NCBI GenBank assembly: GCA_900128395.1
Contig: LT649255.1
Span: 1-57,991 of the forward strand
Direction of reading: 5' to 3'
From: Stramenopiles sp. TOSAG23-2
Lineage: Eukaryota > Sar
DNA length: 57,991 bases
The notes beneath the pieces are model-generated. The model had not been told where the DNA came from. It ran no database searches and saw only the letters and a list, made by a program, of their open reading frames with translations. The translations under genes and the position numbers were made by a program. Positions 1 to 57,991 of the stretch are shown piece by piece (positions within the stretch are counted from its first letter, which is position 1; each line of letters begins with the position of its first letter).

Positions 1-410
1 TTTTTTACAGTAATGGAAAGGTGCTGGTAATCTTCTTGGGTCTTTGAGTACAGGAAAAGGGAGTAAAACACATGTTATACTAAACCATAGGTACTTAGTA
101 TACGAAAATATCGGGAATATCAAGGGATACCCCCTATTAATATTAAGGTATTTTCCCAAATCATACGGATCTTATCAGGCGTGGGTCATATGATATTTAA
201 ATAAATATAAACACTCCTCTTCACCTCTAACTCTTCTGGTATCATACAATCTATACGTTTTCGTAATACGAAAAATGAAAAACTTTCACATCTCAGCAGT
301 ATATTTACCCTTCCATCTATTTTTATTTGCATTAATCTTCTTGTCGAATATTTCAATATTTTTTTGGTGTTGTATCAATAAACAACAAATTATGTAAACC
401 GACGACTGCC
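1..410. other. left-edge non-coding stretch
   Basis: No recognisable gene. A T-rich tract ending in CAG at 1-10 looks like a splice acceptor. From about 14 to 207 the plus strand stays open for some 64 codons without an ATG, so a terminal exon of a gene lying to the left is possible. The peptide is not one I recognise and the length could arise by chance. Confidence 0.3.
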
Positions 411-556
411 CACACACATATCTGTATACATTTATTGTTCTTGTGTTTCTTTTGCTACAGCACTGTATAATCCCCATGGATCTCACACACATATCTGTAT
501 ACATTTATTGTTCTTGTGTTTCTTTTGCTACAGCACTGTATAATCCCCATGGATCT
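411..556. repeat. 73-bp perfect tandem duplication over a gene end
   Basis: Two head-to-tail copies, 411-483 and 484-556, appear identical. The unit holds the last 17 codons and the stop of the minus-strand GH18-like gene. Translation meets the stop in the 484-556 copy first, so the 411-483 copy is a dead extra 3' end. Confidence 0.9.
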
Positions 557-1914
557 GCTTTAGGGTGTCCAACAGGTAATATCCATTCATCTTTAACAGT
601 GAAATCGCCTTTCAATTGCGCTTCTGTACATGATTCTGTTTTTAAACGTTTTAAATTTGTTTTTAAATAATCAAAGACTGGATCTGGTGGTGTACCTGGT
701 AAGAATTCATTATCAAACCATTTCATTGGTGGATATGTCATTTGATAGGAAAAGGACCACAAACTTGTACCTAAAAATTGCGTTTCATGCTCTTCACTTA
801 AACAAAACAAACCATTTGTTGCTTTCGTAACAGCAGGATCTGTTAAGACTTTCATCCATGCTTCTACATATTGCAACATAGTAGCATTGTTTGTTAATGG
901 TGTGCATGCTGGACCACAACCTTTACCATGCATTGGTACATATTGTTCATATTCATGACAACTTGCACCAATTGGTAAACCAACCGTAAAATGTCCAGTT
1001 TTACCTAATACAGGGCGCATGTATGTAACTTCTTTACGTAATCTGGATTCAAATTCAGCTGGGCTATTGTACATGAAACCACCATCCTCTGGTTTTGGGT
1101 CTAAATCATACCCGGAAAAGACATAGTAACCATTTGCACCTAATACATCCGTGGTAAACTCTAAACTTTGATCATGTGCAAATGTGAAATAAGATACTGT
1201 ACGTCCTTTTGGATGTTTATCATTTTTACAATTAAATTCACCAGTTTCATCTCTTAAATTTGTTGCAACTTGTTTCACATATTTATTTAACGACGTTTTG
1301 TATGGATCACGGTATGGTTCCAAATCAACTTGTAAACCATCTAAATCATCACATGTCTCGCAATTACAATATAAATGTGCCGTATCATTTGCAAGTCGTA
1401 CAATACCAGCATCAGTTAAATTCCTTAAATCTGGGTAAAAATTACCAAATTTACAACCATCATAGTCGTTGTACGTAGCAATTTGTTCCCATCCATCCAT
1501 ACGTGAATCAATTAAAGAAACAATTGATGTTACTTTTTCTTGTTGCTTGTATACGTGTGCTGCTTTTTGATTGTTTGAATCATAATAAATAGAAACATTA
1601 CATGTTTGTCTATCCATTGATGCTGGTGTCCAACAACCTTCTGGTGTACTTTTACCTGCCCAGAATTCAATATCACCACCATATGAATATACAATGTTAA
1701 TTTCACTACCTTCATCTGCATCTTTGTTATATTCTGCAATTTGTGGTGCCCATCCAGCACGATTGCATGATGGTACAACATCGCATGTGGAACTAGTGCA
1801 ATGCAATGGGCCGTACGTGTATGCAGCATTACCATATTTAAACGGTTCCGCTGCATTTGTTTTTGCAATAAATGCAATAATACAAACAATAACTAATAAT
1901 ATTGTTGTTTTCAT
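505..1914 (-). CDS. secreted GH18-like glycosidase candidate
   Basis: The product is about 469 residues. The ATG at 1914 is chosen because it opens directly into a strong signal peptide (MKTTILLVIVCIIAFIAKTNA); an in-frame ATG 17 codons earlier would bury it. A DGLQVDLE motif at residues 192-199 resembles the GH18 chitinase signature DGxDxDxE, keeping the first Asp, the last Asp and the catalytic Glu199 but with Gln for the middle Asp. A strand with a YSYGG motif near residue 76 and the late GTSLWSF segment also suit a GH18 TIM barrel. Around twenty cysteines, several in pairs, fit an extracellular protein. Substrate is unknown; chitin-like glycans are only a family guess. It is transcribed away from the neighbouring dienelactone-hydrolase gene. 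The family call is moderate and the secreted nature is good. Confidence 0.6.
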   Translation of the reverse strand: MKTTILLVIVCIIAFIAKTNAAEPFKYGNAAYTYGPLHCTSSTCDVVPSCNRAGWAPQIAEYNKDADEGSEINIVYSYGGDIEFWAGKSTPEGCWTPASMDRQTCNVSIYYDSNNQKAAHVYKQQEKVTSIVSLIDSRMDGWEQIATYNDYDGCKFGNFYPDLRNLTDAGIVRLANDTAHLYCNCETCDDLDGLQVDLEPYRDPYKTSLNKYVKQVATNLRDETGEFNCKNDKHPKGRTVSYFTFAHDQSLEFTTDVLGANGYYVFSGYDLDPKPEDGGFMYNSPAEFESRLRKEVTYMRPVLGKTGHFTVGLPIGASCHEYEQYVPMHGKGCGPACTPLTNNATMLQYVEAWMKVLTDPAVTKATNGLFCLSEEHETQFLGTSLWSFSYQMTYPPMKWFDNEFLPGTPPDPVFDYLKTNLKRLKTESCTEAQLKGDFTVKDEWILPVGHPKADPWGLYSAVAKETQEQ

Positions 1915-2709
1915 GTTGTTGTTTATTAATGTTTTTATTATCCCTCTCTCTGCGAAACGAAACAAAAAGTAAAAAATAATGAATGAATAAAAGAGTAATA
2001 TATCTATACTATACTAATTGAAATACAATACAAATTTATAGTTTAAAATATATAAAGTGTATGTCTGTATATATATGTAAATGTGATGTATCTCTTCTTT
2101 CAATAAAATATAAATATAGTTTTCTTTATGATGTGCACGTGCATGTGATGAATCGAGTGTGTAGATTCATGTAGTATTATTCTATAGTAATACAATTGTT
2201 TAAATTGTATTACTCGATTTATTTTATATGGAATAACCTTGCCTACCTTTGAGGTTTTGTTGATAAAAAAATAGATGAAATTGTGGTCAAATGCACAAAT
2301 CATTCGATTTTCTGCTGAAAAATTGAAGAAGTGAAAAGAGAAAAGTGAAATACGAAAATACCTATCAAATGTTAATAATTTATAGTTGAAAGGGACTTTA
2401 GAATAATATTAAAAATATCATATTTTCTTTTGCCTTTCGCACCTGTGGTATTAATATAGCATGTAGCATGCGAATATCATTAAAAAAAAATCACTCTTGA
2501 TTATTATATCAACCAAATACCCATCATAGAAATATAGAAATATAGACGACATTAGATATTAGATCATAGATAGATATAGATATAGTGAAAATGAAAATGA
2601 ATATTACACAACATCAATATTTACAGATAACAAAATTTTACGAATAACATAGTCGTCTACAAATACACACACAAAAATATAAGCATAAGCAAGTTTAACA
2701 AATACAAAT
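1915..2709. promoter_or_regulatory. 795-bp divergent intergenic region
   Basis: This lies between two divergently transcribed genes and must hold both promoters. It is AT-rich with TA and GATA-like runs (about 2530-2590). No defined promoter motif, RNA gene or mobile element is visible. Confidence 0.4.
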
Positions 2710-3582
2710 ATGTCCGTGTTTGATATTAAAGAAGAAGCATTTGAAGTCATCATTGATGGTAAAAAATATGTCGGCCATTTAGCCTACCAAGAACTTTCGC
2801 CAAGACCGTTAGTTCTTATATTCCCAAATGTAGCTGGATTGAAAGGGTTTGACCAGCAAAAGGCATATGAAATGGCAGAATTGGGGTACGTTGGTCTTGC
2901 AGTTGATTTGTATGGTGATCATACTATTCCATTCAAAGATCGTGAAGACGCGTTGGGATCAGCCTTGCCGCAAATCTTTGGGTTTATGAATGAATTATTA
3001 TGTGATAAAGTTGAGTTACATAAAAGAATGAAAGCATTTTTGGATGCAGGTTTAGCACATCCTGCGGTGGATACATCACATGGATGGGCTGCTACAGGAT
3101 ATTGTTTTGGTGGAGCATGTGTTGCAGAATTAGTTCGTGGTGGTGATTTTAATCCACGTGGTGTAGTATCATTCCATGGAACCATTGATGCACAACCTAT
3201 GACACTGGATCCCAGTGTTCCTGCACCAGCCATTAAAACAACAGTGCCAGGAAATTATTCTTCCGATACTAGGGTATTAATTGAAAATGGCGAACAAGAT
3301 CCATTTGTACCTGATGCAATGATCAAAGGTTTTCGTGATGAAATGAATGCAAATGAGGTTATGTACACAATTCATAATTATGCACAAGCTGGGCATGCAT
3401 TTGCAATGCCAGATCATGGTCCTGGACCTGGAATCCCTGGAGTTGGATATCAAGAACGAGCACATCGTTATTCCACACTTGCAATGCGTGATTTTTTTCG
3501 TTATGAAGTCTTTCCAAATGTTGGTCAAAGATTAGTTGGGTTAGATCAATTGCATTACCATGGCTCTATTGCTTCGTTGTAA
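2710..3582 (+). CDS. dienelactone hydrolase family protein
   Basis: A 290-residue alpha/beta hydrolase of the DLH family, which hydrolyses esters or lactones by a Cys-His-Asp triad. The nucleophile sits in GYCFGG (Cys132), the acid in GEQDPF (Asp197) and the base in QAGHAFA (His229). An FPN turn near residues 38-40 takes the usual oxyanion-side position. There is no signal peptide or membrane segment, so it should be cytosolic. Length is close to eukaryotic carboxymethylenebutenolidase-like proteins (about 240-290). The ATG at 2710 is the first in the open frame and is preceded by A-rich sequence. The natural substrate cannot be read from the sequence. Confidence 0.9.
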   Translation: MSVFDIKEEAFEVIIDGKKYVGHLAYQELSPRPLVLIFPNVAGLKGFDQQKAYEMAELGYVGLAVDLYGDHTIPFKDREDALGSALPQIFGFMNELLCDKVELHKRMKAFLDAGLAHPAVDTSHGWAATGYCFGGACVAELVRGGDFNPRGVVSFHGTIDAQPMTLDPSVPAPAIKTTVPGNYSSDTRVLIENGEQDPFVPDAMIKGFRDEMNANEVMYTIHNYAQAGHAFAMPDHGPGPGIPGVGYQERAHRYSTLAMRDFFRYEVFPNVGQRLVGLDQLHYHGSIASL

Positions 3583-3817
3583 AAAGATGATATACACGAA
3601 AGTATTAAAAAATGTATATGTGTATATACATGTATATGTATATTATATTAATGAACAAGAAGAAGAAGAACGTGTGGAAATTCTAGTATATTAGTTTTTA
3701 TATTTAATACTCCATGTGATGTCAAGTGTGCATGTACACAAAAGGGTAATATAAAAATGACTATAAACAAAAAAATAATTGAGATATCATAAAGTTTTGA
3801 AATAATATTTTATCATA

Positions 3818-5740
3818 TTGATTTTTGTAAAAATTCTAAAAAAATCATATATTTTATCAATATCGTTGAAGAAAAATTCAAGTGTATTGTACATAGATGT
3901 GGAGCAAGAAAATACAGGCGATCGATGGCGTGGTGAATTTAGTGCGAAATACATCGAGCAAATCACACAAAAAACTGGTAATTTTAAACGTTTTGTAGTA
4001 TTTGCTAAAATGTTAACAGTTGCGTTAGGACAAAAAAGTGAAACAGTATTTGTTGATTTATTAACATATAATGATTTGGAAATGTTGAAAAGTCGCAAAA
4101 CGGGGAAAGGAAATAATATATCTGTCAACGCATCGTTTGGCAGCAATCGTAGCAGCAGCAATAACAAGAAGCGTTATTTAATATTGACCTATGCCGTCGA
4201 ATTTGACCGTGTTCATTACCCGTTACCTTTGGCATTTGAAAAAGAACCAGACGTTGAGTCTTTAAAACGTACAGTGCAACGTTTACGAAAAGATATAGCA
4301 AGGAAAGATAAGATGATGAATGGTACTGCGAAAAAATCTTCCACTGCTGCTAATAATAATAGCAATAATATCATGATGGAAGATTATGAAGGGGATGGCA
4401 ATACAACTGTTATTATTGCAATGAGGGAAGAGTTAGATGCATTACGAAAACAAAATAAAAGATTAAAAAATAGTTCCAAAACTACGACAAATGCACAATA
4501 CGAACGTTTAAAAGAAGATTCAACGTTGGAGATCAAACGTCTTCGTAAAGAATGCAAATCGTTACAAACGCAATTAAATTTAGTTGCAGATGATCGTGAT
4601 AGAATGCGTGGTAGATCAGCTGCTCAAAGTTTGAACCAAAGAAGCAACAACGATGTATCAAGGCAATTAAAGATTGTATCGAAAAAATTAAGAAATGTTG
4701 AAAAAGCATTAGATTCGGAAAAAGCTCAACATAATCGTACGAAACAAAAAGCGCAGAAATATGCGAACAAAGCAAAGGCGGAAGTTAGCCGTTTAAAAGA
4801 TCAAATTAAATCAATGCGAATACAAATACGCGATTTGAAAATATCAAACAAACGCCGTGCAATGGTTTCACGTAGTCCTGGTAATAGAAGTGTTAGAAGT
4901 GTTAGTAGTAACAGAAGCAGAGGTAGAAGTTCAAATATTAACAATAGATCACGCACTTCCATTCGTACGAGTAATTCAAGTATACGTAGCCGTTCCTCGT
5001 TTGGTAGCAGTGCAAGCCGTTCCAGATCTCCTAATATATCTACTAGATCAAGACGAAGCAATAATACATCAGGAAATGTTAGGAAGAAAAGAGTAGTTAA
5101 GAAAAAACCTGCTAATACATCTACTACAACTAGAAGAACAAGGAAAACAACACGTACTCGAGTGAATGTATCAAATAACTCCAACCTGTCCACCGGAAGC
5201 AGAGGTAGTATTCGTAGCAATCGCAGCAATCGCTCGACACGCTCTACAAATAGTGTTAGAAACCGAAGAAAACCATCTCCATACAATAGTGGTTATTCAT
5301 CAGCCGCATCTCAATCAAGTGTTGAAAGTGGAAAAAGAACAAGAATAGCAAAGCGAAAAGTTAGGAAGAAGAAGAAATCTACAGCAAAAACGACAAAACG
5401 TAGAATTACAAATACAAGAAGTCCATCTGCAGAGAGGAGAAAAAAGGAAATGTTACAACGTGATAGAATGACCGTACCGACTAATAATAGTAAGAGGAAA
5501 GCCAATAATAAAACGAAAGCACGGCCACCACTATCATCATCATCAAGTATTAGTAATATTAATGTACCACCAGCACCACAAAGCAAACAACCATCCATCA
5601 TGAAACCACCTGAAAGTCCAGGATTAAACGATACTTCCTTTGATGCCAATACGGAAATGGCTGATATTGATAGACGTTTAAATGCATTACAAGATTTTTT
5701 AAAAGAAGCGAAAAATGGAAATATTAATGTGGAGGAGTAA
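3818..5740 (+). CDS. CCDC61: CCDC61/VFL3-like basal-body protein, 5' end unresolved
   Basis: CCDC61 (VFL3 in Chlamydomonas) organises centriole and basal-body fibres; it has a SAS-6-like head and a coiled coil. The head is clear: DRWRGEF, ITQKTGNFKRF, DLLTYNDLE, and KRYLILTYAVEFDRVHYPLPL aligns with the end of the head. A coiled coil follows (about residues 145-345), then an Arg/Ser-rich basic linker, and finally a conserved tail, MADIDRRLNALQDFLKEA, as in animal CCDC61. The open frame has no ATG before the head: a stop lies at 3803-3805 and the frame opens at a TTG at 3818. The true start is therefore probably in an upstream exon spliced near 3869, where the frame first aligns well with the family. 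The first 20-30 residues are missing from this model. Confidence 0.85.
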   Translation: MIFVKILKKSYILSISLKKNSSVLYIDVEQENTGDRWRGEFSAKYIEQITQKTGNFKRFVVFAKMLTVALGQKSETVFVDLLTYNDLEMLKSRKTGKGNNISVNASFGSNRSSSNNKKRYLILTYAVEFDRVHYPLPLAFEKEPDVESLKRTVQRLRKDIARKDKMMNGTAKKSSTAANNNSNNIMMEDYEGDGNTTVIIAMREELDALRKQNKRLKNSSKTTTNAQYERLKEDSTLEIKRLRKECKSLQTQLNLVADDRDRMRGRSAAQSLNQRSNNDVSRQLKIVSKKLRNVEKALDSEKAQHNRTKQKAQKYANKAKAEVSRLKDQIKSMRIQIRDLKISNKRRAMVSRSPGNRSVRSVSSNRSRGRSSNINNRSRTSIRTSNSSIRSRSSFGSSASRSRSPNISTRSRRSNNTSGNVRKKRVVKKKPANTSTTTRRTRKTTRTRVNVSNNSNLSTGSRGSIRSNRSNRSTRSTNSVRNRRKPSPYNSGYSSAASQSSVESGKRTRIAKRKVRKKKKSTAKTTKRRITNTRSPSAERRKKEMLQRDRMTVPTNNSKRKANNKTKARPPLSSSSSISNINVPPAPQSKQPSIMKPPESPGLNDTSFDANTEMADIDRRLNALQDFLKEAKNGNINVEE

Positions 5741-5861
5741 AGAAAAGAAGATGAAGTGTGTATGTGTACGTTTAAATGCATTACAAGATTTTTTAAAAGA
5801 AGCGAAAAATGGAAATATTAATGTGGAGGAGTAAAGAAAAGAAGATGAAGTGTGTATGTGT
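5674..5861. repeat. 94-bp tandem duplication at the CCDC61 3' end
   Basis: Copies 5674-5767 and 5768-5861 appear identical. The unit contains the last 22 codons and stop of the CCDC61 gene plus 3' UTR. The first copy supplies the real stop. Confidence 0.9.
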
Positions 5862-6518
5862 GTTTAATTATTTCGTATTTTTAGAGTGTGCGGGGAGCAA
5901 AATATTTAAAAAAAAAGAGAGATTTGGTATAACAATAATTTAAATAATATATTATTACGAAAAATATATAAAAGTACACCCCGTCTTTTAATTTTATTTC
6001 TACTTGTGTGATTAATTCCTTTACGGCTCTCAAAAGAATAACTTAACCACAAGCCCAATATTAATATATCTATGCATATCGATCTCACAATATGTGTCAA
6101 TAACTCCCGAAACAGGAATTACCGATATGAGGTATTTTATAAATTTTAGTTGTTTTATCAATTTATATTATATTTCTTATATTAACTACGTACATTTTTT
6201 CTTCATTTTATACAAACGTTTGTACACATTTTAAATTAACATATATATATACATAAAATGTTTAAACACAGTGTCATCAGTATCGCATGTGTGGCAGGTA
6301 TTTCACTTTTATTACGAGTATTATTTTCGTGAAAACTTTTATATATATATGTCAATAATTTTGTATAGTGTCTAATGCATAATTTTAATCAGTATCGCAT
6401 GTGTGGCAGGTATTTCACTTTTATTACGAGTATTATTTTCGTGAAAACTTTTATATATATATGTCAATAATTTTGTATAGTGTCTAATGCATAATTTTAT
6501 TTTTTTACATTTTACTTT
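5862..6518. other. intergenic AT-rich gap with a 112-bp duplication
   Basis: No gene recognised. Within it, 6277-6388 and 6389-6500 form another direct duplication, identical by eye, just before the stop of the next minus-strand gene. Confidence 0.6.
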
Positions 6519-7025
6519 TTATTTTCTTGCATATGCACCTCTTACACTAGCAATTTTTAAACTAGTTTGATTAGCAATGACTTTATTCACTTTTGATGTA
6601 GCATTGCGGTCAACATAATTATTCCATCCTTCGTTATTAAATTTATCATTTGCTCGTTTAACTTTTTCGTTTACAACAGCCATTTTTTTATTTGCGTCGT
6701 TGATATCTAAGTGTCGAACCATACTATCTGAAACTTTTTCAAATTCTGCACGATTTTTCATACAATTTAATTTCCGTTCATTATAATCGTCTATAGCTTG
6801 TTGTGTTGCATAGCCAGGCCACAAGTTTGGATCTCCAGGCCATTTATCACTATTTATTTGCACTTCACATTGACCTTTTCTGTGTGTTTCTTTTCCCCAT
6901 GGTGGTGTATTATCCCACGCATCATTGTAAAACTCTATTGCACCCACTAATTTTTCATGTTGTTCACCCGTCCTCACTTCATTCCACCAATCTGGACAAG
7001 TTGCTTTTGTACCAAAATTCGACAT
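6519..7025 (-). CDS. hypothetical protein, 168 aa
   Basis: Not recognised. The product is hydrophilic and Trp-rich in the first half (PDWWNEVRTGEQ, AWDNTPPWGKE, DKWPGDPNLWPGY), with four cysteines, followed by a Lys/Asn-rich probable helix (residues about 95-150). There is no signal peptide or membrane span. The Trp/Pro/Gly-rich front and helical back resemble small structural or flagellar-associated proteins, but this is only an impression. The ATG at 7025 is the only early start. Coding composition is like its neighbours. Its 5' end is duplicated upstream. Confidence 0.6.
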   Translation of the reverse strand: MSNFGTKATCPDWWNEVRTGEQHEKLVGAIEFYNDAWDNTPPWGKETHRKGQCEVQINSDKWPGDPNLWPGYATQQAIDDYNERKLNCMKNRAEFEKVSDSMVRHLDINDANKKMAVVNEKVKRANDKFNNEGWNNYVDRNATSKVNKVIANQTSLKIASVRGAYARK

Positions 7026-7038
7026 ATTTCTATTATAT

Positions 7039-7070
<32 letters not shown>

Positions 7071-7156
7071 AACCTTTTAATTTGTATACACACATGCATA
7101 CCCACCAATCTGGACAAGTTGCTTTTGTACCAAAATTCGACATATTTCTATTATAT

Positions 7157-7188
<32 letters not shown>

Positions 7189-7219
7189 AACCTTTTAATT
7201 TGTATACACACATGCATAC
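6984..7219. repeat. 118-bp duplication of the hypothetical gene's 5' end
   Basis: Copies 6984-7101 and 7102-7219 match across the first 14 codons, the ATG, a (TA)n tract and a (CA)n tract. The outer copy, 7102-7219, carries an ATG that reads out of the gene after 14 codons and is a decoy 5' end. Confidence 0.9.
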
Positions 7220-7502
7220 ATACTATATCTATGAACTGTTACTTTCCTTTGATTATTATTGTTGTGCACTTGCCAGGCTTGCCAGCTTGTGTTAGTGTTT
7301 TTGTTGTATAATAAAAAGTAGTAATAATTAATAGACTAGTACCTGGTATAGTACTAGTGAGTAGTAAGTAATATGCCTGGTGCCTGGTATGTACTATAAG
7401 TTAAACACTGTGATCATACTGTTGTGTATATTAAAATGAGGGTGTATTTAAGGTATAATATTCCGTGCTGTGTACAGCCTAATCATATACCATCACATAT
7501 GA

Positions 7503-8111
7503 CAGAGCTGCCAACGTTAGCTAACGTTAGTTAACGTTCAAAGTGCCAAAAAGCAACGACCCACAACGACCCCTAACGACCCCTAACGACCCCTAATAAC
7601 CCCTGAGTATGTAAGGTAAATTTTTGGCAAAAGGTAAAACGTATTTTAATTGACCAAATTCGGCTATTTTTCTCCCCTATGCGGGGTCGTTTTATAAATC
7701 CACCTTATATTTGTATACTAATATGTAAAGTTAAATTTTAGAGATCTTTACCTTATGTAAAAATCGCAAAATAATTTATATGATCTTAGTGCTATTTTAA
7801 TCCAAATATAAAAAAAATATCTTTTCATGAAAATGATTTTATAACTATGAATAAATTAATTATGTGGAAATGTTTTAAGGTTTTAGATATTTTTCAATTT
7901 TTTCTGGAATTTCCGTTTTGGAGGTTAGGGGTCGTTAGGGATCGTTACCGGCTATTTATATTAAGGGTCGTTTTGAGTCGTTTGGGGTCGTTTGGGGTCG
8001 TTTAAAAATAATACAGGTAAATATCATGGGGGTCGTTTGCAGACAACGAACGACCCCCATTTGGAAAAAGCAACATCCTAACGTCAAAATGTGCTAACGT
8101 TGGCAGCTCTG
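7503..8111. mobile_element. 609-bp hAT-type non-autonomous DNA transposon (MITE)
   Basis: Both ends carry the same 19-bp terminal inverted repeat starting CAGAGCTGCC (7503-7521 and its complement at 8093-8111). The element is flanked by a perfect 8-bp target-site duplication, ACATATGA, at 7495-7502 and 8112-8119. A CAGAG-type terminus and an 8-bp duplication are the hallmarks of hAT elements. Inside each end are subterminal repeats of a CGACCCCTAA-like decamer (about 7556-7605) and their inverted, degenerate partners GGGGTCGTT (about 7920-8035), a usual arrangement for hAT transposase binding. No transposase is encoded, so it would need a partner element. Confidence 0.88.
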
Positions 8112-8326
8112 ACATATGAACTTCACATTTATTACACTTATCCGTTTTCAATCCCCCGCTCTTAATTCTTCCATCATTCATCAAAAAAGATCCATTTGGA
8201 AAAAGCAACATCCTAACGTCAAAATGTGCTAACGTTGGCAGCTCTGACATATGAACTTCACATTTATTACACTTATCCGTTTTCAATCCCCCGCTCTTAA
8301 TTCTTCCATCATTCATCAAAAAAGAT
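8057..8326. repeat. 135-bp duplication including the transposon right end
   Basis: Copies 8057-8191 and 8192-8326 look identical. The unit spans the right terminal repeat of the hAT element, its target-site duplication and about 70 bp of flank. The duplication therefore arose after the transposon inserted (or in assembly). Confidence 0.9.
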
Positions 8327-8456
8327 AGAAAAAAAAGAAAATGAATAAAATCCAAAATGGATAAATCGATGTAAGGAATGGAAGATACTTATACTAAATA
8401 TATAAAGTTGGACATACATTACAAATATCCAAAATAATACCACAATAAGCAAGAAA

Positions 8457-9623
8457 ATGTCTGCGCGCCTGTCGAATACACAAAATTCTGCACGCGATTC
8501 TGCACGTTTAGCACGTTCAACATCCGTACCAGCATTTTCATCACGTGGTGCACAATTATCAGCTAGATATTCTGCTAGAAAATCTGCACGGCAACAAAAA
8601 TCAGCACGTAGTAATAAAAGTTTGACACTTCAAAATTCTGCACGAAGTTCGTTAAATACAACAAGGAGTGCTTCGTTGCGTGTAACATTAGGTTACACGG
8701 AGCGTAGGCCAAATGGCCAGAAACCCGCCGAAATTGATCCATTATGGTGGTATAATCCACAAAGGAGTAAAAAAGCACCATTGAAATCAACATTTATTGA
8801 TCCAGATCAAACAGCAAAATTAAATAATCATAAAACGAGGACCCAATTAAAACGCACAATACGACAAAGCACGATACCACACATTTCGTACGATATTGAT
8901 GGAGATGGGGTTGTAAATCAAAGCGATATGCAAGTAGCAAGATGGATCGATGTAAATGGTAAAGGTACACTAACATATGATGAACGTGAAGAAGGTCAAC
9001 AATTATTAGCAAAACATTTTTTAGAATATAATAAAGGACAAAGATGGCTAAAACATGTTGCACCACAATTTTGTGGAGACGATATCCAACAAGCAGCATT
9101 GGATGTTGCAAATTCAAAAGATTTTGCACGTACTATGTTTATGTTACGCCAAGCATCTAAGCCAGGTAATGGACGTGCCGGCAGAGGTGCAATGGCATGT
9201 TTAGATGAAGCATATAAGAATGGATGGGGTCCATCACCAGGCGATAATGATCCATTAGTAAAAACTTTAGTACCAACAGCACGTGGTACAGGCGGTATGA
9301 GACGTGCAAAAAGTCGCAGCGAGTTATTTAAAAGTAGGAAAGATGGTAATTTAAAATTAGCATCAACATATGAACCATATAAAGGCGATGTTCCTGATAG
9401 TAAATTCCGTCGTGTTACTTTAATGACATCTCCAAAAGCGTGGAATCGAACTAATAATACAACAAAGCAACTATGTTCAAGCATTTATCAAGCAGAGAAA
9501 AATATTTTATTACAGAAAACATTGGAACAAAATGGAAATAAAGAATTGGAAACATCAACTGCAAGAGAGAGAAGATTAAGACCAAAAATACATATTAAAT
9601 TTCCAGAACCAGAAGTCGGTTAA
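8457..9623 (+). CDS. EF-hand protein with N-terminal Ser-Ala-Arg repeats
   Basis: The product is 388 residues. The first 75 residues are a basic low-complexity region with ten or so SAR triplets (NSARDSARLAR, LSARYSARKSAR), likely disordered and possibly a microtubule- or acid-binding surface. A pair of EF-hand calcium loops follows: D146-D157 (DIDGDGVVNQSD) and D165-E176 (DVNGKGTLTYDE), each with the expected Asp/Asn/Gly ligands. The remainder is basic with no family I can name. Many flagellar-associated EF-hand proteins have a similar plan, which would suit an organism that keeps CCDC61; that is inference. The ATG at 8457 follows an A-rich leader and is the first in frame. Confidence 0.8.
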   Translation: MSARLSNTQNSARDSARLARSTSVPAFSSRGAQLSARYSARKSARQQKSARSNKSLTLQNSARSSLNTTRSASLRVTLGYTERRPNGQKPAEIDPLWWYNPQRSKKAPLKSTFIDPDQTAKLNNHKTRTQLKRTIRQSTIPHISYDIDGDGVVNQSDMQVARWIDVNGKGTLTYDEREEGQQLLAKHFLEYNKGQRWLKHVAPQFCGDDIQQAALDVANSKDFARTMFMLRQASKPGNGRAGRGAMACLDEAYKNGWGPSPGDNDPLVKTLVPTARGTGGMRRAKSRSELFKSRKDGNLKLASTYEPYKGDVPDSKFRRVTLMTSPKAWNRTNNTTKQLCSSIYQAEKNILLQKTLEQNGNKELETSTARERRLRPKIHIKFPEPEVG

Positions 9624-10052
9624 AAATTTTATAATATAATATGTATTTTTGTGTGCGTGTATAATATATATATATTATACGAGTATATGCGTGTAATTAA
9701 ATTGAGATGAAAGTGTAATTTTTCTCAAAACAAATTGTGTAAAAAAAATATTCGTATGATATGATAAAATTTTTATTATTTAAAAAATTACGAATATAAT
9801 AAAAAAAAATATTTATTTTGATTTAATATTAAAATTATCAAATGCCCATAATATTTTTATCAACATTCATTTAATCATTTGTAATAAATATATTACATTC
9901 ACAATTAAATAATTTTTTTTAAAAAAAATAAATTTTACTAAGATCAATGATTATGAGATATACGACGCGTATCATATAAAAAATAAATACACTCTCCTCC
10001 TTTCTTAATCCTTTTAAAGACACACGATGTATGCATTAATACTTCGTAATAT
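9624..10052. other. intergenic gap between convergent genes
   Basis: Very AT-rich 3' flanks of two convergent genes. TA runs are visible at 9661-9680. Nothing else is recognised. Confidence 0.5.
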
Positions 10053-13000
10053 TTACAGCTCCCAAAATTTTTGTGTAGCAGCAATACAAAATTCAGCAAA
10101 ATTACTTGGTGATAAATAACGTCGAATGGATGATTGTGAAAGCCAGCGAGTTATAGACATTGGAAAACCAAGCTGATGGCTTAAACGGGGGAGTCTGTTC
10201 ATTGCATGTTGCCTTGCATGAGTGTCCATTTTTTCATACCCAGATGTCACTGCATAACACGATGCTAAAATTCCATCAACCATAATTGTACCAGAATACG
10301 TGTAAGGGCTGTAATGTTTTGAATGAAATTCTTTTGAAATACTCAAAACTTTCGACAATCCAGTTTCAGTTATCAAATGCATTTTTTCTGGCTCGATATA
10401 TTCAGCTTCGATAAAACTGCCATTACCAATTTGGATCATATGCGATGTAGATAAGGTTATATTATATCCATTTTCTGTCTTAATTGACACATACATTTGA
10501 TTGCTTAAATGACGATGATTGTATGCCATATCATGGTAGTAAACTGAAAATGTTGTTGGTGAATCTTGAACAATATCACCGAACTTTAATTCATCCAAAC
10601 GTTTTCTCATGTTGCCTTTTAACATAACAGTGCTATGTGGAGGGAAACATGGAGCTTTGGCAGAAAATGTGAAATCCAAGTCCAAAGGTCGTTTTACAGG
10701 ATATAATGCAACAGATTTTAACGCACCAAAATCTGATTCTAAATTGATAGAATCTACTACTGGAACAGCTTGAATAACTTTTCCATTACCACATAGAGGT
10801 CTACCGGTAGCCTTGTTATTACCAGACCAATCATTCCATTTGCCGTCATGGGTCCATAAACATCCATACGGTTCACGGGCATTGCCATTTGGTTCCCCGC
10901 TATTCCAATTAGAATAAGAAAGACTATCACCATTTGCCCATTTCCATGCACCGTTTTCAAAAGTCAATCCAATCCAACATTTTTTTCCCCCACATACTCC
11001 GTGCGCATTATTTTGCTGTTCTTGACTTGTAATAATAGCCAAGGTGGTCCCTTTACCTGCACAATATGACTTTGCATTGTTAAAGCTCATTTCAGTATCT
11101 CCAATGAAATAACTTTCTTTTTCAACAATTTGCTGAGGCAGATCAAGCACTTCATCACCTCCAACTTTTATTTTCGATATTTTCGCTGTACATTTTGTAC
11201 TCATAGTTTGTTCACTAGAAAATAGACGAATAAAATCAGAATTGTCACAACCTATTGTATCCGTCCAAACAGCTGTGTTTGCGGGTTGGCCATGTATTGT
11301 TTTACAATGCCCATATTGGTTGTTACTACAACATTTACCTGCACTAGTATCAGGTCTGGTAAAATCGCAAAATGCATCATCACATTCAGTACCTGATGAG
11401 CTAAACATAAGTGCTGTGCAATCCCTCCCAATCACTTTAACACTTCGAATGGTATTACATCCAATATCATTTCGACCGCAAGCTTTTACATTTCCATCTA
11501 CAACAATTTTATTCCCTTTCCCCTGCCTATCAAATGCTACAACTATTTGGCATTTGTTACCTGTATTCCTCGGGGTGTCGACTCTAACAGCACCTATATT
11601 AAGTTGACAATTCGTTTTAGTATCCACCCAATAGTATTGAGTCTCTGGCTTATTTTGAAGCGCCGTACTCTGCTCATTTACAACTTCGCATAAACTACCA
11701 TCGTTTGAGTAAATTCGTGCACTACATTTCCCAATTGTGGCACAACATATATCACTATCTGTATTTAACCCGCAGTTTGTTCCTTTACATGGTATTTCAG
11801 AAGCCTTTAATTTTGCTGTAGTTCCTGTTGGACAATTACCGTGAAAATCAGCAAATAGCGAATTACATTTAGCTGCACAGCATTTTAATTTATCATCGGT
11901 TGATCTACATCCATATTTACTTGTACACCGGACATTTGATAAATGTGATGGAATATCACCATCATTTACATACATTTTATTATTGAAATTAAATCTTTGT
12001 GCCATGTTACATTCATCGCGATTTTGACAATTTGTGGCCGGTTCGATAATCAAAGATTTTATGATACTATTGTCGGCATATGCATTTAAATTTGCAACAT
12101 AATCTTTCAACAGTGCATAACAATTTACATTTTTGTATTGGAAATTTAATTTCACCGTATCGTTGAAATATACCAATATTGTACTGGTATTAACTTCTAT
12201 TGTTACCTTTGTAACAGCATTAAATGGTATTGGTTCCGCAACAAATTCTTTCATTTCAGATCGTGATGTGACAATGGTATATGTTTGTTCAGTCTTTTCA
12301 TCCCTAGGAACATCTTTAGCTTTACTGCATAGAGGTCTAGCCTTGTTATTACCAGAATTATCAGACCAATCATTCCATTTGCCGTCATGGGTCCATAAAC
12401 ATCCATATGGTTCACGGGCATTGCCATTTGGTTCCCCGCTATTCCAATTAGAATAAGAAAGACTATCACCATTTACCCATTTCCATCCACCGTTTTCAAA
12501 AGTCAATCCAATCCAACATTTTTTTCCCCCGCATACTCCGTGAGCATTATTTTGCTGTTCTTGACTTGTAATAATTGCTAAGGTGGCTCCTTTTCCTTCA
12601 CAATATGCTTTTGCATTGTTAAAGCTCATATCAGTTTGTCCCAAGGAAAACTCACCACTACTAGCTGTATTTGGATCGTAACAATAATCCCACTTGGGGC
12701 CGGCCCCGTTCCCTGAACATCCGGGAATGGGGCGCCCATCCTCGCGCTGAAAACATTTTAGTCCCTGCGCACATTGCCAATCACCATCACATTCTCCCAC
12801 GCACCGTTGAAGATTTGTAGCTTGGCCGTCATTTGAGCCCGACAGTTCAATACTATCTCCGGCACAACTTTCTTGCATTCCGTTCGTATTTGTAAATTCA
12901 TATAATTGTCCACCACTTCCAGCATTATGGTTTGGACCGGTAGTACAATCATCCTTCGGGCAATTGCAATGACGTCCATGTTCATAAAAAAAATATTTAC

Positions 13001-16000
13001 TTCCTTTACAACCTTCTTTACCATTTAAGCGGCTCACGGCATCGGCGCATTCTTGAACAGTATATTGCCCACCGCGTTTTCCATATCTTGGATCGTCCAT
13101 ATGTATATAAGAATTACATCCTTTGTTATGCACTGGTATATAATCTTTTGAAAGTGGATATTTACACCCTATTCCTTCACTCAGTCTCAATATCGTATCA
13201 TCTTTTGTTTCTCCAATTTGAAAAATATTTATAATACCACGGTTGTTATTATTACTAATATTTAAAGGTTGAATTTCAAATGATATTTTGTAACATTTTG
13301 GCAAATACGCATTTGTAGCAATTTTTGTAGTATCCGGAACCAGTGCCGTTACGCTGCTATTTATTAATCTTTGCATCTGGAAATCATCCTCATTTTCCCC
13401 ACAAAATTCTTTTGGATTGGAGATACTATTACTACAAGTTGCATTCAACGGTTCACAGCATTTAAAGCGATCATGTAAACTTGAACAAGATGTACCTACA
13501 CAATATGTTGAATCCAATAACGTTTTATCAATAGGCGTTAATCCATTACAAAATGTATTTATATTGGATATACTTGCACATGTTGCTTTGCAACACTTTC
13601 CTTGATCTGCCAGTTTTGTACATTTTTCACCATCTGTGCATAACGATATCATTTGATCATGAATAAAAACATCACCGCTATTGATGTAAATATTTTTAAT
13701 TTTTGATATGCGTTTTAAATCTTTGACGCTGGAGCTCAGTGTTGTACTCCCATCTGATTTCATGCAGCAATCATCTGTTGTGTCAAAGCCATTATCGGAA
13801 TCTCTGGACCATCCAGAGCTACTGCGAAAATTACCGCAATTATCTGTACCACAAATTAGATCCCCTGCACACTGATCATTTGAATCGCAATCACCATCCC
13901 CATATCCAATATTGTTACAGCCACTATCTTTACCCCTACATGAACTTTCAACTTGTATCGTGCTTTCCTCATTAGATAGCATGCCTTCCTCAATATTTTT
14001 ATAACCCCCCCAACCGACATGAAGATATGCATCATGTATCGTATTTTCAAAACGTAAAAACGCGCTTGGTATTACAACTTCATGCTGCTTTCGATTCAAA
14101 TAATAAATCTTAAGACTTGTGTCATCTACTTCAATCTGCATATTGATGTACCAAGGAAACGTACCTAAACCACTTGATGTCATAATGTTCTCAGTGAGTA
14201 AAGTATCATAACGTCCATTATCAACTGTGTCAATAGATGCAATCAATTTATTTTTTAAAAGCCATAAACAAAAAATGCAATCACCATTACGTACAGTCGT
14301 CGGTGCTTTTGGCCTCTCGTCACAACAAAATGTTTGCTGGTGACCACAAGCATCAACATCAGGATATCGAGTTGCATCAGGGTGTGTATGGCATGGATGA
14401 GGATCTGGTGAATAAAGTGCACTATGCAATTTACAATTACGATTTGCATCGTGACTACTATACACTACCCATTCATCAACACCATTAGACACCGGCACCC
14501 ATTTTTCTCCCGTTTTGTGAAATTTATTCACAGTTGTTGGCTCGCATAGTTGCTGTTGAGAACATAGCGATTTTCCTTGTTGCTTGCAAAAGGCTTTATG
14601 TCCATTATATGATTTACTTGGATTACCATGGTATTGCTTCACCCCCTCATTTGTTCCTCCTCCATTACTAGCTGTATTTGGATCGTAACAATAATCCCAC
14701 TTGGCCCCACCCCCGTTCCCTGAACATCCGGGAATGGGACGCCCATCCTCGCGCTGAAAACATTTTAGTCCCTGCGCACATTGCCAATCATCATCACATT
14801 CTCCCACGCACCGTTGAAGATTTGTAGCTTGGCCGTCATTTGAGCCCGACAGTTCAATACTATCTCCGGCATGATTTGCATCATCAAAAGTAATAAAATT
14901 AAACGTACTGTTAAACTTGCTTAACCGAATGATATTCTTTGCATTGCTTATAATATTATCTGTGTCTATCTCTGGTGTTGCTGCGCATCCTTCTAATTCA
15001 CCGTTTGAATTTTTAATATCCTGACCACCAGACATTTCATATAATTTTCCATCACCTCCAGCATTACCGTTTGGACCAGTTGTACAATCATCCTTTGGGC
15101 AATTGCAATGACCTGAATTTTCATAAAAAAAATATTTACTTCCTTTACAACCTTCTTTGCCATTTAATCTTTTCACTGCATCAGCACATTCTTGTACAGA
15201 ATATTTGCCGCCCTTTTTTCCATATCGTTCATCATCCATATGAATGTATGATCCACATCCTTTGTTATGAACTACTATGGGTGAGCCCCAACCTGCTACA
15301 TTATCTTTCGTTACTAATGTATCAGCTAGCAGTATATCAAATTGCATTTTAAAATTGTTTTTAATTTGGATAACACTGTTGCTACTGGCGGTCATTTCAT
15401 TGAGATCGTATGATTCTTTATCAACATAATTTAGCATGCTTGTCTTAGCAGAGCAAAACGAATTCCTTTCCGAAAATGGTACACTAGCACAAGTAGTACT
15501 ACAACAAATTTCTAAATCATGCTTTGATTGACATTTAAATGTACTACAAGCTCGATTTTTACGAGTTGGATCATAGATCCTATTCACAGCAGTGCACATT
15601 GCAGGAGTGACATGCTCCCCACATGTTGGACGACAACAACGTACGCCATCTACTTCCGGTTTACACGGATTATCCATGCATTGAATCATATTAGCATTTT
15701 TTATTAAGCCAGACTCTTTTCCAATTTCATTGCAAAATGCATCACTATCTTCAATCGAATCGCATCTAGGAAGGCAGCATCGGGAACCATCGTTTTCAAC
15801 GGTACAAGCATGCTCTTTACATAATACACTTTTTGCATTTGGTATTAATTTGCTTCCTGGGTTCTCTGTGCTTTGAATAAAACGTGATGATGATATATTC
15901 TGGCAAGTATCATCGACTTCAACACTCTCCTTGCAACATTGGTAGATGCCCTCTTTGGGACATGATCCATACGTTGTTGTACCACCTGGCTTGACAACGT

Positions 16001-19000
16001 ACCCTGGTTGACTGCAACCCCTGTGTTCATCACCAGGTGCACAACAATCATTGCCATTATCGACACAAATATCGGATCTACATGGCTTGCCATCATTTAC
16101 AGCAGAATTTCTTGGAGTGCATTGACCAGAATAACTTCCACCATCTCTAGTACCGCCAACTTTAAACGACTTTAACCGATCATATCCTGGCCCACTCTGT
16201 CCATTTACGTCTCCTTCCGCTACACAGAAACTACCAGTATATGTCCATATTTGACCATTTCCATTTTCTTTATCTGAAACTTGGATATTAACATTCTGTC
16301 CAGTAGATCCATAAAGTCGAAAGAAATCATTCTGATGAGCACGTCCCTCTAAATTGATCCAAACATTTGGTTCAAAATGTGTATACTCGCCACAAAAACC
16401 TTGATCATCACCACAGCAACTGGAACATGAATCATCTTTTGGGCAACCACAACCACTACTGCAATAAACTCTTATCCGATCAATAGTTACAATTTCTTTT
16501 TCTTCTTCGCCTATTAGTTCTTCTGCAAAAATATCTGTTTCATATGGCTCTGGTACTTGACAAATGCAATGGCTATATCGAAGAAAACTGTTACAGTTTC
16601 CTGGATTTGCAAGCTGTACTATGAGAGTAATGAGAAAAAAAAAGCCCCAAAATCCGCAAAATTTCACTAAACTCACAGTATCTTTACGCCTCCATCGAAC
16701 TGGTTTATTGCAACATATAACTGCAGCTGCCATGGGAGTACAGCAAGGATGCCTCACTTGATCAATCAAATCAGGAGATTTGTCAAGTAGCATATTACTT
16801 ATTTCTGAACGTCCATGAACACAACTAGCATACAAAGGCGACCGCCCAGACCATGCACGATGGTTTTCCTTAGCACCATGCAATAATAATAGTCTTGCAA
16901 TTTTAGTATTTCCATTAAATATTGCACACATTAAAGGAGTATTGTATTGCCCATTCAAACTTAACGTAAAAACTTCGAAATGAAATATCAAGCAATACAA
17001 AAAGACAATCATACCAATAGGAAACTGTTGATCTACATTTGGATAAAAGTCACCCAAAAACCAAAGCATCCCTATTATTGTACCTGTAATAAGGCTTATG
17101 AGTTTCCAGAACATCAAGTTGCATTTAAATTGTCTCTTCTTTGGATCTAAGTGCACAAGAAGCAAGATAACCACGACTAATCCGTATACAAAGGCCAACT
17201 GTATGGGGTGCAGGGGTCCCGTAAAAGCAAGCTGGTCATCAGGCATATTATAATCAACATCAATATTTTGCCTCAACTTTTCATCCTCTTCGTATTCCCT
17301 TGACAACATTTCAAATACTTTGTTAAAATCGTTTCGTTGGCATGCCCGAAATAATTCCATACCACTCACAAGTGGGCGATCTCCTTTTCCTTTTTTTAAA
17401 ACATTGTTACTGACTAAATCAGCTAATTTATTATCGTCGTCAGATAATGCAATACCTAATTTTCTTTTATATGCAGCAATTTCATTTTTATATTTAACAA
17501 TAGGATTACAACGTACTCGTTGTCCATTTAAATTTGTAATAGTATCCTCAATATGTTTCATCGAACTCCACATAAATGTCAATCCACAACCACCATTCCG
17601 TATGGCTTTTCGCAAATCACCGTGCGCTTTATCACCGCACATCATTACATCACACCCTGCATTTTTCATAATAAACATATTGCAATTAGTGCATTTTTTC
17701 CCTAATTTTTTCATCAATGCCAATGTCGCTTGATCATCTTGGATTTGTTGCAACTGTTTTGTTTTCTTACCAACTTCAGGACAAACGTGCGTTTCAAAAT
17801 CTCCATCTTTAACAGGCTGATGACATTGTACACAAACCCCTTGGCCACATGGACAACGCTCAACACGCGCTACCACTTTATCTTTACGTAAAACATACGT
17901 TGGATCTACATCCACAAGATAATTTCCGCATTTTGCTGGACATTCGAAAAATAGTTCTTCAAACTCCTCTTGTTTCCTCATGAAACGAAATTGAAATTCT
18001 TTTTCAATTACACCACGCTTTTCTAAAAATGACAAGGCTTTGCCACCGATTTTTCCATACCGTGGGTCTTCTCCTTTCGGGGCACTTGCCTGGCATACAG
18101 GACAATAACCAGGAAATTTACCAGAGTTCATAACCGTTTTTAAATGATATTGTATGCACTCTTCGCAAAAAAAATGAGTACATTCTGTTGAGATTCCATA
18201 TTTTTGTGGCAAAGCCCAACATATCAAGCACTCTTCCACATTAGCATTGTTGTCATCCTCTTCAATTACTAATGCTTCTGTCATTTTCGAAGCCAATCCT
18301 GTCCCCATGCAAACAAAGCATTTATCAAAACGTTCCACTTCTGTTGTAAATTGCTTTTTTAAGATATCGACTGGGGAAGGCGCAATTTTGTTATCACCCC
18401 ATTTACGATTTTCAAGCCTTTTTTTTTCTTCTCGAGAAATTTTTCCATCTTCCAGCGCAACAGCAATATTTGATGTTGATGCTACTAAAGAATTATTAAT
18501 TCTTTCATTTTCTCGATTTATTGCATCTTCACCATATACAAATTTTTCAGCAACCTGTATGTAGTATGTATGATATGGGTTAGAATAATTATTTTGATAT
18601 ATTCAAATAAATGTACATATATAAATTGCTACTTACTTGACGTTTACCTGTACCTTTGCACAAAAAGCATGCTTGCTTTATTCCTTTATCGGAAACTTCA
18701 GGCAATTCACTTATCATTAATTTTTGCATCTCAATACCATAATCAGCAGGCATTGTCATTTTTCCAAGTGTCCTTTCATCGATTGATGGTTGATGAAGTA
18801 CTTGTAATGAACCCATTGGTGCTCTTGCCTCGTAAAGTGGCGTAGCAGATTTAACAAATGGACCACTGGCTTTATTAAAGTATCTTGTAGAAACAACGTC
18901 ATCCTCAAATTGAACCCATACATGAAATGATGTACATGTTTTACCATCTGATTTAGTATGAAAATTCCGCATATCCCCATGCGTAGCTGTATGCCCTTTT

Positions 19001-19635
19001 AACGGTGTATATGCTTTTTTTCGTGCCAACTCTGCAAAAGCATTTTTCAACCCATAAAATGTACCGTCGGATAATAAACCATCAATTTGTTCCATAATAC
19101 GTTTATCTTTAGTGGAGAAATGATACACTTTTTTTGAGCCCATCAAAGTGCAATAAAAAAATTTCATTCCTACAACATCTTCAAATCCACGAATATCTGA
19201 ACCATACATATTAATTAATTTAGTTATGGACATACCAATATTTCCAGATTGCAATACATGCGTTGGTAATTCTTGTTCATGCTTCATATTCTTATTCTTT
19301 AAAAATCCATTGTAATTATAAGCAAAGGTTAATAACCATGCATTGCCATCTTTACCTTCAGAAGCAAACAAACCAACCTGATTTCCAGGTCGACGACTTA
19401 CACCAGGAGCTGTTATAACAGTTTTACTTTCTCCCCAGTACAAATCACCATGTTTAATTTTTAACATATCCGCAACTGCCGTTTTATCATAATCTTCCTC
19501 GTCGCCATCATTATCCCATAAATTTATCATTTGTTCTTCTTTCGGTTTTTTTTGTTTATTTAATTCCAACGCTTGCTGTAACGTTAATTCTTTTGCATTC
19601 ACTAGCGCTTTTAAATCATTGCTTAATGTTTCCAT
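10053..19635 (-). CDS. giant membrane RBR E3 ligase: ankyrin, TM, C-type lectin and Hog/Hint domains
   Basis: Two exons (19635-18637 and 18554-10053; an 82-bp GTAAGT...CAG intron at 18555-18636 keeps frame) encode about 3166 residues. Order: an unrecognised N-terminal region with CFLCKGTG (about 323) and CFVCMGTG (about 411) zinc-like motifs; RING1 (442-487), IBR (535-592) and RING2 (621-661) with the transthiolation Cys634 in NAGCDVMMC, so an RBR ubiquitin ligase; ankyrin repeats (about 730-950) interrupted by a hydrophobic hairpin (817-861); a transmembrane segment (961-983); a long Cys-rich region; two C-type lectin domains (about 2305-2412 and 2819-2922), both with EPN and WND sugar/calcium motifs; and a C-terminal Hint domain from Cys2969 ending with the Hedgehog-type LASCYAV (Cys3099). 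Inferred topology: ligase in the cytosol, lectins and Hint outside or lumenal. Exon 2 is one uninterrupted frame, so the RBR-to-Hint link needs no splicing assumption. The residue before Cys2969 is Pro, not the Gly typical of Hedgehog, and the TxxH motif reads STSH. Confidence 0.9.
10790..11100 (-). repeat. lectin-domain duplicate, second copy
   Basis: Encodes the second C-type lectin domain of the giant RBR protein. It is nearly identical in DNA to 12320-12640, with only scattered single-base changes by eye, far closer than expected for old domain duplicates. Confidence 0.85.
12320..12640 (-). repeat. lectin-domain duplicate, first copy
   Basis: Encodes the first C-type lectin domain, paired with 10790-11100. 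Both copies keep GEPNG and KWNDW, so both should bind calcium and mannose-type sugars. Confidence 0.85.
12663..13125 (-). repeat. ectodomain two-module block, second copy
   Basis: Contains a Cys-rich module (VHNKGCNSYIHMDD start, about residues 2145-2220) followed by a GDSIELSGSNDGQ module (about 2231-2295). Both modules recur at 14690-15290. The second module is visibly richer in G and C than the rest of the window. Confidence 0.85.
14690..15290 (-). repeat. ectodomain two-module block, first copy
   Basis: Contains the VHNKGC module (15285-15035) and the GDSIELSG module (14880-14690), here separated by about 50 unique residues. The GDSIELSG DNA is nearly identical to 12670-12863, differing at only a handful of bases. 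Confidence 0.85.
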
Positions 19636-20230
19636 ATTATTAATTTAACAACGAAAAAAAAAAAAAGATAGCTGGAAAAATAAATAAATTAAAATCACTA
19701 AAAAGTAAGATAGATAGTTTTCTAGAATAGTTCGTATTCAACTATATATATTTTAGGGTAGATTTGAGTGATATTGAATATATCCACTAAAAAAGCTGGA
19801 TAGCACAAATATTAAATTCACTAAAAAGTAAGATATATAGTTCGTAATCAACTATATATATTATATATATATATATAATATATATTTTAGGGTATAGTAG
19901 ATTTGAGTGATATTGTGAATATATCCCCACCTATGTGTGCCTGCTGGGCCTGCTTATGCTAAGGCCTGGTTACTAACGAAAGGTGGTCGGTATTTAAATA
20001 TTGTGTGTTTTAAATTTTCGTGTAATTATATTGCCAGAATGCTGTGTGCCTGTAAAAATATTTCAAACACACAAAAGAGCGAAAATAAAAAGACAAAAAG
20101 AAGAGTTCGTGATGTATTAATACTATCCCAGTAAATATTACTAGATTTACAGTACCTGGTATATTCAGATCTAAAAAAAATATATAATAAAAAATATACA
20201 CCACATATTACATTTAAATTTTAAAATATT
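19636..20230. other. intergenic region upstream of the giant RBR gene
   Basis: Holds the RBR gene promoter and the 3' flank of the TRPC4AP-like gene. A phrase of about 90 bp with AAAAAGTAAGATA and ATTTGAGTGATATTG recurs at about 19698-19788 and 19809-19925, separated by expanded TA repeats. No gene seen. Confidence 0.5.
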
Positions 20231-23200
20231 CTACCCCGTCGTGTCACGAAACAATGGATTTAAATAATCCCACTCCCGCATCCAACCGGAATCCATACAT
20301 AAACTTCCTTCACTACCATCATCTTTAACTAAAATTTCAACAACCTCATCAAACATATGAAATGGTAATCTACTAGACATCTCCAATGATAATCGATCAT
20401 GTGCTCTTCTATGATAATATCGATCCCAAAACCATAATAAACGACGAAAGCTAATGACGATACTACCAGGATTTTGCCAATTTTTCTCTTTCCTTTTTAA
20501 ATATTCTACATCTTCCACCAATGTTCCATGAATATTTGAAAATATCAATAAAATGATAGTGGTATTTAAACAACATAAATTTTCTTGGGATATTTTTGTA
20601 ACATCAATAGCAGTGCAAATATCACATATAATTTGTTGTCGATTTGTTTGCAAATGATGATGAAATTTAGTTTTTCCGACATATAATGATGATTCTGGTG
20701 TTTCTTTTCCCTCCGCAGTATTAATACTAGTATAATGTTTATTCATATGAAATCGTGTATCATATTTTGGATCATCTGCATCCACATCTGCATATAAATA
20801 AACTTCGTTATTGTTGTTTCCTCTTAAATCATTGTTGTGAAAACCCAACACTTCAAATTCTAAAGTCAGCATTAATGAGCGAATAAACACATTCGAATCA
20901 ATTAAATGCGTTGATATTACATCAAACAATTGGCGAAATTCCGCAGGAGTTAATAATGAATCTAAATATTCCAATATAACGCTATTGAATTTAATCATTT
21001 CACCGAGTAAATCGAAATTTGTTTGCATGCCATTACAATCATTACCAACTAAATTGAGCAAATCTTTCACTAAATTGGGTAAAAATTTCTTGTGAGAGGC
21101 AACAATTATTTGATCTTCGGGCTCTGAACCTCTTAAAAAACTTTCAATAGTACTAGCAAACCAAAACCTGTATGCACTATAGCTTTCTTCCGTTTGATAT
21201 GTCATCAATTTAATGATCTTGCTTAACAAGCCATTTTTTTGCGTCTGTCCTTCTATATCTTGGTCAAATATCATTTTTTCCTTTTCCTCCGGGGTGATCG
21301 TTGATTGATGAACACTTAATCGTTCAAATTCAGCACATGCATAATTAAAAGCTTCAAACATCCCATTTCGTGTTCCTTCCATTATTTTATTAGTAATTTC
21401 AAAACGAATTGATAATTGCTTCTTCGACAATAATTGCATGCGATTGTTTATTTGCGTATCTTCCCTTTCCATGAAATTATGTGCTAGCCTTAGAAATTGG
21501 ACCTTTACCGCGGATGCAACGTTACATTGACAACCTGGTCCATGTGGACCATGAGTTTGTCTAGGCTCCGGTGTCCAATCTAATACATCAAAAAGCATAT
21601 TTAACAATGTACCTAATTTTCTCCTTTCAAAATATTGCTGCAAGTCTATTTTCCTTTTTCCGTGGCATAAAATAGCCAATACAAATAAAATTTCAACTAA
21701 AAAGGTTGTTATGATTACATCTCTCATTGTTATTTTTGAGTTGAATATCGTGTCGTTGTTGTCGTTGTTGTTGCTACTACTATTCCCATTTGTATGCTGA
21801 CTATCCATTCCAGATGTCCCAATTGCATCACGTAACACTTCAAATATTTGATGTAGAGATAGCTTTTCCATCATCGATTTTTTTGGCATATTACCAACAT
21901 TAGTAGCTAAATATGTATTATACAAATCAGTGTAAACATTATCTTCATTATCGTAAAAGATTTTTTCAAATTGTCCCATATCACTATACCATTCTTCTTC
22001 CTCCGATTTATCATCCGTCAATGATAGAACTTGTAACATTGCTCGCGATGGAATCAAATTATTAAATGTACCCAATTCACCTTTGTAACGCCTTGCTGTT
22101 GGTAAGCTTTTAACCGATTTGTAAATGAGTAACATAAATCTGTCTAAAATTTCTTCGTTACCGACTAAAAATGCATGATTTCTATCAATTGTTTTCAACG
22201 TACGTCGTTTTCGCATTCCTTTGTCTTTTAATAGTTGGATTTTATTGGATTTCTTCTTTTTCTTTTTCTGAGATGATGATGATAACGGAGATGATGAAGA
22301 TGATGTTGTGCTAGTTGGAGTCATCACGGAGGATGAAAGTGCATTATTATTATTATTATTATTTATGTCATTATTGTTATTGGCATCATTGATATTTGGC
22401 AATGGAGAATTACTATTTGAATTAGGTAATGTTGACGAAGAGGAAATGCTCAATCCTACGTTCATATTATCATTTAAATCATTGATAAAATTAGTTGGGC
22501 TATTGTTGGTAATGATGGTATCAACATTATTGGTTTTACTTTGGCTCGGACTTTTAGTATTCATCTCATTATTATTATTATTACTGTTGTTGTTGTTATT
22601 GTTATATACGCCAACTACTTGCTCATCCACTTCTTCTTCTTTTTCTTTCACATTGGACATGTCAGCAAAAATAAGTAATGCAAATAAACGACATAATACG
22701 CATAATTGTCTTTGAGAAAAGGTAAGGATTCTTTGGTAAAAATTTGGCACATCTGCTAGACAAAACATTTCATCGCGAATGGAAAAGATTTCCTCAAGCA
22801 AACCTACCGCCATGTCAAATGTATCTCCTTTTAATAAATACTCAAAAATGTGCAAAATAAAATGATTCGATCCTAACTTGTTTAAATCACCTAAATGATT
22901 GAAAGTAAACATTAACTCGCGTAACGTACTACCAGTCTCATTCATTACTTTATATACAAGTTTTCTTTCCTTGCTTCTATTTTTATCATTATAAGTAGCA
23001 TCATTCTTACTCATTCGATTATTATATTTTTCTTCAAACAAAATTGGAAGCCTAAGTAAAATTTCTTTTAAATAATTGATACCACCAAATTGAACAAAAT
23101 AACCAGCAACATGATTAGTCTTGGTTGGGCTTCTGTTCCCTGTATGCAATGCACTCGTTGCATCATAAAGAATTCGACTTAAATTTTTCAACGTAGACAA

Positions 23201-23506
23201 TACTTCACTTGTACGGTCTTGATGAACTAAATCTGCATAAGAAATGTAAATTTCTAACTCGGTGATAATACGCATCATGCCATTTGAATCTTTATTCACA
23301 CGTTCGAGCAAAAGCGGTGGTAATGTTTGTATTATTGGCAGTTTCGATATTGGGACGTTTCCCACAAAACTTCTACTTTTCAAATCAACATGATCTACTG
23401 ATTTTTTTATTTTGATCACTTGATAGTCCTCTTTATTATTCCAGTTGTTTTTATTCTTCCTTCCAACAATTTGACGTGACAATACAAAATTTAATATATT
23501 TTTCAT
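20231..23506 (-). CDS. TRPC4AP: TRPC4AP/TRUSS homologue
   Basis: A helical-repeat protein of 1091 residues matching short transient receptor potential channel 4-associated protein. In animals TRPC4AP is a substrate adaptor of the DDB1-CUL4 ubiquitin ligase and also binds TNF receptor and TRPC channels. The best-matching stretch is the C-terminal half, with phrases such as FDLLGEMIKFN, LIDSNVFIRSLMLTLE, ENLCCLNTTIILLI and RRLLWFWDRYY, which align with the animal protein in order. It is longer than the human protein (about 800) chiefly because of an Asn/Ser/Lys low-complexity insert at about residues 298-430 and a further Asn/Asp run near 585. The ATG at 23506 is the first in frame. Its neighbours on both sides are RBR ubiquitin ligases on the same strand. 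Confidence 0.85.
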   Translation of the reverse strand: MKNILNFVLSRQIVGRKNKNNWNNKEDYQVIKIKKSVDHVDLKSRSFVGNVPISKLPIIQTLPPLLLERVNKDSNGMMRIITELEIYISYADLVHQDRTSEVLSTLKNLSRILYDATSALHTGNRSPTKTNHVAGYFVQFGGINYLKEILLRLPILFEEKYNNRMSKNDATYNDKNRSKERKLVYKVMNETGSTLRELMFTFNHLGDLNKLGSNHFILHIFEYLLKGDTFDMAVGLLEEIFSIRDEMFCLADVPNFYQRILTFSQRQLCVLCRLFALLIFADMSNVKEKEEEVDEQVVGVYNNNNNNSNNNNNEMNTKSPSQSKTNNVDTIITNNSPTNFINDLNDNMNVGLSISSSSTLPNSNSNSPLPNINDANNNNDINNNNNNNALSSSVMTPTSTTSSSSSPLSSSSQKKKKKKSNKIQLLKDKGMRKRRTLKTIDRNHAFLVGNEEILDRFMLLIYKSVKSLPTARRYKGELGTFNNLIPSRAMLQVLSLTDDKSEEEEWYSDMGQFEKIFYDNEDNVYTDLYNTYLATNVGNMPKKSMMEKLSLHQIFEVLRDAIGTSGMDSQHTNGNSSSNNNDNNDTIFNSKITMRDVIITTFLVEILFVLAILCHGKRKIDLQQYFERRKLGTLLNMLFDVLDWTPEPRQTHGPHGPGCQCNVASAVKVQFLRLAHNFMEREDTQINNRMQLLSKKQLSIRFEITNKIMEGTRNGMFEAFNYACAEFERLSVHQSTITPEEKEKMIFDQDIEGQTQKNGLLSKIIKLMTYQTEESYSAYRFWFASTIESFLRGSEPEDQIIVASHKKFLPNLVKDLLNLVGNDCNGMQTNFDLLGEMIKFNSVILEYLDSLLTPAEFRQLFDVISTHLIDSNVFIRSLMLTLEFEVLGFHNNDLRGNNNNEVYLYADVDADDPKYDTRFHMNKHYTSINTAEGKETPESSLYVGKTKFHHHLQTNRQQIICDICTAIDVTKISQENLCCLNTTIILLIFSNIHGTLVEDVEYLKRKEKNWQNPGSIVISFRRLLWFWDRYYHRRAHDRLSLEMSSRLPFHMFDEVVEILVKDDGSEGSLCMDSGWMREWDYLNPLFRDTTG

Positions 23507-23645
23507 TATTGTTTACACATATAAACTATATATACATAACAGTCTCCAAAAGGAATACAATACACTATATGAAGAAGAAAGAAGAAGAGGGGTGGAAAAA
23601 GTTTTCGATGTATAATAAACCTTTAAACAAAAGGAATGAAAGTGG

Positions 23646-23679
<34 letters not shown>

Positions 23680-24122
23680 GTACAGGGATATAATATATTT
23701 TTATATCTGTTGTTAGTTATGAATTCAATTCTTGACTTTAGACTCCTTTTGTGTGTGTGTTGCTTTTGGTGGTGGTGGCATGATATTTTTTAATATACCT
23801 CGTAATAGTGATGGTGTGTCCATAGTAATACAACTCATATCAATTAGAGCTGTATAATACCTGTAAGAGGACTGTAATGCAGAAAAAAGGCTGGAAGGGA
23901 TTTGTAGATTTAATTTATTAAATACACATTTAATTAATAAATCTTTTAAAATATATATACGAGCCGTATATATTATTTCTCTTACTCATATATTATATAA
24001 ATTTCTTTTACTCCCGGAAATTAACATCTCGTATGTATATATATATACAAAACATGTTTGAAAAAAATCAACAAACAAAAAGTATTTTCTATACGTACAA
24101 CACTCCTTTTACAAAATATATT
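23507..24122. other. intergenic gap with TA microsatellite
   Basis: Promoter side of the TRPC4AP-like gene and 3' side of the Ariadne-like gene. It has a (TA)n run at about 23645-23680 and GT-rich sequence near 23750. No gene seen. Confidence 0.5.
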
Positions 24123-26666
24123 TCACTTCTTCATTGCATTAAGCTTTACATTATTTTTTGCTTCCCATACATCCATTGGCGATATTACTGTTCCAGTAAA
24201 AAATTCCAAACCAACTAATTCATCATTTAAACTTTCATCAAAATTAAAATATTTAATTTTGAATTCCTCAGGTCTTGCTAATTCGTTATAAAAATTTGTA
24301 CATGCTTTGACTAATGTCGCAATTTGTGTAATAACATTTATTATTTGAATATCGCCATTTCCTAAATCAATAAAACTCGTAAATTCTTCTAAATGTGATT
24401 GTAATTTATCAACCATTCCTTCGAATTCATGATGTGTACTTTCAAATAAATTTAAAAAGCTTGCTTCTTTATTGATATAATACTTCATGGTATATACCCA
24501 TTGCAATACTTTTCTACATTCACGGACGCATTCGCATGCTTCAATCAAAGCAGTTGCCTGTTCCATCGCTCTATTATTTCTCAATGAAGTTGATGCCCAT
24601 TCCTTAAAGTTCTCGCTTAAAGCATCCGCATGCTCCGCGCTTTGTTCAGCAAATTTAAAACGTTGAACGTGGAATTCATATCGTTTCGTCAATTCTTTAT
24701 AATCATCTGAGTACTGCTCGGCAAAAGCAGCACGTTTTGCAGCCCCTGATAAAGTACCTCTCTTCTTAGCTTCTTGATACTTTGTACAAGCATAAAATCC
24801 ACCTGTACCTTCTCCATGTTCACTCCATGGACCTAGGCATAGCCAGCAAAATTCTCTACCACAACCACCTTCACTTCTTCTACATGTCATATGCATACAA
24901 CCGCCATCTTTGTTAATATTTCTTTTGCAGAAAGGGCATGGTTTAACATTTTGCGCCATCCATATATCATCTGTTGTACCACCTTTAAATTTCTTCTTTT
25001 CTATATTTAACCAATGATTTCGAGTTTCACAACTTACTGGAACATGTGGTGCCTCTTCACAACCGAAACACCACATGTGTCCACATCCAGGTTTGCATAC
25101 AATGCAACGATTTTCTGCTCTTAAACTTGGATACATAACAGCTTTTCCACAGCCCCTTGGGCAGTATTTTACTTTCTGTGTTTTTTGCACATAGGTTTCC
25201 AAAAATCCTTTTTTAAATAGATTTAAATGTTCTGGCGTTACACTTTCGACTATGTGTTCATTTATATAATTATTACATTTTGGCATTGGGCAAGGTGTAA
25301 ATATAAAACTGTATGAATTATTTTTTAATACTTTTGAGTTCAAATACTGTTTCCAACAAGTGTCACAAAAATAATGTCCACACGATAATGCTAATGTTGT
25401 TGTTGTAGATTGTAAGCGCATTAATTTAGTAGGAGACAAATCCATTTCATCTACTATTTCTTTTTTTTTACTAATATTATTATTATCTATCCCATTTGTT
25501 TTACTACTTTTACTTTGTTTCTTTGTTTTCGATGATGACAAAGAAAATGGCGAAATAAAACCTTTTTTTTTTGCTGTCTTCTTGATCACAGCACCTAATT
25601 TCTGCAATTTGTTCTTAAATTGTTTTATATCGTTATCGTATAATGTATTGCAATCTGGATTTAATGAATGTCCCCAATTTGGATCTATAAATAATGTTTG
25701 TAAGCCATTACAAATATCATTCATTGTGTTCATTGGTGACCAATCCTCGTTTAATATGGATAAACACACTGTACCATCATCAGGGTTAATATTTGGATGG
25801 AACATTCTGTTTTTTTTAAGGCAAATGACTGACTTTGGTGGATGAAATGGATAATTTGTTATAGGTTTTGGTAATGTAATTTGAAATGTACATGAAATTC
25901 CTGTCCACATGCCTTGACATTTGATATCAACATGGATAATCGACATATCCTCAACATTTGGTATCGATACATCTATATATTGACCACCATGTGTTTTTAC
26001 TTTTCGCAATTGTTGATGTATAGCTTTAATACCTGTTTTCATGCCACGTGATTTTTTTATTTTCTTTTTCTTTTTATATGTTTGCTTTATAGTATTATTT
26101 TGTTGTGTTGTTGCCAGTTGCTTTTTCAATAATTCTCGCGGACATGCTTTGCAGCCAAAACATATACTGCAATTTTTTTCGATTTTTTTACCATGTACTA
26201 ATGGACCATGCTTCGGCATACCGGCTTTTAGACATACTTTGTCCCGTGATTGTTGGATTTGAGAATCGTTCTCTCCTTCCCACCATAAATGACTCACTAA
26301 ATCTTCATTCCAGTCGTAACATATTAATATATGTGCAGCTGTTGAGTGAGTAACGCCACATTTGTCCATAATACTTTCTATAGTATTTTTAACAAAATTT
26401 GTAATTTTACTATTGTCAACAATATCGTAGGATTGCAATCTTTGCATAAATATTGTAGGCTTTAAATTATTTATATCATCATCTTTTCTTCCATAATCTT
26501 TACCATCAGTTTGCTCCTCATCATCACTGACATATTTATAAGGAGTATCGCTTTCATCACTATTGTATTCATACGAAGATGCATATGAATCTTCTTCATC
26601 TGAATATCCAAAAGCATCATCCGTATCTGAAGAATTGCTATTCTTTTTTTCTACTAATCTTGACAT
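24123..26666 (-). CDS. Ariadne-family RBR E3 ligase with an E2 (UBC) domain inside RING1
   Basis: 847 residues in one uninterrupted frame. After an acidic N-terminus comes a UBA-like region (about 90-150) as in ARIH1. RING1 begins at Cys166/Cys169 (NCSICFGC), but instead of its CxHxxC half an E2 fold follows: helix 1 (about 210-225), YPFHPP (about 272-277), RMFHPNINPDDGTVCLSIL with the active-site Cys301, WSP (309-311) and LFIDPN. RING1 resumes at C429-G-H431-YF-C434-DT-C437 and ends at C459/C464. IBR (502-546), RING2 (577-610) with catalytic Cys590 in KDGGCMHMTC, and a full Ariadne helical domain (about 640-800) complete the protein. The E2 HPN motif, active-site context and WSP resemble UBE2M/UBE2F, the NEDD8 E2s. 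Fusion of E2 and E3 would deliver thioester transfer in cis, which is inference. Ariadne ligases are known to be switched on by neddylated cullins. Confidence 0.93.
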   Translation of the reverse strand: MSRLVEKKNSNSSDTDDAFGYSDEEDSYASSYEYNSDESDTPYKYVSDDEEQTDGKDYGRKDDDINNLKPTIFMQRLQSYDIVDNSKITNFVKNTIESIMDKCGVTHSTAAHILICYDWNEDLVSHLWWEGENDSQIQQSRDKVCLKAGMPKHGPLVHGKKIEKNCSICFGCKACPRELLKKQLATTQQNNTIKQTYKKKKKIKKSRGMKTGIKAIHQQLRKVKTHGGQYIDVSIPNVEDMSIIHVDIKCQGMWTGISCTFQITLPKPITNYPFHPPKSVICLKKNRMFHPNINPDDGTVCLSILNEDWSPMNTMNDICNGLQTLFIDPNWGHSLNPDCNTLYDNDIKQFKNKLQKLGAVIKKTAKKKGFISPFSLSSSKTKKQSKSSKTNGIDNNNISKKKEIVDEMDLSPTKLMRLQSTTTTLALSCGHYFCDTCWKQYLNSKVLKNNSYSFIFTPCPMPKCNNYINEHIVESVTPEHLNLFKKGFLETYVQKTQKVKYCPRGCGKAVMYPSLRAENRCIVCKPGCGHMWCFGCEEAPHVPVSCETRNHWLNIEKKKFKGGTTDDIWMAQNVKPCPFCKRNINKDGGCMHMTCRRSEGGCGREFCWLCLGPWSEHGEGTGGFYACTKYQEAKKRGTLSGAAKRAAFAEQYSDDYKELTKRYEFHVQRFKFAEQSAEHADALSENFKEWASTSLRNNRAMEQATALIEACECVRECRKVLQWVYTMKYYINKEASFLNLFESTHHEFEGMVDKLQSHLEEFTSFIDLGNGDIQIINVITQIATLVKACTNFYNELARPEEFKIKYFNFDESLNDELVGLEFFTGTVISPMDVWEAKNNVKLNAMKK

Positions 26667-29600
26667 TGTTATAATATTTTTTATGGTTAAATTAATTATA
26701 ATAATTGGCTACTTCTGTTGTAGTATAACGTACTAAAATAACAGAATCGTATATATATATATATATCTTCCTGGTCCAAATCTATGTATTTACTTTCTAT
26801 TCTATCTCTGGGATCTCTCTCTCTCTCTAATATATAACATGGTTATTTACAGGTAAATACCACTGATTGATGCTGGTAGAATTACAGCTGGCTAAATACC
26901 TGTAATCATCGCGATCTTTTTGCTATTTGCACATTTTTTCTCTTTCTTCTGGCAAAAGCTGTGGCAAGTGTTGTTAGCTAAGGTAAACTACAAAAAATTA
27001 TAGTAAAATTTGATATAAAAACTTCTGTAAGGCCTACTGTCATACTAATTTACCATCGACACAGCACTAGTACAAATTCCTAAAACAGAAAGAGTATCAA
27101 ATCTAGTTCAATAGATAAAAAATCCCTCTAATTAAGTTTTAAGTGAAATATCAAAAAAATACCTCTTAGACTACAAAATTTATACTAAATTTCTATAACA
27201 CCTCAAACACGAATATTTTTGCCAATTTTATTTTCATTTTTAAAAGTTCCGCCAAAGTGGGTACGAAAATTGAGAAATTTCATTAGATATATAAAATTTG
27301 CATTATGTCTCCAAACATCATTTCCAACATTTTCATCCCATATAAACTACCATATCCTTTCTTGATATATATAACTTGTATCTCTAAACTCCAACCAAAA
27401 TAAATATTATATTTACATGAAACGCTAGACCCAAAGTGAATTTTCACTAAAAAATACACATTTTTGGACACTTTTATTAAGGTTTTACAAGGCTATTTCA
27501 TAGTAAGGGTACTTTGACATGCAATTGAAACGTCGTTAGTAAAGTATGTTGCTGACACTCAGTTGTCATCAACTTACTCTTAAGATTGGCTCTATACGTG
27601 TAGAAATGAGAATCGAACCTGCTTTTGTACTAATATTTTGATTGACATGAGATATATTGTTTCGATCATAGCCCATTTTGCAATGTATTTTAACATGCCT
27701 GAAAAAGGCCTAGAAATCCAAATCGATTTTCATTCACAATAATTTTAACGGGAGCTAGAAATCTTCATTTTAAAAACAAAACATAAAAAATTTTGATAAA
27801 ATGTCGTAGTCTCTATATCGTAGGTGATATATTTAACTTTTCTCTGAGAGTTTACATGTATAATTATGTTTTTAAAGAAAAGTCCTGAAAAAAAAAAATG
27901 AATCGTACGTTAGCATGGAGTTAGTATTAGAGCACTTTTCCACGAAATGGTGAAAATCGTAAAAGATTGAAAACTTTCATTGAAGTTATTAAAATTAAAC
28001 TTTGAAACGTTGTATATCTGTTACCTATTGCGTATACAATGTCTGTAGGTCGTGGTCTGGGGAGTTTAGAAGTAGAACCATGTTTACTAAAGATATCGTG
28101 CATTTTGATCATTTACGTTAGGGTTAGAGATGCTAGCACTACTCAGCATTGCGGGGTCATACCCGTACATGACTGGACCTCTCACTCTACTTTTCAATAC
28201 CAACATACACTCACACGAATGCCATTTACACACTTTCCCATTATATACAAAGCTGAAACCAATACCTAAAAGTCGTATACTGATCACCTAAACAATCCCC
28301 GACCGTTATCCTTTCCATACATCACATATGAGTCGAGCTTGACATCGATATGTGATTTTCAAGATCGGGTTAGTTTAGGGTTAGAGGCCAAAAAATCACC
28401 AAAATATTGAAAAATTCTCAGAAATATCACCAAAATACAATATGTCGATTTTTTCTATCTAAATCTTCTACAAATTAATTCGAAATAAGACACATCTCTT
28501 AACACATGTCTAAAGGAAAGAAGTACATGAATATTTTGATCTAATTATGTTTTAAATGAAACTGACAAGGTAACGAAATTTTTTCAAAATGGTGATTTTT
28601 TTTGAAATTAGTATGGACATAGTATGGACTAAAAATGGAAAATTTGAAAATTACAAAAGGTAGTTTTTTGAAAATGGTGATTTTTTTTGAAATTAGTATG
28701 GACATAGTATGGACTAAAAATGGAAAATTTGAAAATTATAAAAGGTAGTTTTTTGCATATACATATACATGACTTTATCAAAATAAGTATCCACGATCAA
28801 TTTTGATATACTTGGTAATGAATATACCAGATATTTCAATATTATTGTATCTACTTCATATTTGAATAACGGTTAAAAGTTAAAAAAAACGCGTAACCCT
28901 ATAGCTGTAACTCTACTTGATAGGTGGTTTTCACTTTAAAACTGGAAAATTTGAAAATTACAAAAGGTATTTTATTGGATATATTCATACATAACTTTAC
29001 CAAAATAAGTATCCACGATCAATTAATATATGCTTGGTAATAAATATACCGAGTTTAATAATATTTCTGTATCTACTTCATATTTGAATAACTGTTAAAA
29101 GTTGAAAAAAACGCGTAACCCTATAGCTGTAACTCTACTTGATAGGTGGTTTTCACTTGTAGTGTCGGCTCTGTCTTACACTATTTAGTATAAAAATAGT
29201 TATTGTTTTTTTGATAGGGACAAATATTTTAAAAACGATATTTACAATTTATGTAAAAAAGTGAATTTCCATCTAAAATATGATATTTTGTATGATTTCA
29301 TAATTGATGGTATTTATATGTAATTTATATAAGATGATGAAATTGTTAAAATGACGATGTAATTTTTACATGTATTTTATGTTTTAAAAAATGGATATTT
29401 TTATAATGTAATGATTTTTATGAATTTTATAATTTTTTTTAGTCATTTCTGTAAATTAATAATTTATTTAAGTACAAATTTTAATGTAAAAATTTGATGC
29501 CAGAAATTCTGCTAGCCCTAATTTCTGAAAACGTGAAATGTCAAAATTATTTTGCCAATTGATAGGAAAAATGGTATACTAGTGGAGCCTAAGTTTAAAA

Positions 29601-29994
29601 AGGTATTTTCAATGTTTTTCCTTTGTTTTCATGTAATGAAATGAAAAATCCATCATCATAACAATGAAATATTAAAATTTAGTTCAAAAATGTTGAAAAT
29701 GATGAAATTTGATGAAAAATATGCGTGATGTAATGGTATTCCATGGTATTCCAGGGTATTGGCCGTATTCCCCTTTGAGGCTATAATAATAATAGTACGA
29801 ACGAGCACGTCGGTCGTAATAAAAAAAAGAAGAAGAAGAAGAAGAGAAATTTATAACACTAAACACACTTTAATAAATATTACTTGAAAATTCAAATAAA
29901 ATAAATAGAAGTAGACGACTGATGTATTATCATAGTCTAGGACAATGATACATACATATTATATAATTTGGTAAATCAAATACAAACGCAAAAT
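26667..29994. other. 3.3-kb gene-poor region
   Basis: The longest stretch without a convincing gene. Short open frames here lack family features and codon bias. It is mostly AT-rich with diverged direct repeats at 28586-29158. The segment 28040-28320 is less AT-rich and carries a short open frame that I do not recognise. The 3' end holds the leader of the SepSecS gene. Confidence 0.6.
28586..29158. repeat. diverged direct repeats in the gene-poor region
   Basis: Two kinds overlap. A unit of about 85 bp occurs at 28586-28670 and 28671-28755 with about one change. A longer unit of about 220 bp occurs at about 28715-28937 and 28938-29158, about 88-90 percent alike by eye, and each ends in AACGCGTAACCCTATAGCTG followed by the same 30-odd bases. 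No coding potential or terminal inverted repeat is visible. Confidence 0.75.
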
Positions 29995-31855
29995 ATGGAT
30001 ACAAAGAAAAATATTAAATTGGCGAATGCGTTGGTCAACCCGACCTACATCACACAAGGTATTAATTCATTAAATGCAAGGCATAATTTATTTACAAATT
30101 TATTATCACAACGTAGAATGCCTGAAAATGGTTGGGATGATGCAACGATAGAATATTTATTATCGCAATTAGCAATGATGGATTCAAATAACTTTGCTTC
30201 CAATGTCGGCGTTGGCGAGCGTGAAGCACGTATATTTTCCAGTTTAGTTTCGAAACGAATGTTTAATCTTGGTCATGGGATTGGTCGTAGTGGAGATGTA
30301 ACAGCAGTACAACCAAAAGCAGCAGGTTCATCTTTAATTGTACAAATATCGCAAGCTATGATGTTAAACTTAATAAAAATTTCTGGAATATTAAATACGA
30401 AAAAATGTTTGATTCTACCATGCGCAACTGGTATGTCATTGGCATTGACTATGTTGACATTGAAATCGTCTATTATCAAACTCAACCCAGAACTTGTTGA
30501 GAAAAAAAAATATGTTATATGGAATCGTATAGATCAAAAAGCATGTTTCAAAAGTATTTTTACAGCTGGTTTTATTCCAATAGTAATTGAAAATATATTA
30601 ATAGGCGATGAGTTAACAACGAATCTTCCAAAAATAATTGAAACAATTGAGAAATATGGTCATAATGAAATATTATGTATTATATCAACCACATCATGTT
30701 TTGCACCACGTGCATGTGATAATGTAGAAGAAATTAGTAAAATTTGTAAAAAATATGAAATTGGACATATTATTAATAATGTAAGTAGAATAATAATATG
30801 AGGAAGAAGAAGAAGAAGAATGTGTTTGATTTCTTTAGCTTTCTTTCCAAAATATAATCTTTCATCTATTTATATATACATATATACGTGTATACATGAC
30901 ATAAAAATTACTAACGATTGAATATATCTATTTGACTCTCTTCTCTACATATAATATGTTAACAAATTAAAAGGCATATGGTTTACAAATATCAAAATGT
31001 TGCCATGTTATTAATCAAGCATGTAGAGTAGGTCGTGTGGATGCATATGTTCAAAGTACGGATAAGAATTTAATGGTACCAGTTGGTGGTGCTATTGTTG
31101 CTGGACCAAATAAAAAATTCATTGATGCAATTGCACAAAATTACCCAGGACGTGCATCCATGTCCCCAATATTAGACGTGTTTATTACAATGTTATCGAT
31201 GGGTTCAAATACATGGAAAAAATTGTTAAAAACACGTAAGGAATTGTTTAAATATTCACAAGAAGTTTTAGAAAAAGTTGCTGGAAAATATGATGAACGT
31301 ATGTTAATTACAAAAGGCAATAATGTTAGTATTGGAATCTCATTAGGAAATGTTTGTAAAGGGGAAATAACGGACAAGGATATCAACAACAACAATAACA
31401 ACGATGGGAAGAATGTTGTTTTATTAGATCCAACTTATTTAGGATCAATGTTATTTACACGTGGTGTTAGTGGTATGTATATTTCTATCCCCCCCCCCCC
31501 CCCCCCACTTACATATATACATATAATCTTATGATATCATTACATATGAAGTTATAGCTAACCCTTCAAATATATGTGTACACACGGATATGATATATTT
31601 TATTTATATATGCATATTAAATTATATATAGGAACTAGAGTTGTTGATAATAAATCAAGCAAAACAATTGGTAGTAAAACATTTACATGTTGGGGGCAAT
31701 CGACCAATGAATATAATCAACCATATTTAACATTTGCATGTAGTATTGGTATGAAAAAAGAAGATGTCGATGGATTTGCAGATCGTTTAGATAAATGTTT
31801 AAATAAGTTTGTAATGGAAAAGCAGAAATTATTAATTAAAAACGATGAACAATAA
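29995..31855 (+). CDS. SEPSECS: SepSecS, O-phosphoseryl-tRNA(Sec):selenocysteinyl-tRNA synthase
   Basis: This PLP enzyme converts phosphoseryl-tRNA(Sec) to selenocysteinyl-tRNA(Sec) with selenophosphate. Three exons: 29995-30780, 30974-31472, 31632-31855; introns of 193 bp and 159 bp start GTAAGT and GTATGT, and the join encodes 502 residues, almost exactly the human length. Matches run end to end: MPENGWDD, MDSNNF, GVGERE, HGIGRSGD, QPKAAGSS, IDQKACFKS, STTSCFAPR, then across the first junction NN|AYG, and STDKNLMVPVGGA with the PLP lysine. The second junction restores SG|TRVV. The start is the ATG at 29995. Intron 2 carries a run of 18 C at 31489-31506. Its presence fits the selenoprotein GPx further along. 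Confidence 0.96.
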
Positions 31856-32597
31856 GAAGACATTATCAGATTACTTTGGATACTATATATATATATTTAT
31901 TTATCTTAGATTATGAAAGAGAACATTGTGTGTGTGTTTGATTTTATCATTTTCATATATATATATATATATATATATAATATACATTCATCTCTATATG
32001 TTTGTTGTACCTTGGCATATAAATAGAAATACTTTCTTTTATATGAAAGAAAATAAAACAACAGATGAAAAAATTTTCCAATGCCGGTGTGTTCCCTGTG
32101 TTGTTGTGTGAAAAGTCAGAAGAAATGCATATTATTTTACCAACTTTAATTTCTATTATTATTTTTTTTATTAGAATAAATTTAGTGTTATTTAGTGCTA
32201 AATAGCTGGAATTTACTATTATAGAAATAGCATTAGATAAGAAACCTATTAGGAACATGAATTCCTCCTATGGTTGCATGGTTGCACTGCACTGTGCTAC
32301 TATGCTACTATGACATGGATGATTAGATGGTATTCCACATCTCAATTTTTCTTCCAAATTATCTTTACACCATTTTTCATAACTTCTTCATGTAGTAATT
32401 CCTTTTTCTTTTACAAACTTTTTTAGTTCGTTAAAAGGCATCCTTATAACTTTCATTTAAATTATGTATACACTAAAATATACAAACTCGTAGATTGTTT
32501 TACAAAATATCTTTTTATCCTTTATCCCCCTCGTTTGCTCTTGCACCCACACTTCTTTGATGTTACACTTTTCATTGATGTTAAATTTGTTGTTTTT
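31856..32597. other. intergenic region with TA microsatellite
   Basis: A (TA)n run lies at 31957-31982 and the rest is AT-rich. Small open frames are within chance expectation. No gene recognised. Confidence 0.5.
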
Positions 32598-32783
32598 TTA
32601 TTTTGGTCCATACTTCTGAAGAAAGTTAATATTGATTTTGACTCCAAATCTTTCATCTTCCAATGCAAATGATTTTGATTTGCTCATGTTGCAATTGAAA
32701 TATGTGTGCCCTCCACTTTTCATGCCATAGGGTGGGTCACTGAATACAACATGTGCATTACCATTATCAACAGTATCTAACAT
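32598..32783 (-). pseudogene. fragment with a DPPYG methyltransferase-like motif
   Basis: About 61 codons, in a different frame from the M81 fragment it abuts. The stretch NGNAHVVFSDPPYGMKSGG resembles motif IV (DPPY) of N6-adenine/N4-cytosine amino-methyltransferases, but the other motifs are absent. It is probably debris from a larger gene. The frame opens at the point where the M81 frame stops, so a shared chimeric origin is possible. Confidence 0.35.
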
Positions 32784-33145
32784 ATATCAGATTCAATATC
32801 ATCATGAAATTCACTTACACCAGCACCATGCAATTCTATTGCTACAGCGTCAACTGGCAATGCTTTTGCAATAGAGGATACTAATTGATCTTTTAAGTAC
32901 TCATAATCTTTTCCATCAATCGTACTGGATGGAGTTGCATTGCAATAAAATGTTGGTACTAACTCATAATTCAATTCTTTAGCAGCAGCAATAAAACCAC
33001 CAATTGGAATTTTTGCAGTTGTAAATGAGTTAATAATACGTTGTCTGTATACTTGTCCAAATAAATCATGTGTAGTTAATCCAAACACATCCGCTGCATA
33101 TGTGTTTGTTTCATGTTGAAAGGCACCAATTGCTACTTTTACCAT
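32777..33145 (-). pseudogene. truncated M81/MlrC-family metallopeptidase, N-terminal quarter
   Basis: 122 codons from the ATG at 33145 match the front of MlrC-like (M81) proteins: IGAFQHETNTYA, GGFIAAAKEL, ELVPTF, PVDAVAIELHGAGVSEFHDDIESD. The family is normally about 490-500 residues, and the frame stops just after the HDDIESD metal-site region. Nothing resembling the remaining three quarters follows. A catalytically competent enzyme is not possible from this piece, so it is called a pseudogene or a transferred fragment. This family is mainly bacterial, so horizontal origin is plausible but not shown. Confidence 0.65.
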
Positions 33146-33465
33146 TTTCCTTTTTAATATATCTATGTTTCATCTTTTTGATATATATATAGCTTCCCTG
33201 ATATCAATATTTCTATATTGAAGCCAAGTTAAAGTTTCGCAAAATAAAAAGTAGAGGGATAAAGTAGTTGTACCTGGATGTATAAGAAGTAGTTAGTAAG
33301 ACAGACGACGCGCATCACACACATACATAGAGAGGATCCTCTCTACACATACATACAGGTATAATAATAATAAAAATAAATATCATAATAATAGAAATAT
33401 AGGAGACGACTATAATAACTAAAAGTGGAAGTACGTAAATTTAAATCGAAATATATTACAAAAAG
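33146..33465. other. 320-bp intergenic gap
   Basis: Between divergent gene starts. AT-rich with a short ATA/AAT run near 33360-33400; nothing else is visible. Confidence 0.4.
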
Positions 33466-33708
33466 ATGAATCAAACAACAACTATCTATGCAACTTCTCC
33501 CCAGTATTCATCCATGGCTGAATTTATGTTGAAACGTATATCTGAGGATGGAAAAGAATGTAAAATATGCAATGTACATAATATATATGATAATTTAGAA
33601 ATATGTCTAAGTGAAAATGATCGTAATTGGTCTAAATGTCAAATTCCTTTACAAAAATTCAAATTATGCTATGATCAATGTATGAAACAACATAATAAAA
33701 TGGAGTAA
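33466..33708 (+). CDS. COA4: COA4-like twin-Cys (CHCH) mitochondrial protein
   Basis: An 80-residue protein close to cytochrome c oxidase assembly factor 4, an intermembrane-space protein imported by the Mia40 relay. The pattern CNVHNIYDNLEICLSENDRNWSKCQ...FKLC follows the COA4 arrangement of CAASHF...CMAQHQDWRQC...FKDC, with the [D/N]W-x-x-CQ hallmark. Length fits the family (about 85). Two extra cysteines occur at CKIC. There is no signal sequence, as expected for this import route. An open frame continues downstream in another phase (33709-33977), but it cannot be joined by a simple intron. Confidence 0.7.
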   Translation: MNQTTTIYATSPQYSSMAEFMLKRISEDGKECKICNVHNIYDNLEICLSENDRNWSKCQIPLQKFKLCYDQCMKQHNKME

Positions 33709-34426
33709 CATTTTTATTAGAACAAGATTTTCAGAAATTAATTGAGTTACAAATTATTAAAGATAAAAAAGGTGTGAATTTATTGAAACGATATTTAGAA
33801 CAAATTGGCCAAACTTCCATTGTAGAGGAAGGTAATGTAAACAATAATAAAGAGTATGATGTAAAGAAACGAGAGTATGACAATAATTTAACAAAGAAAT
33901 TTAGATCAACGATGTTAAAAGATGCTGCAGTAAAAATGCAATATAACCAAAGCATTGAAGCACAATTAGATCAGTGATGATGTATATATTTATATTTTAA
34001 AATATCAAAGAAAAAGTAAGAATTTAAAAAATATCATATTTTCCTAACATGTGATGAAGTTGGTCTTACAAGTAATAATATGCATAGTTTTAATCATGAT
34101 AAAGCAAACGGTTTCAAAAATGGTTTATGGCCTATTAATGAAGGTGCCGTGTTTGATGTTAATGATGGTAATTCATCATCATTATGAGGAGGGAGAACAG
34201 GACGAGGAGAAAAAGGGTGTGCTGGTGTGGGAAGTGTTATCAGAGTTTTTTTTATTTACCGCCACGCTCTTCAATTGAAAAAGAAAAAAAATGTATTTTC
34301 ACAACGGTTTTAATTTTTTACGAACCTCGGTATATATATATGTTAATACGAACGCGCGTGTATATATTTATTTTTACACACACACAAGCCCGGCACACAC
34401 TTTTCCACACACCTCCGCTTCTTCCT
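33709..34426. other. intergenic stretch with open-frame debris
   Basis: Plus-strand frame 33709-33977 is open for about 88 codons (LLEQDFQKLIELQ, GVNLLKRYLEQIG) without an ATG and is charged like real protein. A second frame, 34020-34187, reads CDEVGLTSNNMHSFNHDK and ends in a stop. Neither is recognised. Both could be unmodelled exons or gene remnants. Confidence 0.35.
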
Positions 34427-36454
34427 TCACCCATTAATATTTCCAACATTACCACCATCCCATTCAATTTCACAATTTTTAAATTTAGTACGTATTACTT
34501 CGTCAATTCTATTTTTACCCATGCCACCACTACTACTTCCACTATTTAACCCCACAATATCAACGCGTTTATACACTGTACATTTTGTCAAGACAACTCC
34601 ACGTTCTACACCTTTGACTAAACCAGTCAAGCCATTATAATGAAATAAAGAAAAGCCATTAAAATCGGATATATCTTCATCCTCTTCATTGTCATTATCA
34701 TTTGTTTTAGATGACGATGACGAAAACGTTGAACCATCATCATCATTATTTGGTTTCATTCGTTTTAAATCTGGTTCTGTTACAGCAGTAGAATCATTTG
34801 TTGTAAGATCCACTGTGGAATTGTTTGTCACCACTGATTGTTGTGGTGATGGTGCTGGTTTTGCCGTTCCACACATGGAACATACTGTTATTAATGAAGT
34901 TTCATTAATAAACGTACAAATAGGACATGCCCATTCACCAGTTGTAGTTGCCATGGTAGCACCACCACCGCTATTATTATTACTATTACTGTTATTATTA
35001 TTAGCATTACTCATGCTACTGTATCGTTCTACAATATCAACACCTTCCACCATTAAATTTACTAATTTATTTTCCATATCATTCCATAATATAATACCAT
35101 TGCCCATTATATCTAATTCTTTGGTTAAAACATCTATAGAAGCTTGAATTTTATCATCGCTGTTACCTTGTAATAAATTTAATTCTTGTAAAATTTGTTG
35201 CAATTGTAATGTTTGTACAAATCCACCGCCACTCTCATCAAATTTATTAAATACACGTTTTAATAATTTACTATGTTTTTCTTGTGGTGAATCTTGACCA
35301 ACTTTACTATTGGTTGCAAATAAAACAGTGAAATGCGAATCAGATCCAACAACCCATATAGGAACTCCCGGAGTTTTATAAAATTCACCAACAGTACAAT
35401 ACCGTAATGCCTCTAAATATGTTAAATATCCTATTCGTGGAGTATTTTGTACACCATTTAATGATAAGCCAGTATCTCCCATTGGAATATTACCATCATG
35501 TACTTGGGATGTTGCATATCCACAAATTAATAAATTTAACAATTCTTGTGAACAATGGCCATGTTCCAACGTCAATCGTTGTGTTGGATCGTCCATATCA
35601 TCTTTTATAGTTTGTACACCTCTTGACGCTATTATGGAATATAGAAATAACAAAATTCCTCCTTTCTTTTGATAATCAGTAATATTTTTAAATATACATG
35701 CAGATATTTCATCTATTGTCTTAAAATTTGTATTGATGAGTAAATTATTTTCATCATATTCTGATAATAATGACGAGGAGGAAGACGATGATTTCTTCCC
35801 TTCGTCAGTATCCTCATTTTTTTTCAATGTAACTACAATTATCGAAGAACTGTCGTTGTTGTTGTTGTTGTTATTATTATCATTATTATCAACACGACGT
35901 GTTTGATATAAAATTTTAGCTAATGCAATACTTAATACATGTTGAGATATATGTTGAATTTCATTTTCATCTGTTAAAATGGATGTTAATGGGGCTACTT
36001 TTTTATCAATGAATGGTGTTTTATTCTTTCTGCTTTGTTCTTTATCAAACAATAGTGTTTCGATAATAAATGCTTGGACAGCAGCAAATACACCACATGG
36101 ACCGCCTTGACTTTGATTTAATCCAAATGTTAGTGTATTTGAAAAATTAAATGATTCATTTTCCCATCTTTCAATATCACTTTTTGATAAGTTTTGAAAT
36201 AATAATAAACGTTTTGCTTGTGCTAAAAAATTCATGGCGATTGGTTTTGTAATTATATCATTACCATTTCTTTTACCTTCATCAATCTGGACGTTGTTGT
36301 TGTTGTTGTTGTTATTATTATTATCGTTCTTACCTTCATCTTCCATATTATGATTCATTTTAGAACCGAAACTCGCTGCAATTTCAATAGCTAATTGTTC
36401 CTCTGGTGATATTTCACGTTCTTCATTTTTACTACTACTACTACTATTACTCAT
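34427..36454 (-). CDS. MINDY3: MINDY-3-type deubiquitinase with NZF finger
   Basis: 675 residues of the MINDY-3/4 family, cysteine peptidases that trim Lys48-linked ubiquitin chains. The nucleophile is Cys120 in QGGPCGVFAAVQAF and the histidine is His374 in VGSDSHFTVLFA. LEHGHCSQELLNLLICGYA and EALRYCTVGEFYKTPGVPIWVVG align with MINDY-3. An EF-hand-like piece (RVFNKFDESGGGFVQ) follows as in animals, and the conserved tail FSLFHYNGL and KNCEIEWDGG closes the protein. It differs from the human protein (445 aa) by a RanBP2-type NZF zinc finger at about residues 501-528 (WACPICTFIN...CSMC), a ubiquitin-binding module, and by poly-Asn/Ser insertions. It should be cytosolic or nuclear. The start is the ATG at 36454. 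Confidence 0.88.
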   Translation of the reverse strand: MSNSSSSSKNEEREISPEEQLAIEIAASFGSKMNHNMEDEGKNDNNNNNNNNNNVQIDEGKRNGNDIITKPIAMNFLAQAKRLLLFQNLSKSDIERWENESFNFSNTLTFGLNQSQGGPCGVFAAVQAFIIETLLFDKEQSRKNKTPFIDKKVAPLTSILTDENEIQHISQHVLSIALAKILYQTRRVDNNDNNNNNNNNDSSSIIVVTLKKNEDTDEGKKSSSSSSSLLSEYDENNLLINTNFKTIDEISACIFKNITDYQKKGGILLFLYSIIASRGVQTIKDDMDDPTQRLTLEHGHCSQELLNLLICGYATSQVHDGNIPMGDTGLSLNGVQNTPRIGYLTYLEALRYCTVGEFYKTPGVPIWVVGSDSHFTVLFATNSKVGQDSPQEKHSKLLKRVFNKFDESGGGFVQTLQLQQILQELNLLQGNSDDKIQASIDVLTKELDIMGNGIILWNDMENKLVNLMVEGVDIVERYSSMSNANNNNSNSNNNSGGGATMATTTGEWACPICTFINETSLITVCSMCGTAKPAPSPQQSVVTNNSTVDLTTNDSTAVTEPDLKRMKPNNDDDGSTFSSSSSKTNDNDNEEDEDISDFNGFSLFHYNGLTGLVKGVERGVVLTKCTVYKRVDIVGLNSGSSSGGMGKNRIDEVIRTKFKNCEIEWDGGNVGNING

Positions 36455-36971
36455 ATTTCAGAAATAAGAATGTAATACAAAGCTTAACAAGATAGAAAAT
36501 AATAAATATATCTTATATAAATATACAAAGAAAGGAATATATGTATATATATATATCTCATATGTATCTAGACACCTTTTTCGCGTTTCATCAATATATT
36601 TAATATTTATTATTAATTCAAAACAACTACTTCTAGACGACTTGTTTTGTTAATAATAATAAGTGACTTTGTTAAAAAAACTAAAAAATATTAATATCTT
36701 CCTATCAAATAACCACATAAATAGTATACTACGGATTATACTAATAGTGTAAAATATGTTTGAAAGTTGGAAAGTTGAAAAGTGTTTGTTTTATATAAAG
36801 AATAAAGATACTACATACAGCGTCAGACAGAAGAAACAAAAATCCAAAAATACGAGATACAATAGCAATGTAAGAATAGATAATAACGATCAAAAAAAAG
36901 ATTCAACGTATTCTTAACTATAGAATTAAAAAAACGATATCATAAATTGCTTATATATATATAAAATAATA
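36455..36971. promoter_or_regulatory. 517-bp divergent intergenic region
   Basis: Shared upstream region of the MINDY-3 and first SDR genes. AT-rich, with TATATA runs near 36540-36556 and 36955-36966 close to each start. No specific motif is identified. Confidence 0.4.
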
Positions 36972-37745
36972 ATGTCATCACAAAAACAATTAGCTTTAAT
37001 TATTGGTGGTGGACCAGGTGTATCGTCTGCTTGTTGTAAAGAATTTGCAAATGCTGGTTTTGATGTTGCCGTTGCAGCAAGGACACCAGATAAAAATGTA
37101 TTAAAATGGTTGCAAAGTGAGGTACCAGCATTGAAACGTTATAAATGCGATGCTGGAGTGGAAAAAGATGTTGAAAATTTATTTCAATCTATACATAATG
37201 ATTTTGGACGAAGAGCTGATGTTGTCATTCATAATATTGATGGTAGGACGGGGGATATCTTTCGCAAAAAAATTAATGAAGCTGATGCAGAATTAGTGAA
37301 AAAAACATTGATGAACAGTGTTTTCTCTGCATTTCTTGTAGGTAAAGCAAGTGCAAAATTTATGCTTGACACTGATTCAGCTGCTATTAATAGCGATTTT
37401 CATCGTGGAACAATTATATTTACAAATGCATCTGCAGCATATAAGGGATTCCCTCTTTCTGGAGCATTTGCAGCATCTTGTGCTGGCAAACGTGGACTCG
37501 CCGAATCAATGGCAAGAGAACTCGGTCCTAAAGGTATCCACGTTGCCCATGTACCTATTGATGGAGCCATCGGATGGACTCAACGTGATGGGACGACAAG
37601 AAAACATATGCGTGCTGGAACAGCAAAAAATGAAAATATGATAGATCCTGAACATGTAGCAATTTTATATCGACAATTACATGAACAGCATCCATCTACC
37701 TGGACCTTTGAATCAGTTGTAAGACCTTGGGTGGAGAAATGGTGA
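36972..37745 (+). CDS. atypical short-chain dehydrogenase/reductase (SDR), first of a pair
   Basis: 257 residues with a Rossmann start, LIIGGGPGVSSACCKEFANAG (residues 9-29), then RTPDKNV after strand 2 and a D-A-G at strand 3. The later part, MARELGPKGIHVAHVPIDGAI, matches an SDR group common in bacteria and fungi. The catalytic YxxxK is not present: where Tyr and Lys are expected the sequence is FAASCAG. Phe for Tyr occurs in that group, but loss of the Lys is unusual, so dehydrogenase activity is doubtful. The protein is soluble. It faces the second SDR gene tail to tail across 297 bp. Confidence 0.85.
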   Translation: MSSQKQLALIIGGGPGVSSACCKEFANAGFDVAVAARTPDKNVLKWLQSEVPALKRYKCDAGVEKDVENLFQSIHNDFGRRADVVIHNIDGRTGDIFRKKINEADAELVKKTLMNSVFSAFLVGKASAKFMLDTDSAAINSDFHRGTIIFTNASAAYKGFPLSGAFAASCAGKRGLAESMARELGPKGIHVAHVPIDGAIGWTQRDGTTRKHMRAGTAKNENMIDPEHVAILYRQLHEQHPSTWTFESVVRPWVEKW

Positions 37746-38042
37746 TAGAGTATATACCACATGGTTTACGAATAAAATGTGGTGTGGTGTGTGTGTGTGT
37801 GTGTGTAATAACTCAAAATATGTTTTGTGCGTGGAGATCGTGCTCCCCCTTTTTTAATTTTAAAAAAAATATATTATGTAAATGTATTACTGTTTTTAAA
37901 CCACCTTCTTAGCATACACAGAAAACACAGACATCGAGTAGAGAGTAAATAATTACCCCAGAGATTTTACGAATTCGTTTATAAAACCTTTTATTTTTCA
38001 CAAACCAAACAGTGACGCAAACAAAAAAAGTGTGTCAGTGTG

Positions 38043-38903
38043 TTATTTACTCATCCACCATGCATTTGTTTTCCAAGGTCTTAAATCCAAGTCTTGTGTC
38101 CATGTCCCTTTTGGTTGCATATGCAAATGAAAATATGTATCTGCAATACTACTAGGTTCCAAAATATTTTCAGTAGATAAACGATCATCAACAAATTTTT
38201 GAAAACCTTCTTGATTACCTCTTGCCATTAATTTAAATGCCGTCTCAGGTGCACGTACTAAACCATCTAAATTGACATGTACAATATGAATGCCTTGTGG
38301 ATTTAATTCTGCCGATAAACTTTGACACAAATTTCTTCGCCCGCCCATGGCTGCTGTATGCGCATGTTGTCCAGGATTACCACGATATGCACTTGTTGAG
38401 GAGGTATAAACAATAGTACCACCACCGCGTTGAATCATATATGGCGCTGCTTCTTTTGCAATTGCAAATGCACCTAAACTTCCCATCCTCCAAGCTAATT
38501 CAAAGATACGATAGGATGTTTTTTCAAGTGTACGATTTCCCACTTGCGCACCAATATTATAATTAATAAATGCTATTGGGCCTATTTCACCTTCGATTTT
38601 TTTCACTAATGCTACGGTTTCTTCCACTTTTGTACCATCGGCGAATAAAGCAGTAGCTTCACCACCACGATCTTTAATTTCTTGTGCGAATTTCATTAAC
38701 TTGTTTTGTGAGTCATCTGCATCTGTTAATAAACGATTTGGACCTTTACCGCGACGTACTACAACAACATGGTATCCTTCACTACCAAATTTAACTGCAA
38801 CTGCTTGGCCTGTACCTGCTCCAGCACCAATTATCAATGCAACTGGTGTGCGTTTATCTTCACCAGAAGTAGTTGGATTATGCTTTAAAAATGTACGACT
38901 CAT
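38043..38903 (-). CDS. atypical short-chain dehydrogenase/reductase (SDR), second of a pair
   Basis: 286 residues with nucleotide motif LIIGAGAGTGQAVAVKFG (residues about 23-40), RRGKG after strand 2, NYNIGA at strand 4, SSTSAYRG and LNPQGIHIVHVNLDG. In place of the catalytic Tyr-x3-Lys it has HTAAM (residues about 190-194), so both active-site residues are gone. It shares its later phrases with the SDR encoded at 36972-37745 and is probably an old duplicate; their DNA is now clearly diverged. The C-terminal DLDLRPW parallels SVVRPW of its partner. Role unknown. Confidence 0.85.
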   Translation of the reverse strand: MSRTFLKHNPTTSGEDKRTPVALIIGAGAGTGQAVAVKFGSEGYHVVVVRRGKGPNRLLTDADDSQNKLMKFAQEIKDRGGEATALFADGTKVEETVALVKKIEGEIGPIAFINYNIGAQVGNRTLEKTSYRIFELAWRMGSLGAFAIAKEAAPYMIQRGGGTIVYTSSTSAYRGNPGQHAHTAAMGGRRNLCQSLSAELNPQGIHIVHVNLDGLVRAPETAFKLMARGNQEGFQKFVDDRLSTENILEPSSIADTYFHLHMQPKGTWTQDLDLRPWKTNAWWMSK

Positions 38904-39464
38904 ATTTTTGTAGTATATATATTTATTTTGTTCTTTTTGATGATTATCTCCAGCTATCTCCCTCTCTCTCTCTATTGAATCTATGCATTATAATACATGG
39001 AAAAAGATATTATTTTTACTGATAGTGCATTTTACCTGGTACCAGGATTAGGTTAAGGTACGACAGACGACAATTTATAATTTTACCTTGTACTTACTAG
39101 TATAATAAAGTGTAGCCTTAATAATAGGGCATTTAGCATCCACCACGTCACACGTCTCAGCACGTTTTTTACAACTTTATAACCACAGCCTTTTTTTTTT
39201 TCTAATAATTGTACTTTTAACTTTTTATTACTAATAACAACCTTTATTATTATATTAATATACTTATCTTGATAAATAAATAAGAAAGTATATTAAAATA
39301 TATTAGATTTTTTACAAAACAATTTACATATAAGAAAGAAATAATAATTCCCTATTTATAATAAAGTAAAATATGCAATATCATATAGAAAAAACTATTA
39401 GGTAATACATATAGAAACATATGATATAAATATAGCACAATATTCTAATATATATTATAATAAA
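38904..39464. other. 561-bp intergenic region
   Basis: Promoter regions of two divergent genes. AT-rich, with a CT run near 38960-38975 and a T run at 39190-39200. Nothing else is recognised. Confidence 0.4.
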
Positions 39465-40427
39465 ATGACCATCAATATAGTATGCTATTTTTTGTTCATA
39501 TTCTTAGTAACATTTCCATCTATCGCAGCAACAAGTGTAACAATCACATCTATAGTACCAAATACACTTAAAGTAGGTCAAACACAACCATGGATTGTAT
39601 ATACGTTAGTTACAAGTGGTGTTGGTGCAATATCAGAAGCAGCTGGGCACAACAGTGTAATTATTACACCAACTGGTGGCGCTGGTAAGATTTACACTGC
39701 ATCTCAAACAGTCACATGTACTATGGATGGTGCTACAATAACGGGTACATGTATTCCAACATGTGCAACTGATACTAATTCTGTATTGACAGTAACATTA
39801 GCTGGCACTGATTGTGCCGTAGGTAATAGTTCATCGTTTACAATTACAACAAAAGATAATATAGTAGCTAATGCAGAAGGTGGTACCCGAGCGTTAAGTA
39901 TTAAAACATCAATTGATACTGTTAGTGCATCTGGAATAATAGAGATACCAGAATGTGAACGTGGATTTTTTTATGATGAAACATTTACTTGCGTGCACGA
40001 AAGCACCAGTACAGATAATTTTGACAATAGATATGCAGTTACGAACGGTGAAAGTTGGTATGACGTGGACTTATTAAAATATTATAACGCATGGGATGAA
40101 GATAAATATAAAGATAACTCACCAAACGTGGTGCAAGATATAGCAGGTGTACAAGCCTCATTTGAACAACAAATTAAAAATATTGAAAATAGCTATTTAG
40201 ATAATACACCAGATAGTCGATTTGTACAAATTAATCATGAATATGATGGAATAGAAATGGATATCTTAGGTAATTATGATGATACTATGACAGAAGCAGA
40301 AAAACATGCAGAATTAGAACGTCTGAAAGCATTATATAAACAAGATCTTGTCGAAGATACGGCATTTAGGACAAATGGAAAAATTTATAATTACGAAGCA
40401 AGTTATGTTGAATATGAGAGGTTGTAA
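39465..40427 (+). CDS. secreted protein with beta-rich N-terminal domain, function unknown
   Basis: 320 residues. A signal peptide (MTINIVCYFLFIFLVTFPSIAA) begins at the ATG at 39465. Residues about 23-155 are Thr/Val/Ile-rich and look like an immunoglobulin-like or adhesin-type beta domain; they include paired cysteines (CTMDGATITGTCIPTCATD). A short ECERGFFYDETFTC segment follows, and then an acidic, probably helical tail (about 185-320) with no hydrophobic anchor. The general look is of a secreted or cell-surface structural protein. I do not recognise a family. Confidence 0.75.
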   Translation: MTINIVCYFLFIFLVTFPSIAATSVTITSIVPNTLKVGQTQPWIVYTLVTSGVGAISEAAGHNSVIITPTGGAGKIYTASQTVTCTMDGATITGTCIPTCATDTNSVLTVTLAGTDCAVGNSSSFTITTKDNIVANAEGGTRALSIKTSIDTVSASGIIEIPECERGFFYDETFTCVHESTSTDNFDNRYAVTNGESWYDVDLLKYYNAWDEDKYKDNSPNVVQDIAGVQASFEQQIKNIENSYLDNTPDSRFVQINHEYDGIEMDILGNYDDTMTEAEKHAELERLKALYKQDLVEDTAFRTNGKIYNYEASYVEYERL

Positions 40428-41173
40428 AATTTGTTCTCTCTCTTTACCTGATTTTAAAAATAATCTCTTAAGTTAAAAATGTTTTGTCATTAATCACCAT
40501 ATCTCATTTTTATAACCACATCATTTAAATTCCAAATTTTAAAAGAAGAGCCTAAAAACTTTTTTGTTTTTATTAAAAACACCATTTACAATAAAATTAT
40601 GTACACACGAGTAAGGAGTAAAAGAAAATATTACGCGCTTTGGTTAACAGAATATTAATTTTGTTATCATTTTAATATTTAAAGAAGGTAAAACCAAAAC
40701 AAACATGATATTCTTCCACACACGCTAATGATACATTATATATATATATATGACTAATTTGTTCCTTTTTCCACATTTTGTCAAAGTACAAACACAAAAC
40801 GGCGGCCATCTTATCAGCAGAATTAATACACACAGTTATGACTATAATATAAAATATAGACACGTCGTCCATCACGGTATGTATTATATAGCATTACACA
40901 GCATTGTATACAGTAATTATAATTAGATCCGGGCAAGCTGGCAAGCTGGCAAGCCCGGCAAGCCGGGCAAGCAAGCAGCAGTTAGAACAAAAGTAGAGCT
41001 ACTAATAATAGCGCAATATGATTGGCAAAAAATGCAGTTGCAAAATAATGTACACATGCAACCACATGTACACATATTATTTATCATACATTTATATAAT
41101 TTCAAAATGTATCGCAACTCTGCTATCATAAAATATTAGAAATATATATGGCATGTATATTTACAAATGATAA
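40428..41173. other. 746-bp intergenic region
   Basis: Contains a short cluster of GGCAAGC/GGCAAGCCCG repeats at about 40925-40975, the only GC-rich patch nearby, and a TA run near 40735-40750. The missing first exon of the PA-domain gene may lie here. No other gene is seen. Confidence 0.45.
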
Positions 41174-41617
41174 AAACGAAAAGCAATACGACAAATTTAC
41201 GTTACCAGTAATGTCGCCCAAGGTGGCTTTGGAAAAAATTGGGATAAGGAACCAAAACGTATAGTAATAGCTAAACCACGTTCAGCATGTGATGAAAAAG
41301 GTTTTTCAGTTAATGTCCAAAATAGTATTGTTATTGTAGAAAGGGGTGAATGTTCCTTTGTCGATAAAGCTCGATTGATACAAAAAGTAGGTGGGATAGG
41401 GATGGTATGTGTAAATTCTGGGCCAAGACCACGATTATTAATGATGCCAGCTGGCCCGGATGGGGCAACGGATGTTACAATAAGTACAATGATGATACCA
41501 TTTGGAAGTTTTGATGAAATTGAACAATTTATCGATAGTGCATTGGGTACACCTGGTAAAAAGAAAGCATTAATTGCAAGAGCACAAGTGAAACCGATGC
41601 CTAAGAACGGACAGTAG
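41174..41617 (+). CDS. PA (protease-associated) domain protein, 5' exon not located
   Basis: The open frame reads NVAQGGFGKNWDKEPKRIV, IAKPRSACDEKGF, NSIVIVERGECSFVDKARL, QKVGGIGMVCVNSG and ISTMMIPF, which is the order of a PA domain (strand, P-x-x-AC, I-V-x-RG-x-C-F, KA, A/G-x-G-x-x-x-V). PA domains sit in lumenal or extracellular parts of sorting receptors, subtilases and PRADC1-like proteins. The frame has no suitable ATG. The N-terminus and presumably a signal peptide belong on an upstream exon, with an acceptor near 41208 (ACCAG). A competing model from the ATG at 41148 with a 43-bp intron also keeps frame but loses the conserved FG stretch. The end at 41617 is firm. Confidence 0.65.
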   Translation, partial: KRKAIRQIYVTSNVAQGGFGKNWDKEPKRIVIAKPRSACDEKGFSVNVQNSIVIVERGECSFVDKARLIQKVGGIGMVCVNSGPRPRLLMMPAGPDGATDVTISTMMIPFGSFDEIEQFIDSALGTPGKKKALIARAQVKPMPKNGQ

Positions 41618-41959
41618 TAAAAAAATATTTCTAAAATATACGTTCGTATAATTATATATATATATATTTTAATAAATTAATTTTTAATTTACGCACCATT
41701 TTAATTTTAATTTTTTTAATTGTTTCTCTAATATATCAAATTTACTTTTATATATCCCTAACACGCGCTATATGCATATTTATTATGCATATAATAGCAC
41801 GTCAGATCGCTTTTTATATGAGGTGTCGCAGATTTAAAAAGGAGTGAAGTAAGACGTATATTAGAGGATAGATGTACGAAGTATAATATACCACGAGTTG
41901 GGTACAACAGCAAATATACAAAAATCAATTTTTTAAAACAACAGACAAAAACAATTTTT
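41618..41959. other. 342-bp intergenic gap between convergent genes
   Basis: AT-rich 3' flanks with a TA run near 41652-41668. A short palindrome-like ATATGCATATTTATTATGCATAT lies around 41769-41791. No gene is seen. Confidence 0.4.
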
Positions 41960-44119
41960 TCACTCCTCTTTCCAACAATTTTTTTGCACTGCCTTCAAAG
42001 CAGCCATGTCAATCCCTCCTTCATTTATTTCGCAAGGAAGTCCAAGTATATTACTTAAGTCTTGAAACACACTGTTATCACGGGCAGAAACATCTAACGT
42101 AAGACCTTGCTCGTCTTCCCCGAGCGGCTGCATTCCAGATAAAAATTTGTCAAATTGCATCCGCTTAAAATTGTCATAGCTGTACTCACCGTACATTTCT
42201 TGAAAGCATTCGCCTTCGAACTTCCCAACCATTGCCTCTGAACTGCTCCACCATTCATTAATGGTTTTGTTTACATGAGGCATTTTCAGGTATTCCTCCA
42301 CTCTTGCCAAAGCTCCTTTAACAATCACATCTACGTTGCAGTCAAGATGCAGGAATTGTAGAGATACTTCTGTACAAAGATGATCTCGTATAAAATCTCG
42401 AACTTGTCGATTGTACACAGCAAACGAAATGACTACTTTATCATGCTCTTTTGAAGCAGCCAAGCATCTGTTAACAAGTCTTAAATGGAATGGATGCCAT
42501 AGCTCGTTTGGGGCTGATTTTCCTTTAAACCAAAAATCATTGAACGCCTTACCGACCCCATCTACAGCCTCTTTCACCTCTGGAACATCTAGTTTCCGAA
42601 AATCATCATCACCGTCTAGATGGTACCATCCGTGATATTTGCTGAGGTAGTCGCCAGCAGTCGTTTTACCAACACCAGACCAAGCCGTAATCCAAACAAT
42701 TTGTTTTTTTTCATTATGAGTTTTATGATTGTTCTTGTTGGTCTCGTCGTTCGTTTCCTTGACAAGTAAGCTAAATAGTGTTTTAGTGCGCTGAAAAACG
42801 GAAGTAATCATCAATGGGTTGATTGGACCCATCAGCGATGCTGCTAAACGAAGTACGCCTTTATTCTTTTCACTATGTGTTAATATACTGACTCCATCGT
42901 GTCCTTCAAAACGTTGTGTATGATAAATAGAAATTTTTTCATCTATGTTATATATGCCAAAATTGGATAGTTCAAAAGTTGCATGATCTTTATCCCCTTC
43001 GTGAAAATTTCCCTTACTTAAAATTAGAGAATTAGCTACCGCTTCTCCTCGTTTAATGCGATTTTGTAAATCCAAAGTGGTAGAATTACACTTTTCTAAT
43101 AAGATATCAGTGACATTGTGGTCATTCAATAGTTTCATTGTATTTCCAACAATGACATTACCAAAACATTGCGATACATGTTTGTCGTTCTCCACGTCAC
43201 TCCCTAAAGATTTTCTTAAATTTACCAATATACTAGTAGTAATGTTGCAGCTTAAACCGCCGTTTTTATTAGATGAGTTCGACAAGCATCGAGACTTTAG
43301 GTAAATTTCACTAAACGCCTGTTGAATGCACGTAATTAAAAGACCTGTTAATGTACCACATTGTTTTGTACGAAGCAGCTTTAATACCTTTTCTACTATT
43401 TTTGCTTCAATATCAATTCTAATATCACATACTTCATAAGCTAAGCCATTTTCATTTTCGTGTTGAGCTATTTTTTGTCCTTCATTGGATTCATTGAAAC
43501 AAGTTTGTATCGCTTTCATTGTGACTATCTTATCAGAAGCTTTAAAACTTGGTAGGAATGTTGGTGATGCAATATTTGGGATATGAATGGCATCTTTTAG
43601 CAACTGACCCCATTCATAGCATATCTTTGATGGAGTAAATAACTTGACGGCATTTTCCCCTTCAGTTTTCTTATTTAGGAGTGATACAAAGTTTTCTACT
43701 ACACAAATAATACTCTTTCCATCCCAGAGGCAATGGTTACCATTGAAGCATACTCCACGACAATTCCCTGTTGTGAAACCTGGTTCTAGTATCATCACTG
43801 CGTCAATAGTATTTTGGGAGAATGCATCTGATATACCAAGTAATTTTTGAAAGACTTCTGGCATATTTATATCTACGGGATAACTATTTACGTGGGTAAT
43901 GTCTGTATTATTATCATTACGCAAAGATAGTATGTGCGCTGTGTCAGTATCCATTCCCAATATTTCTGTATACCCACAAATATTAGTCTTTAAACACATC
44001 TTGATCGCTTTTTCAACATCACTTGCATTGATTGGTGTATCGAAAGCAACACATACACCCGCAGTAATTTTTGCACCAGCAAATATTGACTCTAAGGCAT
44101 TGCAATTCCTTTGCTTCAT
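41960..44119 (-). CDS. acyltransferase-like (HxxxD) domain fused to a P-loop small-molecule kinase
   Basis: 719 residues. The first 440 or so resemble the condensation/alcohol-acetyltransferase superfamily: the active-site HxxxD is His129-Asp133 (NHCLWDGKS), and a later SNFGIYN stands where SN-x-G is expected. After a Lys/Asn linker, residues about 475-719 form a P-loop kinase: WSGVGKTTAGDYL (Walker A, Lys about 485) followed by WYHLDGDDDFRK, as in gluconokinase or APS-kinase-like enzymes (GxGKTT ... DGDD). The two halves are in one uninterrupted frame. The acyl donor, acceptor and phosphorylation target are unknown. The protein is soluble with no signal peptide. The ATG at 44119 is the first in frame. 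Confidence 0.7.
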   Translation of the reverse strand: MKQRNCNALESIFAGAKITAGVCVAFDTPINASDVEKAIKMCLKTNICGYTEILGMDTDTAHILSLRNDNNTDITHVNSYPVDINMPEVFQKLLGISDAFSQNTIDAVMILEPGFTTGNCRGVCFNGNHCLWDGKSIICVVENFVSLLNKKTEGENAVKLFTPSKICYEWGQLLKDAIHIPNIASPTFLPSFKASDKIVTMKAIQTCFNESNEGQKIAQHENENGLAYEVCDIRIDIEAKIVEKVLKLLRTKQCGTLTGLLITCIQQAFSEIYLKSRCLSNSSNKNGGLSCNITTSILVNLRKSLGSDVENDKHVSQCFGNVIVGNTMKLLNDHNVTDILLEKCNSTTLDLQNRIKRGEAVANSLILSKGNFHEGDKDHATFELSNFGIYNIDEKISIYHTQRFEGHDGVSILTHSEKNKGVLRLAASLMGPINPLMITSVFQRTKTLFSLLVKETNDETNKNNHKTHNEKKQIVWITAWSGVGKTTAGDYLSKYHGWYHLDGDDDFRKLDVPEVKEAVDGVGKAFNDFWFKGKSAPNELWHPFHLRLVNRCLAASKEHDKVVISFAVYNRQVRDFIRDHLCTEVSLQFLHLDCNVDVIVKGALARVEEYLKMPHVNKTINEWWSSSEAMVGKFEGECFQEMYGEYSYDNFKRMQFDKFLSGMQPLGEDEQGLTLDVSARDNSVFQDLSNILGLPCEINEGGIDMAALKAVQKNCWKEE

Positions 44120-44785
44120 GTTTTAAAATTGGTATATATATATCCACAAATAGAAATGTTTATACGTAGAAGTATTATAAACAAAAAAGGAGGATATATC
44201 GCCTACTAATATACCAGATGTAATAAACTACTTTACATTCCTTCTTCTAGCTACTTCAATATACTTCAATACTTCAATATATATTTGACAATTCCCAGCT
44301 TGTTTCCTTCATGGTTTAAGGATGTTGCCTGATGAAAAAGTTCGATGAGTTCATTTTTGGCGTTGAAGGATTCTGGAAATTTTCCACACACCTTCATAGA
44401 CTTATTTATACTTAATATATATATTCCTATATGTAACTCTACAAGACTCAAAACAGTAGGGCTCTAATGGTGTATCCATATGGGATGGTTTTTAAAAATA
44501 ACCAGGCGTGTGTGCCTGTATTTTTTCAATGCGCAACGGGACTCCTCCTCGTCGTCGAATCCGAAGAAGAAAAAACAACAAAAAAAATAAAAAATTAATA
44601 ATAAAAAAAAGGAGGGCAAAATGACTTACACACAAAAATATATAAAGTTGCACAACGTTGAATCGATGTACACAGATAATAGGAGAAAGAAGAATAGATA
44701 CTTGACAGATATCAGAATTTAGTATATAAACAAAAAGATATTCACATATATACACATATATATAGTAGCAAAAAAAAATCGAAAG
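44120..44785. promoter_or_regulatory. 666-bp divergent intergenic region
   Basis: Upstream sequences of the acyltransferase-kinase and secreted Cys-rich genes. It has runs of A near 44575-44610 and TA repeats near each start. Short open frames on the minus strand lack features of real genes. Confidence 0.4.
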
Positions 44786-45355
44786 ATGGATACAAAAAAA
44801 TCAACGATTGTTGTTGTCTTAGTATTCACTGTTGTTATTGGAATGGTAACTGCATTAGATTCTTTAGATTGTAACCGTAAAGTAAAACATAAATTAACAA
44901 GGTGTTTTATTAAAGATAATGCAGGTCCAGATACGTTTGATGCAAAGACTGTAAAGTATATGAAAGCAGTCATGAAAATAGCACATAAGAAAATGAAAGT
45001 AGAATTTCCAAAAGATTATGATGTCAAAGCACAATCATGCAAAGATTTACTTGCCGGGTTTGCAACCGCTTGTCGCTGTAATAAAGAAGAATGTTCTGGA
45101 ATATTTGCACCAGACCGTAAGAAAACTGCTTTTATGAAATGTGGTGCCGGTAAAACACCGAAGGAGACAGCAACTGTTTGGGCATTACCAAAGAAGTGCA
45201 TGGATAATGGTGCTAAAAAAGAAGTCGTTTATGTACCACATTGTACTTGTAAAAAAAAGAAAGGATTGCGAAAATTGATAGGTATGTTTAATATGGAATG
45301 GAAAAAACCATTTCAAATGTGTAAAGGAAGTGATGGTAGATTAATTAGTTGTTAA
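44786..45355 (+). CDS. secreted basic 12-cysteine protein
   Basis: 189 residues. The signal peptide is residues 1-24 (MDTKKSTIVVVLVFTVVIGMVTA). The mature part is Lys-rich with 12 cysteines (including CRC and CTC pairs), consistent with six disulfides in a small extracellular protein. No family is recognised; the pattern does not fit kazal, kunitz or EGF spacing. The ATG at 44786 directly precedes the signal. It converges on the selenoprotein GPx gene, leaving about 300 bp for both 3' UTRs, within which the GPx SECIS lies. Confidence 0.75.
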   Translation: MDTKKSTIVVVLVFTVVIGMVTALDSLDCNRKVKHKLTRCFIKDNAGPDTFDAKTVKYMKAVMKIAHKKMKVEFPKDYDVKAQSCKDLLAGFATACRCNKEECSGIFAPDRKKTAFMKCGAGKTPKETATVWALPKKCMDNGAKKEVVYVPHCTCKKKKGLRKLIGMFNMEWKKPFQMCKGSDGRLISC

Positions 45356-45548
45356 AATCATACGCTTTATATTTACATGTACACATGTACTTAAAATTTT
45401 TTCATTTCCAAAAAAGAGTTTTTTTTAAATAAAAATGAAGAAAGAAGAGTGTGTGGAAAAGTTTGCTTTTCACTGCTGTATTGCCAGCACGTTTTTTTTA
45501 TGATTCGTAAAATACAGCAGTCAATTTTTTTATATACTCTTTGTTGTA

Positions 45549-45650
45549 ATAAATCACCTTTTTGTCGGAGCACTTCGCAGGGGGAGAATCTTTTTCAAAC
45601 TCTTTTTTTTTTTTTTACCCCCTGCGCTCGTCATGTGGTAATATTTGTTT
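45549..45650 (-). promoter_or_regulatory. SECIS element for the glutathione peroxidase
   Basis: In the 3' UTR of the GPx gene, read on the minus strand. ATGA (45634-45631) forms the 5' half of the kink-turn-like quartet and CGAC (45567-45564) the 3' half. Between them, GAGC pairs with GCTC and GCAGGGGG pairs with CCCCCTGC (8 GC-rich pairs), with a 5-nt bulge. The apical loop opens with TAAAAA, supplying the unpaired A residues SECIS loops need. Outside the quartet, ATTACC pairs with GGTGAT to make helix I. Position, quartet and stems all agree. The homopolymer A run makes the loop length uncertain. Confidence 0.85.
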
Positions 45651-45663
45651 TATTAATTTTCAC

Positions 45664-46161
45664 TCATCCAATCCAACTAGGTATATTTTTTTCCAGCTGG
45701 TCAGGTTTAACATCCTGTCCAAACCGTGCTAGAACGTTGCCATCTCGACCAATGACAAACTTGGTAAAATTCCAAGCAATTTTTCCACGTAGCGCATTCT
45801 TAAGAAAAACATATGTAGGCTGTGTATCGGTACCATTTACATCCGCACGCTCCATTAGCCACTCGCTTGGCAACTTGTGCTTTTGTACATAAAATTTGGC
45901 AATGTCAGATGGTGTGCCAGGCTCCTCGGAGCAGAACTGGTTGCAAGGAAAGAATAGCAACTGTAAATCTTTTGTGTACTTTTTCCCTAATGCAATTAGC
46001 CCAGGAACCTCCTGAACGTCTCACAGGCGTGCAACATTAACGGCTAAGACAACTTTTCCTTTAAATGCACTAAAATCAACAGCCTCCCCAGCATTGTTTT
46101 TCGCATGAAGGTCAAAAAATGTATTTTTACTTGCGTTAGTGGTAGTAGTGGAAGAAGACAT
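45664..46161 (-). CDS. GPX: selenocysteine glutathione peroxidase (UGA = Sec)
   Basis: 165 residues if the in-frame TGA at 46021-46023 is read as selenocysteine 47. The flanking frames join exactly there: KGKVVLAVNVARL-U-DVQEVPGL. This is where GPx family proteins have V-N-V-A-x-x-[U/C]. Downstream are FFPCNQF (Gln of the catalytic tetrad) and IAWNFTKFVIGRDG (Trp and Asn of the tetrad). Small GPx of this size without a long oligomerisation loop are GPx4-like and act as monomers on lipid or thioredoxin-linked peroxides; that is a family inference. There is no signal peptide. The ATG is at 46161. A SECIS follows in the 3' UTR, and the terminal stop is also TGA. A gene caller using the standard code would split this into two pieces. 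Confidence 0.93.
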
Positions 46162-46816
46162 GATGGATTGAAAATAAGAAGTTATAATATAGCTTTCGAC
46201 CTTCAAGCTATAACATCTACCAGCAGAAAAAATAATATACCACATTAATTTATTATCTTTTTAGAGAAGTGCAACAAAAGAAACAAGAATTGCAATTATT
46301 TTAGAGAGGATCACATGTGCTCATTCGACAGAATAAAAGAAAATGACAAAATCTAGCTAGCTAGCCAGCTAGCAATAGCATTGTAAAACCTTAAAAACAA
46401 TTTCTAAACATTCTTACTAAAAGGTTCTTACTATAAAACAGACATATAACTTAAAAATAGGAAACATTTACACTAAAAAAAATACAATGGAATATATTTA
46501 TTAAGGTACATGTAACATATAATATACATAATAATAACACATATAATAATACATATAAATAATATTAACTAGGAACATATTATTACTATTAGAATACATA
46601 TAAACAAAAAGCGTCACTTCGTATTTTTACATGTGTCAACAAATAAATGGGGGGGGAGGTATAATATAAACTAGAAAAATGTTTGTGCAATCTATGATCT
46701 GTTTATAGTTATTATACGTCTGATATACATATGTAACAAGTTTACATCCATTTAGTTACAACCTCTTACAGATAGAATTGATATTTACTATTATTCGTTA
46801 TTAAGAGTAGCAGATC
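46162..46816. promoter_or_regulatory. 655-bp divergent intergenic region
   Basis: Upstream regions of the GPx and the Cys-repeat gene. Features seen are an AGCTAGC run at 46350-46372, AT-rich sequence, and a GGGGGGG run near 46650. No gene is seen. Confidence 0.4.
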
Positions 46817-47713
46817 ATGTATCCTGTAACATTGAAAATAATAGTGTTAGTATGTGTTTGTTTTGTGTTAATTATTACACCTACTTACAGCGTTGAAGTA
46901 AAAAATAAGATTGCTGGGCCATTATTAGATAAAGTAAACTCCAAACCTTTGGTAAAAGCTGATCCATGGGGTAAATGTCGTTGGGCAAGAACGAATAAAA
47001 ATATTGGTGCAAAAATGGGTGAAATTGTTAAAGATCGCACTGCATGTATGGACTATAGTAATAAAAGATGTATATTTGATAGACTTACTGGAGGTTGCAT
47101 TACAAAGACCGCAGCTGAAGGTCATAATACAGATGTATTATTATCAAACTGTGTAAAAAGATGTACGACTAGAAGTTGTAAAAATCGATGTAAAGAACAA
47201 AATTATGCAGAGAGAGATGATAGTAACGATAGAGAACCTGAATATGATGCAAATGGAGGCGTAGAAGCATTAAAAAACTGTTTAAGCGCCTGTGTTACAA
47301 GAAGTTGTCGACAAAGATGTCAAAGGGTAGGATATTTATCAGAGAGCACAAAAAATTCACGTACATACAAAGTGTCGAAATTGAGACTTTGTATTAGTAA
47401 GTGTGTGACACGAAGTTGTAAACGTCGATGTCAAGAAACAGATTATAATTCCGTGAATGTTGTTAAGGATGAATTAGAAACAGATCGATATTTAGATCTT
47501 AAAGTAGCAGAAGCAAAGAGAGGCTATAATAAGCGAGATATGAAAAAATTTATTACAAAAAAAACAAAACGTTGTTATAAAGTATGTATGGTAGAATTTG
47601 GTAAAAAGCAAAAATGTTTAAAAACATGTGGTATCAAAAATAGGAGCAAATGTAAATTTTCAAGAGATGGTTTACATGACATAAGAAACTTGAATGAATT
47701 TGTATGTGAATAG
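46817..47713 (+). CDS. secreted Cys-repeat protein (CxxxC...CxxxC modules)
   Basis: 298 residues with a signal peptide (residues 1-25). Three near-identical modules follow the pattern C-x3-C-x(T)-T-R-S-C-x3-C: CVKRCTTRSCKNRC, CLSACVTRSCRQRC and CISKCVTRSCKRRC, each then followed by Gln/Glu and a Tyr. A fourth looser one, CYKVCMVEFGKKQKCLKTC, sits near residue 250. Paired CxxxC motifs resemble the helical-hairpin (alpha-hairpinin) arrangement, although the loop is shorter than usual. A Cys-containing N-terminal segment precedes them. The protein is strongly basic. Function is unknown; a secreted binding or defence role is only possible. Confidence 0.75.
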   Translation: MYPVTLKIIVLVCVCFVLIITPTYSVEVKNKIAGPLLDKVNSKPLVKADPWGKCRWARTNKNIGAKMGEIVKDRTACMDYSNKRCIFDRLTGGCITKTAAEGHNTDVLLSNCVKRCTTRSCKNRCKEQNYAERDDSNDREPEYDANGGVEALKNCLSACVTRSCRQRCQRVGYLSESTKNSRTYKVSKLRLCISKCVTRSCKRRCQETDYNSVNVVKDELETDRYLDLKVAEAKRGYNKRDMKKFITKKTKRCYKVCMVEFGKKQKCLKTCGIKNRSKCKFSRDGLHDIRNLNEFVCE

Positions 47714-48348
47714 ACTAGAAAAGTAAATGTGTCCATGTATAATTTGTTTTTATCTATAGTATGATATGATATATCTATATTGTAAAAGAAAATATAATTT
47801 ATATATGCATATATACATTTTTTTATAAATAAAGAAAAACCTGTTTTAACTGTCTCTGTCTCTCTTATCATACTCAAGTCGTATGATATTAATGTCATAC
47901 GAATATACGTACAAAGGTAAAATTTGATATCTTACCTAATATACGAACTCGGACAACAATTGATCTCGATTTAGAGTAATCATGGCTATACTTGATCTCA
48001 TGGGGCATTGTTTTTTCTTTTCACGCACACACACATATATATTTTCCATTTCCCCTGCCTGGCCTGGAGCAGAGAAGAAAAAGAAAAAGAAGACGGAGAG
48101 AGAGAAAGAATTTTATTCACACAAGGTATACGATTTTCGATTTTCACGTATTTTTTAATCAAGTTGGTGATGGTAATAGGAACTTTGTTGTACTTAAACA
48201 ATACAAATCACAGGCGAGACCACAAATTAAAAACATTGAAATCTTTATATTTAATTTGTAATTTATAGATGAAGAAAATGTAAATGGACATAGAGAGACA
48301 GAGAGTAATTTAAATCACTAATACAACAAAGGACAGAATAAAAATATC
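47714..48348. other. 635-bp intergenic region
   Basis: AT-rich, with CA repeats at about 48025-48040 and a purine-rich patch at 48070-48110. Overlapping short open frames in several phases are not convincing. No gene is recognised. Confidence 0.45.
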
Positions 48349-50251
48349 ATGGCTTCATTTATTGATTCGCTATCAGCAAATACCAACGAAAATGGCGTGC
48401 CAATGGTAGATGGAAAACCAGCAGATCAAATTTTTGATGGTGTATCTGCATCTGAATTATTTGGTGATCGAGATCGTAGATCTGGGGTTACTTTTGATGA
48501 TTTAATTATATTGCCAGGTGCAATAGATTTTGGATGTGACGATGTACAATTGCAAACAAGGGTTACACGTAATATTTCATTGAATTTGCCTTTTGTATCC
48601 TCTCCCATGGATACCGTCACTGAAAGTGAAATGGCAATACAAATGGCATTACAAGGTGGATTAGGTGTAATACATAATCACATGCCAATTTCTAAACAAG
48701 TTTCAGAGGTAGAACGAGTTAAACGTTTTAAATCAGGTAAGTTTGACACACACACACACACACACATACGAAAAAAGAATAATATATAAATTTTTGTTTA
48801 TGTAGTATATTTCTTGAATTCTTAACATAGTAAACATTAATATTTCTAACCTTTAAAAATATTAACATCCATACACAGGTTTTATCATGGAACCATATTG
48901 TTTAAAACCAACACAAACGTTAAGTGCAGTGGATACATTAAAAAAAGAAAAAGGTTATACAGCATTCCCAATAACAAGTACTGGTAGAGTTGGTGGTGAA
49001 CTTTTAGGTATATTAACATCACGTGATTCTGATTTTGTGGAAGATCGCAATACACCAATTGAACAATGCATGACAAAAAAAGATAACTTAGTAACAGCAA
49101 ACGATGGATGCACATTGGAAGATGCACAAAATATTTTAAGAAACAGTAAAAAAGGTAAATTATTAATAATAGGAACATCTGGTGAATTGATTTCAATGAT
49201 CGCACGAAAAGATTTAAGTAAAACAAGGGATTATCCACTTGCAACGAAATCACGACGGGATCAAAATTTATGCGTAGCAGCAGCTGTTAGCACGCGTAAA
49301 AAAGATACAAAACGTGTAGATGCATTAATCAATGCAGGAGTGGATATCATCGTATTAGATGCAAAGCAAGGGGATAGCATTGAACAATTAGCAATGGTAA
49401 AATACATTAATACAAAACGTGTAGATGCATTAATCAATGCAGGAGTGGATATCATCGTATTAGATGCAAAGCAAGGGGATAGCATTGAACAATTAGCAAT
49501 GGTAAAATACATTAAAACAACATATGGACATACCGAAGTCGATGTTATTGGTGGTAATGTAGTAACTGCAACGCAAGTAAAACGATTAATTGATGCTGGT
49601 ATTGATGGTATACGTATTGGAATGGGTGCTGGTACTATTTCAACATCGCAAATCGTAAAAGCCGTTGGAAGAGCACAATTAAGTGCTGTGTATTATACTA
49701 GTTTAATAGCAAAGAAAGCTGGGATTCCAGTCATCGCAGATGGTGGTATTAGTTCCACTGGATGTGCAACAAAAGCATTAGCAATTGGTGCTTCATGTGT
49801 TATGATGGGTTCCTTATTGGCAGGTAGTAAAGAAGCACCAGGGGAATATTTTTTTCAAAATGGAACACGGTTAAAAAAATATAGAGGCATGCAAAGTTTA
49901 GATGCAAAAGAAGAATGGGATGAAGAATTTATAAGTGAAACATCAGGTATGGCATTATCACCTGGACGTAGACCACGTAGCAATAGTATGGGTGGTACTA
50001 CTGGTTCTCAAATTTTTAGTGTTGGTGTTAGTGGCGCCGTTGTTGATAAAGGTACTGTTAGTCGATATATACCATATTTAGCACAATCATTACGACATGG
50101 ATTTCAAGATATTGGTGCAAGATCAATACCAATCATACATGAATATTTAGCTGCTGGTACTATGCGATTTGAAATTAGATCACAAGCAGCACAAAAAGAA
50201 GGTGGTGTACATGATTTATTTACATATAAAAAGAGATTGTTTACTAGTTAA
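48349..50251 (+). CDS. IMP dehydrogenase-like protein, duplicated segment, catalytic Cys absent
   Basis: IMPDH converts IMP to XMP with NAD. Two exons (48349-48736 and 48879-50251; a 142-bp GTAAGT intron with CTAAC) give 586 residues; human IMPDH is 514. Matches: [26 protein letters not shown], the two-CBS segment (about 130-240), [52 protein letters not shown]. Two oddities: residues NTKRVDAL...VKYI (35 aa) are repeated in tandem just before the substrate loop (49305-49514), and where all IMPDH have the nucleophile in G-S-I-C-x-T the sequence is GTISTS, Ser in place of Cys (TCA). A Cys-to-Ser IMPDH should be inactive. It may be a degenerate paralogue with another active copy elsewhere. The start at 48349 is the first ATG in frame. 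Confidence 0.85.
49305..49514 (+). repeat. 105-bp in-frame duplication within the IMPDH-like gene
   Basis: Copies 49305-49409 and 49410-49514 agree at all but the first base or so and add exactly 35 residues. The unit encodes a conserved barrel strand and helix, so a folded barrel carrying both copies is hard to imagine. Confidence 0.9.
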
Positions 50252-50288
50252 AATCCCGTTTAAATAAGATGTGTCTTTTGTGTACATC

Positions 50289-50870
50289 GTCATAGGGAGA
50301 GAGATTGTGTGTGTATGTGTGAAAGGATGTGTATTTTGAATATTTTTAAATATTTTCTCGTATATCTCAAATAATGTTTTTTTAAAATCATCTCTCTCTC
50401 GTTACAAACGTGACGGTACATAACCATCATGTACGCCACCTGCATTTTGTCATAGGGAGAGAGATTGTGTGTGTATGTGTGAAAGGATGTGTATTTTGAA
50501 TATTTTTAAATATTTTCTCGTATATCTCAAATAATGTTTTTTTAAAATCATCTCTCTCTCGTTACAAACGTGACGGTACATAACCATCATGTACGCCACC
50601 TGCATTTTGATGTTGCATACCATATACATAATATGGATCTGCACCAAATGGACCGCCATATGGTTCATTATGATAATTCCTAAATTTACTAGCAGGTGAA
50701 CTAAAACCACTTCTCTCTCGTTACAAACGTGACGGTACATAACCATCATGTACGCCACCTGCATTTTGATGTTGCATACCATATACATAATATGGATCTG
50801 CACCAAATGGACCGCCATATGGTTCATTATGATAATTCCTAAATTTACTAGCAGGTGAACTAAAACCACT
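50289..50870. repeat. nested tandem copies of the next gene's 3' end
   Basis: A 160-bp unit occurs at 50289-50448 and 50449-50608 and includes the final codons and UTR of the minus-strand GGPFG gene. An overlapping unit of about 159 bp occurs at 50553-50711 and 50712-50870. Together they give three copies of that gene's C-terminal coding end. Only the 50721 stop is used, because the other two lie downstream. Confidence 0.88.
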
Positions 50871-51476
50871 TTGGCCATTTTTATTTACAAACATCATATT
50901 GGATTTTGCATAATATGGATCTGGGCCAAATGGACCACCGAAACTTTCTTGGTCTGGATTGCCTTTACTATGTTGTGGGCATACATGTAAGCACATAGCG
51001 CCGCGTGGCGTGACTTTAGTTGCTATTTGACTCTTTATTTGCAAAAACGATGTTACCGCAGCTGAATGTCCACCACTAAAAGTTGGATTATAGTTCATAG
51101 GAACCGCTGAAGGTAAAGCTCTAGATTGTACAGGATTTTTAACGCCAGGCCAATGCCCAGCAAAGTTCATAGGTTGATTCGGACTGTATGGATTTAATGT
51201 TCCAGGCCCAAATGGACCACCATGCAACTCTTTCTCATACGTAAAATAAGATGTGTCATAATATGGATCATGCCCAGTTGGATATACAACTGGTGGACAA
51301 ACTGTATAACACCTATGATCTATTAAACTATGCCTAGCACCACCACCAAGACTACCACGTCCCATTGCACTAGGTGGTATTTGTGCATGTGCCATATTTA
51401 TGATACAAAATGCATAATAAAAAATGGCTACGATACCTATGTATATTCCTATTGATGGTTTCTTATATATCATCAT
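50721..51476 (-). CDS. signal-anchored protein with GGPFGxDPYY motifs
   Basis: About 251 residues from the tandem ATGs at 51476/51473. The N-terminal hydrophobic stretch (GIYIGIVAIFYYAFCIINMAHAQ) is a signal peptide or anchor. The rest is Gly/Pro/Tyr/Asn-rich with repeated motifs: HGGPFGPGTLNPY, FGGPFGPDPYY, YGGPFGADPYYVYG and a related PTGHDPYYDT. Two Cys pairs (CYTVCPP and CLHVCPQ) may form disulfides. Such low-complexity secreted proteins occur in cell walls, extrusomes and cysts. No family is recognised. The frame continues upstream through a duplicated copy of the 5' end (51531-51632), which I exclude because it simply repeats the start codons and signal. Confidence 0.7.
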   Translation of the reverse strand: MMIYKKPSIGIYIGIVAIFYYAFCIINMAHAQIPPSAMGRGSLGGGARHSLIDHRCYTVCPPVVYPTGHDPYYDTSYFTYEKELHGGPFGPGTLNPYSPNQPMNFAGHWPGVKNPVQSRALPSAVPMNYNPTFSGGHSAAVTSFLQIKSQIATKVTPRGAMCLHVCPQHSKGNPDQESFGGPFGPDPYYAKSNMMFVNKNGQSGFSSPASKFRNYHNEPYGGPFGADPYYVYGMQHQNAGGVHDGYVPSRL

Positions 51477-51632
51477 ATATCTTGTTCTTCTTCCTTTTTT
51501 TTTAAATATAAAAAAGAAGTGGATGATATATACGATACCTATGTATATTCCTATTGATGGTTTCTTATATATCATCATATATCTTGTTCTTCTTCCTTTT
51601 TTTTTAAATATAAAAAAGAAGTGGATGATATA
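51429..51632. repeat. 102-bp duplication of the GGPFG gene's 5' end
   Basis: Copies 51429-51530 and 51531-51632 appear identical. Each carries the ATGATG start and the first 16 codons. Because the length is divisible by three, the upstream copy stays in frame and inflates the apparent protein. Confidence 0.9.
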
Positions 51633-52124
51633 TATCACATATGTATATACAATTATGAATGCATTTACTCATCACATTTTTATGATTATTATTGATCCTC
51701 CCCTACAAAAAAAATGAAAAATCCTCCTCGTTTTATTTGTTGTAAGTGTAGAAAACAACAACCTTTTTCAGCAATTCTCGTTTAAGGTGTATGATTTTAA
51801 GGGAAAATGGGAAAATTATTAGTTTTTCCAAAATTATTCGGCCCGGCGCATGCCTTAGCTGCCTCTGAATACAACTGGTATTCGATAAGGATTAGCAGGT
51901 CAATACAAGGGGTAAAAATCAACATAAATATTGAAGAACAGCCGCATAAAAGCCACAAAAAACACATTTTTTATAAAAATTATATTGTAATATACAATCA
52001 CATTGAGTTGTATATTCTATAACAAGTAGAAATTACAAAGTAAATTACAATTTATACAAGACTTTTTATCTAAAGAGGAGAATAAATACAACCTATTTCA
52101 GATATTAAAAACAGAAAAATAATT
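51633..52124. other. intergenic region upstream of the reductase gene
   Basis: Holds the promoter of the cytochrome P450 reductase gene and the left arm of an inverted repeat (51716-51826). A plus-strand open frame, 51807-52022, lacks family features and is not called. Confidence 0.45.
51716..51826. repeat. inverted-repeat arm, left
   Basis: The complement of this stretch matches 55478-55584 at about nine bases in ten over roughly 100 bp (for example GTAAGTGTAGAAAACAACAA here and its complement at 55533-55552). The two arms enclose the reductase gene and its downstream repeats, 3.7 kb apart. Confidence 0.8.
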
Positions 52125-52344
52125 TTATCGTACATCAAAAAAACCAATCATGGATACGTTGATATTAATATTTATTGCTATATTGATATTAGCAATTGCA
52201 TTTTTTTATTATCAAAAAACAAGTACACCAGCTATTATCGTACATCAAAAAAACCAATCATGGATACGTTGATATTAATATTTATTGCTATATTGATATT
52301 AGCAATTGCATTTTTTTATTATCAAAAAACAAGTACACCAGCTA
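52125..52344. repeat. 110-bp duplication of the reductase 5' end
   Basis: Copies 52125-52234 and 52235-52344 appear identical. The first contains an ATG (52150) and 28 codons of the membrane anchor, but 110 is not a multiple of three, so that frame runs into TGA at 52267 just past the true ATG. It behaves as an upstream decoy reading frame. Confidence 0.9.
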
Positions 52345-54347
52345 CAACAGGATTATCCTTATATGAGCAAGCTATGAAAGATGCAGAGGAGAAGAAAAAA
52401 GCTGCTGCTGCTGCTGCTGCTGGAGGTGCATCAGCCAACGGTGCTCCTGCTGAAAATCCATATCCAGGTGGAAATTTAACCATTTACTTTGGATCACAAA
52501 CTGGTACGGCGGAAGAATTTGCGAAAACATTAGAAAATGAAGGTAAAACAAACGGGTTCAATACAAAAGTGGTTGATTTGGAAGATTTTGAACCGGAAGA
52601 TATGCAAAATGATAATATTGCAATATTTGCAATGGCAACATATGGCGAAGGGGACCCAACAGATAATGCAATTGATTTCAACAAATGGATTAAAGATAAA
52701 CACCAAGAATTGGAAGATGATTTTTTCAGTGGTTTGAAATATACTGTATTTGGTTTGGGTAATCGTCAATATGAGCATTACAATAAAATGGGACGTTATA
52801 TTGATAAACGCTTGGAAGCATTAGGTGGTACGAGAATATTTCAATATGGGGAAGGGGATGATGATCAAAATTTAGATGAAGATTTTGATACGTGGCGCGA
52901 GGAATTATGGCCATCATTGAATGCACAATTCAGTGGTAGACGCAGCAGCTTTGGTAATGAAATCGAAGCAGAAAATTTAAAAGAACCAACATTAAATTAT
53001 GAAATTGTTTATATTGATGAAAACGATGATTCAGAAAGAATGCGATCTAGTACAAGAAAAGCACGAGAAAGATGTATTGCATCTGCAAATAAAGCCAATA
53101 TTAAAATTGATTTAGGCAGTAAACAATATTTTAAATCCATCGGAGCAAAAGTAGTATCGATAAAAGAATTGAGACAAAGTACCGTGACGACATGCACGAA
53201 ACATGTGGAAATTGATTTATCCAACAGTGCATCATATGTAACAGCTGATAATTTAAATGTTTGTTGTGAGAATGATCCATTTTTAGTGGAACATATCTGC
53301 AAACAATTAATTGTATTAGATGATAGTTTAAATGGCAATATCGATCGTTATTTCTTATTGCGACGTAAGGAAGGTACAAATCCCAATGACAAACCATTGT
53401 TTCCATCACCATGTAGTATTAGGCAAGCAATTGCTAATTATTGCGACATTACATCGACCATACGTAAAAGTATGTTATTAACATTAGCATATTTTGCACA
53501 AGATACAAATGAAAAAGAAATGTTAGTACATATGACAAAAAAAGAGGGTAAAGATGAATTTAATAATTTCATTGTGCAACCACAGCGTACCATATCTGAA
53601 GTCTTAGAACATTTTTCAAGTATTAAAATACCATTTTTGAATTTAATCGAATTATTACCACGTTTACAAGCAAGGGAATATACGATATCATCGAGTTCAA
53701 TGGTACAACCAAGTATATGTAGTGTCACTGTTAGTGTTGTGAATGATACGAAACCAGATGGTGATAAAGGTGAAAATCGTTATCATCGTGGTGTATGTTC
53801 AAATTTTTTAAATGAAGTGCATGTTGGACAAAATATCAATGTATATGTCAAACCATCATCCTTTCGCTTACCAGTGGAAACGTCCACGCCAATTATTATG
53901 GTTGGTCCAGGAACAGGTGTTGCACCCATGCGTGCATTTTGTCAAGAACGACAATATTTAAAACATGTGAAAAAAGTAAATGTTGGACGTACATGTTTAT
54001 TTTTTGGATGTAGGCAAAAAGATGAAGATTTCATTTATGATGATGAAATGTTGCAATATATGCAAGATGGAACATTGGATGATTTATTTACAGCTTTTTC
54101 ACGTGAAAATCCAATGAAAAAAGTATATGTACAAAATTTAATGGTAGAACAAAGTGAATTGATATATGATTTAATATATAAAAAAAATGCATACTTTTAT
54201 GTATGTGGTGGTACAACGATGGGTAATGATGTTTACAAAACATTGGAACAAATATTAATGGATAGAATTAATAATAACGAAGATGTTACTGCATATTTAA
54301 GTAATATGAAAGCTAAAGGACGATATGTACAAGAGTTGTGGTCGTAG
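52260..54347 (+). CDS. POR: NADPH-cytochrome P450 reductase
   Basis: 695 residues, complete. It passes electrons NADPH to FAD to FMN to microsomal cytochromes P450 and other ER acceptors. An N-terminal ER anchor (about 2-23) is followed by a Ser/Ala/Gly-rich linker, then flavodoxin FMN motifs (GSQTGTAEEFA, ATYGEGDPTDNA, GLGNRQYEHYNKMG, GEGDDDQNLDEDFDTWRE), connecting and FAD domains (REYTISSSSM, RGVCSNFL), and NADPH motifs (MVGPGTGVAPMRAFCQE, FFGCRQKDEDFIY, AFSREN, YVCGGTTMGNDV), ending in VQELWS with the terminal Trp that stacks on FAD. The start at 52260 is the ATG whose frame continues; a duplicated ATG 110 bp upstream is out of frame. Length is typical for the family (about 680-710). Confidence 0.96.
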   Translation: MDTLILIFIAILILAIAFFYYQKTSTPATTGLSLYEQAMKDAEEKKKAAAAAAAGGASANGAPAENPYPGGNLTIYFGSQTGTAEEFAKTLENEGKTNGFNTKVVDLEDFEPEDMQNDNIAIFAMATYGEGDPTDNAIDFNKWIKDKHQELEDDFFSGLKYTVFGLGNRQYEHYNKMGRYIDKRLEALGGTRIFQYGEGDDDQNLDEDFDTWREELWPSLNAQFSGRRSSFGNEIEAENLKEPTLNYEIVYIDENDDSERMRSSTRKARERCIASANKANIKIDLGSKQYFKSIGAKVVSIKELRQSTVTTCTKHVEIDLSNSASYVTADNLNVCCENDPFLVEHICKQLIVLDDSLNGNIDRYFLLRRKEGTNPNDKPLFPSPCSIRQAIANYCDITSTIRKSMLLTLAYFAQDTNEKEMLVHMTKKEGKDEFNNFIVQPQRTISEVLEHFSSIKIPFLNLIELLPRLQAREYTISSSSMVQPSICSVTVSVVNDTKPDGDKGENRYHRGVCSNFLNEVHVGQNINVYVKPSSFRLPVETSTPIIMVGPGTGVAPMRAFCQERQYLKHVKKVNVGRTCLFFGCRQKDEDFIYDDEMLQYMQDGTLDDLFTAFSRENPMKKVYVQNLMVEQSELIYDLIYKKNAYFYVCGGTTMGNDVYKTLEQILMDRINNNEDVTAYLSNMKAKGRYVQELWS

Positions 54348-54576
54348 GGAACTGTATATTATATATACACGCGAACTTATTTAAAAATGACAGCAATCTT
54401 TTTTTGTGTGTATTTTTAATATATATATATATATTTTAAAATATGAAAGCTAAAGGACGATATGTACAAGAGTTGTGGTCGTAGGGAACTGTATATTATA
54501 TATACACGCGAACTTATTTAAAAATGACAGCAATCTTTTTTTGTGTGTATTTTTAATATATATATATATATTTTAA
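54303..54576. repeat. 137-bp duplication of the reductase 3' end
   Basis: Copies 54303-54439 and 54440-54576 look identical. The unit holds the last 14 codons, the TAG stop and about 90 bp of 3' UTR. The first copy supplies the stop. Confidence 0.9.
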
Positions 54577-54670
54577 AAGGAAAATCTATTGTACGCGTGA
54601 GTGTGAAATGTTTTTTGAGTTAAAATCTGCCACTACACATATATATTTGTGGGTACACACGCGATTTAAA

Positions 54671-55435
54671 AAAATCATTGGTTTCGAGAGAGAGCGAGAT
54701 TAATACTTGAGGAAGTACTCGTATAATAATATTATTTTTTACGTCGTCTTTTGTATTTTTTTACACGAGTATATTTTATTAAAACTGGAAATATAAAATA
54801 AATTGTTGTGGACACGCGAGTATTTTTTTGTTGTACATTTTAAAACTGTGTGGGGAAAAATTAAAAAAAAAATAAATTTTGGAAAAATCATTGGTTTCGA
54901 GAGAGAGCGAGATTAATACTTGAGGAAGTACTCGTATAATAATATTATTTTTTACGTCGTCTTTTGTATTTTTTTTACACGAGTATATTTTATTAAAACT
55001 GGAAATATAAAATAAATTGTTGTGGACACGCGAGTATTTTTTTGTTGTACATTTTAAAACTGTGTGGGGAAAAATTAAAAAAAAATAAATTTTGGACACA
55101 AAAATGTATTTCCAATTTCTTTCAAATATTAAGTATCATACTTTTGACATATATATAAAAATCATTGGTTTCGAGAGAGAGCGAGATTAATACTTGAGGA
55201 AGTACTCGTATAATAATAAATTATATTTTTTTACCTCGTCTTTTGTATTTTTTTTACACGAGTGTATTTTATTAAAACTGGAATTATAAAATAATTTGTT
55301 GTTGACACGCGAGTATTTTTTTGTAAGTACATTTTAAAACTGTGGGGGAAAAATTAAAAAAAAATAAATTTTGGACACAAAAATGTATTTCCAATTTCTT
55401 TCAAATATTAAGTATCATACTTTTGACATATATAT
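54671..55435. repeat. triplicated unit of about 213 bp downstream of the reductase
   Basis: Copies start at 54671, 54884 and 55157, each opening with AAAATCATTGGTTTCGAGAG. The first two are almost identical and the third has several small changes. After copies two and three comes the same stretch of about 60 bp (CACAAAAATGTATTTCC...), so the last duplication step covered about 273 bp. No coding potential. Confidence 0.88.
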
Positions 55436-55648
55436 ATATATACACACACACTTTAGAATATTATTCTACTTTTTTGCTAATTTCCACCCATTTTCCCTTA
55501 AAACCATACACCTTAAACGAGACTTGCTAGAAAAAGGTTGTTGTTTTCTACACTTACAACAAATAAAACGAGGAGGAGGATTTTATATATATATACACAC
55601 ACACTTTAGAATATTATTCTACTTTTTTGCTAATTTCCACCCATTTTT
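55432..55648. repeat. duplicated 3' end of the next minus-strand gene
   Basis: About 64 bp at 55432-55495 recurs at 55585-55648, 153 bp apart. The second copy includes the stop and last 10 codons of the 55619-56023 gene; the first is an orphan. Confidence 0.85.
55478..55584. repeat. inverted-repeat arm, right
   Basis: Reverse complement of 51716-51826, with scattered mismatches. See the left arm. Confidence 0.8.
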
Positions 55649-56023
55649 CGTTGCTACTTCAAACCTATTTTTCCAATCACTACATATATATTGATCTACA
55701 CAAGGATTACCATATATACAAGAACATGTTTCTCCACCAGTTGAACTCCATGTTGACGAGTCGTTCCTATCATATTCTTTATTGGTAGCTGCTACGGTAT
55801 CATCATATTTTACTCTAGATGTTGTTTTTGCTACAAATTTTTCACCACGTTCCTCCGCTAATTTCTTTTCTGCAGCACGCTTTGCTCTTGCTTCAGCCTT
55901 AAGTTGCTTTAATCCTTTTCTACTTTTCCTATCTTTTAATCTTTCTTGATATATACGCTCTTCAGACGGTGTACGTTTTAATTTTTTTTTACCATCACTA
56001 TTATTATTGTTATTAGTTTCCAT
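55619..56023 (-). CDS. small basic protein with C-terminal Cys/Trp motif, 134 aa
   Basis: The N-terminal two thirds are a highly charged Lys/Arg/Glu helix (about residues 12-75), probably coiled-coil or nucleic-acid binding. The last 40 residues carry TCSCIYGNPCVDQYICSDW and NRFEVATKNGW, with five cysteines that could bind zinc. This ending looks conserved-protein-like, but I cannot name the family. No signal peptide is present. The start is the ATG at 56023. Its 3' end is duplicated nearby. Confidence 0.65.
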   Translation of the reverse strand: METNNNNNSDGKKKLKRTPSEERIYQERLKDRKSRKGLKQLKAEARAKRAAEKKLAEERGEKFVAKTTSRVKYDDTVAATNKEYDRNDSSTWSSTGGETCSCIYGNPCVDQYICSDWKNRFEVATKNGWKLAKK

Positions 56024-56988
56024 TGTTGTCGTTTTTTAATTTTAAATGTAAATTTGATAATATAATTCAAAAAAAATTATCAAAAATAAATAATTTATTT
56101 ATAAAATAACAAATGATAACACGTTTTAGTTACCAATTGATTTTTAATATCTGTTTAATATTATTATACTATCATTGACTTTCAAAATATTATTACTTTT
56201 TTGTTTCACCGTATATAACTAAAATAAATACCTATAAAGAATATATAGATAGCTATATATAGGTTAATAGTTTTATTGTTTGTTGTGAGCACAGAGTCGT
56301 CCGAAGAAAAAAAGGCTGTATGTTATTACTTTTTTGTTTCACCGTATATAACTAAAATAAATACCTATAAAGAATATATAGATAGCTATATATAGGTTAA
56401 TAGTTTTATTGTTTGTTGTGAGCACAGAGTCGTCCGAAGAAAAAAAGGCTGTATGTGCGTATGTATTATTATAAACTAAAACCACGGTGTATCTTATGTG
56501 TCCATGATGTGTGCCTGATGTACTACTTAGGAAACCACCGCTATGCTATTCGCCTATTGTCGCTTTTGAAGCAAGGAGCGCAGCAACATGCCTGATGTGT
56601 GCCTGTATTAGTGCTATTTACCTGCTATTATCGGAAAAGAGACATCATTGACTGTCAAAATATTATTACTTTTTTGTTTCACCGTATATAACTAAAATAA
56701 ATACCTATAAAGAATATAGATATTATAGTTAATAGTTTTATTGTTGTGAGCAAGTATTACTGCCAGACTGGATTAGATGATAGAGCTCCAGGAGCTCCGA
56801 AGAAAAAAAAGGCTGTATAAACCACGGTGTATAAGTGTCCATGATGTGTGCCTGATGTACTCAGGAAACCACCGCTATGCTATTCGCCTATACTGTCGCT
56901 CAAGTCAAGGAGCGTAGCTACGTATAGACCATGTGCCTGATGTGTGCCTGTATTAGTGCTATTTACCTGCTATTATCGGAAAAGAGAC
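56024..56988. other. U6 upstream region, tandemly repeated
   Basis: No protein gene. A unit of roughly 350-470 bp occurs twice, diverged (about 56170-56643 and 56644-56988): each copy runs from a TCATTGACT phrase through ATACCTATAAAGAATATA, GGCTGTAT, TCCATGATGTGTGCCTGATG, ACCACCGCTATGCTATTCGCC and a final TATCGGAAAAGAGA. The first copy contains a further perfect 133-bp tandem duplication at 56190-56322/56323-56455. Only the second copy leads into a TATA element and U6. Confidence 0.7.
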
Positions 56989-56997
56989 TATATATAT
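56989..56997 (+). promoter_or_regulatory. TATA element of the U6 gene
   Basis: TATATATAT about 17-30 bases upstream of the U6 5' end, depending on where the transcript starts. This is the normal position for a pol III type 3 TATA box. Confidence 0.65.
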
Positions 56998-57013
56998 GAA
57001 AAATGACATCTAC

Positions 57014-57137
57014 GTTATGAGCATAGCTTCGGTTATGACTCACAAATTAATTGGAAAAATACAGAGAAGATTAGCATGGCCCCTGCGCAAGGATGACACG
57101 CAAAAATCGAGAACTATTCAATTAAACCTTTTTTTTT
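57014..57137 (+). ncRNA. U6: U6 spliceosomal snRNA
   Basis: A complete U6 gene. The 5' stem-loop is GAGCATAGC (57019-57027), a TTCG loop, and GTTATGACTC (57032-57041). ACAGAGA is at 57061-57067, followed by AGATTAGCATGGCCCC and TGCGCAAGGATGACACGCA, the U4-pairing region and internal stem-loop that are almost invariant in eukaryotes. A run of nine T at 57129-57137 is the pol III terminator. The exact 5' base is uncertain by a few nucleotides (57014-57019). It forms the catalytic core of the spliceosome, consistent with the introns in this window. Confidence 0.97.
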
Positions 57138-57400
57138 GTATTTTTATGAAATATAGTATAGTAGTGTGCACTACGATACATTATATTGTTTTATTACTCC
57201 CCACTCTTCCCGCTCGCTTTCTCCCTATTTTTTTTGTGGTGGCCTTTGCTTCCTGGAATCTATTGCCTGTAGATAGTCTTTGTATATTAACTAGCTTCTT
57301 TCACCACTGTTGTTCCAGAATTGTTTTGCTTTTTGCTGCGTCGAACCATTTACTTCTCCTTTTGTTGGTACAACGACGGTTACAGAAATCCCTCCAGTTC

Positions 57401-57991
57401 TCAATACAACATCTTCGAGCGACTCTTTTTCCCATCACCATTCTTCGCAATTATTTTATTGTTATTTCCAATTTGTATACGCCGAATACGTCCATGTCGT
57501 GTTCCATAAATAAAACCATATCCACATAATGGATGAAACAATGCTATGTTCAAATCATCTTGATTGCTTCTAATTTCTGTAACTAAATTCATATCAGATA
57601 TACGATAAATATTAGCAACGCTTGGATCTGTTGGGCTACGGGCACTGCTGCGAGCACCAAATCCTAAAATGGCAAATGCAGCAGATGGTGAAAATTTAGT
57701 TGATGTAACACCTAAAGCCAATATTTTGGATAATTGTCTTGATTTTAAGACTTTACCAAAATTATGATCTTCTAATGAAAAAATAGCTAATTTATATGGA
57801 GTGATTGATGTTCGTCTACGAACACGTCGAAGAAACGGTGGTGTATTTATTTTCTTGGTAATATTATTCGCATTTTTATTTGGTGGCGACATTGGATTAT
57901 TATTAGTTGAGCTTGTGCTGCTGCTACTACTACTACTATTATTACTACTACTAGACATCATTTTCATAACAACACCATCATCATCATCATC
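57401..57991 (-). CDS. AMBRA1: AMBRA1-like WD40 protein, C-terminal part (runs off the right edge)
   Basis: The frame is open to the edge of the window (57991) with only low-complexity Asp and Ser/Asn codons at the boundary, so the start lies outside; the ATG at 57967 is probably internal. The recognisable part is KLAIFSLEDHNFGKVLKSR, VTSTKFSPSAAFAILGFGAR, NIYRISDMNLVTEIRSNQDDLNIALFHP and GFIYGTRHGRIRRIQIG, which follows the C-terminal WD40 repeats of plant-type AMBRA1 proteins. Animal AMBRA1 is a DDB1-CUL4 substrate receptor that controls autophagy and D-type cyclins. The stop is at 57401, convergent with the U6 gene. Confidence 0.8.
   Translation of the reverse strand, partial: DDDDDGVVMKMMSSSSNNSSSSSSSTSSTNNNPMSPPNKNANNITKKINTPPFLRRVRRRTSITPYKLAIFSLEDHNFGKVLKSRQLSKILALGVTSTKFSPSAAFAILGFGARSSARSPTDPSVANIYRISDMNLVTEIRSNQDDLNIALFHPLCGYGFIYGTRHGRIRRIQIGNNNKIIAKNGDGKKSRSKMLY

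Follow-up and report, generated by a model that had tools for sequence, protein, structure and literature searches.

Hog genes have been described from dinoflagellates, apicomplexans, red algae, mosses, a cercozoan, a cryptophyte, a jakobid, and a haptophyte, and the N-terminal parts of their products are mostly secreted or short, or carry GTPase-like or cellulose-binding domains (PMC2362128). In Hedgehog, the scissile bond lies between Gly(-1) and Cys(1) (PMC9163320, PMC13060885), and a Drosophila Hint domain engineered to carry D303H keeps its structure and activity while accepting more sterols (PMC9163320). Among RBR ubiquitin ligases, parkin, HHARI, and HOIP have a catalytic His at position +2 from the Rcat Cys (PMC3940038). 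Here we describe a protist gene that joins domains of both kinds in one chain, encoded within the window, the whole 57,991-nucleotide (nt) stretch of DNA that we analyzed (contig LT649255.1 from Stramenopiles sp. TOSAG23-2).

The gene occupies two exons on the minus strand, from an ATG at 19635 to a stop at 10053, and its predicted spliced product has 3,166 residues. An earlier sequence-only reading of this DNA had placed the RBR through the Hint domain in a single exon, and this was borne out: exon 2 is one open frame of 2,849 codons, the same DNA contains 102 to 338 stops in each of the other five frames, and no more than 149 open codons were found across 200 mononucleotide shuffles. Codon-position composition along the exon shows no break. 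The motifs named in that reading lie at the residues it gave, and Pfam, PDB, and motif evidence agree with it that one gene encodes an RBR, hydrophobic segments, ankyrin repeats, and two C-type lectin domains. The two-exon gene joining these domains to the Hint domain is real, and we consider the architecture laid out in Table 1 close to certain. A Pfam search gave no family for the N-terminal region of exon 1; a CxxCxGTG motif is visible by eye near the end of this exon.

Table 1. Features of the RBR-lectin-Hint gene and its predicted product (positions are those of the window)
Feature	Position	Strand	Evidence or remarks
Exon 1	18637..19635	(-)	Contains the start codon; N-terminal region (residues 1-333) conserved
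Intron, predicted, 82 bp	18555..18636	(-)	GTAAGT...CATACAG, phase 0, GT-AG borders
Exon 2	10053..18554	(-)	RBR through Hint, stop included
RING1, residues 442-487	18093..18230	(-)	zf-C3HC4 25.7 bits, over cut-off
IBR/BRcat, residues 525-582	17808..17981	(-)	Pfam IBR 19.5 bits, below cut-off of 24.3
RING2/Rcat, residues 621-662	17568..17693	(-)	Cys634 at 17654-17652, GCDVMMC
Three hydrophobic segments, residues 778-806, 812-836, 843-867	16953..17222	(-)	Hydropathy; basic loop after the first
Ankyrin repeats, residues 869-928	16770..16949	(-)	Ank_2 35.9 bits; PDB ankyrin matches
Hydrophobic segment, residues 959-984	16602..16679	(-)	Hydropathy; basic residues precede
Cys-rich putative ectodomain, residues 985-2968	10650..16601	(-)	134 Cys, 7 N-glycosylation sequons
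DUF7495 domain, residues 1639-1719	14397..14639	(-)	Pfam PF24325 34.5-37 bits, cut-off 27
C-type lectin domain 1	12324..12632	(-)	Lectin_C match; EPN and WND motifs
C-type lectin domain 2	10812..11093	(-)	Lectin_C match; EPN and WND motifs
Hint domain from Cys2969	10248..10649	(-)	PF01079; His3013, Ser3035...His3038 (TXXH), Cys3099 (motif J)
64-residue tail after LASCYAV	10056..10247	(-)	Position equivalent to that of the sterol recognition region in Hedgehog

The C-terminal domain had been read as a Hog-type Hint domain starting at Cys2969, and a profile search upheld this assignment, with PF01079 matching at 85.8 bits on the isolated piece (cut-off, 29.7; profile positions 10-183 of 213) and at 78.6 bits on the whole exon. 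Against the PDB, the piece matched the Drosophila Hedgehog chains 6tyy, 6td6, and 1at0 (E 4e-13 to 3e-11). Cys2969, His3038, and Cys3099 align with Drosophila Cys258, His329, and Cys400, so that Cys1, the TXXH His, and the motif-J Cys are all kept. Three positions differ from Hedgehog: Ser3035 stands for Thr326 of the TXXH motif, His3013 stands for the general-base Asp303, and the scissile bond is Pro2968-Cys2969. Because the general-base Asp is replaced by His, we file the domain as Hint/Hog and not as Hedgehog, with sterol transfer only a possibility.

A search with the Hint piece returned 6 matches among 105 candidates (P0003 to P0008). Identity over the Hint domain is 100% in P0003, 89% in P0004, 88% in P0005, and 81% in P0006; in P0008 it is 47%, over only part of the C-terminal half. 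P0003 is probably from the same species as the window, and we take the difference in its first 13 residues to be an artefact of the end of its 907-base contig. P0003 and P0004 keep Cys1, His3038, and the motif-J Cys; P0005, whose model begins after Cys1, keeps the other two; P0007 keeps Cys1, the sole active-site residue within its coverage; and P0006, from a 32-kb contig, is broken at motif J, where its letters depart, and lends that motif no support. The Pro at -1 recurs in P0003, P0004, and P0007, and the 64-residue tail is conserved in near relatives. In the searches made, a Hint domain of this type was found only in the window and these near relatives, and none of 258 candidates among long proteins (0.55 to 1.75 times 2,849 amino acids) carried a related Hint domain at E 0.001.

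One question is whether this domain adds a lipid at all. It is quite possible that it does not, the cleaved bond being resolved by hydrolysis or another nucleophile, or the domain being inactive, with the tail serving some other role. In inteins, Pro at -1 is often unfavorable. The Pro at -1, the Ser in TXXH, and the His at the general-base place all fit such a domain, as do a tail that has no strongly amphipathic stretch (helical moment at most 0.35) and the lack of an oxidosqualene cyclase match in the genome assembly, which is possibly incomplete. The tail is helical only in an AlphaFold model with a pLDDT of 32, built from an alignment of six mostly close rows (A3). Yet the three active-site residues are conserved in P0003 and P0004, dietary sterol would suffice as a substrate, and D303H retains sterol transfer in Drosophila (PMC9163320), so that a natural His is compatible with this chemistry. 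Patched-family matches at three places in the genome also speak for lipid transfer, in a family that matches archaeal proteins too. We consider self-cleavage somewhat more likely than not and lipid transfer a tentative proposal, somewhat short of an even chance.

The sequence-only reading had also suggested that self-cleavage might tether or release the ectodomain. Since the Hint domain is C-terminal, cleavage before Cys2969 would free only the domain and its tail (198 residues, about 22 kDa). We therefore rejected release, as the lectin part would remain in one chain with the membrane segments and the RBR, and retain tethering as a possibility that this geometry allows.

At the other end of exon 2, the RBR has the RING1-BRcat-Rcat order, a predicted fold that matches RBR structures with modest Z, and the Rcat Cys. 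In the fold comparison of the predicted model, RING1 superposes on RING1 of HOIP and HOIL-1 at about 3 Å, and the Rcat of HOIL-1 and of HHARI superposes on the RING2/Rcat part. An ARIH1 family profile matches at E 4e-7. In PDB sequence searches, ankyrins swamp the matches of the front half of the protein, and the RBR piece alone returns RING1-only matches first, with ARIH1 at E 0.02. In an alignment of seven RBR members (A4), all eight ligand-type Cys/His residues of RING1, the Cys/His positions of BRcat, and Cys634, which lines up with the ARIH1 active-site Cys, are invariant despite identity down to 39%. Pfam was set aside as sole proof of an RBR: IBR falls below its cut-off in the window and is patchy across A4, where at E up to 1 IBR_1 matches 4/7 members and IBR matches 1/7.

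Position +2 after the Rcat Cys is Val, Ile, or Thr in all seven members (GCD[VIT]MMC) and never His, and the second zinc site of Rcat is not evident in the window sequence. The earlier claim of an RBR ligase with catalytic Cys634 thus stands for the RBR profile and fold and for the invariant Cys; with the +2 His missing and the Rcat zinc sites seemingly incomplete, the ligase chemistry is uncertain. Profile and predicted fold support a divergent RBR fold, for which we do not claim active-ligase status, and we judge ligase activity through Cys634 to be evenly balanced. Another RBR, adjacent in the window, is canonical at Rcat (GGCMHM). A paralogue on a second contig (C242), which was placed in alignment A2 and left out of A4, carries RBR parts twice and no lectin domain that we could see. 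Its first, partial copy reads GGDDQMMC and has no Rcat Cys, and its second has Ile at +2 and His at +1.

These features raise the alternative that the RBR forms no thioester and either works as an ordinary RING-type ligase by way of RING1 or serves as a pseudo-enzyme scaffold. The missing +2 His and second zinc site, the Cys-less C242 copy, and the canonical motif of the neighboring RBR are what such a protein would predict. Under it, however, the invariance of Cys634 and of the RING1 and BRcat positions at such low identity would be unexpected, and the invariant Asp at +1 or the His of AHGD/SHGS might substitute for the missing residue. On balance, we regard a non-thioester RBR as unlikely, though worth keeping in view.

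The RBR-ankyrin part was compared with 5.8 billion proteins, which gave 38 matches among 3,039 candidates. Five of these (P0009 to P0013) share the RBR at 61 to 70% identity, and all five have ankyrin matches together with similarity to the N-terminal 400 residues (34 to 41% identity over two stretches in P0009; 26 to 41% in P0010 to P0013). The other 33 were dropped from the family as ankyrin-repeat proteins covering 10 to 39% of the query. An early part of the Cys-rich ectodomain is common to P0009 and P0010 (29 to 33% over 168 to 193 residues), and P0012 contains three copies of DUF7495 along with a Lectin_C match that barely passes (24.3; cut-off, 22.6). P0013 (EukProt entry g634.t1) has a CH_2 domain and, by eye, a stretch resembling a coiled coil and nothing Cys-rich. 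No Hint domain was detected in these five at E up to 1, which says little for P0009 and P0010, as they end inside the ectodomain. P0012 is long and ends without a Hint domain.

How the two ends of the protein relate across a membrane depends on the hydrophobic segments, three of which lie between the RBR and the ankyrin repeats and one between the repeats and the ectodomain. At a similar threshold, P0010, P0011, and P0012 have three segments before the ankyrin repeats, and P0009 and P0013 have two. If all four spanned the membrane, the RBR and the ectodomain would lie on the same side. The basic residues that precede segment 959-984 favor ankyrin repeats inside and an ectodomain outside, and one segment, likely the first, probably does not span. 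The label "receptor-like" depends on this topology, which hydropathy leaves unsettled.

Both C-type lectin domains were upheld as first read (PF00059, 57.2 and 51.2 bits), with the Ca-site motifs present in each, and the lectin half searched as a separate piece scored 93.6 bits against Pfam. In the PDB, domain 1 matches members of the mannose-receptor family along with further C-type lectins. Domain 2 appears to be a late insertion copied recently from domain 1, because the two share 93% DNA identity over 292 nt; in P0007, no second lectin domain lies between the equivalent flanks.

The same genome encodes a second lectin-transmembrane-RBR protein, in two adjacent open frames on contig C528 that are separated by a predicted intron. 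This intron is 83 bp long, and that of the window gene is 82 bp. The C528 product begins with a signal-peptide-like start, followed by a C-type lectin domain that shares 41% identity with domain 1, hydrophobic segments, and a C-terminal RBR (38% identical), so that the order of lectin and RBR is reversed relative to the window gene. Two of its hydrophobic segments are clear and one is weak, and its RBR would lie inside only if the weak one spans. The occurrence of lectin and RBR across membrane segments in two orders argues for functional pairing and suggests a class of putative "receptor ubiquitin ligases." Lectin_C matches occur at 9 or more places on at least 8 open frames of the genome; C528 is not among them, and such counts are therefore lower bounds. 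The light-harvesting family PF00504 has no match in the genome, consistent with a heterotrophic organism, which might sense the glycans of its prey. Six peptide patterns searched against viral contigs gave no match.

A lectin facing a lumen is the other way to read this pairing. An endoplasmic reticulum (ER) or vacuolar quality-control ligase would use its mannose-type lectin domains to read immature luminal glycoproteins and its cytosolic RBR to mark them for degradation, with Hog cleavage as a maturation step. Lectins and ligases of the ER generally work in common pathways, and the multi-pass segments, the EPN-type lectin, and the coupling of lectin to RBR in C528 would all suit such a role. 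The large Cys-rich ectodomain and the recent lectin duplication instead resemble a fast-evolving, outward-facing part, and there is no KDEL-type C-terminal ending, though the Hint domain would be removed in any case; we think this role rather improbable.

A chimera of two genes fused during assembly at repeated lectin or linker segments is very improbable: the internal repeats (DNA identity of 93% and 97%, including perfectly matching runs of 66 and 80 bases) and a middle join at about residues 1990-2715 found in the window only would allow it, but the frame and codon-position composition run through unbroken, a further close repeat copy would be needed whereas 12 genome matches include no close third copy (the others are 30 to 51% identical), P0009 and P0010 join the RBR to the early ectodomain, and P0007 (on a 66-kb contig) runs from the last ectodomain segment (85% identical) through the linker into the first 23 Hint residues, so that the ectodomain-Hint join is seen twice.

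Taken together, the protein is most likely a receptor-like or lumen-sensing RBR protein with Hog self-trimming that possibly lipidates the ectodomain end. Our best explanation of the whole, which has about an even chance of being right, is a multi-pass RBR receptor with a lectin ectodomain outside and a self-lipidating Hog tail; it draws support from the gene and its domains, the conserved RBR-ankyrin family, and the conserved Hint active-site residues. The RBR and ankyrin repeats would be cytosolic, and a Cys-rich ectodomain of 2,000 residues with two mannose-type (EPN/WND) lectin domains would lie outside. In the secretory pathway, Cys2969 would attack the carbonyl of Pro2968, and a sterol or other lipid hydroxyl would resolve the thioester, shedding the Hint tail of about 22 kDa. 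The mature ectodomain would then be anchored twice, by the transmembrane segments and by the lipid on its last residue, and glycan binding outside could be relayed to RBR activity inside and on to ubiquitin-based signaling or turnover of the receptor. A more speculative extension, which we hold to be doubtful, is a class of receptor ubiquitin ligases in which a lectin is wired to a cytosolic RBR, with the ectodomain here pinned at both ends and Hog-lipidated, maybe with an unusual sterol given the natural His303 state.

If the Hog domain works, Hedgehog-type processing would act on a membrane receptor and not on a secreted signal, which bears on the ancestral role of Hog. A working RBR would mean that a single chain carries lectin-to-ubiquitin signaling from one side of a membrane to the other, making it a receptor type comparable to the receptor kinases, and one genome holds the lectin-RBR pairing twice, in opposite orders. 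This Hint domain naturally carries His where Hedgehog has its general base, and it thereby lends itself to checking what was found with the engineered D303H. Our interest in the gene is high because, if both readings are true, two thioester-based chemistries would share one chain, one on each side of the membrane.

The protein is a new combination of known domain kinds. As the sequence-only reading had supposed, no known protein has this architecture among those we encountered: no RBR-lectin-Hint combination occurs in the protein-database or PDB sequence matches, and no title or abstract start in the open-licence literature describes an RBR/lectin/ankyrin/Hint combination among the matches listed. 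RNF19A/B (Dorfin, NKLAM) are RBR proteins with transmembrane segments, like the window protein. To our knowledge, neither these nor ANKIB1 has a lectin ectodomain or a Hint domain, and the window family differs from both in missing the +2 catalytic His. The PA-TM-RING ligases RNF43/ZNRF3 also couple a binding part on the outside to a ubiquitin ligase across the membrane, but they are single-pass, with a RING in place of the RBR, a protease-associated domain in place of the lectins, and no known Hint domain. ANKIB1, like the window protein, combines an RBR with ankyrin repeats (PMC3940038).

On the Hint side, the window protein shares Cys1, the TXXH His, the motif-J Cys, and a tail with Hedgehog/Hog proteins (Drosophila Hh Hint, PDB 1AT0/6TYY), and several protist Hog genes share Cys-containing upstream regions with it (PMC2362128), whereas in the window protein a multi-pass chain with RBR and lectin domains precedes the Hint domain. 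In the same source, Vint domains are without motifs J, K, and L, the U-box-VWA-Vint proteins are seemingly without signal peptides, and no RBR, lectin, or membrane segments are described for these proteins (PMC2362128); the window Hint domain has motif J, and exon 2 has no VWA match at E up to 1, which sets it apart from Vint proteins. Nevertheless, the four known U-box-VWA-Vint proteins (PMC2362128), like the window protein, pair a domain of ubiquitin-ligase type with a Hint-like one in the same chain, and they are the nearest such union that we encountered.

Two CxxCxGTG motifs, CFLCKGTG and CFVCMGTG (residues 323 and 412), lie shortly upstream of RING1 in the lectin-RBR-Hint protein. By eye, these motifs resemble halves of the DnaJ zinc knuckle, and they recur ahead of RING1 in the RBR family.

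The lectin-RBR-Hint gene is one of three ubiquitin-related genes found near one another at 10053-36457, along with an E2-RBR frame and a MINDY-3/4 deubiquitinase frame. The RBR of the E2-RBR frame carries the canonical GGCMHM, and from its domain content this frame is a predicted E2-E3 fusion. The MINDY-3/4 frame also matches an EF-hand and a RanBP-type zinc finger, both under cut-off.

Features in the window and on other contigs (C528, C242, C570) of the same genome, G000
Feature	Contig	Positions	Strand	Content
DUF3689 protein, adjoining the lectin-RBR-Hint gene	window	20231-23512	-	193.8 bits
E2-RBR fusion, single open frame	window	24123-26708	-	ubiquitin-conjugating (E2) domain (79.8 bits), then RBR
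MINDY-3/4 deubiquitinase frame	window	34427-36457		226.8 bits
L015, predicted spliced gene	C528	5820-8098		C-type lectin behind a signal-peptide-like start; C-terminal RBR after hydrophobic segments
L016, open frame, 1,025 aa	C242	2933-6010		RBR parts twice, CxxCxGSG motifs
L019, giant open frame of 2,923 aa, rich in Cys, 5' end open	C570	3-8774		C-type lectin domain

L019 shares a repeat with the putative ectodomain of the window protein and has an end that looks VWA-like by eye. In the paralogue L016, the first RBR copy is partial and lacks the catalytic Cys. The paralogue L015 differs from the window gene in that the order of lectin and RBR is reversed.
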